From contig CAJWLF010000001.1 of assembly GCA_913043205.1 (NCBI GenBank), positions 1-64,000 on the forward strand: a stretch of 64,000 bases of DNA, given 5' to 3'. A program made the position numbers and the translations under genes. The notes under the pieces are model-generated. The model saw only the letters and a program-made list of their open reading frames with translations, had not been told where the DNA came from and made no database searches. Shown here in pieces: positions 1-64,000 of this stretch (positions are counted from its first letter, which is position 1; every line of letters starts with the position of its first letter). Source of the stretch: an uncultured Chloroflexota bacterium (GTDB taxonomy: Bacteria > Chloroflexota > UBA11872 > VXNJ01).

Positions 1-2
1 AG

Positions 3-785
<783 letters not shown>

Positions 786-805
786 TATCTAAGAGGAAAC
801 CAATC

Positions 806-3800
806 ATGCTTGAAGTAAATGAATTTGAATCAATTCGGATAGGGCTTGCTTCGCCTGAGCAAGTTCGCTCTTGGTCATTTGGCGAGGTTTCAAAGCCAGA
901 GACGATCAATTATCGTACGCTAAAGCCTGAACGTGACGGTCTGTTCTGCGAGCGTATATTTGGCCCTACTAAGGACTGGGAATGTGCTTGCGGAAAATAC
1001 AAGCGCATTACTTATAAAGGAATTATTTGCGATAAGTGTGGGGTGGAGGTAACTAGGGCGCGTGTGAGGAGAGAGAGGATGGGACACGTAGAATTAGCAA
1101 CCCCAGTTAGCCACATCTGGTTTGTGAAAGGTACTCCAAGTCGACTAGGTCAACTTTTAGACATATCGCCACGGAATTTAGAGAAAATTATCTATTTTGC
1201 ATCTTTTATCATTACGGAGTTGGATGAAGAAGCTCGCAAAAAAGGTATTGCTAACCTTGACGAGGATACTGAACAGGGCATTGAAGAGACTAAAATCGAA
1301 TTCCAGCACATGCTAGATGGTCTCGATGATGATTTGAAGCGAGAGATTGAGGAAATTCAATCAAAGCTGAAATCGCAGCATCTACAGTTGGAGTCTGAGG
1401 CACAGACTAAAAAGGAAAAGCTGGAAACAGAAGCTAACACTGTGAGAAGAGTGCTTAGTGAAAATAAGAACCAGAAGGCTAGTGATGATATAAGGCTTAG
1501 TTGGGTGGAGGATCCTCTGATAACGCAGGGTGAGAAAATAGGGCTCAGTCATGTGCGGAAAGTTACTCCTTCACTAAAGGATGCGCATGACGGTGTGGAT
1601 CAACAACTTTCTGAGGATAAAGCTGAAGCCAAGGGTCGGATTAAGGCGGAAGTTGAGGATGCGCGTGCCCGGGTCGTTGATCAGCGCGAGCGAGCAGATG
1701 AAACTTTAGAGGAGCGAATACAAGGAGTTAGAGACTTCTTTCAACAGCGCAGCGATCATCTTGATTCCATAACTAGTCGTCAGCTGATATCTGAAATCAG
1801 GTTCAATGAGATGCGTGAGACGGTAGGTGATGTTTTTGAAGCTGCCAGTGGAGCAGAGGCTGTCTTGAAGTTGATTGATCAGACTGATTTGGAGTCTTTG
1901 TCTGAGGAGTTGCGCTCTGATCTATCTTCAAACTCTATTCAGCGCCGTAGAAAAGCAGTCAAAAGACTTAGAGTGGTCGAGGCTTTTCGCAGATCTGGCA
2001 ACAGGCCTGATTGGATGATTACGACTGTGTTGCCTGTGTTGCCGCCGGATTTACGTCCTATGGTGCAACTTGATGGAGGGCGGTTTGCTACCAGTGATCT
2101 GAACGATCTTTATCGAAGGGTTATCAATAGAAACAACAGGTTGAAACGATTGATCGAGCTTGGTGCTCCCGAGATTATTGTTCGAAATGAAAAAAGAATG
2201 CTTCAGGAGTCGGTTGATGCACTAGTTGACAATGGTCGGCGTGGTCGTCCGGTGACTGGTTCTAATGGCCATGCGTACAAATCGCTCAGTGATTTGTTGA
2301 GGGGTAAGCAAGGTCGATTCCGGCAGAACTTGTTGGGCAAGAGAGTTGATTATTCTGGGAGATCCGTAATTGTGGTAGGGCCCGGTTTGAAATTGGATGA
2401 ATGTGGTCTTCCTACTAGGATGGCTTTAGAGCTGTTCAAGCCTTTTGTCATGAGGCGACTCGTTGATTACGGTCATGCAAGCAATATAAAGAGCGCGAAG
2501 CGTGTGGTGGAAAGGTCTGATCCGGAAGTGTGGGACATTCTTGATGAGGTGACCAGGGATCATCCTATATTGCTAAATAGGGCTCCTACATTGCATCGAT
2601 TGGGGATACAAGCCTTCAATATCCGATTAGTCCAGGGAAGTGCTATTCAAATTCATCCGCTTGTGTGTTTTGCTTACAATGCAGATTTTGATGGTGACCA
2701 GATGGCGGTGCACGTACCACTTTCGCTCGCTGCACAGGAAGAAGCACGACGATTGATGATGAGCTCACGGAATCTGCTGTCACCCGCTGATGGATCTCCA
2801 GTTATCCAGCCGACCAAAGATATGATTTTGGGATGCTATTACCTTACTGCCGACCCTGAGGATGTTAGGGAGCGGCCTCGTATACTTAATAGTATCGGGG
2901 AAGTCACGCATGCGTTTGATTCAGGCATTATTCAGCTGCATGAAAAAATATTGGTGCGTGTGGTGGCCGGTGAGATGTGTGTAAGTGATGAGCAGCCTGA
3001 AGGATCGTTAGTAGAAACTACGGCCGGCAGGGTGTTTTTCAGCGAAATAGTTCCCCCTGATATAAGGCCTATTTCGGTCCAGATGGATAAAGGCGGTCTT
3101 CGGGACCTCATAGCGCGTGTCTATCATGAATTTGACGATGAAACCTGTGCGCAAGTAGCGGACGATGTGATGTCGATGGGGTTCCATTGGGCAACTCGGT
3201 CTGGCGTAACAATGGCTGTCGGAGACCTTTCGGTGCCCAATATCAAAGCTAGTATTTTGGGGGAAACTGAGGCTCGAGTGGAACAGATCGCCCAAGATCA
3301 TGATAAAGGCAAGATTACAGAGGAACAGCGGTATCGTGGGCACGTCGCGGAATGGGCCAAGGCCATGCAAACAGTCAGCGAAGCTGTAGAGGACGGGCTT
3401 GACCGCAAGGGGTCTGTGTACCTAATGGGTGCTTCAGGAGCGGCCAAGGGCAATTTTGATCAAATACGACAAATTGCCGGTATGCGAGGATTGATGTCTG
3501 ATCCTAATGGTCGAGTAATCGAGATGCCTGTGCGGGCTAATTTCAGGGAGGGCTTGTCAGTATTTGAGTACTTTATTTCCACTCACGGAGCCCGCAAAGG
3601 GTTGGCTGACACTGCATTGAGAACTGCCGACTCTGGATATCTGACTCGACGTCTTGTCGATGTCTGCCAAGATACGATGATTAAAGGCGAAGATTGTGGC
3701 TCGACAGAGGGAGTGCTGATCTCTTCAGAAGACGAGGAGATATATGGTGAGTCCGTCGGGCAACGAGCTTTTGGCAGGTATCTATCCAAGGATGTGGTTG

Positions 3801-5197
3801 CATCGCGAACAGGTGAAATATTGCTTCAGTCTGGCGAAGCTGTTGATGCAGAAGCTTGGGCTAAGATCGATGCCAATGCTGTTTCTGAATTGGAAGTCCG
3901 ATCTGTCATGAAATGCCAGAGTCGCCGTGGTGTTTGCCAGAAATGTTACGGGTATGATTTATCTCGAAATATGCCGGTTGCGTATGGCACTGCGGTAGGG
4001 ATTATCGCTGCTCAATCAATTGGGGAGCCTGCTACCCAATTGACGATGCGTACTTTCCATACTGGTGGAACCTATAGGGAAGAAGATATAACGAGAGGTC
4101 TGCCTAGAGTAGAAGAATTGTTTGAGGGTAGGGTTCCTAAAGGACAGGCCATTGTTTCCGGCTTAGATGGCACCCTGGAAATAGTTCGTGAAGAAGAGTC
4201 AGCTCGTATTGAAGTAACAGCGGAAGATACTATTCAGGAAATAGTTCCATTGCCTGAGGGCTTTGAACCGACGGTAAAAAACGATCAAAAAGTAAAGGTG
4301 CGGACGATCATTGCCAAAAACGGCGATGGGAAGGAGCTAAGGGCTCCCATAGAAGGCAAGATTCGCATAGCGAAAACGCGAATCACTGTATTGCAGGAGG
4401 AGCCCAAGGTTGAGTCTTATCCTCTGTCGCATACTGCCACGTTGTTGGTGAAGTCTGGTGACAAGGTGCAGGCTGGGGACCAGCTTACTGAAGGATCTTT
4501 GAATCCTCACGATGTTCTTGGGATTCGGGGTGAAGCGGCTTTGCAGCGCTATATGCTGAACGAGATCCAGGGGGTGTACAGGGTAGTTGGGGTTCCAGTG
4601 AATGACAAGCATGTTGAGGTTGTCATTCGTCAGATGCTTCGCAAGATTAGAATAGATGACGGTGGGGATACAGAGTTTTTACCTGGGGAACTTGTAGATC
4701 GCATGGAATTTGCTGACACTAATGACGTCGTTGTCGAAGCTTCTGGGACAGAGGCGCAAGGAGTGTTATCTCTGCTAGGGGTTACAAAGGCTTCCCTAAA
4801 TACAGATAGTTTTCTAGCGGCTGCTTCATTCCAGGATACAACTCGGGTGTTGACAGAGGCCAGCCTAAACGGGGCGAAAGACACACTGAGAGGGCTCAAA
4901 GAGAATGTCATTATAGGAAAATTAATTCCGGCAGGGACAGGGTTTTTTGAACGGAGACTTGCGAGTGGCGATTTAATGGGTACGGATTCAGATAGTAGTC
5001 CGGAAGCTTTAGTGGCAGAAATGTCGTCTGTAGCTCGAGCTGAATTGGAAGAAAGAATCCGACTGGCTGACATGGAGAAGAATGGTGGCGCTGAGGATGA
5101 ATCCTCTTCGAATGGAGATATATCTGCAAGCGCAAAATCGTCAGGTTCGGCAAATGATAAGGACGAAGACAAAGGGGCGACTTCGGAGGCTACTTGA
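806..5197 (+). CDS. rpoC: DNA-directed RNA polymerase subunit beta'
   Basis: [23 protein letters not shown] zinc finger, [16 protein letters not shown] catalytic loop, [16 protein letters not shown]; long coiled-coil-like insertion near the N-terminus. Confidence 0.98.
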
Positions 5198-5244
5198 GGT
5201 GAGAGGTTTCTGACTAAATTGCCTTCCGTGAGTAAAGATGATCG

Positions 5245-5273
5245 TTGACCACTAGCAGCACCGGTGATACGAT
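5245..5273 (+). promoter_or_regulatory. putative sigma70-type promoter upstream of rpsL
   Basis: TTGACC (5245-5250), 17-nt spacer, TACGAT (5268-5273) in the rpoC-rpsL intergenic gap. Confidence 0.5.
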
Positions 5274-5341
5274 TCTTGTTCTGGCGTTGAGAGCGTCTAG
5301 CTACTGTTTTTGTCCTAACCTATTTTTTGCTGGGGTGTCCC

Positions 5342-5755
5342 TTGCCGACGATTAGTCAACTGGTTCGAAAAGGCCGGCGTAAGCCGCGTCGAAAAGTTAC
5401 GGCGCCCGCTTTGCATTGGTCATACAATGGCAATAAGCGCAGGATGTTGCGTACCTCTGGAGCCCCTCAGAAAAGAGGGGTTTGCGTGCAAGTTAGGACA
5501 GTTCCTCCGAAGAAGCCTAATTCGGCGTTGAGGAAGGTTGCCAGGGTCCGTCTCTCTAGTGGTATGGAGGTACTGGCTTATATCCCTGGAGAGGGTCATA
5601 CCCTCCAGGAGCATTCTGTGGTTTTGGTTCGTGGAGGTAGGGTCCGTGACTTACCGGGGGTCAGATATCACATCGTACGAGGGGCTTATGACGCTACGGG
5701 GGTGGAGGAACGAAAGCAAGGGCGATCTAAGTATGGAACGAAAAGGGGTGGGTGA
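5342..5755 (+). CDS. rpsL: 30S ribosomal protein S12
   Basis: TTG start gives [18 protein letters not shown]...[59 protein letters not shown]. Confidence 0.97.
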
Positions 5756-5797
5756 TGGGTTGTAAGGTTATTAGCAAGCTCGGAAAGGTGTTGTTTT

Positions 5798-6268
5798 ATG
5801 CCTCGCCGTAGCCGTCCGGCTCGCCGACCCATCGGTCCGGATCCTAGATTCAACAACCGCAGTATCTCGAGATTTATAAATGTCTTAATGCAAGATGGGC
5901 GGAAGTCTGTTGCACAGAAGCTACTATATGAGGCGTTGGATATTGTGCAAGAACGTACCCAGCAGCCCCCGATAGACGTGTTTGAGTCTGCTATTCGAAA
6001 CGCTACTCCTCAATTGGAAGTTAGATCTCGACGTGTGGGCGGAGCCACGTATCAGGTGCCAGTGGAGATTCGTGGTGATAGGCGCTACTCACTGGCTGTT
6101 AGATGGCTTGTGCGGGGTGCTCGTGAACGAAGTGGTAACAAAATGGTTGACCGACTTGCAGCCGAGTTTATAGATGCTTCCAATAATGAAGGAGCGGCTG
6201 TACGTCGCAAAGAAGATGGTCACCGGATGGCAGAGGCGAATAAGGCTTTTGCCCACTATCGGTGGTAG
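5798..6268 (+). CDS. rpsG: 30S ribosomal protein S7
   Basis: MPRRSRPARRPIGPDPRFNNRSISRFINVLMQDGRKSVAQKLLYEAL. Confidence 0.97.
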   Translation: MPRRSRPARRPIGPDPRFNNRSISRFINVLMQDGRKSVAQKLLYEALDIVQERTQQPPIDVFESAIRNATPQLEVRSRRVGGATYQVPVEIRGDRRYSLAVRWLVRGARERSGNKMVDRLAAEFIDASNNEGAAVRRKEDGHRMAEANKAFAHYRW

Positions 6269-6310
6269 GTATTTAACTAGTAGCTAGGAATTTCATTCAG
6301 CATTTTTTAC

Positions 6311-8371
6311 ATGGACCTCAGTCGTACGCGCAATATAGGCATCATCGCGCACATAGATGCCGGCAAAACTACAGTAACCGAGCGAATACTATTTTATTCT
6401 GGTCGTATACATAGGACCGGTGAGGTTCATGAAGGTGCCGCTACGATGGATTGGATGGAGCAGGAGAGGGAAAGAGGCATAACCATCACCGCTGCGGCTA
6501 CCACGTGTGAATGGCGTGACACCAGGATCAATATTATTGACACCCCAGGGCATATCGACTTCACGGCAGAGGTGGAAAGATCACTGAGGGTGTTGGATGG
6601 AGGGGTTGTTGTGTTTGATGCTGTTGCTGGTGTACAGCCTCAATCGGAGACTGTTTGGCGCCAAGCTGATAGGTACTCAGTGCCGCGTATTGCTTTAATA
6701 AATAAGATGGACCGAAGAGGTGCGAGCCTGGAGCGAGCTGTTGAAACGATAAAGGATAGGCTGGGGGCCAATCCGTTGGTTTGTCATATGCCAAATGGCG
6801 AGGAGGACAAGTTTACGGCAGTTGTGGATCTAGTGTCTATGGAACAGCGTAACTTCACTGATGATGGTGCTAATCCTGTGGAAGTGGGGCAAATAGATGA
6901 TAATTTACTGGACGCTGCTACAGCGGCACGTGAAGTATTGATCGAAGCCGTTGCTGATGGTGATCACGATATTGCAGAGGCGTACTTGGAAGGTAAGGAA
7001 ATTAGTGCAGACGCGCTTCGAGCAGCGATCCGAAGGATAACTCTTGCGAATGATGGTGTGCCTGTATTTGCTGGTGCAGCTTTGAGAAACAAAGGGGTAG
7101 AGGCGATTATAGATGCTGTTGTAGATTATCTGCCCTCTCCGCTGGAAGTTCCCCCCATAGTCGGTACCGATCCAGATTCAGGCGATGAGATTGAGGCGCC
7201 TGCTGACGCTGAAGCTCCGCTTTCCGCATTGGCATTTAAGATAGCTAACGATCCGTTTAGTGGTCGACTTACATACGTTCGTGTTTATTCCGGTAAGCTT
7301 GAGCCGGGCTCATACGCATTTAACTCCAACAGGAACAAAAGAGAACGGATTGGTCGAATGGTCCGGATGCACGCCGACAAGCGTGAGCCAGTGGAAGAAG
7401 GCGTGTATGCTGGGGAAATAGTGGCCATAATCGGTCTTAAAGATACATACACCGGTGACACGCTCTGTGATGTAAAGCGACATGTTGTTCTTGAATCAAT
7501 CGATTTTCCGGAGCCGGTTGTTAAGGTTGCGGTTGAGCCGCGTAGTCAGGCAGATCAAGAGAAGATGACTGAAGCTTTACTACGGCTTGGGGACGAAGAT
7601 CCCACCTTTCAGCTTTCCACTGATGAAGAGACTGGTCAAACTACGATAGCGGGTATGGGCGAGTTACACCTTCAGGTGATCATTGATCGTCTGAAGCGCG
7701 AATTTAGTGTTCAGGCAAATGTGGGAGCCCCTATGGTTGCGTACAGAGGCACTATTCGAAAGTCGGTAACTGCAGAAGGTAAATTTGTCCGCCAATCAGG
7801 AGGGCGGGGACAGTATGGGCATGTGGTGCTGGAGGTTGAGCCTTCTGAAGATGGGGTGGAAAATACTTTTGAAAGTAAGGTCGTTGGAGGGTCAATTCCG
7901 TTAGAATTCATTCCCGCGGTTAGAGTTGGCGTAAAAAATGCTGTTACTGAAGGGCCGCATGGGTACCCGATGGAGGGTGTTGCTGTCAGATTGGTTGACG
8001 GTTCGTTTCATGCTGTTGATTCCTCGGAAATTGCTTTTCAATTGGCGGGGTCGATGGCTATGAAAGAAGCATTTGGAAAAGCTAAATCAGTAGTTTTGGA
8101 ACCAGTAATGGACTTGGAAGTACGTTCCCCGGAGCAGTATATGGGTGATATTGTGGGTAACTTATCGGCTAAAAAAGCAAGTATTACGTCTACATCTGTG
8201 AATGATGGTGATGTAGTTGTAGAAGCGTCAGTGCCTTTGGCTTCAATGTTCGGCTATGCAAGTGAGTTGCGTGGGCAAACACAAGGGCGAGGCACATTTA
8301 CAATGGAGTTCGCGAAATATGAAGAGGTGATCGGTGGATTGCCTGAATCTGTAGGAGCAGCGTCAAGTTGA
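6311..8371 (+). CDS. fusA: elongation factor G
   Basis: [56 protein letters not shown]; full length. Confidence 0.98.
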
Positions 8372-8470
8372 TGAACGAATTAATTCATTTAGTGATAGTG
8401 TATGGAACTAAGGAATCAGACCTGAACGGCCACAATAGTAACGGCCACGGGATAAAGGCCGGAGGAATCA

Positions 8471-9676
8471 ATGGCTAGAGAAAAGTTTGATAGAACGAAG
8501 CCCCATTTAAATGTGGGTACCATCGGACATGTTGACCACGGTAAGACCAGTCTTACCGCGGCTATAACCAAGGTTTTAAGCTTAAAGAACATGGCTGATT
8601 ATCGTGTGTTTGAGTCGATCGACAACGCGCCTGAGGAAAAGGCTCGTGGAATTACCATAGCGATCCAGCATGTCGAATATGAGACTGATGAAAGGCATTA
8701 TGCCCATGTGGACTGCCCTGGGCATGCCGACTACATTAAAAACATGATTACAGGGGCTGCTCAGATGGATGGAGCTATCCTTGTGGTATCTGCGCCGGAT
8801 GGACCTATGCCGCAAACACGAGAACATGTTTTGCTTGCTCGACAGGTTGAAGTTCCTTCAATGGTCGTCTTCTTGAACAAAGTGGACATGGTAGATGACG
8901 ACGAGCTTATTGAATTGGTTGAGCTTGAAGTTCGTGAGCTATTGAACGAGAGAGAGTTCAATGGGGATGATGTCACTGTTGTACAAGGCAGTGCGCTAGG
9001 AGTTTTGGAGTCTGACAGCACGGATCCAGACGCACCTGAATATAAATGCATAATTGATCTTATGGCAGCGGTGGATGAGCACATACCAGCGCCACCTCGT
9101 CCTATTGACCAGGATTTCCTGATGCCTATTGAAGACGTGTTTGGGATTAAAGGTCGGGGCACCGTGGTGACGGGTCGTATAGAACGTGGAGAAGTAAAGT
9201 CCGGCGAAGCGATAGATATCGTTGGTATGGGGGATAAGGGCCATGAAGGGATTGTTGTCACCGGAGTGGAAATGTTTCGAAAGATTCTTGATTCAGGTCA
9301 AGCTGGCGATAATGTCGGTTGTTTGTTGCGCGGTATCGAGCGTGAAGATGTGGAGCGCGGACAAGTGCTAGCAAAACCCGGTTCTATAACCCCTCATGTG
9401 GACTTTAAGGCAGAGGTGTATGTTTTGAATCGGGATGAAGGTGGACGGCACACCCCATTTTTTAATGGGTATCGGCCGCAGTTCTATATTAGAACGACAG
9501 ATGTTACCGGGGAGATTAAGCTTCCAGGTGATGTTGAAATGGTAGTTCCAGGTGACAACGTGGAGATGGAGGTTAACCTTATAACTCCCGTTGCGTTGGA
9601 ACGTGGGGTGAGATTCGCCATCCGGGAAGGTGGTGTTACGGTTGGGGCAGGTTCAGTGACGGAAATTATTAAATAA
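8471..9676 (+). CDS. tuf: elongation factor Tu
   Basis: [54 protein letters not shown]. Confidence 0.98.
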
Positions 9677-9690
9677 GCAGAGGTAATTCA

Positions 9691-10029
9691 CTGGCAGACA
9701 AAAGTTCAAAACAACGCCGACCGAGGCGCCAAAGAATACGAATTCGACTGAAAGCTTACGATCATCGTGTGCTGGACCAGTCGGCGTTGCGCATAATCGA
9801 AAATGCGCAACGTACTGGTGCTGAAACAAAGGGTCCGATCCCTCTTCCCACACGAATTAACCGATGGACTGTGATGAGATCTCCGTTTATTGATAAAGAT
9901 TCTCGTGAGCAATTTGAGATGAGGACTCATAGGCGTTTGATAGATGTGTTCGACCCTAAAGCTGAAACTATGGATGCTTTATTAACCCTGGATCTGCCAT
10001 CTGGCGTAGATATTGAGCTTAAATCTTGA
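9691..10029 (+). CDS. rpsJ: 30S ribosomal protein S10 (apparent CTG start)
   Basis: Frame gives (M)[53 protein letters not shown]. The ORF track starts at an internal GTG (9769), which removes conserved [10 protein letters not shown]; in-frame stop TAA at 9670-9672. Confidence 0.93.
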
Positions 10030-10039
10030 GGTTGTTTTG

Positions 10040-10663
10040 ATGCCAATAGGATTGATAGGTCGAAAAATAGGGATGACCCACGTTTACGACGACGATGGTA
10101 GGTTTCTGCCAGTGACGGTGGTTCGAGCGGGGCCCTGTTATGTTACCCAATTGAAAGACCTGGCCCGAGATGGTTATCAGGCTGTACAAATTGGATTCGA
10201 AGAGACAAGGGAAGAATTGATTTCTGGTGCTGAACAAGGACACTTAGGTTCTTTACCGGCACTTCGTCATTTGCGTGAATACAGGACAGAAGATTCTGAG
10301 TTAAGTGTAGGCGACGAGATAACCGTTGATAGCTTTGAAGTAGGCCAAAGGCTAACTGTCAGTGGGACCTCTAAAGGCAAGGGTTTTGCTGGTGTAATGA
10401 AGAGGCATGGATTCAGGGGTGGGCCGAGGACACATGGCCAGTCTGATAGAGAGCGTGCGCCGGGTTCCATCGGTGCCGGTAATACTCCAGGTCGTGTTTT
10501 CAAAGGAACACGAATGGCAGGGCGTCTTGGTGGAGGTCGGGTCACTCGAAAAAAGGTTGAAATTGTAAGAATAGATGCTGACAAGAACGTTTTGCTTTTA
10601 AAAGGGGCGGTGCCAGGCCACTCAGGAGGATTGGTGATGTTGAATGAGGAAAGGGGCAACTGA
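10040..10663 (+). CDS. rplC: 50S ribosomal protein L3
   Basis: MPIGLIGRKIGMTHVYDDDGRFLPVTVVRAGPCYV; internal ATG preferred over ORF-track start. Confidence 0.96.
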   Translation: MPIGLIGRKIGMTHVYDDDGRFLPVTVVRAGPCYVTQLKDLARDGYQAVQIGFEETREELISGAEQGHLGSLPALRHLREYRTEDSELSVGDEITVDSFEVGQRLTVSGTSKGKGFAGVMKRHGFRGGPRTHGQSDRERAPGSIGAGNTPGRVFKGTRMAGRLGGGRVTRKKVEIVRIDADKNVLLLKGAVPGHSGGLVMLNEERGN

Positions 10664-11313
10664 TGACTACTGATCTAAAATCAGTGAGTAGTACTCTCGA
10701 GGTTCCTGTGTTGAGCTCTAATGGTAAGGTGGCGGGCTCGATTGTTCTTCCTGAAGAGTTTGTGCCGAATTCGATTCCTGAGCAGATAATAAAGAATTCA
10801 ATATTAGGGCATCTTGCGAATAATAGGGCTGGAACGGTGTCTACCTTGACGAGGTCTGAGGTTCGAGGCGGAGGGAGAAAGCCTTGGAGGCAAAAGGGAA
10901 CAGGTCGCGCTCGGCAGGGGTCCATTAGGGCTCCTCACTGGCGTGGAGGGGGCAGGGTTTTTGGACCAAGTCCTCGTAGTTTTAGGACTAGACAGAGTAA
11001 TCGTGAGCGTAAACTCGCTTTTTATGCTTCTGTGGGGCTTAAAGCAGCTGCAGGAAAACTGCATGTAGCGGATTCATTGGACCTTCGAGATGCTAAGACG
11101 AAGACCCGGGTGAACTGGCTTAGGGACCTTGGGATGGTTGGGCGGACATTGCTGATTGGTGTTGCTCCAAGCTCTGAGGTGCAGCGATCGATAAGAAACA
11201 TTCCTGACGCTTGCGTTGCCAGAGCTGACACGGTGAATGCCTATGATGTGTTCTCAATGGACAATCTAATTGTCACAGCTGAGGCTCTAGAAGTAATGAG
11301 GAGGGTTGGCTGA
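10663..11313 (+). CDS. rplD: 50S ribosomal protein L4
   Basis: TRSEVRGGGRKPWRQKGTGRARQGSIRAPHWRGGGRVFGPSPRSF. Confidence 0.96.
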   Translation: MTTDLKSVSSTLEVPVLSSNGKVAGSIVLPEEFVPNSIPEQIIKNSILGHLANNRAGTVSTLTRSEVRGGGRKPWRQKGTGRARQGSIRAPHWRGGGRVFGPSPRSFRTRQSNRERKLAFYASVGLKAAAGKLHVADSLDLRDAKTKTRVNWLRDLGMVGRTLLIGVAPSSEVQRSIRNIPDACVARADTVNAYDVFSMDNLIVTAEALEVMRRVG

Positions 11314-11599
11314 TATGGAGTCGACTGACATATTGTTGAGTCCAATAATCACTGAGAAATCTACCATTATGGGGGAGGACGCGAAGTATGTGTTTAGAGT
11401 TCATACCCAAGCTAACAAGGTGCAGATTAGAGCTGCAGTCGAAGATCTATTTGATGTAAATGTGGACAAAGTAAACATTAGCAAGGTTAAGGGTAAGTCT
11501 CGTCGATTTGGTCGTTCTGTTGGTCGTAAGCCTGATTGGAAAAAGGCGGTCGTCACTTTGCGAGCTGGTGAGACGATAGATTTGGTCCCGGGGGTTTAA
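11306..11599 (+). CDS. rplW: 50S ribosomal protein L23
   Basis: ILLSPIITEKSTIMGEDAKYVFRVHTQANKVQIRAAVEDLF; the ATG at 11315 is an alternative start. Confidence 0.95.
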   Translation: MADMESTDILLSPIITEKSTIMGEDAKYVFRVHTQANKVQIRAAVEDLFDVNVDKVNISKVKGKSRRFGRSVGRKPDWKKAVVTLRAGETIDLVPGV

Positions 11600-11606
11600 G
11601 TAGGGT

Positions 11607-12443
11607 ATGGCAGTGAAAACATACAAACCAACTTCTCCAGGCCGTAGAGGATATGTATCTGCTAGCTTTGCAGAATTGACGACTGACAAACCGGTCAAGC
11701 GTCTATTGAAAACACGCAAAAGTAAGGCTGGTCGGAACAATCAAGGGAAAATTACTGTTCGCCATCGAGGTGGTGGATCCAAACGGAGATTGCGAACAAT
11801 TGATTGGAAACGTGATAAACATGGTGTTCCGGCGAATGTAGCTACTGTGGAGTATGACCCCAATCGGTCGGCTTATATAGTGCTTCTAAATTATGCGGAT
11901 GGTGAGAAGCGATATGTCATTGCCCCTCAAGGGGTACGTGTTGGAGATGTTCTTTTGTCAGGGCCCAACTCGCCTTTGACCATGGGTAATTCGTTGCCAC
12001 TCAGTAAAATTCCGGATGGGACCCAAGTGCATTGTGTGGAAATGCAGCCCGGCAGAGGGGCTCAGCTCGCGCGAGCTGCTGGAGCTTCATTGCAAGTTAT
12101 GGCGAAAGACAAAGGCTTGGTTACTCTGCGAATGCCCTCTGGTGAAATGCGACTGGTGAATGAGAAATGTATAGCTACTATAGGGGAAGTGGGCAACTCA
12201 GATCATGGTAACCTTTCCCTAGGGAAAGCTGGTCGAAAACGCCGTATGGGAATTCGGCCTACTGTTCGTGGTTCTGCTATGAACCCTAACGATCATCCCC
12301 ATGGAGGGGGTGAGGGTAAGGCTCCGACTGGAGGCCCGCCTAAAACTCCTTGGGGTAAGCCTGCCATGGGATACAAAACTAGGATAGGTGCTAGGCGAAG
12401 TGACAAAATGATTGTCAGGCGCAGAAGTCGCAAGCGAAGATGA
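11607..12443 (+). CDS. rplB: 50S ribosomal protein L2
   Basis: [14 protein letters not shown]...[22 protein letters not shown]...[38 protein letters not shown]. Confidence 0.98.
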
Positions 12444-12484
12444 CTTTTTTTACGGTATACAGCAACTTTAAGGAAGTGTTTTAA

Positions 12485-12757
12485 GTGTCCAGGTCATTAA
12501 AAAAAGGTCCGTACGTTGATGAGCGATTGCTAAAGCGGATCAAAGAATTAGGGAGGGGTGGTGACAAAGTAGTGCTACGGACTTGGAATAGAGCCTCTAC
12601 CATATTCCCTGAAATGGTGGGGCACACGATTGCTGTGCATGATGGTCGTCGTCATGTACCAGTTTATGTGACTGAAAACATGGTGGGGCACAAGTTGGGG
12701 GAGTTTGCCCCGACTCGCGTGTTTCGTGGTCATGTTGGTTCGAGAACTACGGGATGA
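12485..12757 (+). CDS. rpsS: 30S ribosomal protein S19
   Basis: [19 protein letters not shown]...[35 protein letters not shown]. Confidence 0.97.
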
Positions 12758-12784
12758 TGGTATTGTTTATCAGGAAGGATTTTC

Positions 12785-13123
12785 TTGGAAGTTTTTGCTA
12801 AATCCAAATATCTAAGAGTGGCGCCGATAAAGGCGCGTGCAGTAGGTCGTTCTATAAAAGGATTAGGTGTAGAATCGGCACTTGCCACTTTAGAGTTTTT
12901 GCCTCATCGGAGTGCTCCCATGATCGCAAGGGTGTTGAAGTCTGCTGTCTCAAATGCGGAAAACAATTATGGTTTGGACCCATTGAGACTGTACGTGTCT
13001 CGAATTCACGTCGATGAAGGTCCGCGACTGAAGCGTATGCGGGCGAAGGCACGTGGAAGAGCGGGTTTCTATGTCAGAAGAATGAGCCATGTCACAATTG
13101 TTCTTGATGAAAGGGTTGCCTAA
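12785..13123 (+). CDS. rplV: 50S ribosomal protein L22
   Basis: AKSKYLRVAPIKARAVGRSIKG...VDEGPRLKRMRAKARGRAGFYVRRMSHVTIVL; TTG start. Confidence 0.95.
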   Translation: MEVFAKSKYLRVAPIKARAVGRSIKGLGVESALATLEFLPHRSAPMIARVLKSAVSNAENNYGLDPLRLYVSRIHVDEGPRLKRMRAKARGRAGFYVRRMSHVTIVLDERVA

Positions 13124-13854
13124 TGGGTCGTAAGGTTCACCCTGTAGGTTTCAGGCTTGGCCAGTACCGTCTTTGGGATAGCCATTGGTATGCGGATCGT
13201 GACTATTCTGCTCAAGTGGTAGAAGATTCTAAGATCCGTGATTTCGTTAGAAAATGGTTATTGAATCCGCCTGGGTCTGAAGATCGTCGTCGTGGTGGAA
13301 GAAAATCCTTCAGTGCAGGGGTATCGAGAATAGAAATTCGTCGTGCATCGCATTTAGTGCGAGTTACTGTGCACACATCGCGTCCCGGGATTGTCATTGG
13401 TCGTGGTGGGTCCAATCGTGATGCATTGCAGGCAGCTATGTCGAAAGAATTTAAGAAACGCGTGGCTTTGAATGTGGCTGAGATATCTACAGCAGAACTT
13501 GATGCCTATTTGGTGGCGAGAAATGTAGCGGATCAACTTGAAAGACGAGTTTCATTTAGAAGAGCGATGAAGATGTCGGCAGAGCGGACGATGCGTGCTT
13601 GGGCAGAGGGTGTGAAAATCATGGTTAGTGGCCGCTTGGGGGGGCGAGAAATGGCTAGAACGGAGTTTGAGGTTCGAGGTCGTGTTCCTTTGTCTACGAT
13701 GCGTGCTGACATCGATTTCGGTCAAGCGACAGCCTTTACGAGCTATGGTGCGATCGGCGTTAAGGCTTGGGTGCATCGAGGGGAAAAATCAGACAATAAA
13801 GATTCGTCTGGGTCTGATGAGGAGTCAAATGTGCCTCAGGGAGTGGAGCGTTAG
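13123..13854 (+). CDS. rpsC: 30S ribosomal protein S3
   Basis: MGRKVHPVGFRLG...RPGIVIGRGGSNRDAL...KIMVSGRLGGREMARTE. Confidence 0.97.
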   Translation: MGRKVHPVGFRLGQYRLWDSHWYADRDYSAQVVEDSKIRDFVRKWLLNPPGSEDRRRGGRKSFSAGVSRIEIRRASHLVRVTVHTSRPGIVIGRGGSNRDALQAAMSKEFKKRVALNVAEISTAELDAYLVARNVADQLERRVSFRRAMKMSAERTMRAWAEGVKIMVSGRLGGREMARTEFEVRGRVPLSTMRADIDFGQATAFTSYGAIGVKAWVHRGEKSDNKDSSGSDEESNVPQGVER

Positions 13855-13857
13855 ACG

Positions 13858-14283
13858 ATGCTGATGCCTAAACGAACAAAATATCAAAAAATGCATAGGG
13901 GACGTATGCGGGGAGTGGCTAGCAGAGGTAATCGGCTGGCACACGGCGATTATGGGTTGCAGGCTGTAAGTCGAGGTTATGTCAATGCTAGGCAAATTGA
14001 GGCAGCACGACGAGTATTGACTCACAATATGCGGCGACAAGGCCGGGTGTGGATTGGGATATTTCCTGACAAGCCGATTACTCGTAAGCCGGTGGAAGTT
14101 CGTATGGGTGGAGGGAAAGGTGCGGTGGATCATTGGGTAGCAATTGTTAAGCCAGGGAGAATGCTATTTGAGATAGCTGGTGTAGAGGATGAAATTGCCC
14201 GAAAGGCTCTGCTACTGGCAATGGACAAATTGTCTGTCCGGACTAGGTTGGTGGTGCGAGAAGAGGAGTCTTTAGTTGGCTAA
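13858..14283 (+). CDS. rplP: 50S ribosomal protein L16
   Basis: MLMPKRTKYQKMHRGRMRGVASRGN...RVWIGIFPDKPITRKPVEVRMGGGKGAVDHWVA. Confidence 0.97.
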   Translation: MLMPKRTKYQKMHRGRMRGVASRGNRLAHGDYGLQAVSRGYVNARQIEAARRVLTHNMRRQGRVWIGIFPDKPITRKPVEVRMGGGKGAVDHWVAIVKPGRMLFEIAGVEDEIARKALLLAMDKLSVRTRLVVREEESLVG

Positions 14284-14497
14284 GGTTGAAGAATATAGAA
14301 GTATGGATCAAGCTCAGCTCGAATCGGCGTTGGATGAGAGGCGCGAAGACCTGTTTAGGTTAAGGCTTCAAATAGCCACTCATCAACTAGATGATAATTC
14401 TCAGATAGGGAAAGCTAGGAAAGACATATCAAGGATATTAACTGTGTTGACGGAAAAGAATATTGCTATCAAGGCAGAGGATGTAGTGGAGGGGTGA
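14276..14497 (+). CDS. rpmC: 50S ribosomal protein L29
   Basis: TTG start overlapping rplP; LDERREDLFRLRLQIATHQLDDNSQIGKARKDISRILTVL. Confidence 0.92.
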   Translation: MAKVEEYRSMDQAQLESALDERREDLFRLRLQIATHQLDDNSQIGKARKDISRILTVLTEKNIAIKAEDVVEG

Positions 14498-14505
14498 TTA
14501 GCTAA

Positions 14506-14802
14506 ATGTCGTCACGAAAACGAACAATACAAGGAATAGTTGTGAGTAATGCTACAGACAAAACGATTGTGGTTGAGACGTCCCGGCATGTCCCTCATCG
14601 GCTATATAAAAAGTCGGTGTTGGTGCGAAAGCGACACATGGCACATGATCCGAAAAATGAATGCGCCATTGGCGATGAAGTGGTTCTGACAGAGTCGAGG
14701 CCTCTGAGTGCGCGCAAAAGATGGAGGCTCCATGAGATATTAGTTAAGTCACAAATTCAGCCGGATGAGGAGGCGGCCTCTCTTGATTCAGCAGCAATCT
14801 AG
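14506..14802 (+). CDS. rpsQ: 30S ribosomal protein S17
   Basis: [68 protein letters not shown]. Confidence 0.95.
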
Positions 14803-15151
14803 AATTAAAGTCGCTGACAATACTGGCGCTCGTGAATTATTGGTGATCAGAGTGTTGGGTGGTACCCGTAGACGTTATGCCGGTGTAGGCGATATGGTAG
14901 TGGGTTCTGTCAAGAATGCAGCGCCAAATAGTCCTGTTCCGAAAGGGAAGGTTGTAAGAGCGGTGGTAGTGCGTGTAGCCAAAGAGTACAAACGTATTGA
15001 CGGGTCGCGAATACGTTTTGATGATAATGCGGCGGTGCTGATTGATCAGGAATCTACTCCTAGTGGAACTAGAATATTTGGCCCTGTTGCAAGGGAATTG
15101 CGTGAATCTAAGTTTGCCAGAGTTGTGTCTTTGGCTCCGGAAGTCATCTAA
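14783..15151 (+). CDS. rplN: 50S ribosomal protein L14
   Basis: TTG start gives [37 protein letters not shown]. Confidence 0.96.
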
Positions 15152-15154
15152 TGA

Positions 15155-15493
15155 ATGGTGTGCAAATACGTGTCTAGCCAAAGAATAAAAAAAGGGGATA
15201 CCGTCGTTGTTATAGCTGGTAGCGACCGCGGGCTTAAAGGTGAAGTTGTTCAAGTTATGCCGAAGCAGGGACGAGTAGTTGTTGATGGGGTTAACAGTCG
15301 GAAACGGCATCAGCGGCCTAGCGGTCCGGGTCGTCCTTCAGGAATAATTGATATAAATGCCCCTATCCATATATCAAATGTGATGCTGGTAGATCCGGCT
15401 AGCGATAAACCGACGCGTACCGCAAAACGGACGTTAGAAGATGGTCGTAGGGTTCGAGTAGCTAAGGTCAGCGGCGAGGTGGTTGATTCCTAA
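15155..15493 (+). CDS. rplX: 50S ribosomal protein L24
   Basis: RIKKGDTVVVIAGSDRGLKGEVVQVMPKQGRVVVDGVN; exact start uncertain (GTG 15170 possible). Confidence 0.95.
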   Translation: MVCKYVSSQRIKKGDTVVVIAGSDRGLKGEVVQVMPKQGRVVVDGVNSRKRHQRPSGPGRPSGIIDINAPIHISNVMLVDPASDKPTRTAKRTLEDGRRVRVAKVSGEVVDS

Positions 15494-16041
15494 TGGCTTC
15501 TCGACTTAAGGATCGTTTCATCTCTGATATACGCCCTGCTCTTATGGAAGAACTAGGAATGGTGAACATAATGCAGGTGCCACGGCTAGACAAAGTAGTT
15601 GTCAATATAGGATTAGGAGAGGCTATAGATAACGCAAATGCGCCGGAGGCAGCGGTTAGAGATATCGGGGTAATGACTGGGCAAAGAGCGATGGTAACAA
15701 AAGCTCGAAAATCAATATCAAACTTCAAGATTCGTGAAGGGATGCGGATTGGCGCAGCTGTTACGTTGCGGGGTGATAAGATGTACAACTTCGTCGACAG
15801 ATTATTCTCTATAGCAATACCTCGTGTTAGGGATTTTAGAGGATTGTCTCCCAGATCTTTCGATGGGCGTGGTAATTACTCAGTTGGTTTCGACGAGCAG
15901 TTAATCTTTCCAGAGATTGATTATGGCTCTATAGATAAGATACGTGGGTTTCAGGTAGTCTTTGTGACTTCTGCTGAAACTGATAATGATGCTAGGGCTT
16001 TGTTAGGGGCGCTGGGATGCCCATTCAAAGCGACTAACTGA
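15493..16041 (+). CDS. rplE: 50S ribosomal protein L5
   Basis: MQVPRLDKVVVNIGLGEA...TGQRAMVTKARKSISNFKIREGMRIGAAVTLRGDKMY. Confidence 0.97.
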   Translation: MASRLKDRFISDIRPALMEELGMVNIMQVPRLDKVVVNIGLGEAIDNANAPEAAVRDIGVMTGQRAMVTKARKSISNFKIREGMRIGAAVTLRGDKMYNFVDRLFSIAIPRVRDFRGLSPRSFDGRGNYSVGFDEQLIFPEIDYGSIDKIRGFQVVFVTSAETDNDARALLGALGCPFKATN

Positions 16042-16062
16042 TCTAAGGAAGGTTCAGTTTTA

Positions 16063-16248
16063 TTGGCTAAGAAAAGCAAAATTGAAAAATGGAAACGGAA
16101 GCCTAAGCATCCGGTTCAATTTCATAATAGGTGCGGTATATGCGGAAGGCCTAGGGCCTACATACGAAAGTTCGGTATGTGTCGCATTTGTTTCAGGGCA
16201 CACGCCTTACGTGGAGAAGTCCCCGGTGTCATAAAGGCTAGCTGGTAG
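16063..16248 (+). CDS. rpsN: 30S ribosomal protein S14, zinc-binding (type Z)
   Basis: [39 protein letters not shown] with four Cys; TTG start. Confidence 0.96.
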
Positions 16249-16256
16249 ATTATCCC

Positions 16257-16682
16257 ATGAGCCGAAAAAGACCTGAGTTACGTTTTACGAGATCTGACCC
16301 ACTAGGCGACCTTTTAGTTCGTCTTCGTAATGCTTCACTGGCTGGCCATACCGATGTGAAGTTACCGCACTCTAAATTGAAATTGGCGCTTGCCGAACTT
16401 CTTACCGATAACGGGTATTTGAGTTCTGTTGAAACAGTCGACAATAGTCCACAAGCGTTGCTCAAACTTACTTTGAAATATGATGCAGAGAGATCTCCGG
16501 CGATTACAGGAGTAAAGCGGGTCAGCAAGCCGGGGTTGCGTATCTATTCTAAGGCAGGTGACATACCTAGAGTAATGGGTGGTGTTGGTGTGTCTGTCGT
16601 GTCAACACCTCAGGGCCTTATGACTGGTAGTGAAGCATATCGAAAGAAGATTGGTGGGGAGGTTTTATGTTTTGTTTGGTGA
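16257..16682 (+). CDS. rpsH: 30S ribosomal protein S8
   Basis: DPLGDLLVRLRNA...RVSKPGLRIYSKAGDIPRVMGGVGVSVVSTPQGLMTGSEAYRKKIGGEVLCFVW. Confidence 0.96.
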   Translation: MSRKRPELRFTRSDPLGDLLVRLRNASLAGHTDVKLPHSKLKLALAELLTDNGYLSSVETVDNSPQALLKLTLKYDAERSPAITGVKRVSKPGLRIYSKAGDIPRVMGGVGVSVVSTPQGLMTGSEAYRKKIGGEVLCFVW

Positions 16683-16707
16683 TTAATGTTGATGAAGGGG
16701 TGCTTCC

Positions 16708-17262
16708 ATGTCTCGTGTAGGTAATCAACCTATCTCTTTACCTGATGGGGTTTCCTGGGAAATGAAAGGGCAATTAATCGGTGTCACCGGACCCCTTGGC
16801 TCATTGTCGATGACAGTAGGTTTGGGCATGTCAGTAAAAGAAGACGATGGGAAGATCATTGTAGGTCGGGCAACCGATTCTCGTAGACACCGTGAAATTC
16901 ATGGCCTTACACGTAGTTTGATTGCGAACATGGTTGAGGGTGTGACACGGGGTTTTCAAAAGGTTTTGGATGTGGTGGGTACTGGGTACAGAGTGGAGAA
17001 TCATGCTGACGGAATTGTGATGCAGCTTGGGTTTTCCCACCCTGTCATATTTGCCAATCGTGAAGGAATAGAATTGGTGATTGAAGGGCAAAACCAGGTA
17101 ACAGTTCGTGGTATTGATAAGGAGTTGGTAGGTCGCACAGCTGCTGAGCTGAGATCTCTCCGTCCTCCTGATGCATACAAAGGTAAGGGTGTGCGTTATG
17201 CCGGAGAAACTGTGAGGCTAAAGCCAGGCAAAGCCGCCATAGGTGCGGGAGTTGGTGGATAA
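16708..17262 (+). CDS. rplF: 50S ribosomal protein L6
   Basis: MSRVGNQPISLPDGVSWEMKGQLIGVTGPLGSL...RPPDAYKGKGVRYAGETVRLKPGKA. Confidence 0.97.
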   Translation: MSRVGNQPISLPDGVSWEMKGQLIGVTGPLGSLSMTVGLGMSVKEDDGKIIVGRATDSRRHREIHGLTRSLIANMVEGVTRGFQKVLDVVGTGYRVENHADGIVMQLGFSHPVIFANREGIELVIEGQNQVTVRGIDKELVGRTAAELRSLRPPDAYKGKGVRYAGETVRLKPGKAAIGAGVGG

Positions 17263-17634
17263 ATGATGGCATCTCGGAAAGGAAAAACAACTAGGGCTGC
17301 TCGAAGGGCGGTTCGTCATGCGTCTGTGAGACGAAAAGTTCACGGTACAACAAAGCGTCCTAGGTTGGCAGTGTTTCGTAGTGCGCGTCATATCTATGCT
17401 CAAATAATTGATGATAACGAAGGAACCACGTTGGTTTCAGCTAGTACTTTGGAACCGGGCTTTAGTCGAAGTGGAACTAAGGTGGAACAGGCGAAAATGG
17501 TGGGCGAAATTGTAGCGAAGCGTGCAGCAAAACAGAGTATCAAGGCCGTGGTATTTGACCGTGGAGGGCATCGGTATCATGGGCGCGTGGCAGCTGTGGG
17601 AAACGCAGCGCGTGACGAAGGTTTGGAGCTTTAA
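17263..17634 (+). CDS. rplR: 50S ribosomal protein L18
   Basis: [31 protein letters not shown]...[28 protein letters not shown]. Confidence 0.96.
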
Positions 17635-18164
17635 TGATGGCAACTAGGGATATTGCAAGGGCAGGAACAGATGAGAACGCATCTCGATTAGATGAACGGG
17701 TTGTCCGGATCAAACGTGTTGCCAAGGTGGTCAAAGGTGGTCGAACTTTCGGATTTAACGCTCTGGTTGTAGTAGGAGATGGGAATAACCAGGTTGGTGT
17801 TGGTCTCGGTAAGGCACGTGAAGTTGCAGATGCCATACGGAAAGGTCATCAACGTGCTAGAAAAGCAATGATTGAATTTCCAGTGAAAGAGGATGGGACT
17901 ATTCCTCATTATGTTGAAGGGAAATTTGGTGCGTCAAAAGTAGTGCTTCGTCCTGCAGGACCAGGGACTGGGGTTATTGCTGGGGGCGCGGTCCGTGCTG
18001 TTGTAGAGACCGCGGGAATTCAGAATGTGTTGACCAAGGCTTTTGGATCATCGAATGCTTTAAATCTTGCCAAAGCAACTATCGTAGCTCTAGAAAATCT
18101 TAAGGTTCCGCCTGGAACAAAATTACGAACTAGTAAGCCTATTGAAGTTGGGAACGATGCTTGA
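17634..18164 (+). CDS. rpsE: 30S ribosomal protein S5
   Basis: [53 protein letters not shown]. Confidence 0.97.
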
Positions 18165-18333
18165 GATAACCTTGATTAAGAGTCCAATTGGATATAATCA
18201 ACGACAAAAACGTACTGTGGAGGCGCTTGGGCTTCGCAAGATAAATCAGACTGTTGTATACCCTGACAATCCGGCTGTGCGAGGTATGGTGCGGGCTGTT
18301 GCACACCTAATCAAGATCGAGAAAGCTGAGTAG
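18157..18333 (+). CDS. rpmD: 50S ribosomal protein L30
   Basis: [52 protein letters not shown]. Confidence 0.95.
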
Positions 18334-18337
18334 AGCT

Positions 18338-18832
18338 ATGTCTGAAGGCGAAATCCCAAATCTAAAGATTCATGATTTATTGCGCCTCGCTCCGAAACGA
18401 CAATTACGCCAAAGAGTGGGGCGAGGTTACGGATCAGGATCAGGAAAAACAAGCGGCCGCGGTCAAAAAGGGGCTGGTGCTCGAGCTGGCACAGGCCGTA
18501 GATGGCAGTTTGAAGGGGGGCAGACACCTATTCTTAGGCGCATGCCGAAATTGAGTAGGTTTAGCAATTTTCGATTCAAGAGACGCTATCAAATAGTCAA
18601 CGTTGGGGCTCTGGACGTATTTGCTGATGAGACGATAGTTGATCCTGCATTGCTGATCAAAAAAGGATTGGCCAGTAAAGGACCGGTGAAAATACTCGGT
18701 AATGGCGATCTTTCTCGCAAATTGACGGTCCGGGCATCTAAATTTTCGAAAAGCGCAACATTAAAAATAGAGGCTGCCGGTGGGAATTCTGAAGTTTTAG
18801 AGATCGATCACGCCATCAATCGAGCCGATTGA
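18338..18832 (+). CDS. rplO: 50S ribosomal protein L15
   Basis: RQRVGRGYGSGSGKTSGRGQKGAGARAGTGRRWQFEGGQTPILRRMPK. Confidence 0.96.
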   Translation: MSEGEIPNLKIHDLLRLAPKRQLRQRVGRGYGSGSGKTSGRGQKGAGARAGTGRRWQFEGGQTPILRRMPKLSRFSNFRFKRRYQIVNVGALDVFADETIVDPALLIKKGLASKGPVKILGNGDLSRKLTVRASKFSKSATLKIEAAGGNSEVLEIDHAINRAD

Positions 18833-18858
18833 TAAATGGAATTCAACGAGATGGATGA

Positions 18859-20139
18859 ATGATTCAGGCCGTCCTCGCCGCACTACAGTTACCAGAATTA
18901 CGGGCGAAAATTGGCTTCACATTAGGCTTGTTATTGGTGTTTCGCGTGGTAGCCCATATCCCGTTACCGGATGTGGACTTGGAGCTGTTACGTCAACGGT
19001 TTGAAGGTGATCAGCTTCTCGGATTTATTAATCTTCTGTCGGGAGGCGCACTAGAGAACTTTTCGGTAGTGGCTTTGGGTGTTTACCCCTACATTACTGC
19101 GATGATTATCATGCAAATTGTCGTTCCCATAATACCTCCCTTGAAAGCTTTATCTCAGGATGGTGGTGAAGCGGGACGCAAGAAAATTAGTCAGATCACT
19201 AGAATGGCTACGATTCCGTTCGCTGTTCTTCAAGGTCTTGGGCAGATCCAATTACTAAGGCAATCGTCCCCGTCACCTATAGATCCTAATTTATCCGTGT
19301 TGGGGCTGATTTCTATGCTGATAATAATGACCGGTGGAACTATGTTTTTGCTATGGATCGGTGAATTGATAACTGAAAAAGGGATTGGTAACGGAGTATC
19401 TATAATTATTCTCGGAGGAATTGTCGCAGGCGTACCAAGGGCTTTAGGTCAGTCTTTGTTTGGCGGTGAGGACTTGATGAGTATTGTTTCTGTTGCAGCG
19501 ATTGGGATAAGTATGGTGGCGGCCATAGTGTTCGTCCAAGAAGCACAAAGACGAATTCCAGTGAGTTACGCTAAGCGGGTACGTGGCAACCGTATGTATG
19601 GTGGGCAGAGCACAAATATTCCGTTGAAGATTAATTCTGCTGGGATGATTCCTTTGATTTTTGCCTTTTCGTTTATGCTGATTCCTAGCACTGTTGCTAG
19701 TTATTTGCAGGTTACTGATGTTGGATGGGTGTCCAGAATTGCAGGTACATTTGTTGACTGGTTTAGTCCGGCTAACTTTGTTTATTGGCTATTCACATTT
19801 GTGTTGGTGGTGGCCTTTACCTACTTCTACACGTTGGTTATGTTTAGTCAGCAAAACTTACCAGAGAACCTTCAAAAGAATGGAGGGTTTATTCCAGGTA
19901 TTCGACCTGGAAAGCCCACAGCGGAATATCTTGGGCGTGTGATGAACAGATTGACTTTGGTGGGAGGGCTTTTCTTGGGCGTAATGGCTGTGGTTCCGTT
20001 TGTTGCCGGGTCTGCAACCGGAGTTACAACAATCGCGTTGAGCAGTACCGGTCTTTTGATTGTGGTCGGTGTTGTATTGGATACGATGAAGCAACTTGAG
20101 GCTCAGCTCATGATGAGAGAATACGACTCATTCCTTTGA
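18859..20139 (+). CDS. secY: protein translocase subunit SecY
   Basis: LGVYPYITAMIIMQIV...GIGNGVSIIILGGI...MYGGQSTNIPLKINSAGMIPLIFAFS; multiple TM segments. Confidence 0.98.
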   Translation: MIQAVLAALQLPELRAKIGFTLGLLLVFRVVAHIPLPDVDLELLRQRFEGDQLLGFINLLSGGALENFSVVALGVYPYITAMIIMQIVVPIIPPLKALSQDGGEAGRKKISQITRMATIPFAVLQGLGQIQLLRQSSPSPIDPNLSVLGLISMLIIMTGGTMFLLWIGELITEKGIGNGVSIIILGGIVAGVPRALGQSLFGGEDLMSIVSVAAIGISMVAAIVFVQEAQRRIPVSYAKRVRGNRMYGGQSTNIPLKINSAGMIPLIFAFSFMLIPSTVASYLQVTDVGWVSRIAGTFVDWFSPANFVYWLFTFVLVVAFTYFYTLVMFSQQNLPENLQKNGGFIPGIRPGKPTAEYLGRVMNRLTLVGGLFLGVMAVVPFVAGSATGVTTIALSSTGLLIVVGVVLDTMKQLEAQLMMREYDSFL

Positions 20140-20726
20140 TGAACACGGATACTACTGGTCAAATTCACGTTTTATTGGGCCTTCCAGGCTCAGGCAAAGG
20201 TACCCAAGCGACTCGTATTTGTGAAGATGTTGACATTATTCATTTGTCATCGGGGGATATTTTTAGAAGATTTGCTGCAAATTCTCACTCTAATCACCTA
20301 TATAGGCGGATACGAGAACACATAGATTGTGGTGAGCTAGTGCCGAATGATTTAGCATGCAACATTGTGATGCGAGAGATTGAAAGTATCCATCGAGAGG
20401 GAAAAGGCGTGATACTCGATGGGTTTCCTCGAACTTTGAGTCAGGCGGAATTCCTCGACGAGAGACTTTCAGAGAATGATGGTCATATTAGCAGCATAAT
20501 CAATTTGGCTGTGAGTGAAGAAACAAGCTTGGAGCGCATATTGGATCGTGGCAGGCATGACGATTTGCCTGAGATTGCAAAAAAGAGACTGGAGGTGCAT
20601 CTAAGGTTGAGTGATCCAGTTCTCGACTATTACAGGTGCAAGGGCCGACTGGTAGAGGTGGACGGTGATCGTGCTCAAGATGAGGTGAAAACAGATTTAC
20701 TTCGGGTTATGGGGGTCGAAATTTGA
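20136..20726 (+). CDS. adk: adenylate kinase, short form apparently without the long LID insertion
   Basis: HVLLGLPGSGKGTQATRICED...LSSGDIFRR...GVILDGFPRTLSQAEFLDE; 196 aa. Confidence 0.9.
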   Translation: MMNTDTTGQIHVLLGLPGSGKGTQATRICEDVDIIHLSSGDIFRRFAANSHSNHLYRRIREHIDCGELVPNDLACNIVMREIESIHREGKGVILDGFPRTLSQAEFLDERLSENDGHISSIINLAVSEETSLERILDRGRHDDLPEIAKKRLEVHLRLSDPVLDYYRCKGRLVEVDGDRAQDEVKTDLLRVMGVEI

Positions 20727-20732
20727 TGCAAA

Positions 20733-20999
20733 TTGAACGAAACGGAGAATTTCTTGACCTCTAGGGTTATAATCTCTGCTGGGTATGCGAAAGTCCCAAA
20801 CGGCTGGAAAAAGCTTCGGCCCGAGATGGACCTGTTTCGGTTCGTTAGACGGTCGGAGTTTTGTTGTCTATTACGGCAATGTCTACTGGTACTAGCAACT
20901 AAGTTGAACGCTCTCCCACTAATATCCGGAGATGCACAATTGTATAGGGTTAATGTGATCGAAGGAAATCATGTAGTGATCGGGCTGGAGATTGCCTAA
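20733..20999 (+). CDS. unassigned small ORF between adk and infA (may not be coding)
   Basis: 88-aa open frame from a TTG; no family recognised; occupies the slot where map is usually found. Confidence 0.3.
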
Positions 21000-21225
21000 A
21001 AAAGATGTTATTGAGGTAGAAGGAGTGGTTCGTGAATCGCTCCCGAATACGATATTTAAGGTTGAATTAGATAACGGTGTTACTGTGCTAGCGCACTTGT
21101 CTGGTCGTTTACGTATGCATTACATTCGGGTAGGAGCAGGTGATAGGGTACGTCTAGAAATGTCACCGTATGATTTGACTCGAGGAAGGATTACGTGGCG
21201 ACTTCCAGTGGGGGGACAGTCTTAG
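20992..21225 (+). CDS. infA: translation initiation factor IF-1
   Basis: [72 protein letters not shown] start. Confidence 0.96.
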
Positions 21226-21272
21226 GCAACTTTACTGGGTTATGAAATAGATATGTTGAATATAATTAAAGT

Positions 21273-21386
21273 ATGAAAATATCAGCGTCGGTAAAAAAGC
21301 GCTGCGATAAGTGCAAAATAATTAAGCGTCGTGGGATAGTTATGGTTATATGTGAAAATCGCAAGCATCGTCAGAAGCAAGGTTAA
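21273..21386 (+). CDS. rpmJ: 50S ribosomal protein L36 (not in the supplied ORF track)
   Basis: Manual translation: [37 protein letters not shown]. Confidence 0.95.
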
Positions 21387-21393
21387 CTGAGAT

Positions 21394-21777
21394 ATGGCAA
21401 GAATTTCTGGTGTGGATGTTCCAATAGACAAACCGGTAGAGATAGCTTTGACCTATATTTTCGGCATCGGGCGGACCCGAAGTAAGAGGATTCTTGAGGT
21501 AGCGAGGGTTGATCCGGGTTCTCGTGTTAAGGATCTTGCAGAGGATGAACTAAGTAGAATTAGAGAAGTTATAGATGGTCAATACACGGTGGAAGGGGAG
21601 TTGCGCAGAGAAGTGGCTTTGAATATTGGAAGACTGCGAGAAATAGGTTGTTATCGTGGGGCAAGGCATCGTGCGAATCTTCCGGTTAGAGGTCAGCGAA
21701 CCCACACTAATGCTCGCACACGTAGAGGTCACAAGAAATCAATCGGTATACGAAAGAAAGTCATAAAGCGCGGTTAG
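21394..21777 (+). CDS. rpsM: 30S ribosomal protein S13
   Basis: [34 protein letters not shown]...[25 protein letters not shown]. Confidence 0.97.
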
Positions 21778-21792
21778 CGCGGAGGCAATAGT

Positions 21793-22176
21793 TTGGCAGA
21801 AAGACGAAGAAGACGTCGAGAAGCGCGTCTAGTGCCCGAAGGTCGGGCTTATATCAAGGCGACTTTTAATAATACAATCATTACCATTACGGATCCGGAA
21901 GGTGGTGTGTTGACTTGGGCGAGTGGCGGTACGGCAGGGTTTAAAGGATCTAGAAAAAGTACGCCTTATGCTGCCCAGGTTACCTCTGAAAAGGTTGGGC
22001 AGGAGGCGTTTGATATGGGGATGAGGAAAGTATCAGTATTTGTTAAGGGGCCAGGCAGTGGGCGAGATGCTGCGATACGAGCTTTACAGTCTGCAGGATT
22101 GAGAGTTGCTAGTATCGCCGATGTAACGCCGATTCCCCATAACGGCCCGCGAGCTCGAAAGAGGCGACGAATATGA
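21793..22176 (+). CDS. rpsK: 30S ribosomal protein S11
   Basis: [46 protein letters not shown]...[19 protein letters not shown] start. Confidence 0.97.
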
Positions 22177-22209
22177 TATGTATGGTTGCAGTTTACCTAG
22201 ATTGGATGG

Positions 22210-22851
22210 GTGGCTGATATGGCACGTTATGCAGGACCCGTTTGCCGGTTATGTCGCCGTGAGGGAGTCAAGTTGTTTCTGAAAGCAGATAGGTGCTTCA
22301 CTCCTAAATGTGCGATAGATAAACGGAATACCCCTCCAGGAGCGCGTCGTAATCGCCCCCCGCGACAGAGGTCGACTAATTATGCGATGCAACTTAGGGA
22401 AAAACAGAAAATTCGTAGAACCTACGGTCTTATGGAAAAACAATTCAGACGTCATTATCGAGAGGCTGAACGTCAGATTGGCGAAACTGGGGTCAATTTA
22501 CTGTTATTACTGGAGTGCAGACTTGACAATGTGGTTTTTCGGATGGGATTCGCCTCATCTCGGAGACAAGCCAGACAGCTGGTAAACCATGGGCACTTCT
22601 TGGTGAATGGCAAGAAGTTGGATGTGCCTTCCGCCAGTCTTAATATCGGTGATGAAATATCGATACGGGTAAAAAGTCGAAAATTGGATGTGATACAAGT
22701 TTCCCAGGAGCGAGCATCTGATATTGGTAGGCCATCATGGGTAGAGGTCCAGCCGGAAAAGTTGGTTGGTAAAATCGTTGCGGTTCCTGAACGTGAAAAT
22801 ATAGACGTAGTAGTAAATGAACAGTTAATAGTGGAATATTACTCGCGATGA
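22210..22851 (+). CDS. rpsD: 30S ribosomal protein S4
   Basis: MARYAGPVCRLCRREGVKLFLKADRCFTPKCAIDKRNTPPGARR; zinc-binding Cys form; ATG at 22219 is the likely start. Confidence 0.97.
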   Translation: MADMARYAGPVCRLCRREGVKLFLKADRCFTPKCAIDKRNTPPGARRNRPPRQRSTNYAMQLREKQKIRRTYGLMEKQFRRHYREAERQIGETGVNLLLLLECRLDNVVFRMGFASSRRQARQLVNHGHFLVNGKKLDVPSASLNIGDEISIRVKSRKLDVIQVSQERASDIGRPSWVEVQPEKLVGKIVAVPERENIDVVVNEQLIVEYYSR

Positions 22852-22896
22852 CAGATTTCATGCTGGATCGTTTGTCGCGGCATTCGGAGGTCATTT

Positions 22897-23832
22897 TTGT
22901 CCGTTAATCAATTGAATCCAAGAATACAAATTGAAGAAAAAGAAGAGGATTATGGACGGTTTGTGATAGAGCCTCTACCTAGAGGGTATGGTCACACCAT
23001 TGGTAATCCGCTTCGGCGAGTGCTTTTATCGTCCCTGCCAGGGTCTGCTATTACCAGTGTGACCGTGGAAGGCGTGCTTCACGAATATGCAACACTCGAA
23101 TTTATGAGGGAAGATGTCGTTCAATTTATCCTCAATTTGAAAGATGTGAAGCTTCTTTTGCATGGTCCAGGTCCATATCAAGCTCGTATAGAAGTTGAGG
23201 GTCCTGGAGAAGTTACAGACGGCGATATTAAGACTAGTCCTGAAGTGGAAATAGTTCACCCGGAACATTATCTGGCAACTTTGGATAAAGGGGGGCCTCT
23301 TAGGGTTGATTTGACGATCAGGAGTGGCATCGGATATGTGGGGGCTGAAGAACAAAGCGACAGTGAAATCGGTGTCATTCCCGTGGATGCGCGTTTCACA
23401 CCTGTCACAAAAGTGCAATACAGTGTGGATCCTGCTCGTGTCGGGCAGTCTACGGACTACGACCGTCTTATGGTGCAAGTCTGGACCGATGGTAGTATCG
23501 CCCCGGATGATGCTATATCACGGGCCTCGACTATATTGACGGATTCATTCATACTGATGAGTCAAGTGGCTACGCCTGAGTTGTTCGAAGTTGTGGAAGA
23601 AGAAGAAGAGGAAGAGGAAATTGTTGAAATATCGACTCCTGTAGAGGATCTGCAATTGTCCAATCGGGCTTTAAATTGTCTGAAACGGCACGAGATTGAC
23701 ACTATAGAGCAACTGGATGCGATGGCTGAAGAGGAGCTTCAAGATTTGCGAGGTATGGGCGTTAAGCTTATTGATGAAATTCGCGAACGACTTGCAGAGC
23801 ACCGTGCCAGTGAAGCTGAGAGTAGTAAGTGA
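22897..23832 (+). CDS. rpoA: DNA-directed RNA polymerase subunit alpha
   Basis: GRFVIEPLPRGYGHTIGNPLRRVLLSSLPGSAITSV...LQLSNRALNCLKRHEIDTIEQL; acidic EEEEEEEE linker before the CTD; TTG start. Confidence 0.97.
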   Translation: MSVNQLNPRIQIEEKEEDYGRFVIEPLPRGYGHTIGNPLRRVLLSSLPGSAITSVTVEGVLHEYATLEFMREDVVQFILNLKDVKLLLHGPGPYQARIEVEGPGEVTDGDIKTSPEVEIVHPEHYLATLDKGGPLRVDLTIRSGIGYVGAEEQSDSEIGVIPVDARFTPVTKVQYSVDPARVGQSTDYDRLMVQVWTDGSIAPDDAISRASTILTDSFILMSQVATPELFEVVEEEEEEEEIVEISTPVEDLQLSNRALNCLKRHEIDTIEQLDAMAEEELQDLRGMGVKLIDEIRERLAEHRASEAESSK

Positions 23833-24179
23833 AACATAGGGCAAAAAGGCGCTCTCTTGGTAGATCGAATAGCCATCGCCGCGCTATGGTTCGTAACTTA
23901 GCTAGATCGCTTGTATTGCATGAGAAGATACGAACGACAGATTCCCGGGCTCGGGTGGTTCGTCCGCAGCTTGAGAAGCTGATTACACTTGCGAAACGGG
24001 GCGACTTGCATGCTCGCAGGCTTGCCTTTGCCAGGCTTCAAGATAAAGAGGCTGTTCACAAGTTGTTTGAAGATTTAGCTGATCGGTTTGCTGACCGTCC
24101 GGGCGGCTATACGAGGATGTATAAACTTGGGATGCGTTCAGGCGATGCTGCTTTGATGGTGCAATTGGAATTGGTATGA
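23829..24179 (+). CDS. rplQ: 50S ribosomal protein L17
   Basis: MKHRAKRRSLGRSNSHRRAMVRNLARSLVLHEKIRTTDSRARVVRPQLEKLITLAKRGDLHARRLAF. Confidence 0.97.
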   Translation: MKHRAKRRSLGRSNSHRRAMVRNLARSLVLHEKIRTTDSRARVVRPQLEKLITLAKRGDLHARRLAFARLQDKEAVHKLFEDLADRFADRPGGYTRMYKLGMRSGDAALMVQLELV

Positions 24180-24982
24180 CAAACATGTGTCGTATCAAAG
24201 CTACAATCGAGTACACTGGCCAGCACTTTTCAGGGTTTCAATTGCAGGATGCGGATAGAACTGTTCAGGGAGTCTTAGAGGAAGCACTGTCAAATATAAC
24301 AGGGGGTTTTGTGAGGGTTGCGGGGGCTGGGCGTACAGATTCCGGTGTCCATGCTAAGGGTCAGGTGATAGCATTTGATTACCAAGGATCGCTCAGTCCG
24401 GACGATATAATGCGAGCTATGAATGCTAAGTTGCCGGATGATGTGGCAATGCTGGAATGTGTGATAGTGCCTGGTTCGTTCGACCCAAGAAGAGATGCCT
24501 CGCTTCGTGCTTATCAATATCGTATATTAAACCGGCCGTTTCCTTCAGCGTTTCGGAGATGGAACACTTGGCATGTGGCCAGGAACTTAGATGTTTCATT
24601 GATGAGTGCGGCCAGTAGGTTTTTTGTTGGGACACACGATTTTGCGTCATATATAAAGTCAGATGGCGGATCTACGGTGCGCTATATAAGCGACTGTGTC
24701 GTTTGGCAAGAGGGTGATGAAGTTGTCGTGAGGGTTAGAGGTAACGCTTTTGGTAGGCGGATGGTTCGAAGGATGGTCGGGGCTTTGACAAATGTCGGTT
24801 TACAGATTTGGGAGCCAGATGAGTTGGCTGAGACACTTGTACAACTTAATGGTGGTATGAATGGGCCCTCGGCTCCTGCTCATGGACTTACGCTGTTATC
24901 GGTCGAATACGGGAATCGTATTTCAATCGATAAATTATTTGAGGGAAATTTGCCTGATCTAGAGGAGGCCCAAGCTGTCTAG
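24176..24982 (+). CDS. truA: tRNA pseudouridine(38-40) synthase TruA
   Basis: IEYTGQHFSGFQLQDADRTVQGVLEEAL...GAGRTDSGVHAKGQVIAFD...RAYQYRI; standard location after rplQ. Confidence 0.95.
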   Translation: MTNMCRIKATIEYTGQHFSGFQLQDADRTVQGVLEEALSNITGGFVRVAGAGRTDSGVHAKGQVIAFDYQGSLSPDDIMRAMNAKLPDDVAMLECVIVPGSFDPRRDASLRAYQYRILNRPFPSAFRRWNTWHVARNLDVSLMSAASRFFVGTHDFASYIKSDGGSTVRYISDCVVWQEGDEVVVRVRGNAFGRRMVRRMVGALTNVGLQIWEPDELAETLVQLNGGMNGPSAPAHGLTLLSVEYGNRISIDKLFEGNLPDLEEAQAV

Positions 24983-25406
24983 TACCCATGTTGTAAAAAG
25001 CAAGGACATTGTCCGTCGATGGTGGGTCATTGACGCATCTGGTAAGACACTTGGTCGAATGTCATCTGAGATTGCCAGGATGTTACAAGGTAAGAGCAAG
25101 CCTGATTACTCGCCACATTTGGAAATGGGTGATCATGTAGTTGTAATTAATGCTGCTTCTATCCATGTAACTGGACGAAAGAAGGAGCAAAAGTATTATT
25201 ATCGGCACAGTGGATATCCTGGAGGACTCAAAGAAATTACTTTGTCTAAACAACTGAGCAAACATCCCGATCGTGTTATTAAGTCGGCGGTCAAAGGCAT
25301 GATGCCGAGGACGGCTATTGGGCGTCATGCTATGTCGCGTCTTCATGTATATGCAGGGGAAGAACATCCTCATGCAGCGCAAAGGCCAGAGGTGTATGAA
25401 ATTTGA
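24975..25406 (+). CDS. rplM: 50S ribosomal protein L13 (apparent CTG start)
   Basis: Frame gives (M)[59 protein letters not shown]. In-frame TAG at 24960-24962, AGGAGG at 24963-24968 six nt before CTG 24975. The ORF-track ATG (25059) truncates conserved [13 protein letters not shown]. Confidence 0.94.
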
Positions 25407-25792
25407 GTGAGCAACGTTATTACTATGCTACTGGTCGTCGGAAGACTGCGGTAGCTCGAGTTAGACTTTATCCTGGTGATGGGGCAATAGTGGTAAATGG
25501 TCGTCCGATAGAAGATTATTTCCCTGTCGTTTTTCACCGTATACATGCATTAGAGCCTTTAAGCCATGCAAGTAATAGCTATCACGCGTCTGTGAAGGTG
25601 GTTGGTGGAGGGGTTGCTGGACAAGCTGGAGCTGTTAGGCATGGTTTGGCTAGAGCCTTGTGTGTCCATGATCCTGAATTGCGCTCCGATATTAAGCGGG
25701 CTGGTCTACTTACTAGAGATGCTCGGGCCAAGGAACGGAAAAAGCCTGGGCTTAAGAGAGCGCGGAAGGCACCTCAATTTACCAAGCGTTAG
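25403..25792 (+). CDS. rpsI: 30S ribosomal protein S9
   Basis: [37 protein letters not shown]...[16 protein letters not shown] start overlapping the rplM stop. Confidence 0.97.
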
Positions 25793-25817
25793 GCTATATG
25801 GTATTTCGGGTGTTTGA

Positions 25818-26372
25818 CTAGATGTCGGTATTGGGAGGATGGTTATCGGCAAGTAATTCTTGGGAAGGAAGACTAGTGAGAGAGTCGATTCCGAAATACA
25901 TCAAAAAAGATGGGCTGGTTCCGTATAGCTGAGGCCTACCTATTCGATCCGATCTACCAATCATTTTAACGAGGCCTCTTGACAGCAAATTGGATAAAGA
26001 ACTGTCGCAATTAACACCGCGTATCCGTTCTAGGTCTCCCCGGGATACCGGTTGTCGATATGCAATAATCGCAAGAGTTTCAAGGCTGGCTTGAGTAAGT
26101 TTAGTGGTGGGGTCTAGGCCTAGTAGCTTTCGGCAGTATAGAGAAGCGTGTGGGTGGGAGACCATTCTGTATTTGCCTTGGTGTTCGATAATGTGTATGC
26201 CCCGACTTGCGTACTCCGATTGTAATTTGTGCAATCTGGCTTCTATTATGGCTGTGGTGCTGTCAAGTACTGAAGCTATGTCATCTGGCCCTAAATCTTC
26301 GTCACTTACGAACAATAAGGACTCAATGGCTTCCTCTAGTCCGAGGGAATGATCTGAACTGTGCTCAGTCAA
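25818..26372 (-). CDS. scpB: segregation and condensation protein B
   Basis: LEEAIESLLFVSDEDLGPDDIASVL...TQASLETLAIIAYRQPVSRGDLERIRGVNCDSSLSNLLSRGLVKMIGRSDRIGRPQLYGTS. Confidence 0.93.
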   Translation of the reverse strand: MTEHSSDHSLGLEEAIESLLFVSDEDLGPDDIASVLDSTTAIIEARLHKLQSEYASRGIHIIEHQGKYRMVSHPHASLYCRKLLGLDPTTKLTQASLETLAIIAYRQPVSRGDLERIRGVNCDSSLSNLLSRGLVKMIGRSDRIGRPQLYGTSPSFLMYFGIDSLTSLPSQELLADNHPPNTDI

Positions 26373-27118
26373 TTGTCAGCGCTTTCTATTTGTATAGGGC
26401 CGAATCCCTTTTTTTGCTTCAAGCGTATGTCACCGTTAGAAGCTAAATGGAGTACGGCTAAGAATGTGTATACCAACTCTAATGTTGAAGTGCAGTCGGC
26501 AGCAAGTGCAGCAAATCGCAAATCGTTTGCTATAACTATTTGTTTTCGGAGCGTTTCTATGCGGGCTTTTAGGTTGAATCTAGGAACTGGCGTGACGATG
26601 GTCGGAGGTGGTGAATTCAATCTGGTTATCATTGCTGTTAGAGCCTGCGTTAGCTGTTCAATGGTACCTGACTTGCTAACCGCTGTATAACTACCTAATT
26701 TTGGCTCGGCTATTCGAATGAATGAGGATCCGTTTTTCAATTGCATTTGAGATAACTCGTTGGCCATAATGCGAACTGTTCGGTACTCCCTCAGCCGGGC
26801 AGCTAGGTCATCTGCATCATCATCATCGTCTTCATCTTCCATATCCGTGCTAGGGAGAAGAGCTCTAGATTTTAGTAGTAAGAGATTAGCTGCAAGGGAG
26901 ATAAATTCGCTCGTAGCATCATTGTACGAGGCTGAAAGCAAATCAACAGCTTGCACGTATTGGGCCGTTACTGCTAAAACAGAAACGGATGTAATATCCA
27001 TGCCGTCTTTTTCGATAAGGTGTAGTAGTAGGTCGAATGGACCTTCGAATTGATCCAGGGAAACATTAAACCCTGATAAGGCGGAGTTTGGCGATCCGGT
27101 ACGCCATCCGGTCAACAA
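26369..27118 (-). CDS. scpA: segregation and condensation protein A
   Basis: VSLDQFEGPFDLLLHLIEKDGMDITSVSVLAVTAQYV...ATSEFISLAANLLLLKSRALLPS; 4-nt overlap with scpB. Confidence 0.94.
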   Translation of the reverse strand: MLTGWRTGSPNSALSGFNVSLDQFEGPFDLLLHLIEKDGMDITSVSVLAVTAQYVQAVDLLSASYNDATSEFISLAANLLLLKSRALLPSTDMEDEDDDDDADDLAARLREYRTVRIMANELSQMQLKNGSSFIRIAEPKLGSYTAVSKSGTIEQLTQALTAMITRLNSPPPTIVTPVPRFNLKARIETLRKQIVIANDLRFAALAADCTSTLELVYTFLAVLHLASNGDIRLKQKKGFGPIQIESADN

Positions 27119-27597
27119 CGGGAATCAACTTCTGCTAATAGGCGAGAGTCTGCGTCGAAAGGGGTTTCTTGATGAGAAACTAGCTCTATAACTCGTTTGT
27201 GGCTTCCCGCTAAATATAAGAATGATGCGCTTTCATTGGCATGTTGCGATAGAGAATAGATCTGGCCTCTAAATCCATGACGAGAATACCGATTCCAACT
27301 GGTTAAATGTTGAGGGATTAATGCTTTGGCGAGAACCAGTATCGTACGGTGAAGTACAGATGGCCTGCCCTTTCCTACGTCATGCAATAATGCAGCCTTG
27401 AGTAAATGAACGCTGTTGGGACGTCTGCTGGCAAGTTCTAGGTATACGGTTAATGAGTGATGTCTGTCGAAAGCGCTCATACGTTGGAATAGAGCTAATT
27501 CTTTTTGACTTAACAGTAAGACTGCTTCATTAGGCAGCGGTGGCGCATGTCGTATGGTGATTGCATTAATAAATTGAAGGATTCTATATCTAACCAT
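27112..27597 (-). CDS. HD-domain protein (putative metal-dependent phosphohydrolase)
   Basis: DRHHSLTVYLELASRRPNSVHLLKAALLHDVGKGRPSVLHRTILVLAK: HD motif with H..HD signature; overlaps scpA and the M50 gene. Confidence 0.75.
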   Translation of the reverse strand: MVRYRILQFINAITIRHAPPLPNEAVLLLSQKELALFQRMSAFDRHHSLTVYLELASRRPNSVHLLKAALLHDVGKGRPSVLHRTILVLAKALIPQHLTSWNRYSRHGFRGQIYSLSQHANESASFLYLAGSHKRVIELVSHQETPFDADSRLLAEVDSRC

Positions 27598-28234
27598 TGA
27601 TCAATATATCAACCAATATGGTTGTGGGTTGTCCAACAAGTTGTCCAATAAAGTTAACCCCTAGCAGAGGACCAACGAACAAGAGAGCAATTAGAACTAT
27701 AGGTCCGTGTTTTCGGAAAGATTCTAGCTGAATTGCAGTGGAGCGATCTACGATGCCCAACAGCACGCTGAAACCGTCTAGAGGAGGTACTGGGATCATG
27801 TTGAATATTGCCAGCAATATATTTACTTGTATCAGCATAAAGATCAATAACGGAAAGAAGTCTCCTCCAAAATCATTGCCTCCCATGATGCTGCGTGCTA
27901 TCGGCGACAAAATGGCGGCGGATGCTAGATTGGAGGCAGGGCCTGCAATAGCCACGTAAGCCATTCCTTTTCGAGCTCCGCAAACGAAATTATGGGGATT
28001 TACTAGTACCGGTTTACCCCAGCCGAATCCTGCCAAAACTAAAAGTAAAGTTCCCATTGGGTCTAAGTGTCGCATGGGGTTTAACGTGATGCGTCCTTGT
28101 GTTTTTGGAGTGTGGTCTCCTAGCAGGTTTCCGACATAGGCATGAGCGAATTCATGTACTGTAATCGCGTATATGAATGCGATAATTAAGGCCAGAAACA
28201 AATCAGGGTTGTTAGAGGCGCTAACTAGGCCCAT
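27590..28234 (-). CDS. site-2 protease-like M50 family membrane metalloprotease
   Basis: AITVHEFAHAYVGNLLGDHTPKTQGRITLNPMRHLDPMGTLLL; N-M-I-P-V-P-P-L-D-G motif; several TM segments. Confidence 0.92.
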   Translation of the reverse strand: MGLVSASNNPDLFLALIIAFIYAITVHEFAHAYVGNLLGDHTPKTQGRITLNPMRHLDPMGTLLLVLAGFGWGKPVLVNPHNFVCGARKGMAYVAIAGPASNLASAAILSPIARSIMGGNDFGGDFFPLLIFMLIQVNILLAIFNMIPVPPLDGFSVLLGIVDRSTAIQLESFRKHGPIVLIALLFVGPLLGVNFIGQLVGQPTTILVDILING

Positions 28235-28459
28235 TTATTGGCGGTCCCATGTCCCTTTTGATGCGCAATAGGATATTGGAGTGAGATCGATGATCCAGTT
28301 ATAAATTTGTAAATCAACACATTTCATGCAATGAATCGTTATTCCTGCTTTCATACATCGTCTCATACAGTAATTTTAGAGGCTAATTGATTGTTGGGAT
28401 ACCATAGTAGCTTTGAGTGTCATTTCAAAATTGATGATCCTTGCAAAAGGGGGTTAGCA

Positions 28460-29329
28460 GTGGATCCTGAGAAGCTTTTGGACATCGCGTCTAACCTTGT
28501 GGAAGCAGGTCGTCTCGAAGAGGCACGTATTGCTTACGATTCTGCCATTCGATTAGATCCGTGTAATTGGCACGGGTTTTTGGGTAGGGCTCGTGTGAAT
28601 GTATCACTAAACTCTATTAGCGATGCAATATCTGACTATGGTCGAGTTACGGCGATAGATAATGACAACAGCGAAGCCTATTTAGCCTTGGGCCGTTTGT
28701 TGGAAGACAAAGAAGAATTTAAACAAGCCGTAGCAGCTTATCGCCAGGTAATCAAATTGTGTCCTAATTCGAAACCGGCGTATTTCCGCAGGGCATTTTG
28801 CTATGAACGCATTGAGCAATACTCCCTAGCGGTACAAGATTATAAGTCAATTGTTAGCCTGGATCATGCGGATGCATTAGCTTATCGCAGGTGCGGTCGC
28901 GCACTTGGGTTAAGAGGTGATTTGCGGGAAGCTGCAACCTGTTTTGACAATGCGATAGCCTTGTCCGCTAACAATGCATCCGACTATTTTCATCGCGGTT
29001 TAATCAATCAGCAATTGGGCCTTATAGTGGAAGCGATAGCGGATTACAGTGATTGTCTTAGCAGGGACTCGACGAATCAGAAGGCTCTTCTTAATCGAGG
29101 TAATAGTTATCTGAAATCGGGGCAGCTTACGGAATCCCTGGCGGATTATGATGCCCTTATATCACATAACCCCAGACATATAAAGGCCCATTTTAATCGC
29201 GCGTCCTGCTGTGTGAAACTTGGGCGTATTGAAGAAGCTTTGATTGAATATCGATTTGTTCTAGATAGTGATTGCGGGGAACAACTAAAAGGCCGGGCTC
29301 AGGCCCAACTGAATAAGTTAGGTGATTAG
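28460..29329 (+). CDS. TPR-repeat protein
   Basis: Repeated TPR units (AYLALGRLLEDKEEFKQAVAAYRQVIKLCPNSKPAYFRRAFCYERIEQYSLAVQDY...). GTG 28460 after AAGGGGG looks a better start than TTG 28391. Confidence 0.88.
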   Translation: MDPEKLLDIASNLVEAGRLEEARIAYDSAIRLDPCNWHGFLGRARVNVSLNSISDAISDYGRVTAIDNDNSEAYLALGRLLEDKEEFKQAVAAYRQVIKLCPNSKPAYFRRAFCYERIEQYSLAVQDYKSIVSLDHADALAYRRCGRALGLRGDLREAATCFDNAIALSANNASDYFHRGLINQQLGLIVEAIADYSDCLSRDSTNQKALLNRGNSYLKSGQLTESLADYDALISHNPRHIKAHFNRASCCVKLGRIEEALIEYRFVLDSDCGEQLKGRAQAQLNKLGD

Positions 29330-29341
29330 CGTGATGAGAGC

Positions 29342-31201
29342 TTGGCGAAAGGATTGTATGGATTGACTAGACGGGTATTGCATCTTGGTTTTGATGGAAT
29401 GAATATCTTGTTGCTGAGGAGATTTGTAGACGAAGGGATCTTACCGCACTTTTCTGATTTGTTAAGTCGGGGATCATCTAATAGATTGCTTTGTTCTATT
29501 CCTGCTTGGACCCCAACAAATTGGGCGTCTGTTGTAACAGGGGCTATGCCGGGTACACATGGTCTTGCTGGTTGGAGCCGTCGGGAGAGATGTGATGGAT
29601 GGGGTGTCCCGCGGGTTCGAAATGAGGATTCTGCTTCTATGGACGCAGATACTATATGGGAAGCTGCATCCAGAGCCGGACTAGTAAGTATGGCGACTTT
29701 CTTTCCGGCTTCTTGGCCATCTCGCATGGAGAACGGATATGTAGTGGCCCCTGGATTCCGGTACCCGCCGTTTGCAATGGCGCTGCCTGAAGTTTACCTG
29801 ATGGGACCTTCTGTCAAGTATGCCGATTCTTCCTCAACTGCTTCCGGTGTTGATCCAGTTAGCACCAATATAGCTGAAACAGGATCTGACGCACCCGTAA
29901 CAAGGTTGCCTGGTGTGAAGGCTAAGTTGACCGTGTTCGGGCGACCAGAACAGGATCACTTGGGCGAGGTGAGAATTGAATCTGACGGATCGCTATTTGC
30001 CAGAGGGGATGTGACTTCATCTGATGAAGTCAGAGTAGTGCTAGGGAAATGGAGCGATTGGCTGTATTCGAGACTTAAAGATGATGACGGTTCTGTTAGA
30101 GATGTGGCGTATCGTATTCGCTTACTAGATAGCAACAATGAGGCAGTCAAATTCGTGCGTTCTGAAGCTCATCGTATCGATGGGTTTACGGATCCACCTG
30201 AGCTAGCAAGTGAGTTAGTGGAACGATTTGGTCCCTTTACTGGAATTTTTTCTCTGCGACCTTCCCCTTCAAACATTGAGCTTGAAACTGTGCTCGACGA
30301 GTATAGGGATCAAGGATTATGGATGGCGCAAGCCGCTAGGTATGTCCTTCTCTCACGAGGGTGGGACATTCACTTTTGTCATTGGCACCTTTTTGACACT
30401 ATAAATCATGCCCACGTGAACCCTCTTGATCCTGATGGTCCTGAATACGATGTGAGTAAGCACGAATGGCATTACGAGGCCCATCGAAAAGCGTTCATGG
30501 TAGCTGATGAGGTATTAGGGGAATTTATGAAATGTGTAAATAAGGATACCTTCGTGTTCGTAAATGCCGATCATGCGATGGCTCCCACGCACAGATGGGC
30601 TAGCTTACCTGCTTTATTGAAGAGGGATGGTTTACTTGTTTACGAAAGTGATGGGATCACCCCTGACTGGTCCCGAAGCGCGACCTATTTAATCCCAGAG
30701 AGAGGTAGTGAAATATTCATAAACTTAAAAGGGAGGGAGCCTCAAGGGTTTGTGGATCCCGCAGATTACCATCAAATTCAGGATCGTATAATCTGTCTGC
30801 TGAACAATTGGAAGGACCCTCTAAATGATTCGAGGATAGTAGCTTTTGCTCTTAAGGCAGAAGATGCTCAGATCATCGGGCTATGGGGTCGGAATATTGG
30901 TGATGTGGTTTTTAGTCTTAATAGAGGTTTTGGGTGGGGTACTCCCAGAGAAGGTGGGGAAATAGGTATGGCTTGGGAAGCTCTCCATGGGTCTCAAGTG
31001 CCTACGAGTGAAAAAGGCTATTTGACCAATATGGGTTGTTTAATTGCAGCGGGACCAGGAGTAAAATCAGGGTATGAGCGTGATTGGAAAGAAAATGGTT
31101 TGATGCGTATGATCGATGTGGCTCCAACGATTGCTCATGTTATGGGTTTTGAACCTCCAAGACAATCCCAAGGAACCGTGTTAGGGGATATTTTAGAATG
31201 A
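29342..31201 (+). CDS. type I phosphodiesterase/nucleotide pyrophosphatase-like alkaline phosphatase superfamily protein
   Basis: VLHLGFDGMNILLLRRFVDEGILPHFSDLLSRG...IPAWTPTNWASVVTGAMPGTHGLAGW; VNADHAMAPTHRW. Confidence 0.85.
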   Translation: MAKGLYGLTRRVLHLGFDGMNILLLRRFVDEGILPHFSDLLSRGSSNRLLCSIPAWTPTNWASVVTGAMPGTHGLAGWSRRERCDGWGVPRVRNEDSASMDADTIWEAASRAGLVSMATFFPASWPSRMENGYVVAPGFRYPPFAMALPEVYLMGPSVKYADSSSTASGVDPVSTNIAETGSDAPVTRLPGVKAKLTVFGRPEQDHLGEVRIESDGSLFARGDVTSSDEVRVVLGKWSDWLYSRLKDDDGSVRDVAYRIRLLDSNNEAVKFVRSEAHRIDGFTDPPELASELVERFGPFTGIFSLRPSPSNIELETVLDEYRDQGLWMAQAARYVLLSRGWDIHFCHWHLFDTINHAHVNPLDPDGPEYDVSKHEWHYEAHRKAFMVADEVLGEFMKCVNKDTFVFVNADHAMAPTHRWASLPALLKRDGLLVYESDGITPDWSRSATYLIPERGSEIFINLKGREPQGFVDPADYHQIQDRIICLLNNWKDPLNDSRIVAFALKAEDAQIIGLWGRNIGDVVFSLNRGFGWGTPREGGEIGMAWEALHGSQVPTSEKGYLTNMGCLIAAGPGVKSGYERDWKENGLMRMIDVAPTIAHVMGFEPPRQSQGTVLGDILE

Positions 31202-32646
31202 GTAATACGGCTGGGTTTTGGCTGGAGGAAGAACAAGTGATTGGTCGTAAGAGAGATGGTTTAGGGAAGAGGCCCAATGTGGTGGTGGTAGTGCTAGATA
31301 GCCTAAGACGAGATCATGTTGGCGCATATGGAAACGATTGGATACACACTCCTAATATAGATGCGCTAGCTAAAGAATCTATAAGGTTTTCTAATGCACT
31401 GCCGGAGGCGTTAGCAACCATACCGGCGCGTCGAGCTATTCACACTGGCTGTAGAGTGTTTCCTTTTCATAATCACCAGAGCCGTAAGGGTGACAGTGTG
31501 CGTGGGCAAGGATGGGCACCCATTCCTGAATCACAGGTAACTTTCGCAGAGATTATGGCTAAGGTCGGCTACAGAACAGGGTTAATAATCGACACATATC
31601 ACCAATTTAAACCTTCCATGAATTTTCATCGGGGTTTCCACCAATTTATTTGGGTGCGTGGCCAAGAATATGACGCGTATAGGGCCGAGTCGAACATGGA
31701 TCCGGCTATTGTCGATCGACATAGCCACCCCAGTTTCGATGGGACCAATCAAAAGGAAAAACTGACTAGGTACCTTTCAAACATTGCTGATAGGAGATAC
31801 GAGGAAGATTATTTTGCTCCTAAGGTATTTAGAGAGGCTATGAAGTTCGTAGAGGACAATAGAGAGGATGAGTTCTTTCTTGTCGTAGATTCATTTGATC
31901 CTCATGAGCCATGGGATCCGCCCCAGTGGTATGTGGACCTATACAAACCTGGGTATGGTAAACGAGATCTAATTTGGCCAGTATATGGTGGTACGCAGGT
32001 CCTCAGTGAAGACGACATTCAGGGGATACGTGCTTTATACGCTGGCGAAGTTACTATGACTGATCGTTGGATAGGGAAGTTTATTGCCCACATGGATCAA
32101 TTGGATTTGTTGAATAATACATTGTTGGTGGTGCTTTCCGATCACGGACACATCTTGGGAGAACGAGGAGTCATCGGAAAGCTTCGAACCCATCCATACC
32201 CTGAATTACTTGACATAATGCTAACAATGCGGTTGCCCAATGCTTGTCACGGTGGTGAGGTGATAAACAGCTTTGCTTATGATCACGATGTTATGCAAAC
32301 AGTGTTGAGCGCTCTCGGGATTGATGTAGGCATCAAGAATGATGGGCGAGATTTGTTGGCCGAGTTATATGGCGATGTTAGTGGGCGTAGTTGGGCTACG
32401 ACTGCTTTTCTAGATCGAGTGGTATATCAAGACACCGAACATTATTATTTCGCACGACTCGATAGGCAATATGAACATCTATTCAATCGCAATAATGATC
32501 CAGAACTCTTGTCCAACCTTGCTGAGCAGAGTCCTGATTTATGCAGGGAATTGTTTGCCCGCATTTTGTCTGATGCTGGTGGTAACATCCCGACAATTTC
32601 TCAATCTGATTTACGGTTAGAAGGTCCCTGGTTCGACCAGCTATAA
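31198..32646 (+). CDS. sulfatase-like (alkaline phosphatase superfamily) protein, Thr at the FGly position
   Basis: NVVVVVLDSLRRDHVGAYGNDWIHTPNIDALAKESIRF...ATIPARRAIHTG...DSFDPHEPWDPP...VVLSDHGHILGERG. Confidence 0.88.
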   Translation: MSNTAGFWLEEEQVIGRKRDGLGKRPNVVVVVLDSLRRDHVGAYGNDWIHTPNIDALAKESIRFSNALPEALATIPARRAIHTGCRVFPFHNHQSRKGDSVRGQGWAPIPESQVTFAEIMAKVGYRTGLIIDTYHQFKPSMNFHRGFHQFIWVRGQEYDAYRAESNMDPAIVDRHSHPSFDGTNQKEKLTRYLSNIADRRYEEDYFAPKVFREAMKFVEDNREDEFFLVVDSFDPHEPWDPPQWYVDLYKPGYGKRDLIWPVYGGTQVLSEDDIQGIRALYAGEVTMTDRWIGKFIAHMDQLDLLNNTLLVVLSDHGHILGERGVIGKLRTHPYPELLDIMLTMRLPNACHGGEVINSFAYDHDVMQTVLSALGIDVGIKNDGRDLLAELYGDVSGRSWATTAFLDRVVYQDTEHYYFARLDRQYEHLFNRNNDPELLSNLAEQSPDLCRELFARILSDAGGNIPTISQSDLRLEGPWFDQL

Positions 32647-32661
32647 GGAAGGTATGCATAT

Positions 32662-34035
32662 ATGAATGTTGTGCTTGTGATAATGGATACTTTGCGGCGT
32701 GATCATGTGGGGTGTTACGGAAATGAATGGATTCAAACTCCTTTTTTGGATCAATTTGGTACTGAATCCATCAGGTTTGTTGATGCGTATCCAGAATCTC
32801 TTCCCACGATAGAGGCCCGTCAGGGTATGCATACTGGCATAAGGTTGTTTCCGTTTAACAACCATAAGAGTATTAAGGGAGATGGTGTGCGCTGGGGCGG
32901 GTGGCATCCCATCGATGACGCAAAGGTGACATTGTCTGAAATCTTGGCTAATGCTGATTATCGTACTGGTCTTATTACGGACGTGTACCATCAGATGAAG
33001 CCGGGTATGAATTTTCATCGTGGCTTCCACCAATTCCAATGGATTCGTGGTCAAGAAGGTGACGCATGGAAATCATCGACTACGATGGCTAAACGCGATA
33101 TATCTTCGATATTGCCACCAACCATGGTTGGCACTGTAAAAGAACGAGCTTTGCGTCGCTATTTGGCGAATGTTGACATAAGACAATCCGAAGAGGATTA
33201 TTTTGCACCACAGGTATTTAGAGCAGGAATGCGTTTTCTTGAGGACAATAGGGATGATGACTTTTTCCTCGTTATAGACTCGTTCGATCCGCATGAGCCT
33301 TGGGACCCTCCCGAATGGTACTCTGATCAATACAACCCTGGATATGATGGTCGGAACTACATATGGCCCACAACTCAAGACAGCTCGATTTATTCGGACG
33401 AAGAAATAAAGCAGATACGCGCCCTGTATGCAGGCGAGGTGACGATGACAGATAGGTGGTTTGGACATTTTATGAGCCACCTAGAGCAATTGGGCTTGAA
33501 GGAAAAAACGTTGGTCGTGGTGTTATCCGATCATGGTCATCTGCTTGGTGAAAGAGGCGCTATAGGCAAGTTTTCACCGTATCTTTATCCAGAGCTATTG
33601 GACATAGTTTTGATGATTCGCCGGCCTGATGGTGCTGACGCAGGTAAAGTGATTGATGGATATGTGTACGACCATGATCTCCTTCCGACGATTCTGGAAT
33701 TCTTGCAAGTAGACGCTCCCACGAAAGTTGATGGGGTTAGTCTATGGCCGATGGTATCCGAGACGGTGGGAGGGAGAGACTATATTACGTGCAGTATGGG
33801 TTCTCATTTGGCGTATGTGGACCGTGAGTATTGGTATATATGTGAACGTGACGGTTCTGAGCCTAAGTTGTACCCGATGGAAAATTACCCATCCCTTGAT
33901 GTGGATGTAGCTCCTCAAAACCCTGATATATGCGCGCTTTTGTACAGGCGTTTATTGGGCGATGCAGGAGGCATGATTTTGCCAATCGACGAAGAATCAC
34001 TACGCCAAGTCGGGCCGTGGTACGAACAAGTCTAA
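32662..34035 (+). CDS. sulfatase-like protein, tandem paralogue of the preceding gene
   Basis: NVVLVIMDTLRRDHVGCYGNEWIQTPFLDQFGTESIRF...PTIEARQGMHTG...DSFDPHEPWDPPEWY...VVLSDHGHLLGERG. Confidence 0.88.
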   Translation: MNVVLVIMDTLRRDHVGCYGNEWIQTPFLDQFGTESIRFVDAYPESLPTIEARQGMHTGIRLFPFNNHKSIKGDGVRWGGWHPIDDAKVTLSEILANADYRTGLITDVYHQMKPGMNFHRGFHQFQWIRGQEGDAWKSSTTMAKRDISSILPPTMVGTVKERALRRYLANVDIRQSEEDYFAPQVFRAGMRFLEDNRDDDFFLVIDSFDPHEPWDPPEWYSDQYNPGYDGRNYIWPTTQDSSIYSDEEIKQIRALYAGEVTMTDRWFGHFMSHLEQLGLKEKTLVVVLSDHGHLLGERGAIGKFSPYLYPELLDIVLMIRRPDGADAGKVIDGYVYDHDLLPTILEFLQVDAPTKVDGVSLWPMVSETVGGRDYITCSMGSHLAYVDREYWYICERDGSEPKLYPMENYPSLDVDVAPQNPDICALLYRRLLGDAGGMILPIDEESLRQVGPWYEQV

Positions 34036-34188
34036 ACGTTCCTAAACTATATATTGAGTGTTAATAGCCTTCTATATGTGACGCACTGACGGGCATAAAA
34101 TTCTTTTCGATGATATTGCATGGAGATGATTGATTTTTGGGCCGCCGAATGTGATTAAGGTTGGCATGATCTGCTAGTCAGGATTTGC

Positions 34189-34218
34189 TAAACTTTGTGA
34201 CAAGGATCACAAAGTTTA
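34189..34218. promoter_or_regulatory. perfect 12-bp inverted repeat with CRP-type core TGTGA-N6-TCACA
   Basis: TAAACTTTGTGA caagga TCACAAAGTTTA read directly at 34189-34218. Confidence 0.7.
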
Positions 34219-34344
34219 TTAATATCTGCGCGGCAATACAAGAAATGGTAATTGTTCATTACTGAATTTAAACCAGTAAAGCTAGCAATTGTAAATCTAG
34301 TCTATAGGTAAGTTACAGTCGATCCGCGCAAAGCGGTCATTAAT

Positions 34345-35250
34345 ATGATTAAATCTTGGAATAGTATTCGGTCGAATTATAGATTAGTTGGGCCTCGTTC
34401 TCTTGGAGTGAGGCCGGTACGATTACATAGAGTTATGGGTTCAGTAGGACGTTCTAGGAGTGTTGATAACAATTTTCAGGCGAAGAATAATGATGGAGCC
34501 CAAAAATGGCACTATCAGAGTGTATATGATGCAATGAAGTCTGGGTGTATGTTACCACCTGTCGTAATGTACGAATTTCTAAATGAATATTTTGTTTTTG
34601 ACGGACACAACAGGGTTGCTGCAGCGATATCCCTTGGTCGTAAATTTGTTGACGCTGAGATTATTCAATTTTTACCCACGACGGAAAGTGACGCTCGTCG
34701 ATTGTCTGTGGAGCGTGCGAATTTCGAACTTAAGACCGGAATCAGAACCATTGAAGCAAATAGGCCGGGTGTGTATCCCAGGCTTTTGCAATGTATCGAG
34801 CAAAGGTGCATGGAATTCGACGAACTAATAACGTGTAGCTCTCGATTTAGATATTACGCTGACGAATGGCATCGCGTAGTGTTTATTAGAAACGTGGGCC
34901 CGTTGATACGGGCCGGCTTGGTTAATGATGAATATACTGCTGCAGACGTATTTCTTGAGTTGCTGGAGCGTCAGGAGATGGAAAGTGAGCGTGCCGGGTT
35001 TGATGTCGATATTGTGACGACTCAGCAGTTAATGGTTGAAGGACATAAAGACGCTCAAATGAATGCCGGGCAACGCATCGCTCAACAGGTGTTTCAGCGG
35101 GCTGACAAAATGGCGTTCAGCATAGGTCGCAATGAATTGGGGCTATTGTGTGATGACTATATAGATGTCCAAAATATTGATCCAAACATGATTGCCAAAA
35201 TAGAAGCTGTTCTTAATGATGCTCGCCTATGCGCTGCTGGGCCGATGTGA
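34345..35250 (+). CDS. ParB/sulfiredoxin-fold-like protein with a DUF4032-like C-terminal part (inference)
   Basis: MLPPVVMYEFLNEYFVFDGHNRVAAAISLGRKFVDAEIIQF resembles ParB N-domain 'vvDGHHRvaAa...G'; YADEWHRVVFIRNVGPLIRAGL downstream. Confidence 0.65.
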   Translation: MIKSWNSIRSNYRLVGPRSLGVRPVRLHRVMGSVGRSRSVDNNFQAKNNDGAQKWHYQSVYDAMKSGCMLPPVVMYEFLNEYFVFDGHNRVAAAISLGRKFVDAEIIQFLPTTESDARRLSVERANFELKTGIRTIEANRPGVYPRLLQCIEQRCMEFDELITCSSRFRYYADEWHRVVFIRNVGPLIRAGLVNDEYTAADVFLELLERQEMESERAGFDVDIVTTQQLMVEGHKDAQMNAGQRIAQQVFQRADKMAFSIGRNELGLLCDDYIDVQNIDPNMIAKIEAVLNDARLCAAGPM

Positions 35251-35360
35251 CTTCGACGTGTGCGATGCCAGCGTATGTAAATTTGTCTTAGTAGGGCAGT
35301 GAAGTACGATTAGGCATAAACTCTAGAAGTAATTATGTTAGTGATACTGGTTCTGATCTA

Positions 35361-36071
35361 ATGTCTATATTCGTTTTTCCGGACTTATGGGTACTGCTCT
35401 TGATTGGTTACCTAATTGGTTCTGTCAACTTATCAGTCCTGTTGGGTAAATGGATAGGGAAAGACATTCGTGGGGTTGGGACAGGAAATCCTGGGGCTTC
35501 AAATGTATACAGAAACCTTGGGCAAGCGTTCGGAGCCGCTATTCTAGTTTTGGATGCTTGCAAAGCGCTTCTCCCTATGATCATTGTCTCTAACTGGTAT
35601 GGTGCGACCCATCCACCCGAGATAGGATTAGGTATGGCTATCGCTGTGGCTTGTACCGCTCAAATAGGCCATTGCTGGACTGTTTTTCACAAATTTCGTG
35701 GTGGAAAAGGGGTAGCTGTTTCGGCCGGACTATTTATTGGGTTTGGTGTTATCGGTGGACCGGAATTTGGTGTTAACAATCATATTTATCCTATTATTGG
35801 AACCGCTGGATATCTAGTCGGTATTAGGGTAAGAAAGCCTGGTATGGCGATGGGGATGATGGTTTTGTTGTCAGTTCCCATAGGATTAATATTGGGCGTC
35901 AGCGGTGAGATATTGATTGGTAGTGGCATGACAACGGGACTCTTTTTTATCCGGAGAATGCAGGATATTTTTCCGTTTTGGAGTCATACTTCAAACAGAT
36001 GGTTTTTGATATGGTCTGTTGTGATGGATGACATCGTTCCGGGTCAAATTTTGGTAGGGAGACGTGGTTAA
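35361..36071 (+). CDS. plsY: glycerol-3-phosphate acyltransferase PlsY
   Basis: LIGYLIGSVNLSVLLGKWIGKDIRGVGTGNPGASNVYRNLG...IGHCWTVFHKFRGGKGVAVSAG. Confidence 0.92.
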   Translation: MSIFVFPDLWVLLLIGYLIGSVNLSVLLGKWIGKDIRGVGTGNPGASNVYRNLGQAFGAAILVLDACKALLPMIIVSNWYGATHPPEIGLGMAIAVACTAQIGHCWTVFHKFRGGKGVAVSAGLFIGFGVIGGPEFGVNNHIYPIIGTAGYLVGIRVRKPGMAMGMMVLLSVPIGLILGVSGEILIGSGMTTGLFFIRRMQDIFPFWSHTSNRWFLIWSVVMDDIVPGQILVGRRG

Positions 36072-37495
36072 CCGACCCTAAGGTTACTAGCTGGAAATTT
36101 GCGCCATCCATGTCTGGCACGTCGGCTCAGTAATGCGAGGGCTATCAATAATGGTCCTAGACGACCAACAAACATCATTAAGCTATAGAAGACCTTGCCT
36201 AGCCCGGATAGCTCGGATGGCAGGCCGGTGGAAAGGCCGACTATACCTATTAGTGATGCAGTGTCGAACAAGGTCTTTGCGATAGAAAACTCTGCGTTTA
36301 ACAGTGAAAAAATGACTGGTACGCTGACAAATAGTAGTGTGAGATATAGGATTAAAATGGTGATGCTTACGTGTATTCGGTCCGTAGTAATGGTTCGGCC
36401 GAATGCTTCTGCATACGGTCTACCGGTCAAGCTGGACTTCATTGCTGCTAGTAATGCACCGATGGTATTGACTCTAACTCCACTACTCATTGAAGCAGAG
36501 GCTCCGCCGACTATCATGAACAAAATCATAAAGATCATTGTTAACTCGCCGATCATGCTGAAATCTACTGTCGAAAACCCAGCGCCTCGGACGGTGAATC
36601 CGTGAAAGACGGCATTCGTGACGCGATGTGCAATGGGAAGTCCTCCAAGGCTATTTGCGTTTTGCCACTCCAGTAAAGCAAATCCAATCCCTGCCATCGG
36701 CCATAAAAACGCATTAAGTACTAAGACCAATTTAGTTTCCATGTTCATAGCGGAAAAGCGCAGTTTTCGGAAAATTTCCACTACGACTAAAAACCCTAAG
36801 TCCCCCTGTATTGTCATGAATAAAATAGTCATCAGAAAGAGGGGGCTTTCTGAATAAACACGAAGGCTGTCAGAACCGGGAATCAAGTCGAATCCAGATA
36901 CAGTCACTGCACTGACAGAATGGAATACTGCATAAAAGACTGCATCTTCTGGCCCAACTATTTTGTCATTTTGAAACTGAAAAAAAAGTAGTAGACCTCC
37001 GACTATCTCTACAGCAATCGTAAAAACTAGTAATCGTTTGGCCAGTCCGACTACTCCCCCAATTGCTCTCAGTGACATGGATTCGGCCAATGTTTGTCGG
37101 TGTCCAAAAGAAATGGGTCGTCCTAATGCCATAAATAGCAATATTGCTCCTGCCATGAAGCCCAGTCCTCCAACTTGCATCAAGATCAGGATGATTATGT
37201 GTCCGGCTCTGCTCCAGTGGGTCGATGTCTCTAATACCACTAGACCCACTGTGCCAGTGGCTGAAGCGGCAGTAAAAAGGCTATCTATGATGTTTGTCGC
37301 GGTGTTGTTGGCACTAGCGAATGGTAGGCTCAGCAATATGGTTCCTGATCCAATAATGGCGAAAAACCCTAATATCAGAGCTACTTGAGGGCTAATTCGG
37401 TTGGGACGCCTTAACGTGTTTGCCATATCTAGTGCTATCGATCGCCCTCGTTTCACTGAGACTAGGCGCTCGGATCTAAATTGTTGCTTTTTCAA
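36068..37495 (-). CDS. TrkH/KtrB family potassium uptake protein
   Basis: VFHSVSAVTVSGFDLIPG...MIVGGASASMSSGVRVNTIG...LIGIVGLSTGLPSELSGLGKVFYSLMMFVGRLGPL. Confidence 0.9.
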   Translation of the reverse strand: MKKQQFRSERLVSVKRGRSIALDMANTLRRPNRISPQVALILGFFAIIGSGTILLSLPFASANNTATNIIDSLFTAASATGTVGLVVLETSTHWSRAGHIIILILMQVGGLGFMAGAILLFMALGRPISFGHRQTLAESMSLRAIGGVVGLAKRLLVFTIAVEIVGGLLLFFQFQNDKIVGPEDAVFYAVFHSVSAVTVSGFDLIPGSDSLRVYSESPLFLMTILFMTIQGDLGFLVVVEIFRKLRFSAMNMETKLVLVLNAFLWPMAGIGFALLEWQNANSLGGLPIAHRVTNAVFHGFTVRGAGFSTVDFSMIGELTMIFMILFMIVGGASASMSSGVRVNTIGALLAAMKSSLTGRPYAEAFGRTITTDRIHVSITILILYLTLLFVSVPVIFSLLNAEFSIAKTLFDTASLIGIVGLSTGLPSELSGLGKVFYSLMMFVGRLGPLLIALALLSRRARHGWRKFPASNLRVG

Positions 37496-37573
37496 GGCTT
37501 CTCTAATTTTGGTGATGGAAGCACAATATTTGCTTAATATTGTCCTGGTTTGTAAGACAATTCATAACTCTTA

Positions 37574-39550
37574 CTACTCTTCTTGCTTTTGAAGATCAAC
37601 TAATGCATTAATGTCCTCGAGCGTCGTAGTGTCTCCTTGTATTTCTCCTCCCATAGCAATCTCTCGCAATAGTCTTCTCATGATCTTCCCGCTTCGGGTT
37701 TTTGGAAGTGAAGCGGTAAATCGTAATATTTTTGGCCGTACAAATGCTCCTATGGTCTTTGCGACATGTTGTCGTAAAGTCTCTTGAAGTTCATCCCCTG
37801 CGTTGTAGTTAGATTTGAGAGTTACGAAGGCAGCTACTGCTTCTCCCGTAAGTTCATCTGGAACCCCAATTACTGCTGCTTCAGCGACGGCTTCGTGCGA
37901 GACTAAGGAGCTCTCCACCTCTGCCGTCCCTATACGGTGACCTGACACATTTAGTACATCGTCAATTCGTCCAATTACCCAAAAATAGCCATCTGAATCA
38001 CGGGTTGCTGCATCACCTGCCAAGTATACGCCTGGGAATTTGCCGAAGTAAGTTTCATGAAATCTATCTTGTTCGCCAAATTCCCCATCGTGGCCAGGCT
38101 CTCCCCATCCATCCTTGTATATTCCCCTAATCATGCTAGGCCACGGCTGTTTTATGACCAATAATCCGCGCTCGTCAGTGTCTGCCACCGATCCATCCTC
38201 GCGCAATATTTCGGCGTCCACCCCGAAAAATGGAAGAGTAGCAGAACCCGGTTTGGTAGGGGTGGCTCCAGGTATAGGGGTGATCATTATGCCGCCGGTT
38301 TCGGTTTGCCACCATGTGTCAACTATTGGGCACTTGTTTCCGCCTATAATCCGTCTGTACCAGTTCCATACATCTGGGTTGATAGGCTCGCCAACAGTGC
38401 CGATCAGACGCAGCGTACTGAGATTGTAATTGTTTGGCCAAGAATCTCCCCATTTGATGAAGGCCCGTATTGCGGTAGGGGCTGTATAAAAAACTGTTAC
38501 TTTATAGTCTTGAACAATTTTCCATAATCTGCCGAAATCAGGGTGATCTGGGGCCCCTTCGTACATTACGCTGGATGCACAATTAGCCAATATCCCGTAC
38601 ACGATATAGCTGTGGCCTGTAACCCATCCCACGTCTGCTGTGCACCAGTAAACATCGTCATCACGCAAGTCGAAGACTATTTTTGACGTTGTTGCTGTAT
38701 ACACCATATAGCCTCCGGTAGCATGTACAACACCCTTAGGCTTACCTGTGGTTCCACTTGTGTAAAGAATGTAAAGAGGGTGTTCAGCTGGGACCATGAC
38801 TGGCTCGCATGTAGTGGCCTGTTCGCTCAAGAGATCATGCCACCAGACATCTCGGTTAGGAGTCATTTGAATAGTGTTTTCGCAACGGTTTAGGACTATA
38901 ACGTGCTCCACACTTGGGCATCCGTTATTACTGACGGCTTGATCAACATTGGATTTTAAAGGGATGATCTTGCCTCGGCGCCAGCCCCCATCGGAAGTGA
39001 TCACACATCGGGCACTTGCATCCAACACTCGGTCACGTATTGCATCTGAGCTAAAACCGCCGAAAATGACACTATGAACCAATCCCAATCTTGCGCACGC
39101 TAGCATTGCTACTACAGTCTCAACAACCATGGGCATGTAGATAATTACTCTATCTCCCTTTTCTAAGCCCAGCGACTTTAGCCCATTTGCTGTTTGACAC
39201 ACTGATGACAAAAGTTCTTTGTAGGTGATAGAACGTCGGTCTCCAGGCTCACCTTCCCAGTAATAGGCAACCTTGTCACCTTTGCCGGCGAGTACGTGGC
39301 GATCCAGGCAATTGACGGTAATATTTAGTTCTCCATCTTCAAACCAACGACAACGAGGTGGGTCCCATTTTCGGAGAATAGTCCATTGTTTATGCCATTC
39401 GAATTCATCGCTCAATTTTCGCCAAAAGGATTCGGGATCAGCTAGGCTTCGTTTATGGAGATCACGATATTCTTCCATGCCAGCGATGTGCGCTGACTTC
39501 GAGAAGTCTCGACTGGGATTAAATACGCGTTCTTCTTTGGTATTTGCCAT
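37574..39550 (-). CDS. acs: acetyl-CoA synthetase (AMP-forming)
   Basis: LYILYTSGTTGKPKGVVHATGGYMVYTATTSKIVFDLRDDDVYWCTADVGWVTGHSYIVYG...KTRSGKIMRRLLREIA; likely ATG at 39550 rather than ORF-track 39622. Confidence 0.95.
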   Translation of the reverse strand: MANTKEERVFNPSRDFSKSAHIAGMEEYRDLHKRSLADPESFWRKLSDEFEWHKQWTILRKWDPPRCRWFEDGELNITVNCLDRHVLAGKGDKVAYYWEGEPGDRRSITYKELLSSVCQTANGLKSLGLEKGDRVIIYMPMVVETVVAMLACARLGLVHSVIFGGFSSDAIRDRVLDASARCVITSDGGWRRGKIIPLKSNVDQAVSNNGCPSVEHVIVLNRCENTIQMTPNRDVWWHDLLSEQATTCEPVMVPAEHPLYILYTSGTTGKPKGVVHATGGYMVYTATTSKIVFDLRDDDVYWCTADVGWVTGHSYIVYGILANCASSVMYEGAPDHPDFGRLWKIVQDYKVTVFYTAPTAIRAFIKWGDSWPNNYNLSTLRLIGTVGEPINPDVWNWYRRIIGGNKCPIVDTWWQTETGGIMITPIPGATPTKPGSATLPFFGVDAEILREDGSVADTDERGLLVIKQPWPSMIRGIYKDGWGEPGHDGEFGEQDRFHETYFGKFPGVYLAGDAATRDSDGYFWVIGRIDDVLNVSGHRIGTAEVESSLVSHEAVAEAAVIGVPDELTGEAVAAFVTLKSNYNAGDELQETLRQHVAKTIGAFVRPKILRFTASLPKTRSGKIMRRLLREIAMGGEIQGDTTTLEDINALVDLQKQEE

Positions 39551-39869
39551 TGTGATTAACTCGATTTCTGAACTTGTGCATCCTGTTGGGTGATCGAATA
39601 TTCGATATTTATTCTTTGGCACTATAGCTACTTGCGGGGCAAACTCCCAAGTGAGCTACCTGTCAAGAGTAGTTCTATTACCGGTAGATACCTATTCAGA
39701 ATTCAACAAACTCCTAGGTTTGATTGTACTCAAAGGCCTTAAGATCGAATTGGTTGGCTTAATGCAGTGACTAATACTTTTCGAGCTCATATAAAGGCGA
39801 TCATCATTATACTTACACTTATTAACATACAAATCCTGTATATAAAAAAATACATTGTTGGAGGACTAG

Positions 39870-41030
39870 ATGTACGAACCTAAAAAATCTGATCATTTTA
39901 CTTTCGGGTTATGGACCGTAGGCAATATAGGTAGAGATCCGTTTGGCGACCCGGTTCGATCACCATTTAGCCCTGAACATATTGTGGAAAATTTATCGCG
40001 ACTTGGGGCCTATGGGGTCAACCTACACGATAATGATCTTGTGCCCTTTGACGCCTCTCTCGCACAGCAGGATCGAATAGTAAAGTCTTTCAAGAGTGCC
40101 TTGGAGGATCACGACATGAAGGTTCCTATGGCGACGACGAACCTGTTCACTCATCCAGTGTTCAAAGAAGGAGCTTTTACGTCGAATGATCCCGATGTAC
40201 GGGAATTTGCCTTGAAGAAAACACTTCGCGCTATCGATCTGGGAGCGGAGCTCGGTGCGGGGATATACGTGTTTTGGGGAGGGCGTGAAGGGGCCGAAGT
40301 GGATGCATCCAAACAATTGCCAGATGGTTATAAGTATTTTCGTGACGCTCTTAATTTCTTATGCTCCTATGTGAACGATCAGGGCTATGACATGAAATTC
40401 GCTTTGGAAGCAAAGCCAAACGAACCACGAGGGCACCTGTTTCTTCCTACTACCGGCGCTATGCTTGGATTTATTGCTACTCTAGATCAACCCGATATGG
40501 TGGGAGTAAATCCGGAAGTAGCTCATGAAACGATGGCCGGTCTGAATTTTCCGCACGCAGTTGCCCAAGCAATTGATGCCCAGAAATTATTTCATGTGGA
40601 TCTTAATGACCAAGAGATGAATAGGTTCGACCAAGATTTTCGATTTGGATCAGTGCAATTGAAAAGTAATTTCTTTTTGGTCAAATTGTTAGAAGATATT
40701 GAATATGACGGGATGAGGCATTTCGATGCTCATGCTTATCGAACCGAGCAAGAGATGGGTGTATGGGAATTTGCTCGTGGCTGCATGCGGACGTATCTCA
40801 TATTACGCGAAAAGGTGGACAAATTTAATGATGATACTGAGATTCAGGGGATGTTGTCTGAACTTCAGACTGAAAGTGTGAATTGGGACAGGATCGCTGC
40901 CGGATATTCATCAGACAAGGCGACGGAGTTAAAAGCGAAAAATTTCGATATTGATGCTATGGCAGAACGAGATTTCATGTATGAAAAACTGGATCAGCTG
41001 ACAGTGGAGATTATTCTCGGAATTAGATAG
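39870..41030 (+). CDS. xylA: xylose isomerase
   Basis: [13 protein letters not shown]...[26 protein letters not shown]...[14 protein letters not shown]...LFHVDLNDQ...[11 protein letters not shown]. Confidence 0.94.
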
Positions 41031-41053
41031 GTGGTTATTGTGTCGAGCACAGT

Positions 41054-42208
41054 TTGGTCTCCGTCATTGAGCCGCAGATGAGTAAATCAATAGGGAATCA
41101 ATACGGCCGCATCGTAGTCAAATGTGGGACTTCTCTGGTCACAAGTCATGGTGCCGGCGTAAACGAAAGATTTGTGTCAGGTCTGTCCGATCAAGTGTCT
41201 TCAGTTATTTCGACAGGGTCAGAAGTCGTACTTGTGGTTAGTGGAGCTGTTGGCATGGGTAGATCCCTTCTTAGGGAAGAGGTTCCGGAATCCACTGTTT
41301 CTAAGCAAGTACTGGCCGCAGTTGGACAAGCTCCGCTTATGGCACATCTTAGTCGGGAGTTCAACAGACACGACATAATCGTAGCTCAAACCCTTATTGA
41401 TCGAGCCTCTGTGGAGAATCGCACAGGCTATCTCAATGCTCGAAACACACTTTTAGAGCTTACCCAGCGTGGCATACTGCCCGTGGTCAATGAAAATGAC
41501 GTGGTTGCTACTGAGGAGTTGAACCTTGGAGACAATGATCGGTTGTCTGGACTGGTTGCAAATTTGGTAGATGCTGACCTTCTGGTTTTGTTGACCGATG
41601 TGGATGGGTATTTTCGCCGCATTAAGGATGGCGATATGCAATTGGTGCCACAAATTGATCGGGTTACCGACGAAATGTTGAGCGAATCAGGAGGAACTGT
41701 CAGTGGGCTAGGTACTGGAGGGATGCGGGCAAAATTAGAGGCTGCTCGTCTTGCCATGTCACACGGTGTTACAGTGGTTGTTGCTAGTGGGACGGAGCCC
41801 GATATATTGCACCGAATTGTGTCAATGGAGATGGTTGGTTCGTGGTTTGTTCCGACGGCGGAACGAAAAGAGAGTAGGGATAGATGGATGCTTGCAAACT
41901 TAGGGATAAAAGGCAGGATTACTGTCGATATTGGTGCTGAGAAAGCTGTTAGAAAAAATGGAAAAAGCTTGTTGCCTGCGGGAGTAATCGAAGTCCAAGG
42001 TAACTTTGATAGGGGAGGGCTGGTTGTATTGTGCGACGTCAGTGCAAATCATTTTGGGAGAGGCCTCGTCAATTACGGTTCAACAGACATAGGTCGTATT
42101 AAAGGCTGTGACTCGGGCGAAATTATTAGTGTTTTAGGATATTCCCATGGGCAAGAGATTATTCACCGTAATAACATGGTGATTTCAGACCTTCCTGTGA
42201 CACCCTAA
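41054..42208 (+). CDS. proB: glutamate 5-kinase with C-terminal PUA-like domain
   Basis: GRIVVKCGTSLVTSHG...VVLVVSGAVGMGRSLL...PVVNENDVVATEELNLGDNDRLSGLVANLVDADLLVLLTDVDGYF. Confidence 0.95.
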   Translation: MVSVIEPQMSKSIGNQYGRIVVKCGTSLVTSHGAGVNERFVSGLSDQVSSVISTGSEVVLVVSGAVGMGRSLLREEVPESTVSKQVLAAVGQAPLMAHLSREFNRHDIIVAQTLIDRASVENRTGYLNARNTLLELTQRGILPVVNENDVVATEELNLGDNDRLSGLVANLVDADLLVLLTDVDGYFRRIKDGDMQLVPQIDRVTDEMLSESGGTVSGLGTGGMRAKLEAARLAMSHGVTVVVASGTEPDILHRIVSMEMVGSWFVPTAERKESRDRWMLANLGIKGRITVDIGAEKAVRKNGKSLLPAGVIEVQGNFDRGGLVVLCDVSANHFGRGLVNYGSTDIGRIKGCDSGEIISVLGYSHGQEIIHRNNMVISDLPVTP

Positions 42209-42256
42209 TAGTATTTGTATGAAGGATTAAAAACAGTGGCGTACTGTGAGTGAATT

Positions 42257-43537
42257 GTGAGCAGAGGCTTGAGTGAACAAGAATCGGAATTATTGACGAA
42301 GGCAGAATTGGCCGTGCGAGCCAGGCGGTCTCTTGGATTGATGTCGACTTCCCAAAAAAATGCGGCTCTTCAAGCCATCTCAGGCGCTCTGATTCGCCGT
42401 ATGGATGAAATTATCATTGCCAATGACGCTGACATGGAAGCCGCTCGCAGAGACGACGTTCAGGATTATATTCTGGATAGATTGCTACTCACTCCTGAAC
42501 GTGTCGAGGATATTGCCTCAGCCGTTCTTGAAGTAGTGGAATTACCGGATCCTGTAGGGGAAACAATTGAAAGCCGTACTGTAGAGAGCGGGATTATTGT
42601 TGATAGGAGACGAGTGCCATTGGGTCTTATCGGCATCATTTTCGAATCCAGACCCAACGTTACAGTGGATATATCCGCTTTGTGTTTGAAGTCAGGGAAT
42701 TGTGTGATCTTACGAGGGGGTAAAGAGGCTATAAATAGCAACAAGGTGTTATATGACATTGTTCATTCTGCGTCGGTATCTGAGGGTATGCCCGTCGGAT
42801 GGGTGCAATTAATTGAAAGTACCGATAGGGGAGTAGTTGGCGAAATGTTGAGTTTGCGTAGTCACATAGACGTGGTGATTCCGCGGGGGGGAAAGGGATT
42901 AGTGTCCTATGTGGCAGACAATTCGCGTATACCTATACTTGAGACCGGATATGGGGTCTGCCATACGTATGTTCATGCGAATGCGGATTTTGAGAAAGCT
43001 AGTAATATTGTTATCAATGCGAAAGTGCGGAGGCCGTCAATTTGCAATGCGCTGGACTCGCTATTAATTGACCGATCTATCGCTGAGGCATTTCTTCCTG
43101 ATTTAGCCCGTAAATTAGATAGAGCGGGAGTTGAGTTGCGTGTCGGCACCGAATGTTCTCGGATAATCGGCGATGGTGTTGCCGTGCTAGATCTGAGGGA
43201 CGGAGACTTGGATACTGAATGGAATGCTTTGCGCATGGCCATTACCTTAGTCGATGGTTTAGATGAGGCAATAGAGCACATTCAAGATCATGGATCAGGA
43301 CACTCTGAGGCTATAGTTACTGAGGACAAATTAGTGGGAGCTATTTTTCTAGATGAGGTAGATGCAGCAGCTGTGTATCTAAATGCATCCACCCAATTCA
43401 CTGATGGTGGTGAATTTGGGCTTGGGGCAGAAATAGGTATCAGCACTCAGAAACTACATGCTCGTGGACCGATGGGATTGCGTGAAATGACGACCTACAA
43501 ATGGGTGATTACTGGAGACGGTCACGTTAGGGCATGA
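42257..43537 (+). CDS. proA: gamma-glutamyl phosphate reductase
   Basis: RRVPLGLIGIIFESRPNVTVDISALCLKSGNCVILRGGKEA...PRGGKGLVSYV...RPSICNALDSLLID...GPMGLREMTTYKWVI. Confidence 0.95.
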   Translation: MSRGLSEQESELLTKAELAVRARRSLGLMSTSQKNAALQAISGALIRRMDEIIIANDADMEAARRDDVQDYILDRLLLTPERVEDIASAVLEVVELPDPVGETIESRTVESGIIVDRRRVPLGLIGIIFESRPNVTVDISALCLKSGNCVILRGGKEAINSNKVLYDIVHSASVSEGMPVGWVQLIESTDRGVVGEMLSLRSHIDVVIPRGGKGLVSYVADNSRIPILETGYGVCHTYVHANADFEKASNIVINAKVRRPSICNALDSLLIDRSIAEAFLPDLARKLDRAGVELRVGTECSRIIGDGVAVLDLRDGDLDTEWNALRMAITLVDGLDEAIEHIQDHGSGHSEAIVTEDKLVGAIFLDEVDAAAVYLNASTQFTDGGEFGLGAEIGISTQKLHARGPMGLREMTTYKWVITGDGHVRA

Positions 43538-43622
43538 GTTTCGAAGGAAATGTTCTGATTGTGTGGTATTTAGGAATTAATTCATTACGGGATGCGAAAT
43601 CTGCATATACTATGAATAACAG

Positions 43623-45731
43623 ATGGACCAAGTGAATATTTCGCGACGTACTGTAATTACGTCACTAGCGGCAATGTGTAGTTTTTTTGTGGGTGGAGTG
43701 GGGGCATTCGTGCTTCGCAAAGGATTTCATCACAATGGTGAATTTTTGCCCGGAATCAGTGTTGGTTCGACCGATATTTCTGGATTGACTCCTCGTCAGG
43801 CCGTGGATCTATTTGAGACAAAGTGGAGTCAATATCTTGAATCGCCAGTAGTGTTCAAGGCTGTTGATAGGGTATGGACTCCAACTGCTGAAGATATCGG
43901 GCTAAAGGTGGATTACATGACCCCGTTGCAAGCAGCCCATTCATTTGGTCGGGGTAGTGGGGTTATTGATCGTGTTACTCAGCAAATTATAGGTGGACGG
44001 AAGAAGCATGATTGGCCTATCCAGTTTGCGCTAGACAGAGTCAAACTGGGGAACTATTTACAGGTTATAGCCGCAGTCTATTCAAGGCCGGCGGTCGAAG
44101 CCGATATCCAATTATATGACGAATCAATACGCATAAGGGATTCTAGAGATGGTTTTGAGGTTGACTGGCGAGCGATGGCTTCTCAAATTAATGAACCGGA
44201 TGCAACGGCAGAAGTTCAAACAATAGATGTGGCCATGTCTGTTGTTAGACCAAACGTAGACACGCGACAGGTCAACAACTTGGCAAATAAACTTCAGCAG
44301 AGTCTCGAAGCTCCGCTGACCCTTCACTATGAAGACGGTGTTTGGACGATTCTTCCAAAAACATTGCGTGGCCTTCTGAGGATCGATAATGGCAATGATG
44401 GTTTTACTATCGGTGTAGATGCTAATGGTCTTGTTGATCTATTTGAATCGATTGACGATTCTATAAGAATCGACCCAGTAAACGGTCTTATTCAATACGA
44501 TCAGAAGGCAAATCGAGTTACAAAATTCGTCCCTTGGATCGACGGTCGTAATTTGGACAAACCTGCGTTGGTCGATGGTATTAACAGTGCTATTCGCAAT
44601 AATGTTCGAAGTGTTCAAATTCCTATTAACTCTTTGGCTGCTGATAGGCCGAATGACGAAAGCTCAAACTTAGGAATTACTCATTTACTGGCTACCGGTG
44701 AGTCTTTCTTTGAGAAATCGGCTGAATATCGGATAAACAACATTAAGCTTGGGGCAAAATACCTGGATGGTTTTGTAATTAACAAAGGGGAGGTATTTTC
44801 GTTCAATAAAGCCCTAGGGCCCATAGACGAAGAGAGCGGGTTTGGAGAGGGCTTGGTGATAATCGAGGATAGGACAGAGGAGGGTGTTGGCGGAGGCATT
44901 TGCCAGGTGTCTACGACGATGTTCCGGGCTGCTTTCTGGGCAGGATTGCCAATCAAGGAGAGACATAAGCACATCTATAGAGTCCCTTATTATGAGCAAG
45001 GGGATGCTCCTATAGGATTTGATGCATCCATATGGCAGCCGGAGAACAAATGGGCTGAAGAACTGGACTTGAAATTCCTCAATGACACGAATGGTTCAAT
45101 TATGATCCGCTCTCTGTTCGACCGTCGGCGACAGAGACTGAGATTTGAATTATGGGGTACCCCTACCGATCGGCAAGCGGAAATAGTTGAACATGAACTG
45201 CTTAATTGGAAAGATGTCCCTGATGACGAATGGATTGTTGACATGACACTTGAGCCTGGTTCAACGGAACAAGTGGAATGGTCTTCGAAGGGTGTGTACT
45301 CGATTATACACAGACGCGTTTCTGTTAATGATCTTGAGCTGTTTACCGACAAATTCTCTTCTAGTTTCACCGAGTGGCCGAATCGGTATGCGGTCAGCCC
45401 TGATGTCGCAGAAAAGGAACACCCTGAACTATATTCCAAATGGGTAGTAGAGAGTGTGGAAGATGCCTACAAGCTTCTGAATGTTTCACAAGACGCGACT
45501 GATGAGGAAATTAAACTCTCTCACGATGCACTATTGAGGCAGTATTTAGATGAAGAGGCTGAGCGAGTAGAAGACGATAAAGACGAAAAAGCTCTAGCTA
45601 AAAAAGTCGATAAAGCATCTCAAGCGTTACAAATCCTAAATACGCCGGCGTATCGCTTTCTAGAGGTGACCGAACAGGTAAATGGACAACAAGACAACAA
45701 TAAATTGACCGAGGATACAAATTCTAGTTAA
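43623..45731 (+). CDS. VanW family protein (YoaR-like) with a C-terminal J-domain-like segment
   Basis: Twin-Arg/TM N-terminus, VFSFNKALGPIDEESGFGEGLVIIEDRTEEGVGGGICQVSTTMFRAAFWAGLPIKERHKH (VanW core), C-terminal DAYKLLNVSQDATDEEIKLSHDALLRQY. Confidence 0.88.
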   Translation: MDQVNISRRTVITSLAAMCSFFVGGVGAFVLRKGFHHNGEFLPGISVGSTDISGLTPRQAVDLFETKWSQYLESPVVFKAVDRVWTPTAEDIGLKVDYMTPLQAAHSFGRGSGVIDRVTQQIIGGRKKHDWPIQFALDRVKLGNYLQVIAAVYSRPAVEADIQLYDESIRIRDSRDGFEVDWRAMASQINEPDATAEVQTIDVAMSVVRPNVDTRQVNNLANKLQQSLEAPLTLHYEDGVWTILPKTLRGLLRIDNGNDGFTIGVDANGLVDLFESIDDSIRIDPVNGLIQYDQKANRVTKFVPWIDGRNLDKPALVDGINSAIRNNVRSVQIPINSLAADRPNDESSNLGITHLLATGESFFEKSAEYRINNIKLGAKYLDGFVINKGEVFSFNKALGPIDEESGFGEGLVIIEDRTEEGVGGGICQVSTTMFRAAFWAGLPIKERHKHIYRVPYYEQGDAPIGFDASIWQPENKWAEELDLKFLNDTNGSIMIRSLFDRRRQRLRFELWGTPTDRQAEIVEHELLNWKDVPDDEWIVDMTLEPGSTEQVEWSSKGVYSIIHRRVSVNDLELFTDKFSSSFTEWPNRYAVSPDVAEKEHPELYSKWVVESVEDAYKLLNVSQDATDEEIKLSHDALLRQYLDEEAERVEDDKDEKALAKKVDKASQALQILNTPAYRFLEVTEQVNGQQDNNKLTEDTNSS

Positions 45732-45769
45732 GCATACTGCATGAATAACTGTTAGGCTGATGGGTAGTT

Positions 45770-45846
45770 CGGGGCGTGGCGCAGTCCGGCAGCGCGCGTG
45801 CTTTGGGAGCACGAGGTCCGGGGTTCAAATCCCCGCGCCCCGACCA
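45770..45846 (+). tRNA. tRNA-Pro(TGG), CCA encoded
   Basis: Acceptor CGGGGCG/CGCCCCG, anticodon stem CGTGC-TTTGGGA-GCACG (anticodon TGG), T-arm CGGGG-TTCAAAT-CCCCG, discriminator A then CCA. Confidence 0.95.
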
Positions 45847-45879
45847 TTAAATGTCGCGGAAAGTCCAATTCCAAAGTTA

Positions 45880-47334
45880 CTAAGGCGCATTCCCGAATCT
45901 CTGCAATACTTTGTATATTGCTTGATGTCCAAATTCTAAGGCATCAACCGGGATTCGTTCATCGGCCGTGTGGAGTAATCTTGTGAAGTCAAACCCTTCA
46001 GGTAGTTTCATAGGGAGGAATCCGTAGGTTTGTATCCCTAGTCGTGCGAAAAACCGGCCGTCTGTTGCCCCACTGGTCATGAATGGTACTGGGTGCCCGT
46101 CTTTATCGGTTTCGAGAAGGATAGAAGAGAGAGTCTGAAATAGGCCCATGTCAGGTTGGCTAGGTCCGGGAGGGTCTGCTTCTAGGATTTCTATTTCAAG
46201 GTCATCGCCTAATAAATGGCGAAGCTCTATTATTAGATCTTCTGGGCTGGATCCGGGTACCTGCCTAGCATCTAGATCTATCTCAATATGTCCTGGGATA
46301 ACATTTATTTTTGTTCCTCCTCGAACAAACGTTGCATTGACTGTGTTGTGTAGCAAAGGATCTAATTCTCGTCCATGATTTGGCATCGAATCTAATGCTG
46401 CATCAGTTTTAGTAGTATCCAACAAATTAAGAAATGTACTCGAATCCTTTAAGGGCAGAGCTTTAGCCATTTCTTTTAGCATGGATTGGGCTGCTGGTGT
46501 TATTGAGGGGGGTAGTCGGTGCTCCTCCAGTAGAGTAAGGATCTTTCCTGCTTTTGCCATGGCTGTACCACTGTGCACCATTGCCCCGTGGCCCCCAGGC
46601 CCTTGTACTGTTATCCGGATTCGCACCACAGTTTTTTCAGCGATCATTATTGGATAGAAAGTTTGGCCTCCGTAGTAGTATGAATAACCTCCCAACTCAC
46701 CGATTGCGTATTTGACATTGGCGAAAATATCGGGGTGGTTTTCGACCATGAATTTTGCACCGTGCTCTCCACCGGCCTCCTCATCGCTCAGAAAAGTCAA
46801 TATGACATCTCCGGGTAACGGTAGTTGTTCCTGTTTGGCTCTAAGAAATGCGGATAGCAACATAGCGTCTCCACCTTTCATGTCCAACGCTCCTCGACCC
46901 CACAGCCACCCATTATGAATTTCCCCTCCAAACGGAGGGTAAGTCCAGGTCTGGTTTTCTGTAGTTACTACGTCTACATGGCCATACAACATTAGTGGGT
47001 TGGAGTTGCCTCCAGGTAGCCGCGCAACCAAATTGGGTCTGCTAGGGTCAATTGCGTAACGTCTATATTTGATATCGTAGGCATCAAGCACTGACTCTAT
47101 ATATTCAATGCACTTAATTTCACATCCTGGTGGATTGGTTGTGTCGAAACGAAGAAGAGCCTGCGCTAATTCTGCTGGACGTGTGTGAATGCTTGTCGCA
47201 ATGGTAGGCGATGTATTTTTCAAATCTCTGCTCCAAGTTAATCGAGTGTCGTTAGAACGTTGCTGTGTGATGAGCTTGTTTAATTGCATCCAAACATGTG
47301 CTATCTGGAGACCCTGCAATTGTGGCACAACCAA
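45880..47334 (-). CDS. M20 family metallopeptidase (ArgE/DapE-like)
   Basis: NPLMLYGHVDVVTTENQTWTYPPFGGEIHNGWLWGRGALDMKGGDAMLL...LSDEEAGGEHGAKF; start uncertain. Confidence 0.92.
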   Translation of the reverse strand: MVVPQLQGLQIAHVWMQLNKLITQQRSNDTRLTWSRDLKNTSPTIATSIHTRPAELAQALLRFDTTNPPGCEIKCIEYIESVLDAYDIKYRRYAIDPSRPNLVARLPGGNSNPLMLYGHVDVVTTENQTWTYPPFGGEIHNGWLWGRGALDMKGGDAMLLSAFLRAKQEQLPLPGDVILTFLSDEEAGGEHGAKFMVENHPDIFANVKYAIGELGGYSYYYGGQTFYPIMIAEKTVVRIRITVQGPGGHGAMVHSGTAMAKAGKILTLLEEHRLPPSITPAAQSMLKEMAKALPLKDSSTFLNLLDTTKTDAALDSMPNHGRELDPLLHNTVNATFVRGGTKINVIPGHIEIDLDARQVPGSSPEDLIIELRHLLGDDLEIEILEADPPGPSQPDMGLFQTLSSILLETDKDGHPVPFMTSGATDGRFFARLGIQTYGFLPMKLPEGFDFTRLLHTADERIPVDALEFGHQAIYKVLQRFGNAP

Positions 47335-47478
47335 ATAATTGTTGGTAGTTAAGAGACGCTAAAGAAGTGGTGCGAAGTGTCTGCAACAGGTTTCAATACG
47401 TCAAACATACATGCTTATATTATTGTTGGTGTTTCGTGTAAGCATGAATAATGTATAGGTGTATGGATGATTGTGTAA

Positions 47479-48699
47479 TTAGCCCACAATCAACAACCCT
47501 GTTATATACATCAGAATTAACCCTGTCATTAATCCTAGGATGTTAAGTGGGTTTCCTAGCGCATTAGAATTCGTTGCTTTGATGGATGACCATATTTGCC
47601 ATGACACATGGAAGATTGCTCCAGCACCGATTGAAAGGAAAAGAGTGCTCCAGATCGGAGAGAAAGAGAATCCGCCGATCCATGCGCCAGGTACTGTAGG
47701 GAATCCCGCAATGAATCCCAGCACTAACAAGTGGAAGACCATGGGTTTGGGGGACAGCGAGGTTTTTGACAAAGGAGATACAATAGCCAGCCCCTCCGTC
47801 GTGTTGTGTATTGCAAACCCTATGACCAAGAAGGTGCCCAGAGAGATCAGGCCAGTAGAATACGCACTTCCAATCGCAAGTCCTTCCCCGAAATTGTGTA
47901 GTCCTATTCCGAAGGCAACTGCGTACGCTATCCGAAAAGAAGCCTTACTGTTTCCATAGTTTTTGATGTCTAGCCAATTGTTAATCCCAGCGATCGCTAA
48001 AACAGCAAGTATTAGTCCTGTTAATAAGATAGCAAACCCTTGGAATGCTGAAGCGACTTCTGTTGCTGCTTCAATAGCTTCGACTCCTGAATCCATTCCA
48101 AGAAACAATAGTAATCCGATTGTGAAGCTCAGAAAGAAATGTATCCATTTATCATGTAGATTTCGCAAGAATGGAAACCATAGCAATCCAATAAGTACTG
48201 GAATAAGTCCAGCATATACCCCTAGTAGGGCAAAAGTCATAATGTAATTTCTGTCTGGCAATGGAGTTATTGTTGATATTTCAGCACCCGATTCAAATAC
48301 GATGCCTGTGCTGCTTACTATTGCAAATGCCAGGGGCTCACCTTCCACCCACGGATATGGGAGCGTTATTACGGCACGCTGTAGCCTATCAACGGTGTTC
48401 GAAGGGCTAATACTGAAGTTCCAGAACGCTTCATCAACCGATACTTGCGCAACGGTCACAGGTTCAGGGCCGCCATTTACCACGTGCAGACTAATTTGAT
48501 CTGGTTCAAATGTTATTCGTTCCACATCTAACTCTTCTATTGGAGGGAAGCCTGCTTGAAAAACTCCAGCTGGACCAAAGGATATGAATAATGCTACTAA
48601 CAGGCTTAGTAAACCTACAGGGCCAAAGGCGAAAAGAATTCTAAAACCAATGCCAGCCGAAGATATTGGGTGGTCATCGGAAGTTTGATCTGGGGTCAT
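47479..48699 (-). CDS. ZIP-family metal transporter with extra N-terminal extracytoplasmic domain
   Basis: IGLHNFGEGLAIGSAYSTGLISLGTFLVIGFAIHNTTEGLAIVSP (two HNxxEG motifs); ATG at 48699 gives a 4-nt ATGA overlap with the upstream oxidase gene (ORF track starts 48726). Confidence 0.87.
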   Translation of the reverse strand: MTPDQTSDDHPISSAGIGFRILFAFGPVGLLSLLVALFISFGPAGVFQAGFPPIEELDVERITFEPDQISLHVVNGGPEPVTVAQVSVDEAFWNFSISPSNTVDRLQRAVITLPYPWVEGEPLAFAIVSSTGIVFESGAEISTITPLPDRNYIMTFALLGVYAGLIPVLIGLLWFPFLRNLHDKWIHFFLSFTIGLLLFLGMDSGVEAIEAATEVASAFQGFAILLTGLILAVLAIAGINNWLDIKNYGNSKASFRIAYAVAFGIGLHNFGEGLAIGSAYSTGLISLGTFLVIGFAIHNTTEGLAIVSPLSKTSLSPKPMVFHLLVLGFIAGFPTVPGAWIGGFSFSPIWSTLFLSIGAGAIFHVSWQIWSSIKATNSNALGNPLNILGLMTGLILMYITGLLIVG

Positions 48700-49868
48700 T
48701 CGTGTGCCTCGAATATTCCCATCCATCCCAATTCTGCAAATTCGGACTGGTGGGCATGAAACATATAATTTCCAGGCTCAGGGAGTGTAAATTCCAATAT
48801 GGCTCGCTCACCTTGGCAAAGCATAACTGTGTCAGTGATTTCGTAATGGTCCATACTAGTGCCTGTTCGATATAGTCGAAACATGTCAGCATGTAGATGA
48901 AAAGAGTTGATTAAGTCGAATTCGGTCAAGTTTGTTAGGTATACACGTTGCAATTGTCCCACTCTTACAGGAATAGGTTTTTTGGCATAGTGGAAAGCAA
49001 CGGTATTAACAGCGTAGAACGTGTTGGCCCCGTCGAATTGGGTCGAAAATCCATTCATAACCATAATCATTTCGCGGGCTGCAGGCCGACCGTCTGGAGG
49101 GTCGACAATGAATGTTCCGTAAAGTCCTTTGTGTAGATGTCGTTTCAAGGGCACCGCGTGGCAATGATACAAATGTAAGCCCCAGGGTTTTGCTTCAAAC
49201 TCGTACATAAACTGACCACCGGGTTTAATCACTTCGAAAACCCCATCCATTTTTGGTGAGTGCACCCCATGGAAGTGAATGGTGTGAGGGTGTGTGCCGG
49301 CATTTGAAAAATTTATCCGAAGCAAGTCTCCCTCGGTTGCTCGTATAGTAGGTCCTGGGACTTGTCCGTTATAGGTCCAAGCGGGAAACTTGACGCCAGG
49401 GGCGATTTCAATGTCGCGGTCAACAGCAACTATGTTGTAATCCCTTACTGTTTGTCCATTATCAAGTTTCGATTTGGTTCCAAAATCGAATTGTTGCAGG
49501 AAAACCATAGGGTCAAAATCTGAATCTATGTCTATATCTCCGACCGTTCCGGCAAAGTCATGGCTATGGTCAAAAAGGTCTTCTTCACCGAAATCTAGAT
49601 CCTGTGTTGTGCTGGTCCTAGCTTGGCTATTACCTAAGGCTAGGGCCATACCAGCGGTTCCGGCCGCCCCTACCACTGATCCTTTCAACAGGCCCCTTCT
49701 ACTGATGCCATCAGATTGCTTTAGCGGAGGATGAGGAATAGCCTTTTTGGCTAACTGCTCGTAATAATCAGAGGTGCTTATGCTCTCATTAGTAGTTGTG
49801 ACGGAACCATCGATATCTTTGTTGTTAAGAGGTTCTATATCTTGTTTTTCAGTCTTGTCCAGAACCAT
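48696..49868 (-). CDS. multicopper oxidase (Tat-type signal, two cupredoxin domains)
   Basis: SRRGLLKGSVVGAAGTAGMALAL leader; HPHTIHFHG, LYHCHAVPLKRHLHKGLYG, SFHLHADMFRLYRTG, YMFHAHQSEFAELGWMG copper motifs. Confidence 0.9.
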   Translation of the reverse strand: MVLDKTEKQDIEPLNNKDIDGSVTTTNESISTSDYYEQLAKKAIPHPPLKQSDGISRRGLLKGSVVGAAGTAGMALALGNSQARTSTTQDLDFGEEDLFDHSHDFAGTVGDIDIDSDFDPMVFLQQFDFGTKSKLDNGQTVRDYNIVAVDRDIEIAPGVKFPAWTYNGQVPGPTIRATEGDLLRINFSNAGTHPHTIHFHGVHSPKMDGVFEVIKPGGQFMYEFEAKPWGLHLYHCHAVPLKRHLHKGLYGTFIVDPPDGRPAAREMIMVMNGFSTQFDGANTFYAVNTVAFHYAKKPIPVRVGQLQRVYLTNLTEFDLINSFHLHADMFRLYRTGTSMDHYEITDTVMLCQGERAILEFTLPEPGNYMFHAHQSEFAELGWMGIFEAHE

Positions 49869-50018
49869 TCACTCCAGTTCTTTAGGAAGGCTGTTTAAAA
49901 GTCCCTAACACTATGACACGGCGCCGCCACAAATGCTAATTGTTCGCAATAAGCTTGCATTATGTATTTGGTGGTCTCAGGACGTGGAAGATTTTGGAGG
50001 AGCTATTCGATCAAGTTA

Positions 50019-51458
50019 TTATCTCCAGTCACTGCCCCAATTATTAGCACGGGCGTTACTACTGATGAGCCATTCTCTCAGTGTCTCCAGTAGGGACTGT
50101 TTTACATCCTGATAGGCTGGGTTATTCCATAAATTTGAGGTTTCATTGTGGTCAGCTTCAAGGTCAAACAGTTGTCCGAATGATTCTCCTGCAAAATGGA
50201 CCAATTTCCACTTTTGGCTTCTGACCATAGTCATAAAATCGGTGTCCAGACCCATCATGTCTTCCCTTATGTGCTCTGAAAAGACGTAGTCCCTACCTTG
50301 GGTCTGCTTTCCTGTCATCGAGGGTAGCGCTGATATAGCATCAAACTCTTCCGAACTATCGATGCCAGCAAGTTCAAGTATCGTTGGGCCTAAATCTATC
50401 CACGAGTACAGATCATCTATTGTGGCACCGCGAAGAAACCGGTTTGTTGGTGACCAAGCAATTACGGGTACTCTGGTGACGGTGTCGTACATAGTCCACT
50501 TTTGACTATGACCGTGATCGGTTAGGCAGTCGCCATGATCAGATGTGAAGATCACCACGGAGTTGTTCAAATGCCCGCCTTGTTCAAGGGCTTCCATAAT
50601 CTGACCCATTTTTTCGTCAATCATAGATACGTTTGCCAAATAGTATTCGCGTTGCTTCTGCCGCTGACTATCACTTGGGTGTAGTTGATGGACGATAGAA
50701 TCGTGATCTACTTCGACATTATGCGTTCGCATGAAATTAAACGGTGGTGGTTGCGACTCTAGGTCTTGGTCTGAGACCTCCGCGATATTTAAATCGACAT
50801 CTTTGTATCGGTCGGCCCATCGAGGAATTGGGTCGTAGGGAGGGTGAGGGCCTGGAAAACCAATTTGCAAGAAAAAAGGTTTGTTTGTGGGGTGCCTGTT
50901 TATCCAGCGTATTGCCATGTCGCCTACAAACATGTCTGAGTGTAAGTGTTCTGGTAAGTCCCACAAGAATGCCCCAAGCGAATCATGATAGTCCTTTCGA
51001 GTTCGATATTTGATTCGCCCAGGTTTGTCCAGTCCATTAGCCATAAGTGCCTTGTCCCACTCATCTAGGAATTCGGCTCCTTGCAGGAACCTGTCTTTGT
51101 TTTCTACGACAAACCGTTCTTGGAATCCTGTCTTATTACTATCAAATGGGGTTGTATGCATTTTGCCTATGTTTGCTGTGTGGTAACCGGCGTCAGATAA
51201 CTTGCTGACCCAGGACCGTTGCCAGGAATCCCCGTTCTTGAAAATCTTTGTGTTGTGAGGATAGTAGCCTGTAAAAAGAGATGCTCTGGCTGGAGCGCAG
51301 GAAGGGGCTGGGACGAAGCAGTTGGTAAAACTAACACCTTCGTAAACCAGCCGATCCAAATTTGGTGTTTCCATATAAGGAAATCCGAGTGCGGCAATCG
51401 TGTCGAAACGTTGCTGATCGGTAATTACTAGGATGATGTTTGGTGGCTTGTTATCCAG
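50019..51458 (-). CDS. sulfatase with canonical Cys-type FGly motif (apparent CTG start)
   Basis: CAPARASLFTGYYPH; SDHGDCLTDHG. Upstream extension beyond the ORF-track ATG reads LDNKPPNIILVITDQQRFDTIAALGFPYMETPNLDRL, including the expected N-terminal metal-binding Asp; in-frame stop at 51486-51488. Confidence 0.85.
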   Translation of the reverse strand: MDNKPPNIILVITDQQRFDTIAALGFPYMETPNLDRLVYEGVSFTNCFVPAPSCAPARASLFTGYYPHNTKIFKNGDSWQRSWVSKLSDAGYHTANIGKMHTTPFDSNKTGFQERFVVENKDRFLQGAEFLDEWDKALMANGLDKPGRIKYRTRKDYHDSLGAFLWDLPEHLHSDMFVGDMAIRWINRHPTNKPFFLQIGFPGPHPPYDPIPRWADRYKDVDLNIAEVSDQDLESQPPPFNFMRTHNVEVDHDSIVHQLHPSDSQRQKQREYYLANVSMIDEKMGQIMEALEQGGHLNNSVVIFTSDHGDCLTDHGHSQKWTMYDTVTRVPVIAWSPTNRFLRGATIDDLYSWIDLGPTILELAGIDSSEEFDAISALPSMTGKQTQGRDYVFSEHIREDMMGLDTDFMTMVRSQKWKLVHFAGESFGQLFDLEADHNETSNLWNNPAYQDVKQSLLETLREWLISSNARANNWGSDWR

Positions 51459-51749
51459 ATGACTTCTCCCATTGTGTGGGCATTTTCATCACCGATTAAT
51501 TCGGATGACGTGCGTGTAAATAGCCGTAGTAACGATACTGCAAAGCGTATCGATCGGCCTAACAGCGGGTGGCCCGAACGAGCTGGTCACATTTTGATGT
51601 GTAATCCTCATGCGATTATGCTTTTCTCGATTAGAAACCTCATATACGCTTTCAATGGGACTGGGTAGTTTTGATAGCTTACCCCGTCGAATTCAGAGTG
51701 TCGTGTACGTTGGCGTAGGCGTAGACATATAGAGAAACAGCGTGGAACT

Positions 51750-52766
51750 TTGAAGAATCTTCCTTTGATTGGTATGACCTTGGGCGATCCTACGGGAGTG
51801 GGGCCCGAAGTAGTGGCTAAGACAATCGCTAGGCCCGAAATTTATGATGTGTTGAGACCGGTAGCTATAGGTAGTTCATCAGCCTTGCGTCGAATCATTG
51901 AAATCTGCAACATTGATTTGGCTGTCAACAAAATAGCCTCGGTATCTGACGCTGGATTTCAAAAAGGGGTAATCGATGTATTAGATACGTGGGATGTCGA
52001 TCATTCAAAACTGCCATTTAAGGAAGTCACTGCCGATGGAGGAGAGGCTGCTGTAGTCGCGGTTATCGAGGCGGTTAAATTGGCCCATTCTGGATTGATC
52101 GATGCTCTAGCAACTGGTCCATTGCATAAATTGGCCATGAAGATGGCGGGTTATGATTACCCTGGCCATACAGAAATTGTGCAAGAGTTTAGTAACTCTC
52201 ATACCTCGCGAATGATGTTGGTGGCAGGTAAGTTAAGAGTAATACATGTTTCGACACATGTTGGTGTGAAAGAGGCCGTTACCCTAGTTAAAAAAGATAG
52301 GATAGTTGACGTAATTAAGATCTTTTATGAGGCATTGCAAGACATGGGCATTGAGGATCCATTGATTGCTGTTGCTGGCTTGAATCCTCATGCAGAGCCA
52401 GGAAATCTTTTTGGCACTGAAGATAGTGCTGAAGTATTGCCCGCAGTGGAAGATGCCGTATCCTTGGGGATGCAGGTGGTCGGCCCTATGCCTCCAGACA
52501 CAGTGTTTTCCCGTGCAACTAGTGGAGAATTTCATGGAGTGGTGGCGATGTATCACGACCAGGGGCATATTCCTGTCAAGATGCTTGGGATACATGAGGG
52601 AGTAAATGTCACTTTGGGTACGAATGTGATTCGTACGTCAGTTGACCATGGCACTGCCTATGGTAGGGCTGGAGATAATCGTGCGGAAGAAACCAGTATG
52701 TATAACGCTTCTTTATTGGCAGCTGAAATGGTGCTGGCGCGACGAAAAAGATTACTTGGCGATTAA
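51750..52766 (+). CDS. pdxA: 4-hydroxythreonine-4-phosphate dehydrogenase PdxA family
   Basis: LPLIGMTLGDPTGVGPEVVAKTIA...ATGPLHKLAMKMAGYDYPGHTEIVQEF...YHDQGHIPVKMLGIHEGVNVTLGTNVIRTSVDHGTAYGRAG. Confidence 0.93.
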   Translation: MKNLPLIGMTLGDPTGVGPEVVAKTIARPEIYDVLRPVAIGSSSALRRIIEICNIDLAVNKIASVSDAGFQKGVIDVLDTWDVDHSKLPFKEVTADGGEAAVVAVIEAVKLAHSGLIDALATGPLHKLAMKMAGYDYPGHTEIVQEFSNSHTSRMMLVAGKLRVIHVSTHVGVKEAVTLVKKDRIVDVIKIFYEALQDMGIEDPLIAVAGLNPHAEPGNLFGTEDSAEVLPAVEDAVSLGMQVVGPMPPDTVFSRATSGEFHGVVAMYHDQGHIPVKMLGIHEGVNVTLGTNVIRTSVDHGTAYGRAGDNRAEETSMYNASLLAAEMVLARRKRLLGD

Positions 52767-52771
52767 AAGTA

Positions 52772-52879
52772 TCAAACTGGTTGGTTAATCAACAAGGGTG
52801 TCCAGCGTATAAATCCGATTGCTACCAATAATGCCATTACGAATATAGCGATAAATATGTGTCGAGCGCGGATTTTCAA
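52772..52879 (-). CDS. putative 35-aa single-pass membrane protein coupled to the ribokinase stop (not in ORF track)
   Basis: TTG start overlaps the upstream TGA (TTGA); translation MKIRARHIFIAIFVMALLVAIGFIRWTPLLINQPV*. Confidence 0.5.
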   Translation of the reverse strand: MKIRARHIFIAIFVMALLVAIGFIRWTPLLINQPV

Positions 52880-53796
52880 AGTTGTTGAGGGGCAGAGAGG
52901 AATGCGTCGACCTCACTTCTAGTGGGTAGTGATGTTTGTGCCCCCATTTTTGTGGCGGCTAAAGCCCCTGCCGCAGAGGCAAACCTGATCGATTCGGTTG
53001 TGCTCATTCCTTCTGCGGTTGCTACCATAAGGGCTCCGCAAAAAGTGTCGCCGGCTGCTGTGGTGTCCGTAACTCGTACTTTGAATGCTGGGTGATGATC
53101 TTGTGTATTACCATCACTCATGACGGACCCTTTATCTCCAAGAGTTACGATGGTCGATAATTGCCCGGACTTGCATAGATGTTTGGCTGCTTCAATAGCG
53201 GTGTCGATATCTTTCACCTCTATTCCGGAGTGGATTGTCGCTTCCACTTCATTGACCACTAAGATATTTGTGTTTGCTAGCAAAGAAGCAGGTATATGTA
53301 GTGGAGGGGCAGCATTTAGAACACTGCCTGACTTAGAGTCCGCAGATACCTGGAACGCAATGTCAATGGCCACAGTAGGGACTTCAAAGACTCCTCCGAC
53401 AATTCCAGGACCTTTGGGCAAATGAGTCTTTACTTGATCAGCGTCCACCTTGAAATTTGCACCAGGAGATAGGGCTATTTGATTATGCCCGTCAGGATCT
53501 AAAAGTATCTGAGCTATTCCAGTGGGAGTTTCTTTGTCGATCAGCACTCCGGATGTGTCCACTCCTTCGTTTGACAAGGTTTCTAGGCATTGATGTCCGA
53601 AGTGGTCGTCTCCCACTCTACCGATCATCGTTACATCGGAACCAAGTCGTGCCGCTGCAACTGCTTGGTTTGCTCCTTTGCCACCAGGGAAAATTTGCAG
53701 ATCGCCGCCGGCAACAGTCTCGCCGGATTCAGGGAAGTGCGGGACGCTAAGTACTAGATCAATGTTGATGCTTCCTACGACGGATATAGGGTTCAT
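52876..53796 (-). CDS. rbsK: ribokinase (PfkB family)
   Basis: ISVVGSINIDLVLSVPHFPESGETVAGGDLQIFPGGKGANQAVAAARLGSDVTMIGRVGDDHFG...VTDTTAAGDTFCGALM; ATG at 53796 preferred to 53868. Confidence 0.9.
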   Translation of the reverse strand: MNPISVVGSINIDLVLSVPHFPESGETVAGGDLQIFPGGKGANQAVAAARLGSDVTMIGRVGDDHFGHQCLETLSNEGVDTSGVLIDKETPTGIAQILLDPDGHNQIALSPGANFKVDADQVKTHLPKGPGIVGGVFEVPTVAIDIAFQVSADSKSGSVLNAAPPLHIPASLLANTNILVVNEVEATIHSGIEVKDIDTAIEAAKHLCKSGQLSTIVTLGDKGSVMSDGNTQDHHPAFKVRVTDTTAAGDTFCGALMVATAEGMSTTESIRFASAAGALAATKMGAQTSLPTRSEVDAFLSAPQQL

Positions 53797-54182
53797 TGGC
53801 CGCCAGTCCTCTTCTAGCTTGCGAACTGTTTGATGAGTTATCGTCATCCACGTACTGCTTGTCCGCATATAAGTCTGTTTTGTCTAGGCAAACTGAGAAT
53901 ACGGACTCTAGTATAAGTGTAGTCTTTCAACTCGAATACTGATATTGAATACCGACAACACCCGATTGATTACATGGATTTCTTTGAGTCCGTATGATTT
54001 AGAGCGAACACGGCTGAAATCGGTACAATAACGTTTGGCCAGCGAGATGCGTTTTTAGTTTGAGGGTACACATGATGAATGGATTCGGTTTGCCACTTTG
54101 CGTACCCATTTTGTTCACATCCAGATTAGTCGCTGTTATGGGCAATGATACACCAGACACTACCTTATCTTGAGGGCTGAAA

Positions 54183-55328
54183 TTGTCGATTGAATCGGAA
54201 TCTTTTAGACGGCCGCCCCGCCAACTATCTGACTGGTTGGGTTTGCTTGGCGTTATTGGCCTGTTTGCCTTCGCTATAGGTTTTGTGGTTCTTATGTGGG
54301 TAGCTTCCTCCGGGCCTGATCAGGAATCAGAACCAATGGATGTCACAGATTTAATTCCCCTTGAAGAGGCCGCTTCGGAGCCAAGTTTAGCTCAGCGGGT
54401 ACGTCAAGTAGTGGACCCTGTTATGGATTTGCCAGCAGTGATTTCAGATCCAATTGAATTTGTGCCGGATTGGCCTGTCGATCGTCCGGTAGGCATCTTA
54501 CTATTAGGGACCGATCGGCGAGAGGGGGATCCATTTGCTAAAACAGATACGATTATGGCTTTGCGAATCGATCCCGAAAGTAGGTCGGCCGTCGTGTTGT
54601 CAGTGCCGCGAGATGTATGCGTAGAGCGATGTGACACTGAACCCTATCGGATAAACACAGTCCTTTTCTTAGAGGGTCCTGACGCTTTGCGGTTGAGAGT
54701 GTCTGAGTTGCTCGGGGTTGCACTTGACTACCATGTAATCATGGACTTTCAAGGGTTTGTAAAACTGGTCGATTTTTTTGGTGGTGTAGAGATCAATGTT
54801 GAAAAAGAGATTCGTGATTTTTCCTATCCAAATGCTATGGACGATGGGTTCGAACCATTTATTCTGTCGGAAGGGCTCCAGAGGTTTGATGGAGACATGG
54901 CTCTACGCTATGTTCGTAGTAGGCATCAAGTTGGAGATTTTGGGCGTATTGAGAGACAGCAACAATTTTTACTAGCATTACGAAATCAAGTTCTCTCTCC
55001 GAAACTAATACTTCAGGCGCCCGCCTTAATTGGGCAACTAAGAGATGCATTTGATACTAATTTGCCCATTACTGATGTTCCATCTTTAGCAAAGCTGGCA
55101 CTCTCTATACAGCAATCGGCAATTATCTCTGCGAATATTGACTATACCGAGAACAGAGTTTTCCCCGTGGAAGGTGAAAATGGTGCTCAAGTGCTTTATC
55201 CCAACATCGGGCTTATTCGAGATTATGTGGAAGTGCTTGTTGCTGAGGCTGCTGGTGATACTGGAGAAGTGGTGCAGGTAGTTGAAGTGGATAGAGAATC
55301 TATCACCAGGCAGCAAATTGAGCCATGA
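54183..55328 (+). CDS. LytR-CpsA-Psr (LCP) family protein
   Basis: GILLLGTDRREGDPFAKTDTIMALRIDPESRSAVVLSVPRDVCV...ALRYVRSRHQVGDFGRIERQQQFL; N-terminal TM. Confidence 0.92.
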   Translation: MSIESESFRRPPRQLSDWLGLLGVIGLFAFAIGFVVLMWVASSGPDQESEPMDVTDLIPLEEAASEPSLAQRVRQVVDPVMDLPAVISDPIEFVPDWPVDRPVGILLLGTDRREGDPFAKTDTIMALRIDPESRSAVVLSVPRDVCVERCDTEPYRINTVLFLEGPDALRLRVSELLGVALDYHVIMDFQGFVKLVDFFGGVEINVEKEIRDFSYPNAMDDGFEPFILSEGLQRFDGDMALRYVRSRHQVGDFGRIERQQQFLLALRNQVLSPKLILQAPALIGQLRDAFDTNLPITDVPSLAKLALSIQQSAIISANIDYTENRVFPVEGENGAQVLYPNIGLIRDYVEVLVAEAAGDTGEVVQVVEVDRESITRQQIEP

Positions 55329-55350
55329 ACGAGGGTCCGGTTCATCTGAC

Positions 55351-56154
55351 ATGAGTGGATCTGATACGGATCAGACTGTTGAAATTATCGCGATTGGCAC
55401 AGAGCTTTTGATCGGTAGGGTTCAGGATACGAACTCCAGTTGGTTGGCGGAAAGAATGTCGGCGGCTGGAGCATCTATAGCGAGGATTACAATCGTTGGC
55501 GATGGGTTGGAAGAACTAACCGCCGCGTTTACGGAAGCAGTTACTAGAAATCCTTATATGGTTGTGTGCACGGGTGGGCTTGGACCGACTTCAGACGATA
55601 GGACAGTAGAAGTATTGGCCTCTTTATGGGGAGTTAATATTGTTCAAGACGAATCGACGTTGGCTGAGTACTCAAAAAGTAGAGGCGTTTCTGGGGTCGA
55701 GCAGTTACCTTGGCATCTGCGTAAGATGAGCTGTGTGCCTGAGGGTTCTGAGGTAATGTCAAACCCGAACGGTTGGGCGCCGGCATTCATGTTTTCTAGC
55801 CTGCGAACTAAATTTCTAGCGATGCCGGGACCTCCTCACGAGGTAAAGGAAATATATCGGGTGCATGTCCATCACAGGATTGTGGAATATTTTAATCATA
55901 AGTCGGCTAGCCAACGTATTGTTATAAAGATGTCAGAGGCCGAATTATCACCCATAATTGAACGTGTAGTACGCGAATTCCCTGGGAGTTATCTAAAGGC
56001 ATATGTCGCTCTCAGAGAGCCTGGCGGTTTGCCTGTCGATATAGTGGTACAAGCGGGATCTCAAGTTAACGCGATGAAAAAGCTGAGTCATGTATTGCAA
56101 ATGCTTCAGGGGCTTGTTGGCGAGGCGTGTCACGAAGTCGACACACATCGCTGA
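55351..56154 (+). CDS. CinA-like molybdopterin-binding (MoCF) domain protein, without PncC domain
   Basis: VEIIAIGTELLIGRVQDTNSSWLAERMSAAGASIARITIVGD...VVCTGGLGPTSDDRTVEVLA; ends before any amidase domain. Confidence 0.88.
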   Translation: MSGSDTDQTVEIIAIGTELLIGRVQDTNSSWLAERMSAAGASIARITIVGDGLEELTAAFTEAVTRNPYMVVCTGGLGPTSDDRTVEVLASLWGVNIVQDESTLAEYSKSRGVSGVEQLPWHLRKMSCVPEGSEVMSNPNGWAPAFMFSSLRTKFLAMPGPPHEVKEIYRVHVHHRIVEYFNHKSASQRIVIKMSEAELSPIIERVVREFPGSYLKAYVALREPGGLPVDIVVQAGSQVNAMKKLSHVLQMLQGLVGEACHEVDTHR

Positions 56155-56175
56155 AGAGATGGTTTTAGCGACAAG

Positions 56176-56790
56176 CTAAAGTCCATTGGTAGAACCTGAG
56201 ACAACGATTTCTTTTTCTTCTACCAACAGGGTTTCAATATATATGGGTATTCTTGGCAAGCCTGCATCGATTAGCTTTTCAACTACATATAACGATAGGT
56301 TTCTAACTGTCTTTGGCATGTAAAGCTGACCCACTTGTAATCTAACCAAGTTTGCCGTGCGCTTACCACCTTCAATATTTAATTCAATTTGCATTCTGAA
56401 AACGAGCTCGGATCTCCATAAGTCAAATTTTCCGGTGAGCACTAACTCGCCAGGTTGAAGGTTTCCAAGGAAACTATGGAAACGGATCACTCGATTGCCT
56501 GGCTGTGCCCAGGAGTCGAATTTCGATGAGAATTCTTGTTCTGAAACCACAATATCTAATGGCTCTGATATGCCTGTGGCTTTGGTCCTTTTTATTGTTT
56601 CATTCATTTTCGACAGCCGTTGGTCTAAGGACCTTACTGCTACCCTATTTGTCTCTATTGCGACTAAATCAGATGTGACATTTGCCGGCTTACTACCAAA
56701 AATCCACATTACACTCAGTATTGCAATCGTAATCAATAACAGGATGATTCTGACTCGTATCCTCGGCATGAAGTCGGTTGTTCCAATCAT
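56176..56790 (-). CDS. membrane-anchored protein of unknown function
   Basis: 204 aa, N-terminal TM (IRVRIILLLITIAILSVMWIFG) plus soluble domain; no family recognised with certainty. Confidence 0.65.
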   Translation of the reverse strand: MIGTTDFMPRIRVRIILLLITIAILSVMWIFGSKPANVTSDLVAIETNRVAVRSLDQRLSKMNETIKRTKATGISEPLDIVVSEQEFSSKFDSWAQPGNRVIRFHSFLGNLQPGELVLTGKFDLWRSELVFRMQIELNIEGGKRTANLVRLQVGQLYMPKTVRNLSLYVVEKLIDAGLPRIPIYIETLLVEEKEIVVSGSTNGL

Positions 56791-56958
56791 TTGTGGTCAT
56801 AGTTACGACGGAGTACCGAATATTACTGTCTATGTTGTGTGTGGAAAACATTGTTGATGTTATATCGAATTAACTACACCATTTACGCTAGCATTAAGAT
56901 AGTAAGTTGCCCTATATGTAGTGTAGATACCGATTGCAGACGATAGTTAGGAGTCTTT

Positions 56959-57693
56959 ATGGGGTTTTCCGGACCTATTAAATATTTTTGGCAATCTTTG
57001 GGGTCTTTGTATTACGATCTTTTCGTAATTGCTACACGCGTAAACGCGCCTTGGGCAATAAGCCTTATTCCTTGGTCCTTAGCTTTTTTGTGGATGATAT
57101 CAATCATCCTGCTAGATGAGGATTTTGCTTCTAGAGCTCGTGATTTAAGCTTTCACCCATTTGAACTAATCGGGCTACCGGTGATAACTGCGGTAACGAT
57201 GCTTTCTGCTGCCCCAGCTACTGCTGCTTTGTACAACGCAGTAATGAGACTGGATAATTTCGAATCTGTGGGATGGGGTTCATTTGGTGCGACTTTTAAG
57301 CGCTACTTTTTTGTGGCGTGGAGGCTTGCCATTGTCGACCTTTGCATACTGTATGTCTTGTTGTTGGCGATGTTGTTTTATTGGAACCAAGGCAACAATA
57401 TTTTTCAAGTCTTGGCAGTAATGGTGTTGTATCCAATAATATTCTGGCTGATGATTCAGCCGTACTTATTCCCTCTAATGTTGGCATTAGATCTGAATGT
57501 ACGGGATACGCTGAGAAATGCTGCAGTATTGACTCTGGGAAATTTTGGGGCTTCTGTCTCATTACTTGTGATCACCACAATCTCGATAGTACTGGGGTTT
57601 TTTCTGAATGTATTGGCGTACCTATTGGGGCCAGCAGTGGTAGCTATGGTCGGAGTCAGGGTGGTGAGGGATCTTTTAAAACAGTACGAGTAA
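56959..57693 (+). CDS. multi-pass membrane protein of unknown function
   Basis: 244 aa with about six hydrophobic segments. Confidence 0.75.
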   Translation: MGFSGPIKYFWQSLGSLYYDLFVIATRVNAPWAISLIPWSLAFLWMISIILLDEDFASRARDLSFHPFELIGLPVITAVTMLSAAPATAALYNAVMRLDNFESVGWGSFGATFKRYFFVAWRLAIVDLCILYVLLLAMLFYWNQGNNIFQVLAVMVLYPIIFWLMIQPYLFPLMLALDLNVRDTLRNAAVLTLGNFGASVSLLVITTISIVLGFFLNVLAYLLGPAVVAMVGVRVVRDLLKQYE

Positions 57694-57770
57694 TTTAAGG
57701 TTTGCGAATGAGCAATGAGCTTCACTGATTGTGTTATTGGTCAAGAAGGGCGTCAGGTGATGAGGGCATT

Positions 57771-58946
57771 ATGACTTTACTTGAGCTGGACAGCGTAGAG
57801 GTCACTTTGCGTGCTGTTGATACTTCGCCCCCTAGGATTCCTGGGCTCTCGGGTAAATTTCGAGCAGTCGATGAGGAGGGTAATGCGGCAAATCGTTCAG
57901 GTGGGAAAGTGCGAGTGCTAGAAGGCATCAATCTCACGCTAGGGGATGGCGAAGTGATGGCACTTATCGGTCCTACCGGATGTGGTAAAAGCACCCTGAT
58001 CAAAGCCGTAGCTGGCTTGGTGCAGACTAGTTCTGGTCGGGTATTAATGGACCAACTGGACGTATCGACTTATTCCCCGTATGAACGAAAAGTAGCAGTT
58101 GTATTCCAGGAATATGCTTTGTATCCGCATATGCAAAGTAAAGGGATAATGTCGTTCTTTCTTCAGGTGCGTAATCGGGATTCCGAAGTGCCTGAACGAG
58201 TTAAGCAAACGGTTGAAATTATGGGCCCTGGCTTTGCTAATCTTTTGAATCGCAAGCCTAGGGAGCTGTCTGGCGGGCAACAACAACGCGTTGCGATAGC
58301 GCGATGCGTTATTCGGAACCCGAATGTGTTTTTGTTTGATGAGCCATTGGCTAATCTTGATGCCAAGCTTCGGTCCCAGACTCGTATAGAGATAAAGAAA
58401 TTACTCAGAAAATTTAAGACGACGGCCATATATTGCACTCATGACCAAATTGAGGCTGCTTCAATAGGAGATCGAATTGCGGTTATGGATGCTGGTCGGA
58501 TAGTGCAGGTTGGTACGTGGCAAGAGCTTTACGACCGTCCGCACAATACGTTTGTAGCTGGGTTTTTAGGGGTGCCTCCAATGGCACTGTTTTCTGCGTT
58601 GGTTATTGACGGCAAGGTGATTGTGGGTGGTGTGGAATTTACCCCCTCTATCTGTATTCCATCCATTAATGATGGAGAGCAAGTTACTCTAGGTATTCGT
58701 CCGGAACATGTGCAAATAACAGATGCACATTCTAATAACAGCTTCCTTGCGTCAGTAGAAAGTGTGCAGCCCGATCCTGGTAGAAGACAGAGTTTGGTTC
58801 GATTTGTTGTTCATCATGAACCAGATCTTCAAGGCTATGTTTTAGTGCCTTCAGATTTTGATATAACGGTGGGCGAGGAAACTTGGATCAGATTTCCTGA
58901 CGAGCGAATTAGTCTATTCGATAATAGATCTGTGAGGATAAGTTAA
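57771..58946 (+). CDS. ABC transporter ATP-binding protein, MalK/UgpC-like
   Basis: MALIGPTGCGKSTLIKAVAGL Walker A, LSGGQQQRVAIARCVIRNPNVFLFDEPLANLDAKLR; MalK-type C-terminal domain. ATG 57771 (MTLLELDSVEVTL) likely start. Confidence 0.9.
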   Translation: MTLLELDSVEVTLRAVDTSPPRIPGLSGKFRAVDEEGNAANRSGGKVRVLEGINLTLGDGEVMALIGPTGCGKSTLIKAVAGLVQTSSGRVLMDQLDVSTYSPYERKVAVVFQEYALYPHMQSKGIMSFFLQVRNRDSEVPERVKQTVEIMGPGFANLLNRKPRELSGGQQQRVAIARCVIRNPNVFLFDEPLANLDAKLRSQTRIEIKKLLRKFKTTAIYCTHDQIEAASIGDRIAVMDAGRIVQVGTWQELYDRPHNTFVAGFLGVPPMALFSALVIDGKVIVGGVEFTPSICIPSINDGEQVTLGIRPEHVQITDAHSNNSFLASVESVQPDPGRRQSLVRFVVHHEPDLQGYVLVPSDFDITVGEETWIRFPDERISLFDNRSVRIS

Positions 58947-59117
58947 AAGGTAACCCTCAGCGACATCCATGGGCTGTTATACTGGCAGGGAGTAAACCAG
59001 TACTACTTCGATTAGCTGGATGGATAAGTTGGCGATCATGGTGTGGAGTGTGGGGATTATTGCAGGGAACCGCTCATTTGGTACGAAGTAGTCGAATAAG
59101 ACCGAGGTTCGAGCTTT

Positions 59118-60296
59118 ATGAAGAGCGAGTTCGAACTTGCGGTTGCTCAGATAGCAGCTGACAAGGGGTTGGACACTGATGATGTGCTTGAGGCTGTCCG
59201 AGCAGCTGTTAAATCCGCCTACCTGGACCTACCTGGATCTATTGAGGACGTCTCGGCAGAAGTAGATGCTGCTGGTGATTTCAAGATTTATGCCAACAGG
59301 ACGGTCGTTGGCTCAATCATGGACGATTCCGTTGAAATAAGCCTAGATGATTCACAAAAGCTCGACCCATCGGCGCAAGTGGGGGAAGTTATCCAAGTAG
59401 ACATAACCCCTAAGGGATTTAGCCGTATTGCGGCGCAAAAAGCACGCCAGACAATGCTGCAGACTCTTAAGCAGTCGGAGCGATTATTGGTTGTTGATCA
59501 GTATGCCAAGCATGTCGGTGAGTTACTGGTAGGAAAAGTTTCTAGGATCGATAATAGAGGGACTTTAGTTGAGTTCGGCAGGGCCGAAGCGCTATTGCCA
59601 TTCAATGAGCAAATTTCTACAGAACGACTCAGAATCAATCAGCGAATAAGGGTGCTGCTGGTGGATGTTATTGATGTGGGCCGTGGTCCGCAGCTGATAG
59701 TGAGCCGATCTAATCCTGATTTTGTTCGCCGATTATTTGAAAATGAAATCCCAGAGATATCGAATAATGTGGTTGAGATAGTCAATATAGCTAGGGATGC
59801 TGGCCTAAGGACTAAGGTTGCGGTTCGCTCTCTTCAAGAAGGTTTAGATCCAGTGGGATCATGTGTAGGCATCAGGGGTGCGCGTATTCAAGCCATAGTT
59901 CGTGATTTGGTGCCAGAAAAAGTCGAAATAATTGAATTTAGTGAGGATTCTGTAAGTTATATCGCTAATTCGCTGAGCCCCGCCAAAGTACAAAGTGTAG
60001 GCATAAACGTTGAGCAGAATTTGGCTGATGTTTTAGTGCAATCAGATATGGTGTCATTGGCTATTGGTCGGGATGGGCAAAATGCTAGGTTGGCAGCCCG
60101 TTTAACTGGTTGGAGAATAAATATTCGTGATGCCTCTGCGCCCGACACATTAAAGACTGAAGCCGATCCCGAATCCGTGCAAGAATTAGATGGTGGGAAT
60201 AGGGAAGACGTTCCTTTGGAGGATGCCACTGATGAGGCTCTTTCTTCGTTGGAACTTATGAATGATGATGCTGAATTGTCTAGCGATAAAGAATAA
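59118..60296 (+). CDS. nusA: transcription termination/antitermination protein NusA
   Basis: SEFELAVAQIAADKGLDTDDVLEAVRAAVKSAY...DPVGSCVGIRGARIQAIVRDLVPEKVEIIEFSED...LAIGRDGQNARLAARLTGWRINI. Confidence 0.96.
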   Translation: MKSEFELAVAQIAADKGLDTDDVLEAVRAAVKSAYLDLPGSIEDVSAEVDAAGDFKIYANRTVVGSIMDDSVEISLDDSQKLDPSAQVGEVIQVDITPKGFSRIAAQKARQTMLQTLKQSERLLVVDQYAKHVGELLVGKVSRIDNRGTLVEFGRAEALLPFNEQISTERLRINQRIRVLLVDVIDVGRGPQLIVSRSNPDFVRRLFENEIPEISNNVVEIVNIARDAGLRTKVAVRSLQEGLDPVGSCVGIRGARIQAIVRDLVPEKVEIIEFSEDSVSYIANSLSPAKVQSVGINVEQNLADVLVQSDMVSLAIGRDGQNARLAARLTGWRINIRDASAPDTLKTEADPESVQELDGGNREDVPLEDATDEALSSLELMNDDAELSSDKE

Positions 60297-60297
60297 G

Positions 60298-60567
60298 ATG
60301 TCTCGACATGTTCCAGAGCGCTCGTGTATCGTCTGTTCTTCGAAGAGGGACAAGCGGTATCTGCAACGGATGGTTCGTCTTCCTGAAGGCGGAGTAGTTG
60401 CCGACGTAGCCGGCGGAATGCCGGGCCGAGGTGCCTACCTTTGTGGAAGTGAAGATTGCTGGGATCTAGCCGTGTCCGGTGACCGTGTGGCCAGAGCGCT
60501 ACGATTAAATCGGAATACTCGGTTGGCTGAGCAGATTCGGGCGGCTAGGGATGTTTTTTGTTTATAA
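60298..60567 (+). CDS. YlxR family (DUF448) protein
   Basis: RHVPERSCIVCSSKRDKRYLQRMVRLPEGGVVADVAGGMPGRGAYLCGSEDCWDLA; location between nusA and infB. Confidence 0.93.
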   Translation: MSRHVPERSCIVCSSKRDKRYLQRMVRLPEGGVVADVAGGMPGRGAYLCGSEDCWDLAVSGDRVARALRLNRNTRLAEQIRAARDVFCL

Positions 60568-60623
60568 GGAATCAGTGGCGATAACTTAAGGAAGACCAAT
60601 AATAGATGAGGGATTGCTGAAAA

Positions 60624-62507
60624 TTGGCTGCACGTCGGACCGGAAAAAAACAACTGAAAGAACGCAACAAGAATAACAAATCATCAACTCCGATTTCGGA
60701 GCCTGATGACCTTGATGTTCAAGCAGCAGAAATTGAACGTCCTTCGCTGGTAGCTTTGCCTGATTCCATAAACGTAGGGGAGTTAGCTGAACTAATTGCT
60801 ATGTCGCCAACTGAATTAGTAGGTGAGCTTTTTAACAGAGGGATAGTAGCCAATATTAATGCTGCTCTTGATTTTGAAACTGCTGCATTGATGCTTGCTG
60901 ATATGGATATTGAAGCTGAGCATTCGACAGAAGAGATCGCTAGTGTTGAGGATGTTGCTGAGGAAATTCAGATTGCAGAACCAGAAGGAGAAATTGGGTC
61001 TCGCCCGGCCGTGGTAACCGTAATGGGACATGTAGATCATGGCAAGACCACTCTACTCGATGCCATCCGCAGCTCAAATGTAGTGGATGGGGAGGCCGGC
61101 GGGATAACACAGAAAATCGGAGCGTATCAAGTAGACATAGGCGATGTACCTGTTACCTTCATAGACACGCCAGGTCATGAGGCATTTACTGCGATGCGTG
61201 CACGGGGTGCTGAGGTGACAGATATTGTCGTGTTAGTCATTGCTGCGGACGATGGTGTCATGCCTCAGACACGCGAAGCAATCGCTCATGCTAAGGCAGC
61301 TGAAGCGCCATTGGTGATAGCGGTTAACAAGGTTGATGTTTCTGCCGCTAACCCGAATAAGGCGCTTGCTGAGCTTGCTGAAGCTGGTGTTCTGGTTGAA
61401 TCTATGGGGGGGGATGTGGTGTCTGTTCAGGTATCTGCGTTAAAGGGTACAGGGATTGACGATCTTCTTGAGATGATACAGCTTACCGCTTCCCTTGAAG
61501 AACCCAAGTCCCGTATCGATGGAGATGCGAGAGGGACTGTGATCGAAACGAGATTGGATCGCAGCCAGGGACCTGTGGCAACAATATTGGTTCATGCGGG
61601 TGCCCTATGTGTTGGAGATGCGTTTGTAATAGGACAACAAAGTGGGAAAGTTCGTAGTCTTACGGATCATACGGGATCCAGAATAAAGAAGGCGGGTCCG
61701 TCCGATCCGGTCGAGGTTGTTGGGCTGGGTGGTATGGCAAGCCCGGGCGATATGTTAGCTGTGATGTCTACTGAGAAAGCTGCACGAGAAATAGCTGAGC
61801 GTCGTGCTTCGCTGGCGGCACGAGAGGCTGATAGTTCGCTTGCAGAACGTCTTGGTCTGGAAGACCTTGCTAGGCAGCTGACTCACGGGCAAATCAAACA
61901 GTTAGATATCGTAGTGAAAGGTGATACTAATGGAGCTGTTGATGCGGTAAGCAATGCAGTGAAAGGGTTAGATCTTGAGACGGTCCACGCAAATGTAGTC
62001 TACAGTGGCGTTGGTACTGTAACTGAAAATGATGTCAATCTGGCTACTGCGGCCAAAGCAGTGATTTTAGGGTTCAACGTCAAGGCACATCCCTCTGCCA
62101 GAGCGTTAGCGGATCAAAATGGTGTCGAGATTCGTACCTACTCGATAATTTACGAATTGATTGAGGAAGTTGAAAAGGCCCTTCAAGGTCAGCTAGAACC
62201 TGATGTGGTTGAAATAATTGATGGCAGACTAGATGTAAGAGGAATATTTCGCAGTGAACGGGCTAAAAAGATTATTGGTGGGATAGTTACGGAAGGCAAA
62301 ATATCTCGCAGTTTGTCTGTGCGAGTAGTTCGTGAAGGAGAAGTGCTCGCGACGGGATCTATTGATACCTTACGACGATTTTCCGATTCTGTGCCGGAAG
62401 TCAATGCCGGATATGAGTGTGGCCTTGCGATCACAATAAAGCCTGAAGTGAAAGTCGGTGATGTAGTGGAAGCCTTCCATGAGGAAGAGAGAGTACCCAG
62501 CATCTAG
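60624..62507 (+). CDS. infB: translation initiation factor IF-2
   Basis: [44 protein letters not shown]...FIDTPGHEAFTAMRARGAEVTDIVVLV; TTG start. Confidence 0.97.
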   Translation: MAARRTGKKQLKERNKNNKSSTPISEPDDLDVQAAEIERPSLVALPDSINVGELAELIAMSPTELVGELFNRGIVANINAALDFETAALMLADMDIEAEHSTEEIASVEDVAEEIQIAEPEGEIGSRPAVVTVMGHVDHGKTTLLDAIRSSNVVDGEAGGITQKIGAYQVDIGDVPVTFIDTPGHEAFTAMRARGAEVTDIVVLVIAADDGVMPQTREAIAHAKAAEAPLVIAVNKVDVSAANPNKALAELAEAGVLVESMGGDVVSVQVSALKGTGIDDLLEMIQLTASLEEPKSRIDGDARGTVIETRLDRSQGPVATILVHAGALCVGDAFVIGQQSGKVRSLTDHTGSRIKKAGPSDPVEVVGLGGMASPGDMLAVMSTEKAAREIAERRASLAAREADSSLAERLGLEDLARQLTHGQIKQLDIVVKGDTNGAVDAVSNAVKGLDLETVHANVVYSGVGTVTENDVNLATAAKAVILGFNVKAHPSARALADQNGVEIRTYSIIYELIEEVEKALQGQLEPDVVEIIDGRLDVRGIFRSERAKKIIGGIVTEGKISRSLSVRVVREGEVLATGSIDTLRRFSDSVPEVNAGYECGLAITIKPEVKVGDVVEAFHEEERVPSI

Positions 62508-62538
62508 TCTGGGTTCAATTAAGGCTTATATAAGTCTC

Positions 62539-62919
62539 ATGACCATCCGCTCAGAGCGTGCAGCATCTCAAATTCAGCGCGAATTGGCCCCTATTTTGCG
62601 CAGTTCTGTACGCGATCCTCAGCTAGCCGATGTAGTAATAACCAGGGTCACCGTGTCGAACGATTTGCGTCACGCGCGTATTTATTATGCATTGGTTAAA
62701 GGGGTTGAGTCAGAGGCTGAACATGTTGAATCTACTAAGGGTGTTGAAGCTGCTTTCACCCGAGCTAAGGGATTCATTAAATTTCAACTTGGCAAGTCCC
62801 TTGGACTTCGAGTGGTTCCTGAAATTGAATTTGTCCTAGATGTTGGGTATGAAGAAGGGATGCATATTCTGGAGACGATATCTGACATTGTATCTGACAA
62901 CGATGGAGCATCTGAGTGA
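62539..62919 (+). CDS. rbfA: ribosome-binding factor A
   Basis: MTIRSERAASQIQRELAPILRSSVRDPQLADVVITRVTVSNDLRHARIYYAL; ATG 62539 preferred. Confidence 0.93.
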   Translation: MTIRSERAASQIQRELAPILRSSVRDPQLADVVITRVTVSNDLRHARIYYALVKGVESEAEHVESTKGVEAAFTRAKGFIKFQLGKSLGLRVVPEIEFVLDVGYEEGMHILETISDIVSDNDGASE

Positions 62920-63884
62920 CAGATATTCTTGCCGACGGAGGACACTTCATTAATGTATTTAAGCCACGTCATATGACTTCGAGTGCAGTCGTGTCAAAAG
63001 TGCGACGAATCACCGGTGTTAAACGAATTGGCCATGGAGGCACCCTCGATCCACTAGCGAATGGTGTGCTTCCGTTAGCTATAGGACGATGCACACGGCT
63101 TATTTCAGATTTGCACAGATGGCCTAAGAGCTATGTGGCGATAATCATGTTTGGTGTAACAACTTCGACGTCCGACTTAGAAGGCGATGTCGTGGCTACT
63201 AACACAACTTCACCAGCTGCCGACGATTTGCGTCGAGGGGTCCGCACATTTACTGGACGAATCAAGCAAAGGCCATCCGTTTATTCGGCTGTGAAAATCA
63301 ATGGGGTTCGTGCTTATGAACTTGCGCGACAGGGATATGATTTTGATCCACCGGAACGAGAGGTAACGGTTCATTCAGCAGACTTACTAGAGATAACAAA
63401 TTGGAGCGCTGATGATATTCGAGATATTGGCAGATCTGATTTTATCTCAACAACTGGTAATGGTGGTCGGTTGGTAGCGGCCATTAAATATGTATGTTCA
63501 ACAGGGACGTATGTTAGGTCTTTGGCAGAAGAGCTTGGTCAATATTTGCGATGTGGGGCTTGTCTTGTGGGGCTGATTCGTACTGAAGTGGGTCCGTTTA
63601 AGATTTCAGCCGCAATACCAATACATCAATTGGAAGCTACTTTGTCTAATGATGCTTGGAGTAATTCTGGCTATTCGTGTGACGTTGTGGTGAGAGACTT
63701 GCCCGGTATTGTGCTTGGGTTAGAAGATGAACGCATGTTCTGTAATGGAGTTCCTGTTAAATGTACGAAAGAGGGAGATAGAATTCGAGCATACGGTCAA
63801 AATGGCAGTTTTCTAGGGGTTGGTGATAATCATGGGGCTGGTTGTATCCGTCCGAAATTAGTCTTTGCTTCGCCCAAAGGATAG
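62916..63884 (+). CDS. truB: tRNA pseudouridine(55) synthase TruB
   Basis: FINVFKPRHMTSSAVVSKVRRITGVKRIGHGGTLDPLANGVLPLAIGRCTRL...QRPSVYSAVKINGVRAYELAR. Confidence 0.95.
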   Translation: MTDILADGGHFINVFKPRHMTSSAVVSKVRRITGVKRIGHGGTLDPLANGVLPLAIGRCTRLISDLHRWPKSYVAIIMFGVTTSTSDLEGDVVATNTTSPAADDLRRGVRTFTGRIKQRPSVYSAVKINGVRAYELARQGYDFDPPEREVTVHSADLLEITNWSADDIRDIGRSDFISTTGNGGRLVAAIKYVCSTGTYVRSLAEELGQYLRCGACLVGLIRTEVGPFKISAAIPIHQLEATLSNDAWSNSGYSCDVVVRDLPGIVLGLEDERMFCNGVPVKCTKEGDRIRAYGQNGSFLGVGDNHGAGCIRPKLVFASPKG

Positions 63885-63888
63885 TTAG

Positions 63889-64000
63889 ATGACTCGGATA
63901 TTGGCAGCGACGGACCCACTTCCTACTAACAAGCCAATTGTAGTAACGGTCGGCAAGTTTGACGGAGTGCATGTCGGGCATCAAGAATTGATTGGCTCGA
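63889..64000 (+). CDS. ribF: bifunctional riboflavin kinase/FAD synthetase, N-terminus (cut by window edge; not in ORF track)
   Basis: Manual translation MTRILAATDPLPTNKPIVVTVGKFDGVHVGHQELIGS, matching RibF 'vtiGnFDGvHlGHq'; canonical position after truB. Confidence 0.88.
   Translation, partial: MTRILAATDPLPTNKPIVVTVGKFDGVHVGHQELIGS

Follow-up and report, generated by a model that had tools for sequence, protein, structure and literature searches.

The window, the whole 64,000-nucleotide stretch of DNA analysed here, holds a perfect inverted repeat at 34189..34218, recognised by sequence inspection and RNA folding and assigned to neither strand. The repeat reads TAAACTTTGTGA-CAAGGA-TCACAAAGTTTA, its 12-bp arms pairing at 12/12 positions across a 6-nt loop, and it lies 153 bp past the stop codon of the second of two sulfatase-like genes and 126 bp ahead of the ATG at 34345. 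The perfect 12-bp arms, the TGTGA-N6-TCACA motif and the 126-bp distance that an earlier note on this DNA had claimed were all confirmed in the sequence. No regulator gene adjoins the palindrome.

The gene presumed to be regulated (34345..35250, + strand) encodes a 301-aa protein with a ParB/sulfiredoxin-like domain, assigned by fold comparison, and its product had no match in Pfam or NCBIfam. Foldseek matches of the predicted structure, a model of modest confidence (pLDDT 68.6), were nearly all ParB, Noc or sulfiredoxin proteins, none with an E-value below 0.001, and on this model the ParB-like description in the earlier note appears to hold at the level of an N-terminal ParB/sulfiredoxin-like fold. 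The product would share this fold with the ParB/sulfiredoxin-like proteins of Chloroflexota, whereas the gene differs from theirs in belonging to no Pfam or NCBIfam family and in standing between a sulfatase-fold pair and plsY. The protein had a match in 19 of the 61 genomes searched, its own included, and no relatives were found in viral contigs. Homologues elsewhere in the phylum (L005, L008 and L018) adjoin a metallophosphoesterase gene, and in L005 a UspA-like N-terminal region precedes the ParB-like part. The glycerol-3-phosphate acyltransferase gene plsY (35361..36071, + strand; PF02660, E 4.5e-30) begins 110 bp downstream of the ParB-like gene and is a possible candidate for co-regulation.

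Upstream, the second sulfatase-fold gene occupies 32662..34035 on the + strand (PF00884). Both proteins of the pair (31198-34035) have Thr in place of the Cys/Ser of the C/S-x-P-x-R motif (TIPAR and TIEAR), and judging by these residues they may be phosphodiesterase-type enzymes rather than true sulfatases. The sulfatase at L040, the best match in the genome contigs (58% identity), was rejected as a close relative, since its neighbouring genes differ and its hairpin is unrelated. In G003, a genome of the same family, the order is likewise a sulfatase-fold gene followed by a ParB-like gene, but without the palindrome; the sulfatase orthologue there (L004:17-1296) is broken into several frames by a frameshift or an assembly error.

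The palindrome as a sequence and as a hairpin

Of 4000 dinucleotide shuffles of the 309-bp intergenic region that holds the palindrome, only 2 produced an arm of 12 bp or longer. Across 453 kb, taken as stretches of the genome and with genes called by a home-made gene caller, three perfect palindromes combine arms of 12 bp or more with a loop of 3-10, where shuffles predict 0.1; the one at 34189-34218 is the longest perfect intergenic palindrome and the other two are coding. With arms of at least 11 bp the count was six against 0.8 in shuffles, and most of these are coding. Two perfect inverted repeats within predicted coding sequence have arms of 15 bp (L086:18161-18193) and 13 bp (L085:9214-9244). 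Since long perfect palindromes also occur in the coding DNA of this genome, palindromy alone is no proof of function.

The hairpin might act mainly as an RNA element, as a transcript 3′ end or an attenuator in the gap that separates the sulfatase gene from its downstream neighbour. The RNA fold of 34180-34230 (−15.4 kcal/mol, z −4.0), the + strand orientation of both flanking genes and the short perfect palindrome 20 bp past the stop of the related L040 sulfatase gene all fit such a role, which would also account for the complete 12-bp symmetry. However, the arms are 25% G+C, no T-run follows and no terminator was called, and an intrinsic terminator was rejected for want of a GC-rich stem and a T-run; the terminator-like hairpin at C1:86130 in this genome differs in being GC-rich with a T-rich tail. 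The hairpin is also separated from the sulfatase stop by 153 bp, and an RNA element would leave the match to rex upstream sites, described below, unaccounted for. We regard an RNA element as improbable.

CRP-type half-sites and the regulators of the genome

The exact TGTGA-N6-TCACA core lies at 34196-34211. These are the half-sites and spacing of E. coli CRP, and the earlier note ascribed the palindrome to a regulator of the CRP/FNR family, proteins of the CRP type being present in 22 of 25 genomes of the relatives set. The resemblance to the operator of a dimeric transcription factor with these half-sites stands, but the factor is very probably not of that family. No match to the cNMP-binding domain (PF00027) was found in the 1.87-Mb genome, searched as 1,874,051 bases in 32 contigs and 93.6% complete, by a search that did detect the domain in 10 of 14 control genomes and in 22 of the 25 relatives. 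The only HTH_Crp_2 match, below the cut-off, was rejected as a Crp helix-turn-helix, the protein being of the MarR type. Thus, although the E. coli CRP site has the core in common with the window site, no CRP/FNR protein was detected in this genome as far as an assembly 93.6% complete can show, an outcome that the earlier note had named as refuting its reading. There is a small chance that a CRP gene lies in the 6% missing from the assembly, since cNMP-binding domains occur in 22 of the 25 relatives. The same-family genomes G002 and G004 are also devoid of PF00027, and the motif nevertheless stands there ahead of rex and of respiratory genes. TGTGA-N6-TCACA should therefore not be read as a CRP site before checking which regulator the genome holds.

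Rex and Rex-type sites in this genome and its relatives

Rex, a repressor common among bacteria, responds to the NADH/NAD+ balance and normally regulates respiratory and fermentative genes. The genome encodes it once, at G000:C2:57556-58194 (PF06971, 7.6e-15), with 253 bits against the cut-off of 217 for the NCBIfam equivalog NF003993, and solved Rex structures align to the protein across its full length. The gene is followed directly downstream by nuoA and a nuoC-type subunit gene. No ATG, GTG or TTG precedes the conserved N-terminus in the rex frame (L094:1593-2234; G000:C2 ~57556), the first standard start being an internal TTG, which would point to a rare start codon or else to an error in the sequence.

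The predicted Rex-type operator of the window, TTGTGACAAGGATCACAA (34195..34212, no strand assigned), matches the TTGTGA-N6-TCACAA inverted repeat at all 12 positions. It departs from TTGTGAA-N4-TTCACAA by two mismatches, the C and the A at the two inner positions, and its spacer is partly G-rich.

The exact TGTGA-N6-TCACA core occurs five times in 1.87 Mb, against about two predicted from base composition. Four of the five are intergenic where about 0.43 would be expected (P about 2.5e-4), or three of four with the window site left out (P about 0.0024, the fairer value), these binomial values depending on a home-made gene caller and on a motif picked after the window had been seen. When TTTGTGA/TCACAAA pairs with up to two mismatches were counted at spacings of 0-15, intergenic enrichment appeared only at spacing 6 (three, against at most one elsewhere). 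One exact core (C2:57464) stands 77 bp upstream of the rex match, another (C2:203429) between nrdR and an MMPL transporter gene, 56-57 bp ahead of the latter, and a third (C3:61484) ahead of a DCC-type thiol-disulfide oxidoreductase gene. The core at C18:6460, within the coding sequence of a sulfatase gene, was taken as chance.

A site with two mismatches, ATGTGAAAAGGTTCACTA, precedes the ATP synthase genes, so that the motif is present both at the genome's own rex gene, as in autoregulation, and at a respiratory operon (atp). The Rex-like site before ATP synthase genes (L150:1490-1530) is flanked by GC-rich inverted arms, GCGCGCGG ... CTCGCGCGC, which recall the outer symmetry of the window palindrome. 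With a matrix built from the relatives' rex sites alone, which amount to three distinct sequences, the window site ranked 8th of 453,077 positions and 6th among the intergenic ones.

When the DNA ahead of rex was compared across 30 genomes, nine of these regions had a best core with at most one mismatch at spacing 6, against 0 or 1 at any other spacing of 0-13. The nine are not nine independent events, being drawn from few genera, and the other 21 regions have no clear core. G002 and G004 carry an exact TTGTGATATGTTTCACAA ahead of a multihaem cytochrome/molybdopterin oxidoreductase cluster. Two same-family genomes (L160:1501-1518 and L161:1501-1518) keep a Rex-like site, TTGTGCAGTTTATCACAA, and a protein encoded nearby resembles one next to the site C12:11794 of the window's own genome.

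Recurrence and conservation, which the earlier note had proposed as a check, gave a divided result: the core recurs, but the 26-mer of the palindrome has no further copy in the genome at up to three mismatches and the site is not kept at the orthologous locus. At the syntenic locus of G003, the best core has four mismatches. No congeneric genome was found, and the window site is lineage-specific as far as seen.

Two further explanations bear on this distribution. Another dimeric regulator, of the MarR, GntR or a similar family, might have the 24-bp palindrome as its private operator, the likeness to Rex being incidental. The symmetry reaches 5 bp (TAAAC/GTTTA) past the Rex core, with a chance of about 1 in 1000 for the site taken alone; this outer symmetry is not required by Rex, the genome has no second copy of the extended arms, and other winged-helix regulators are present, such as the MarR protein in L002. 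Against this, the exact core is shared with the rex-linked site and a small intergenic set, and a regulator gene is lacking beside the palindrome, making a private operator highly improbable. The most improbable of the explanations weighed is a functionless palindrome that arose by chance or mutation (e.g., quasipalindrome correction), which would agree with the excess of long perfect palindromes over shuffles even in coding DNA but not with a core whose sequence and spacing match a Rex operator, nor with the concentration of such cores in intergenic DNA.

A proposed Rex switch at the ParB/sulfiredoxin-like gene

In Streptomyces avermitilis, TTGTGA-N6-TCACAA Rex operators lie at rex, nuoA1, atpI and cydA1, and those linked to rex, nuo and atp were footprinted or shifted, the footprinted ones overlapping the −35/−10 region (PMC5355995). 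The nuoA1 site, TTGTGACCTGCTTCACAT, has the same inner C as the window site (PMC5355995). Staphylococcus aureus Rex binds TGTGAn6TCACA; changes at the inner positions and a G-rich spacer weaken binding, and the inner position is often mismatched in confirmed Rex sites, with lower affinity (PMC2883068). Because of these mismatched sites and the inner C of nuoA1, we treated the inner A/T as a preference rather than as defining.

Compared with the Rex operators of S. coelicolor, S. avermitilis and S. aureus, the window site has the same TTGTGA-N6-TCACAA core and spacing, and the genome, like theirs, has sites upstream of rex and of nuo/atp-type genes. It differs in having C/A in place of the inner A/T pair, a symmetry 5 bp longer, and a ParB/sulfiredoxin-like target rather than a respiratory or fermentative one. 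Judged by the behaviour of S. aureus Rex, a site with these inner mismatches and a G-containing spacer should be weaker than the consensus, and the candidate operator is probably of moderate strength.

Since the core agrees with the rex upstream sites both here and in relatives, the genome encodes Rex and the cores are concentrated in intergenic DNA, the palindrome likely contains an operator at which this organism's own Rex would repress the ParB/sulfiredoxin-like gene, and perhaps plsY as well. The inner deviations, the absence in G003, the 21 of 30 rex regions without the core, the extra symmetry and the unusual target count against this reading; to our knowledge, neither a ParB-like gene nor plsY is a usual Rex target. 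Binding, repression, the exact promoter and the responding genes are what we infer from the sequence. Weak sigma-70-like hexamers (GTGACA-N17-TAATAT, 34197..34225, + strand, 9/12 matches) overlap the operator, but occur about equally often in shuffles and, being at chance level, are suggestive only.

In the proposed switch, Rex, as a dimer in the state that NAD+ favours, would hold both TTGTGA half-sites at 34195-34212, in the 5′ region of the gene at 34345. Bound at a low NADH/NAD+ ratio, it would block transcription of this gene and possibly of plsY too; a rise in NADH would make Rex leave, and the gene would be expressed. That Rex directly controls a ParB/sulfiredoxin-fold protein, and perhaps phospholipid synthesis through plsY, in this Chloroflexota-like lineage is a more tentative proposal, which we hold at somewhat below even chance.

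If it is true, the NADH/NAD+ balance would be linked to a new Rex target, within a small candidate Rex regulon comprising rex-nuo, atp, the MMPL transporter beside nrdR, the DCC-type thiol-disulfide oxidoreductase and the ParB-like gene. The guess of CRP thereby gives way to a testable redox switch in an uncultured lineage, one in which the type of switch looks ordinary and known and the gene behind it unusual and uncharacterised.
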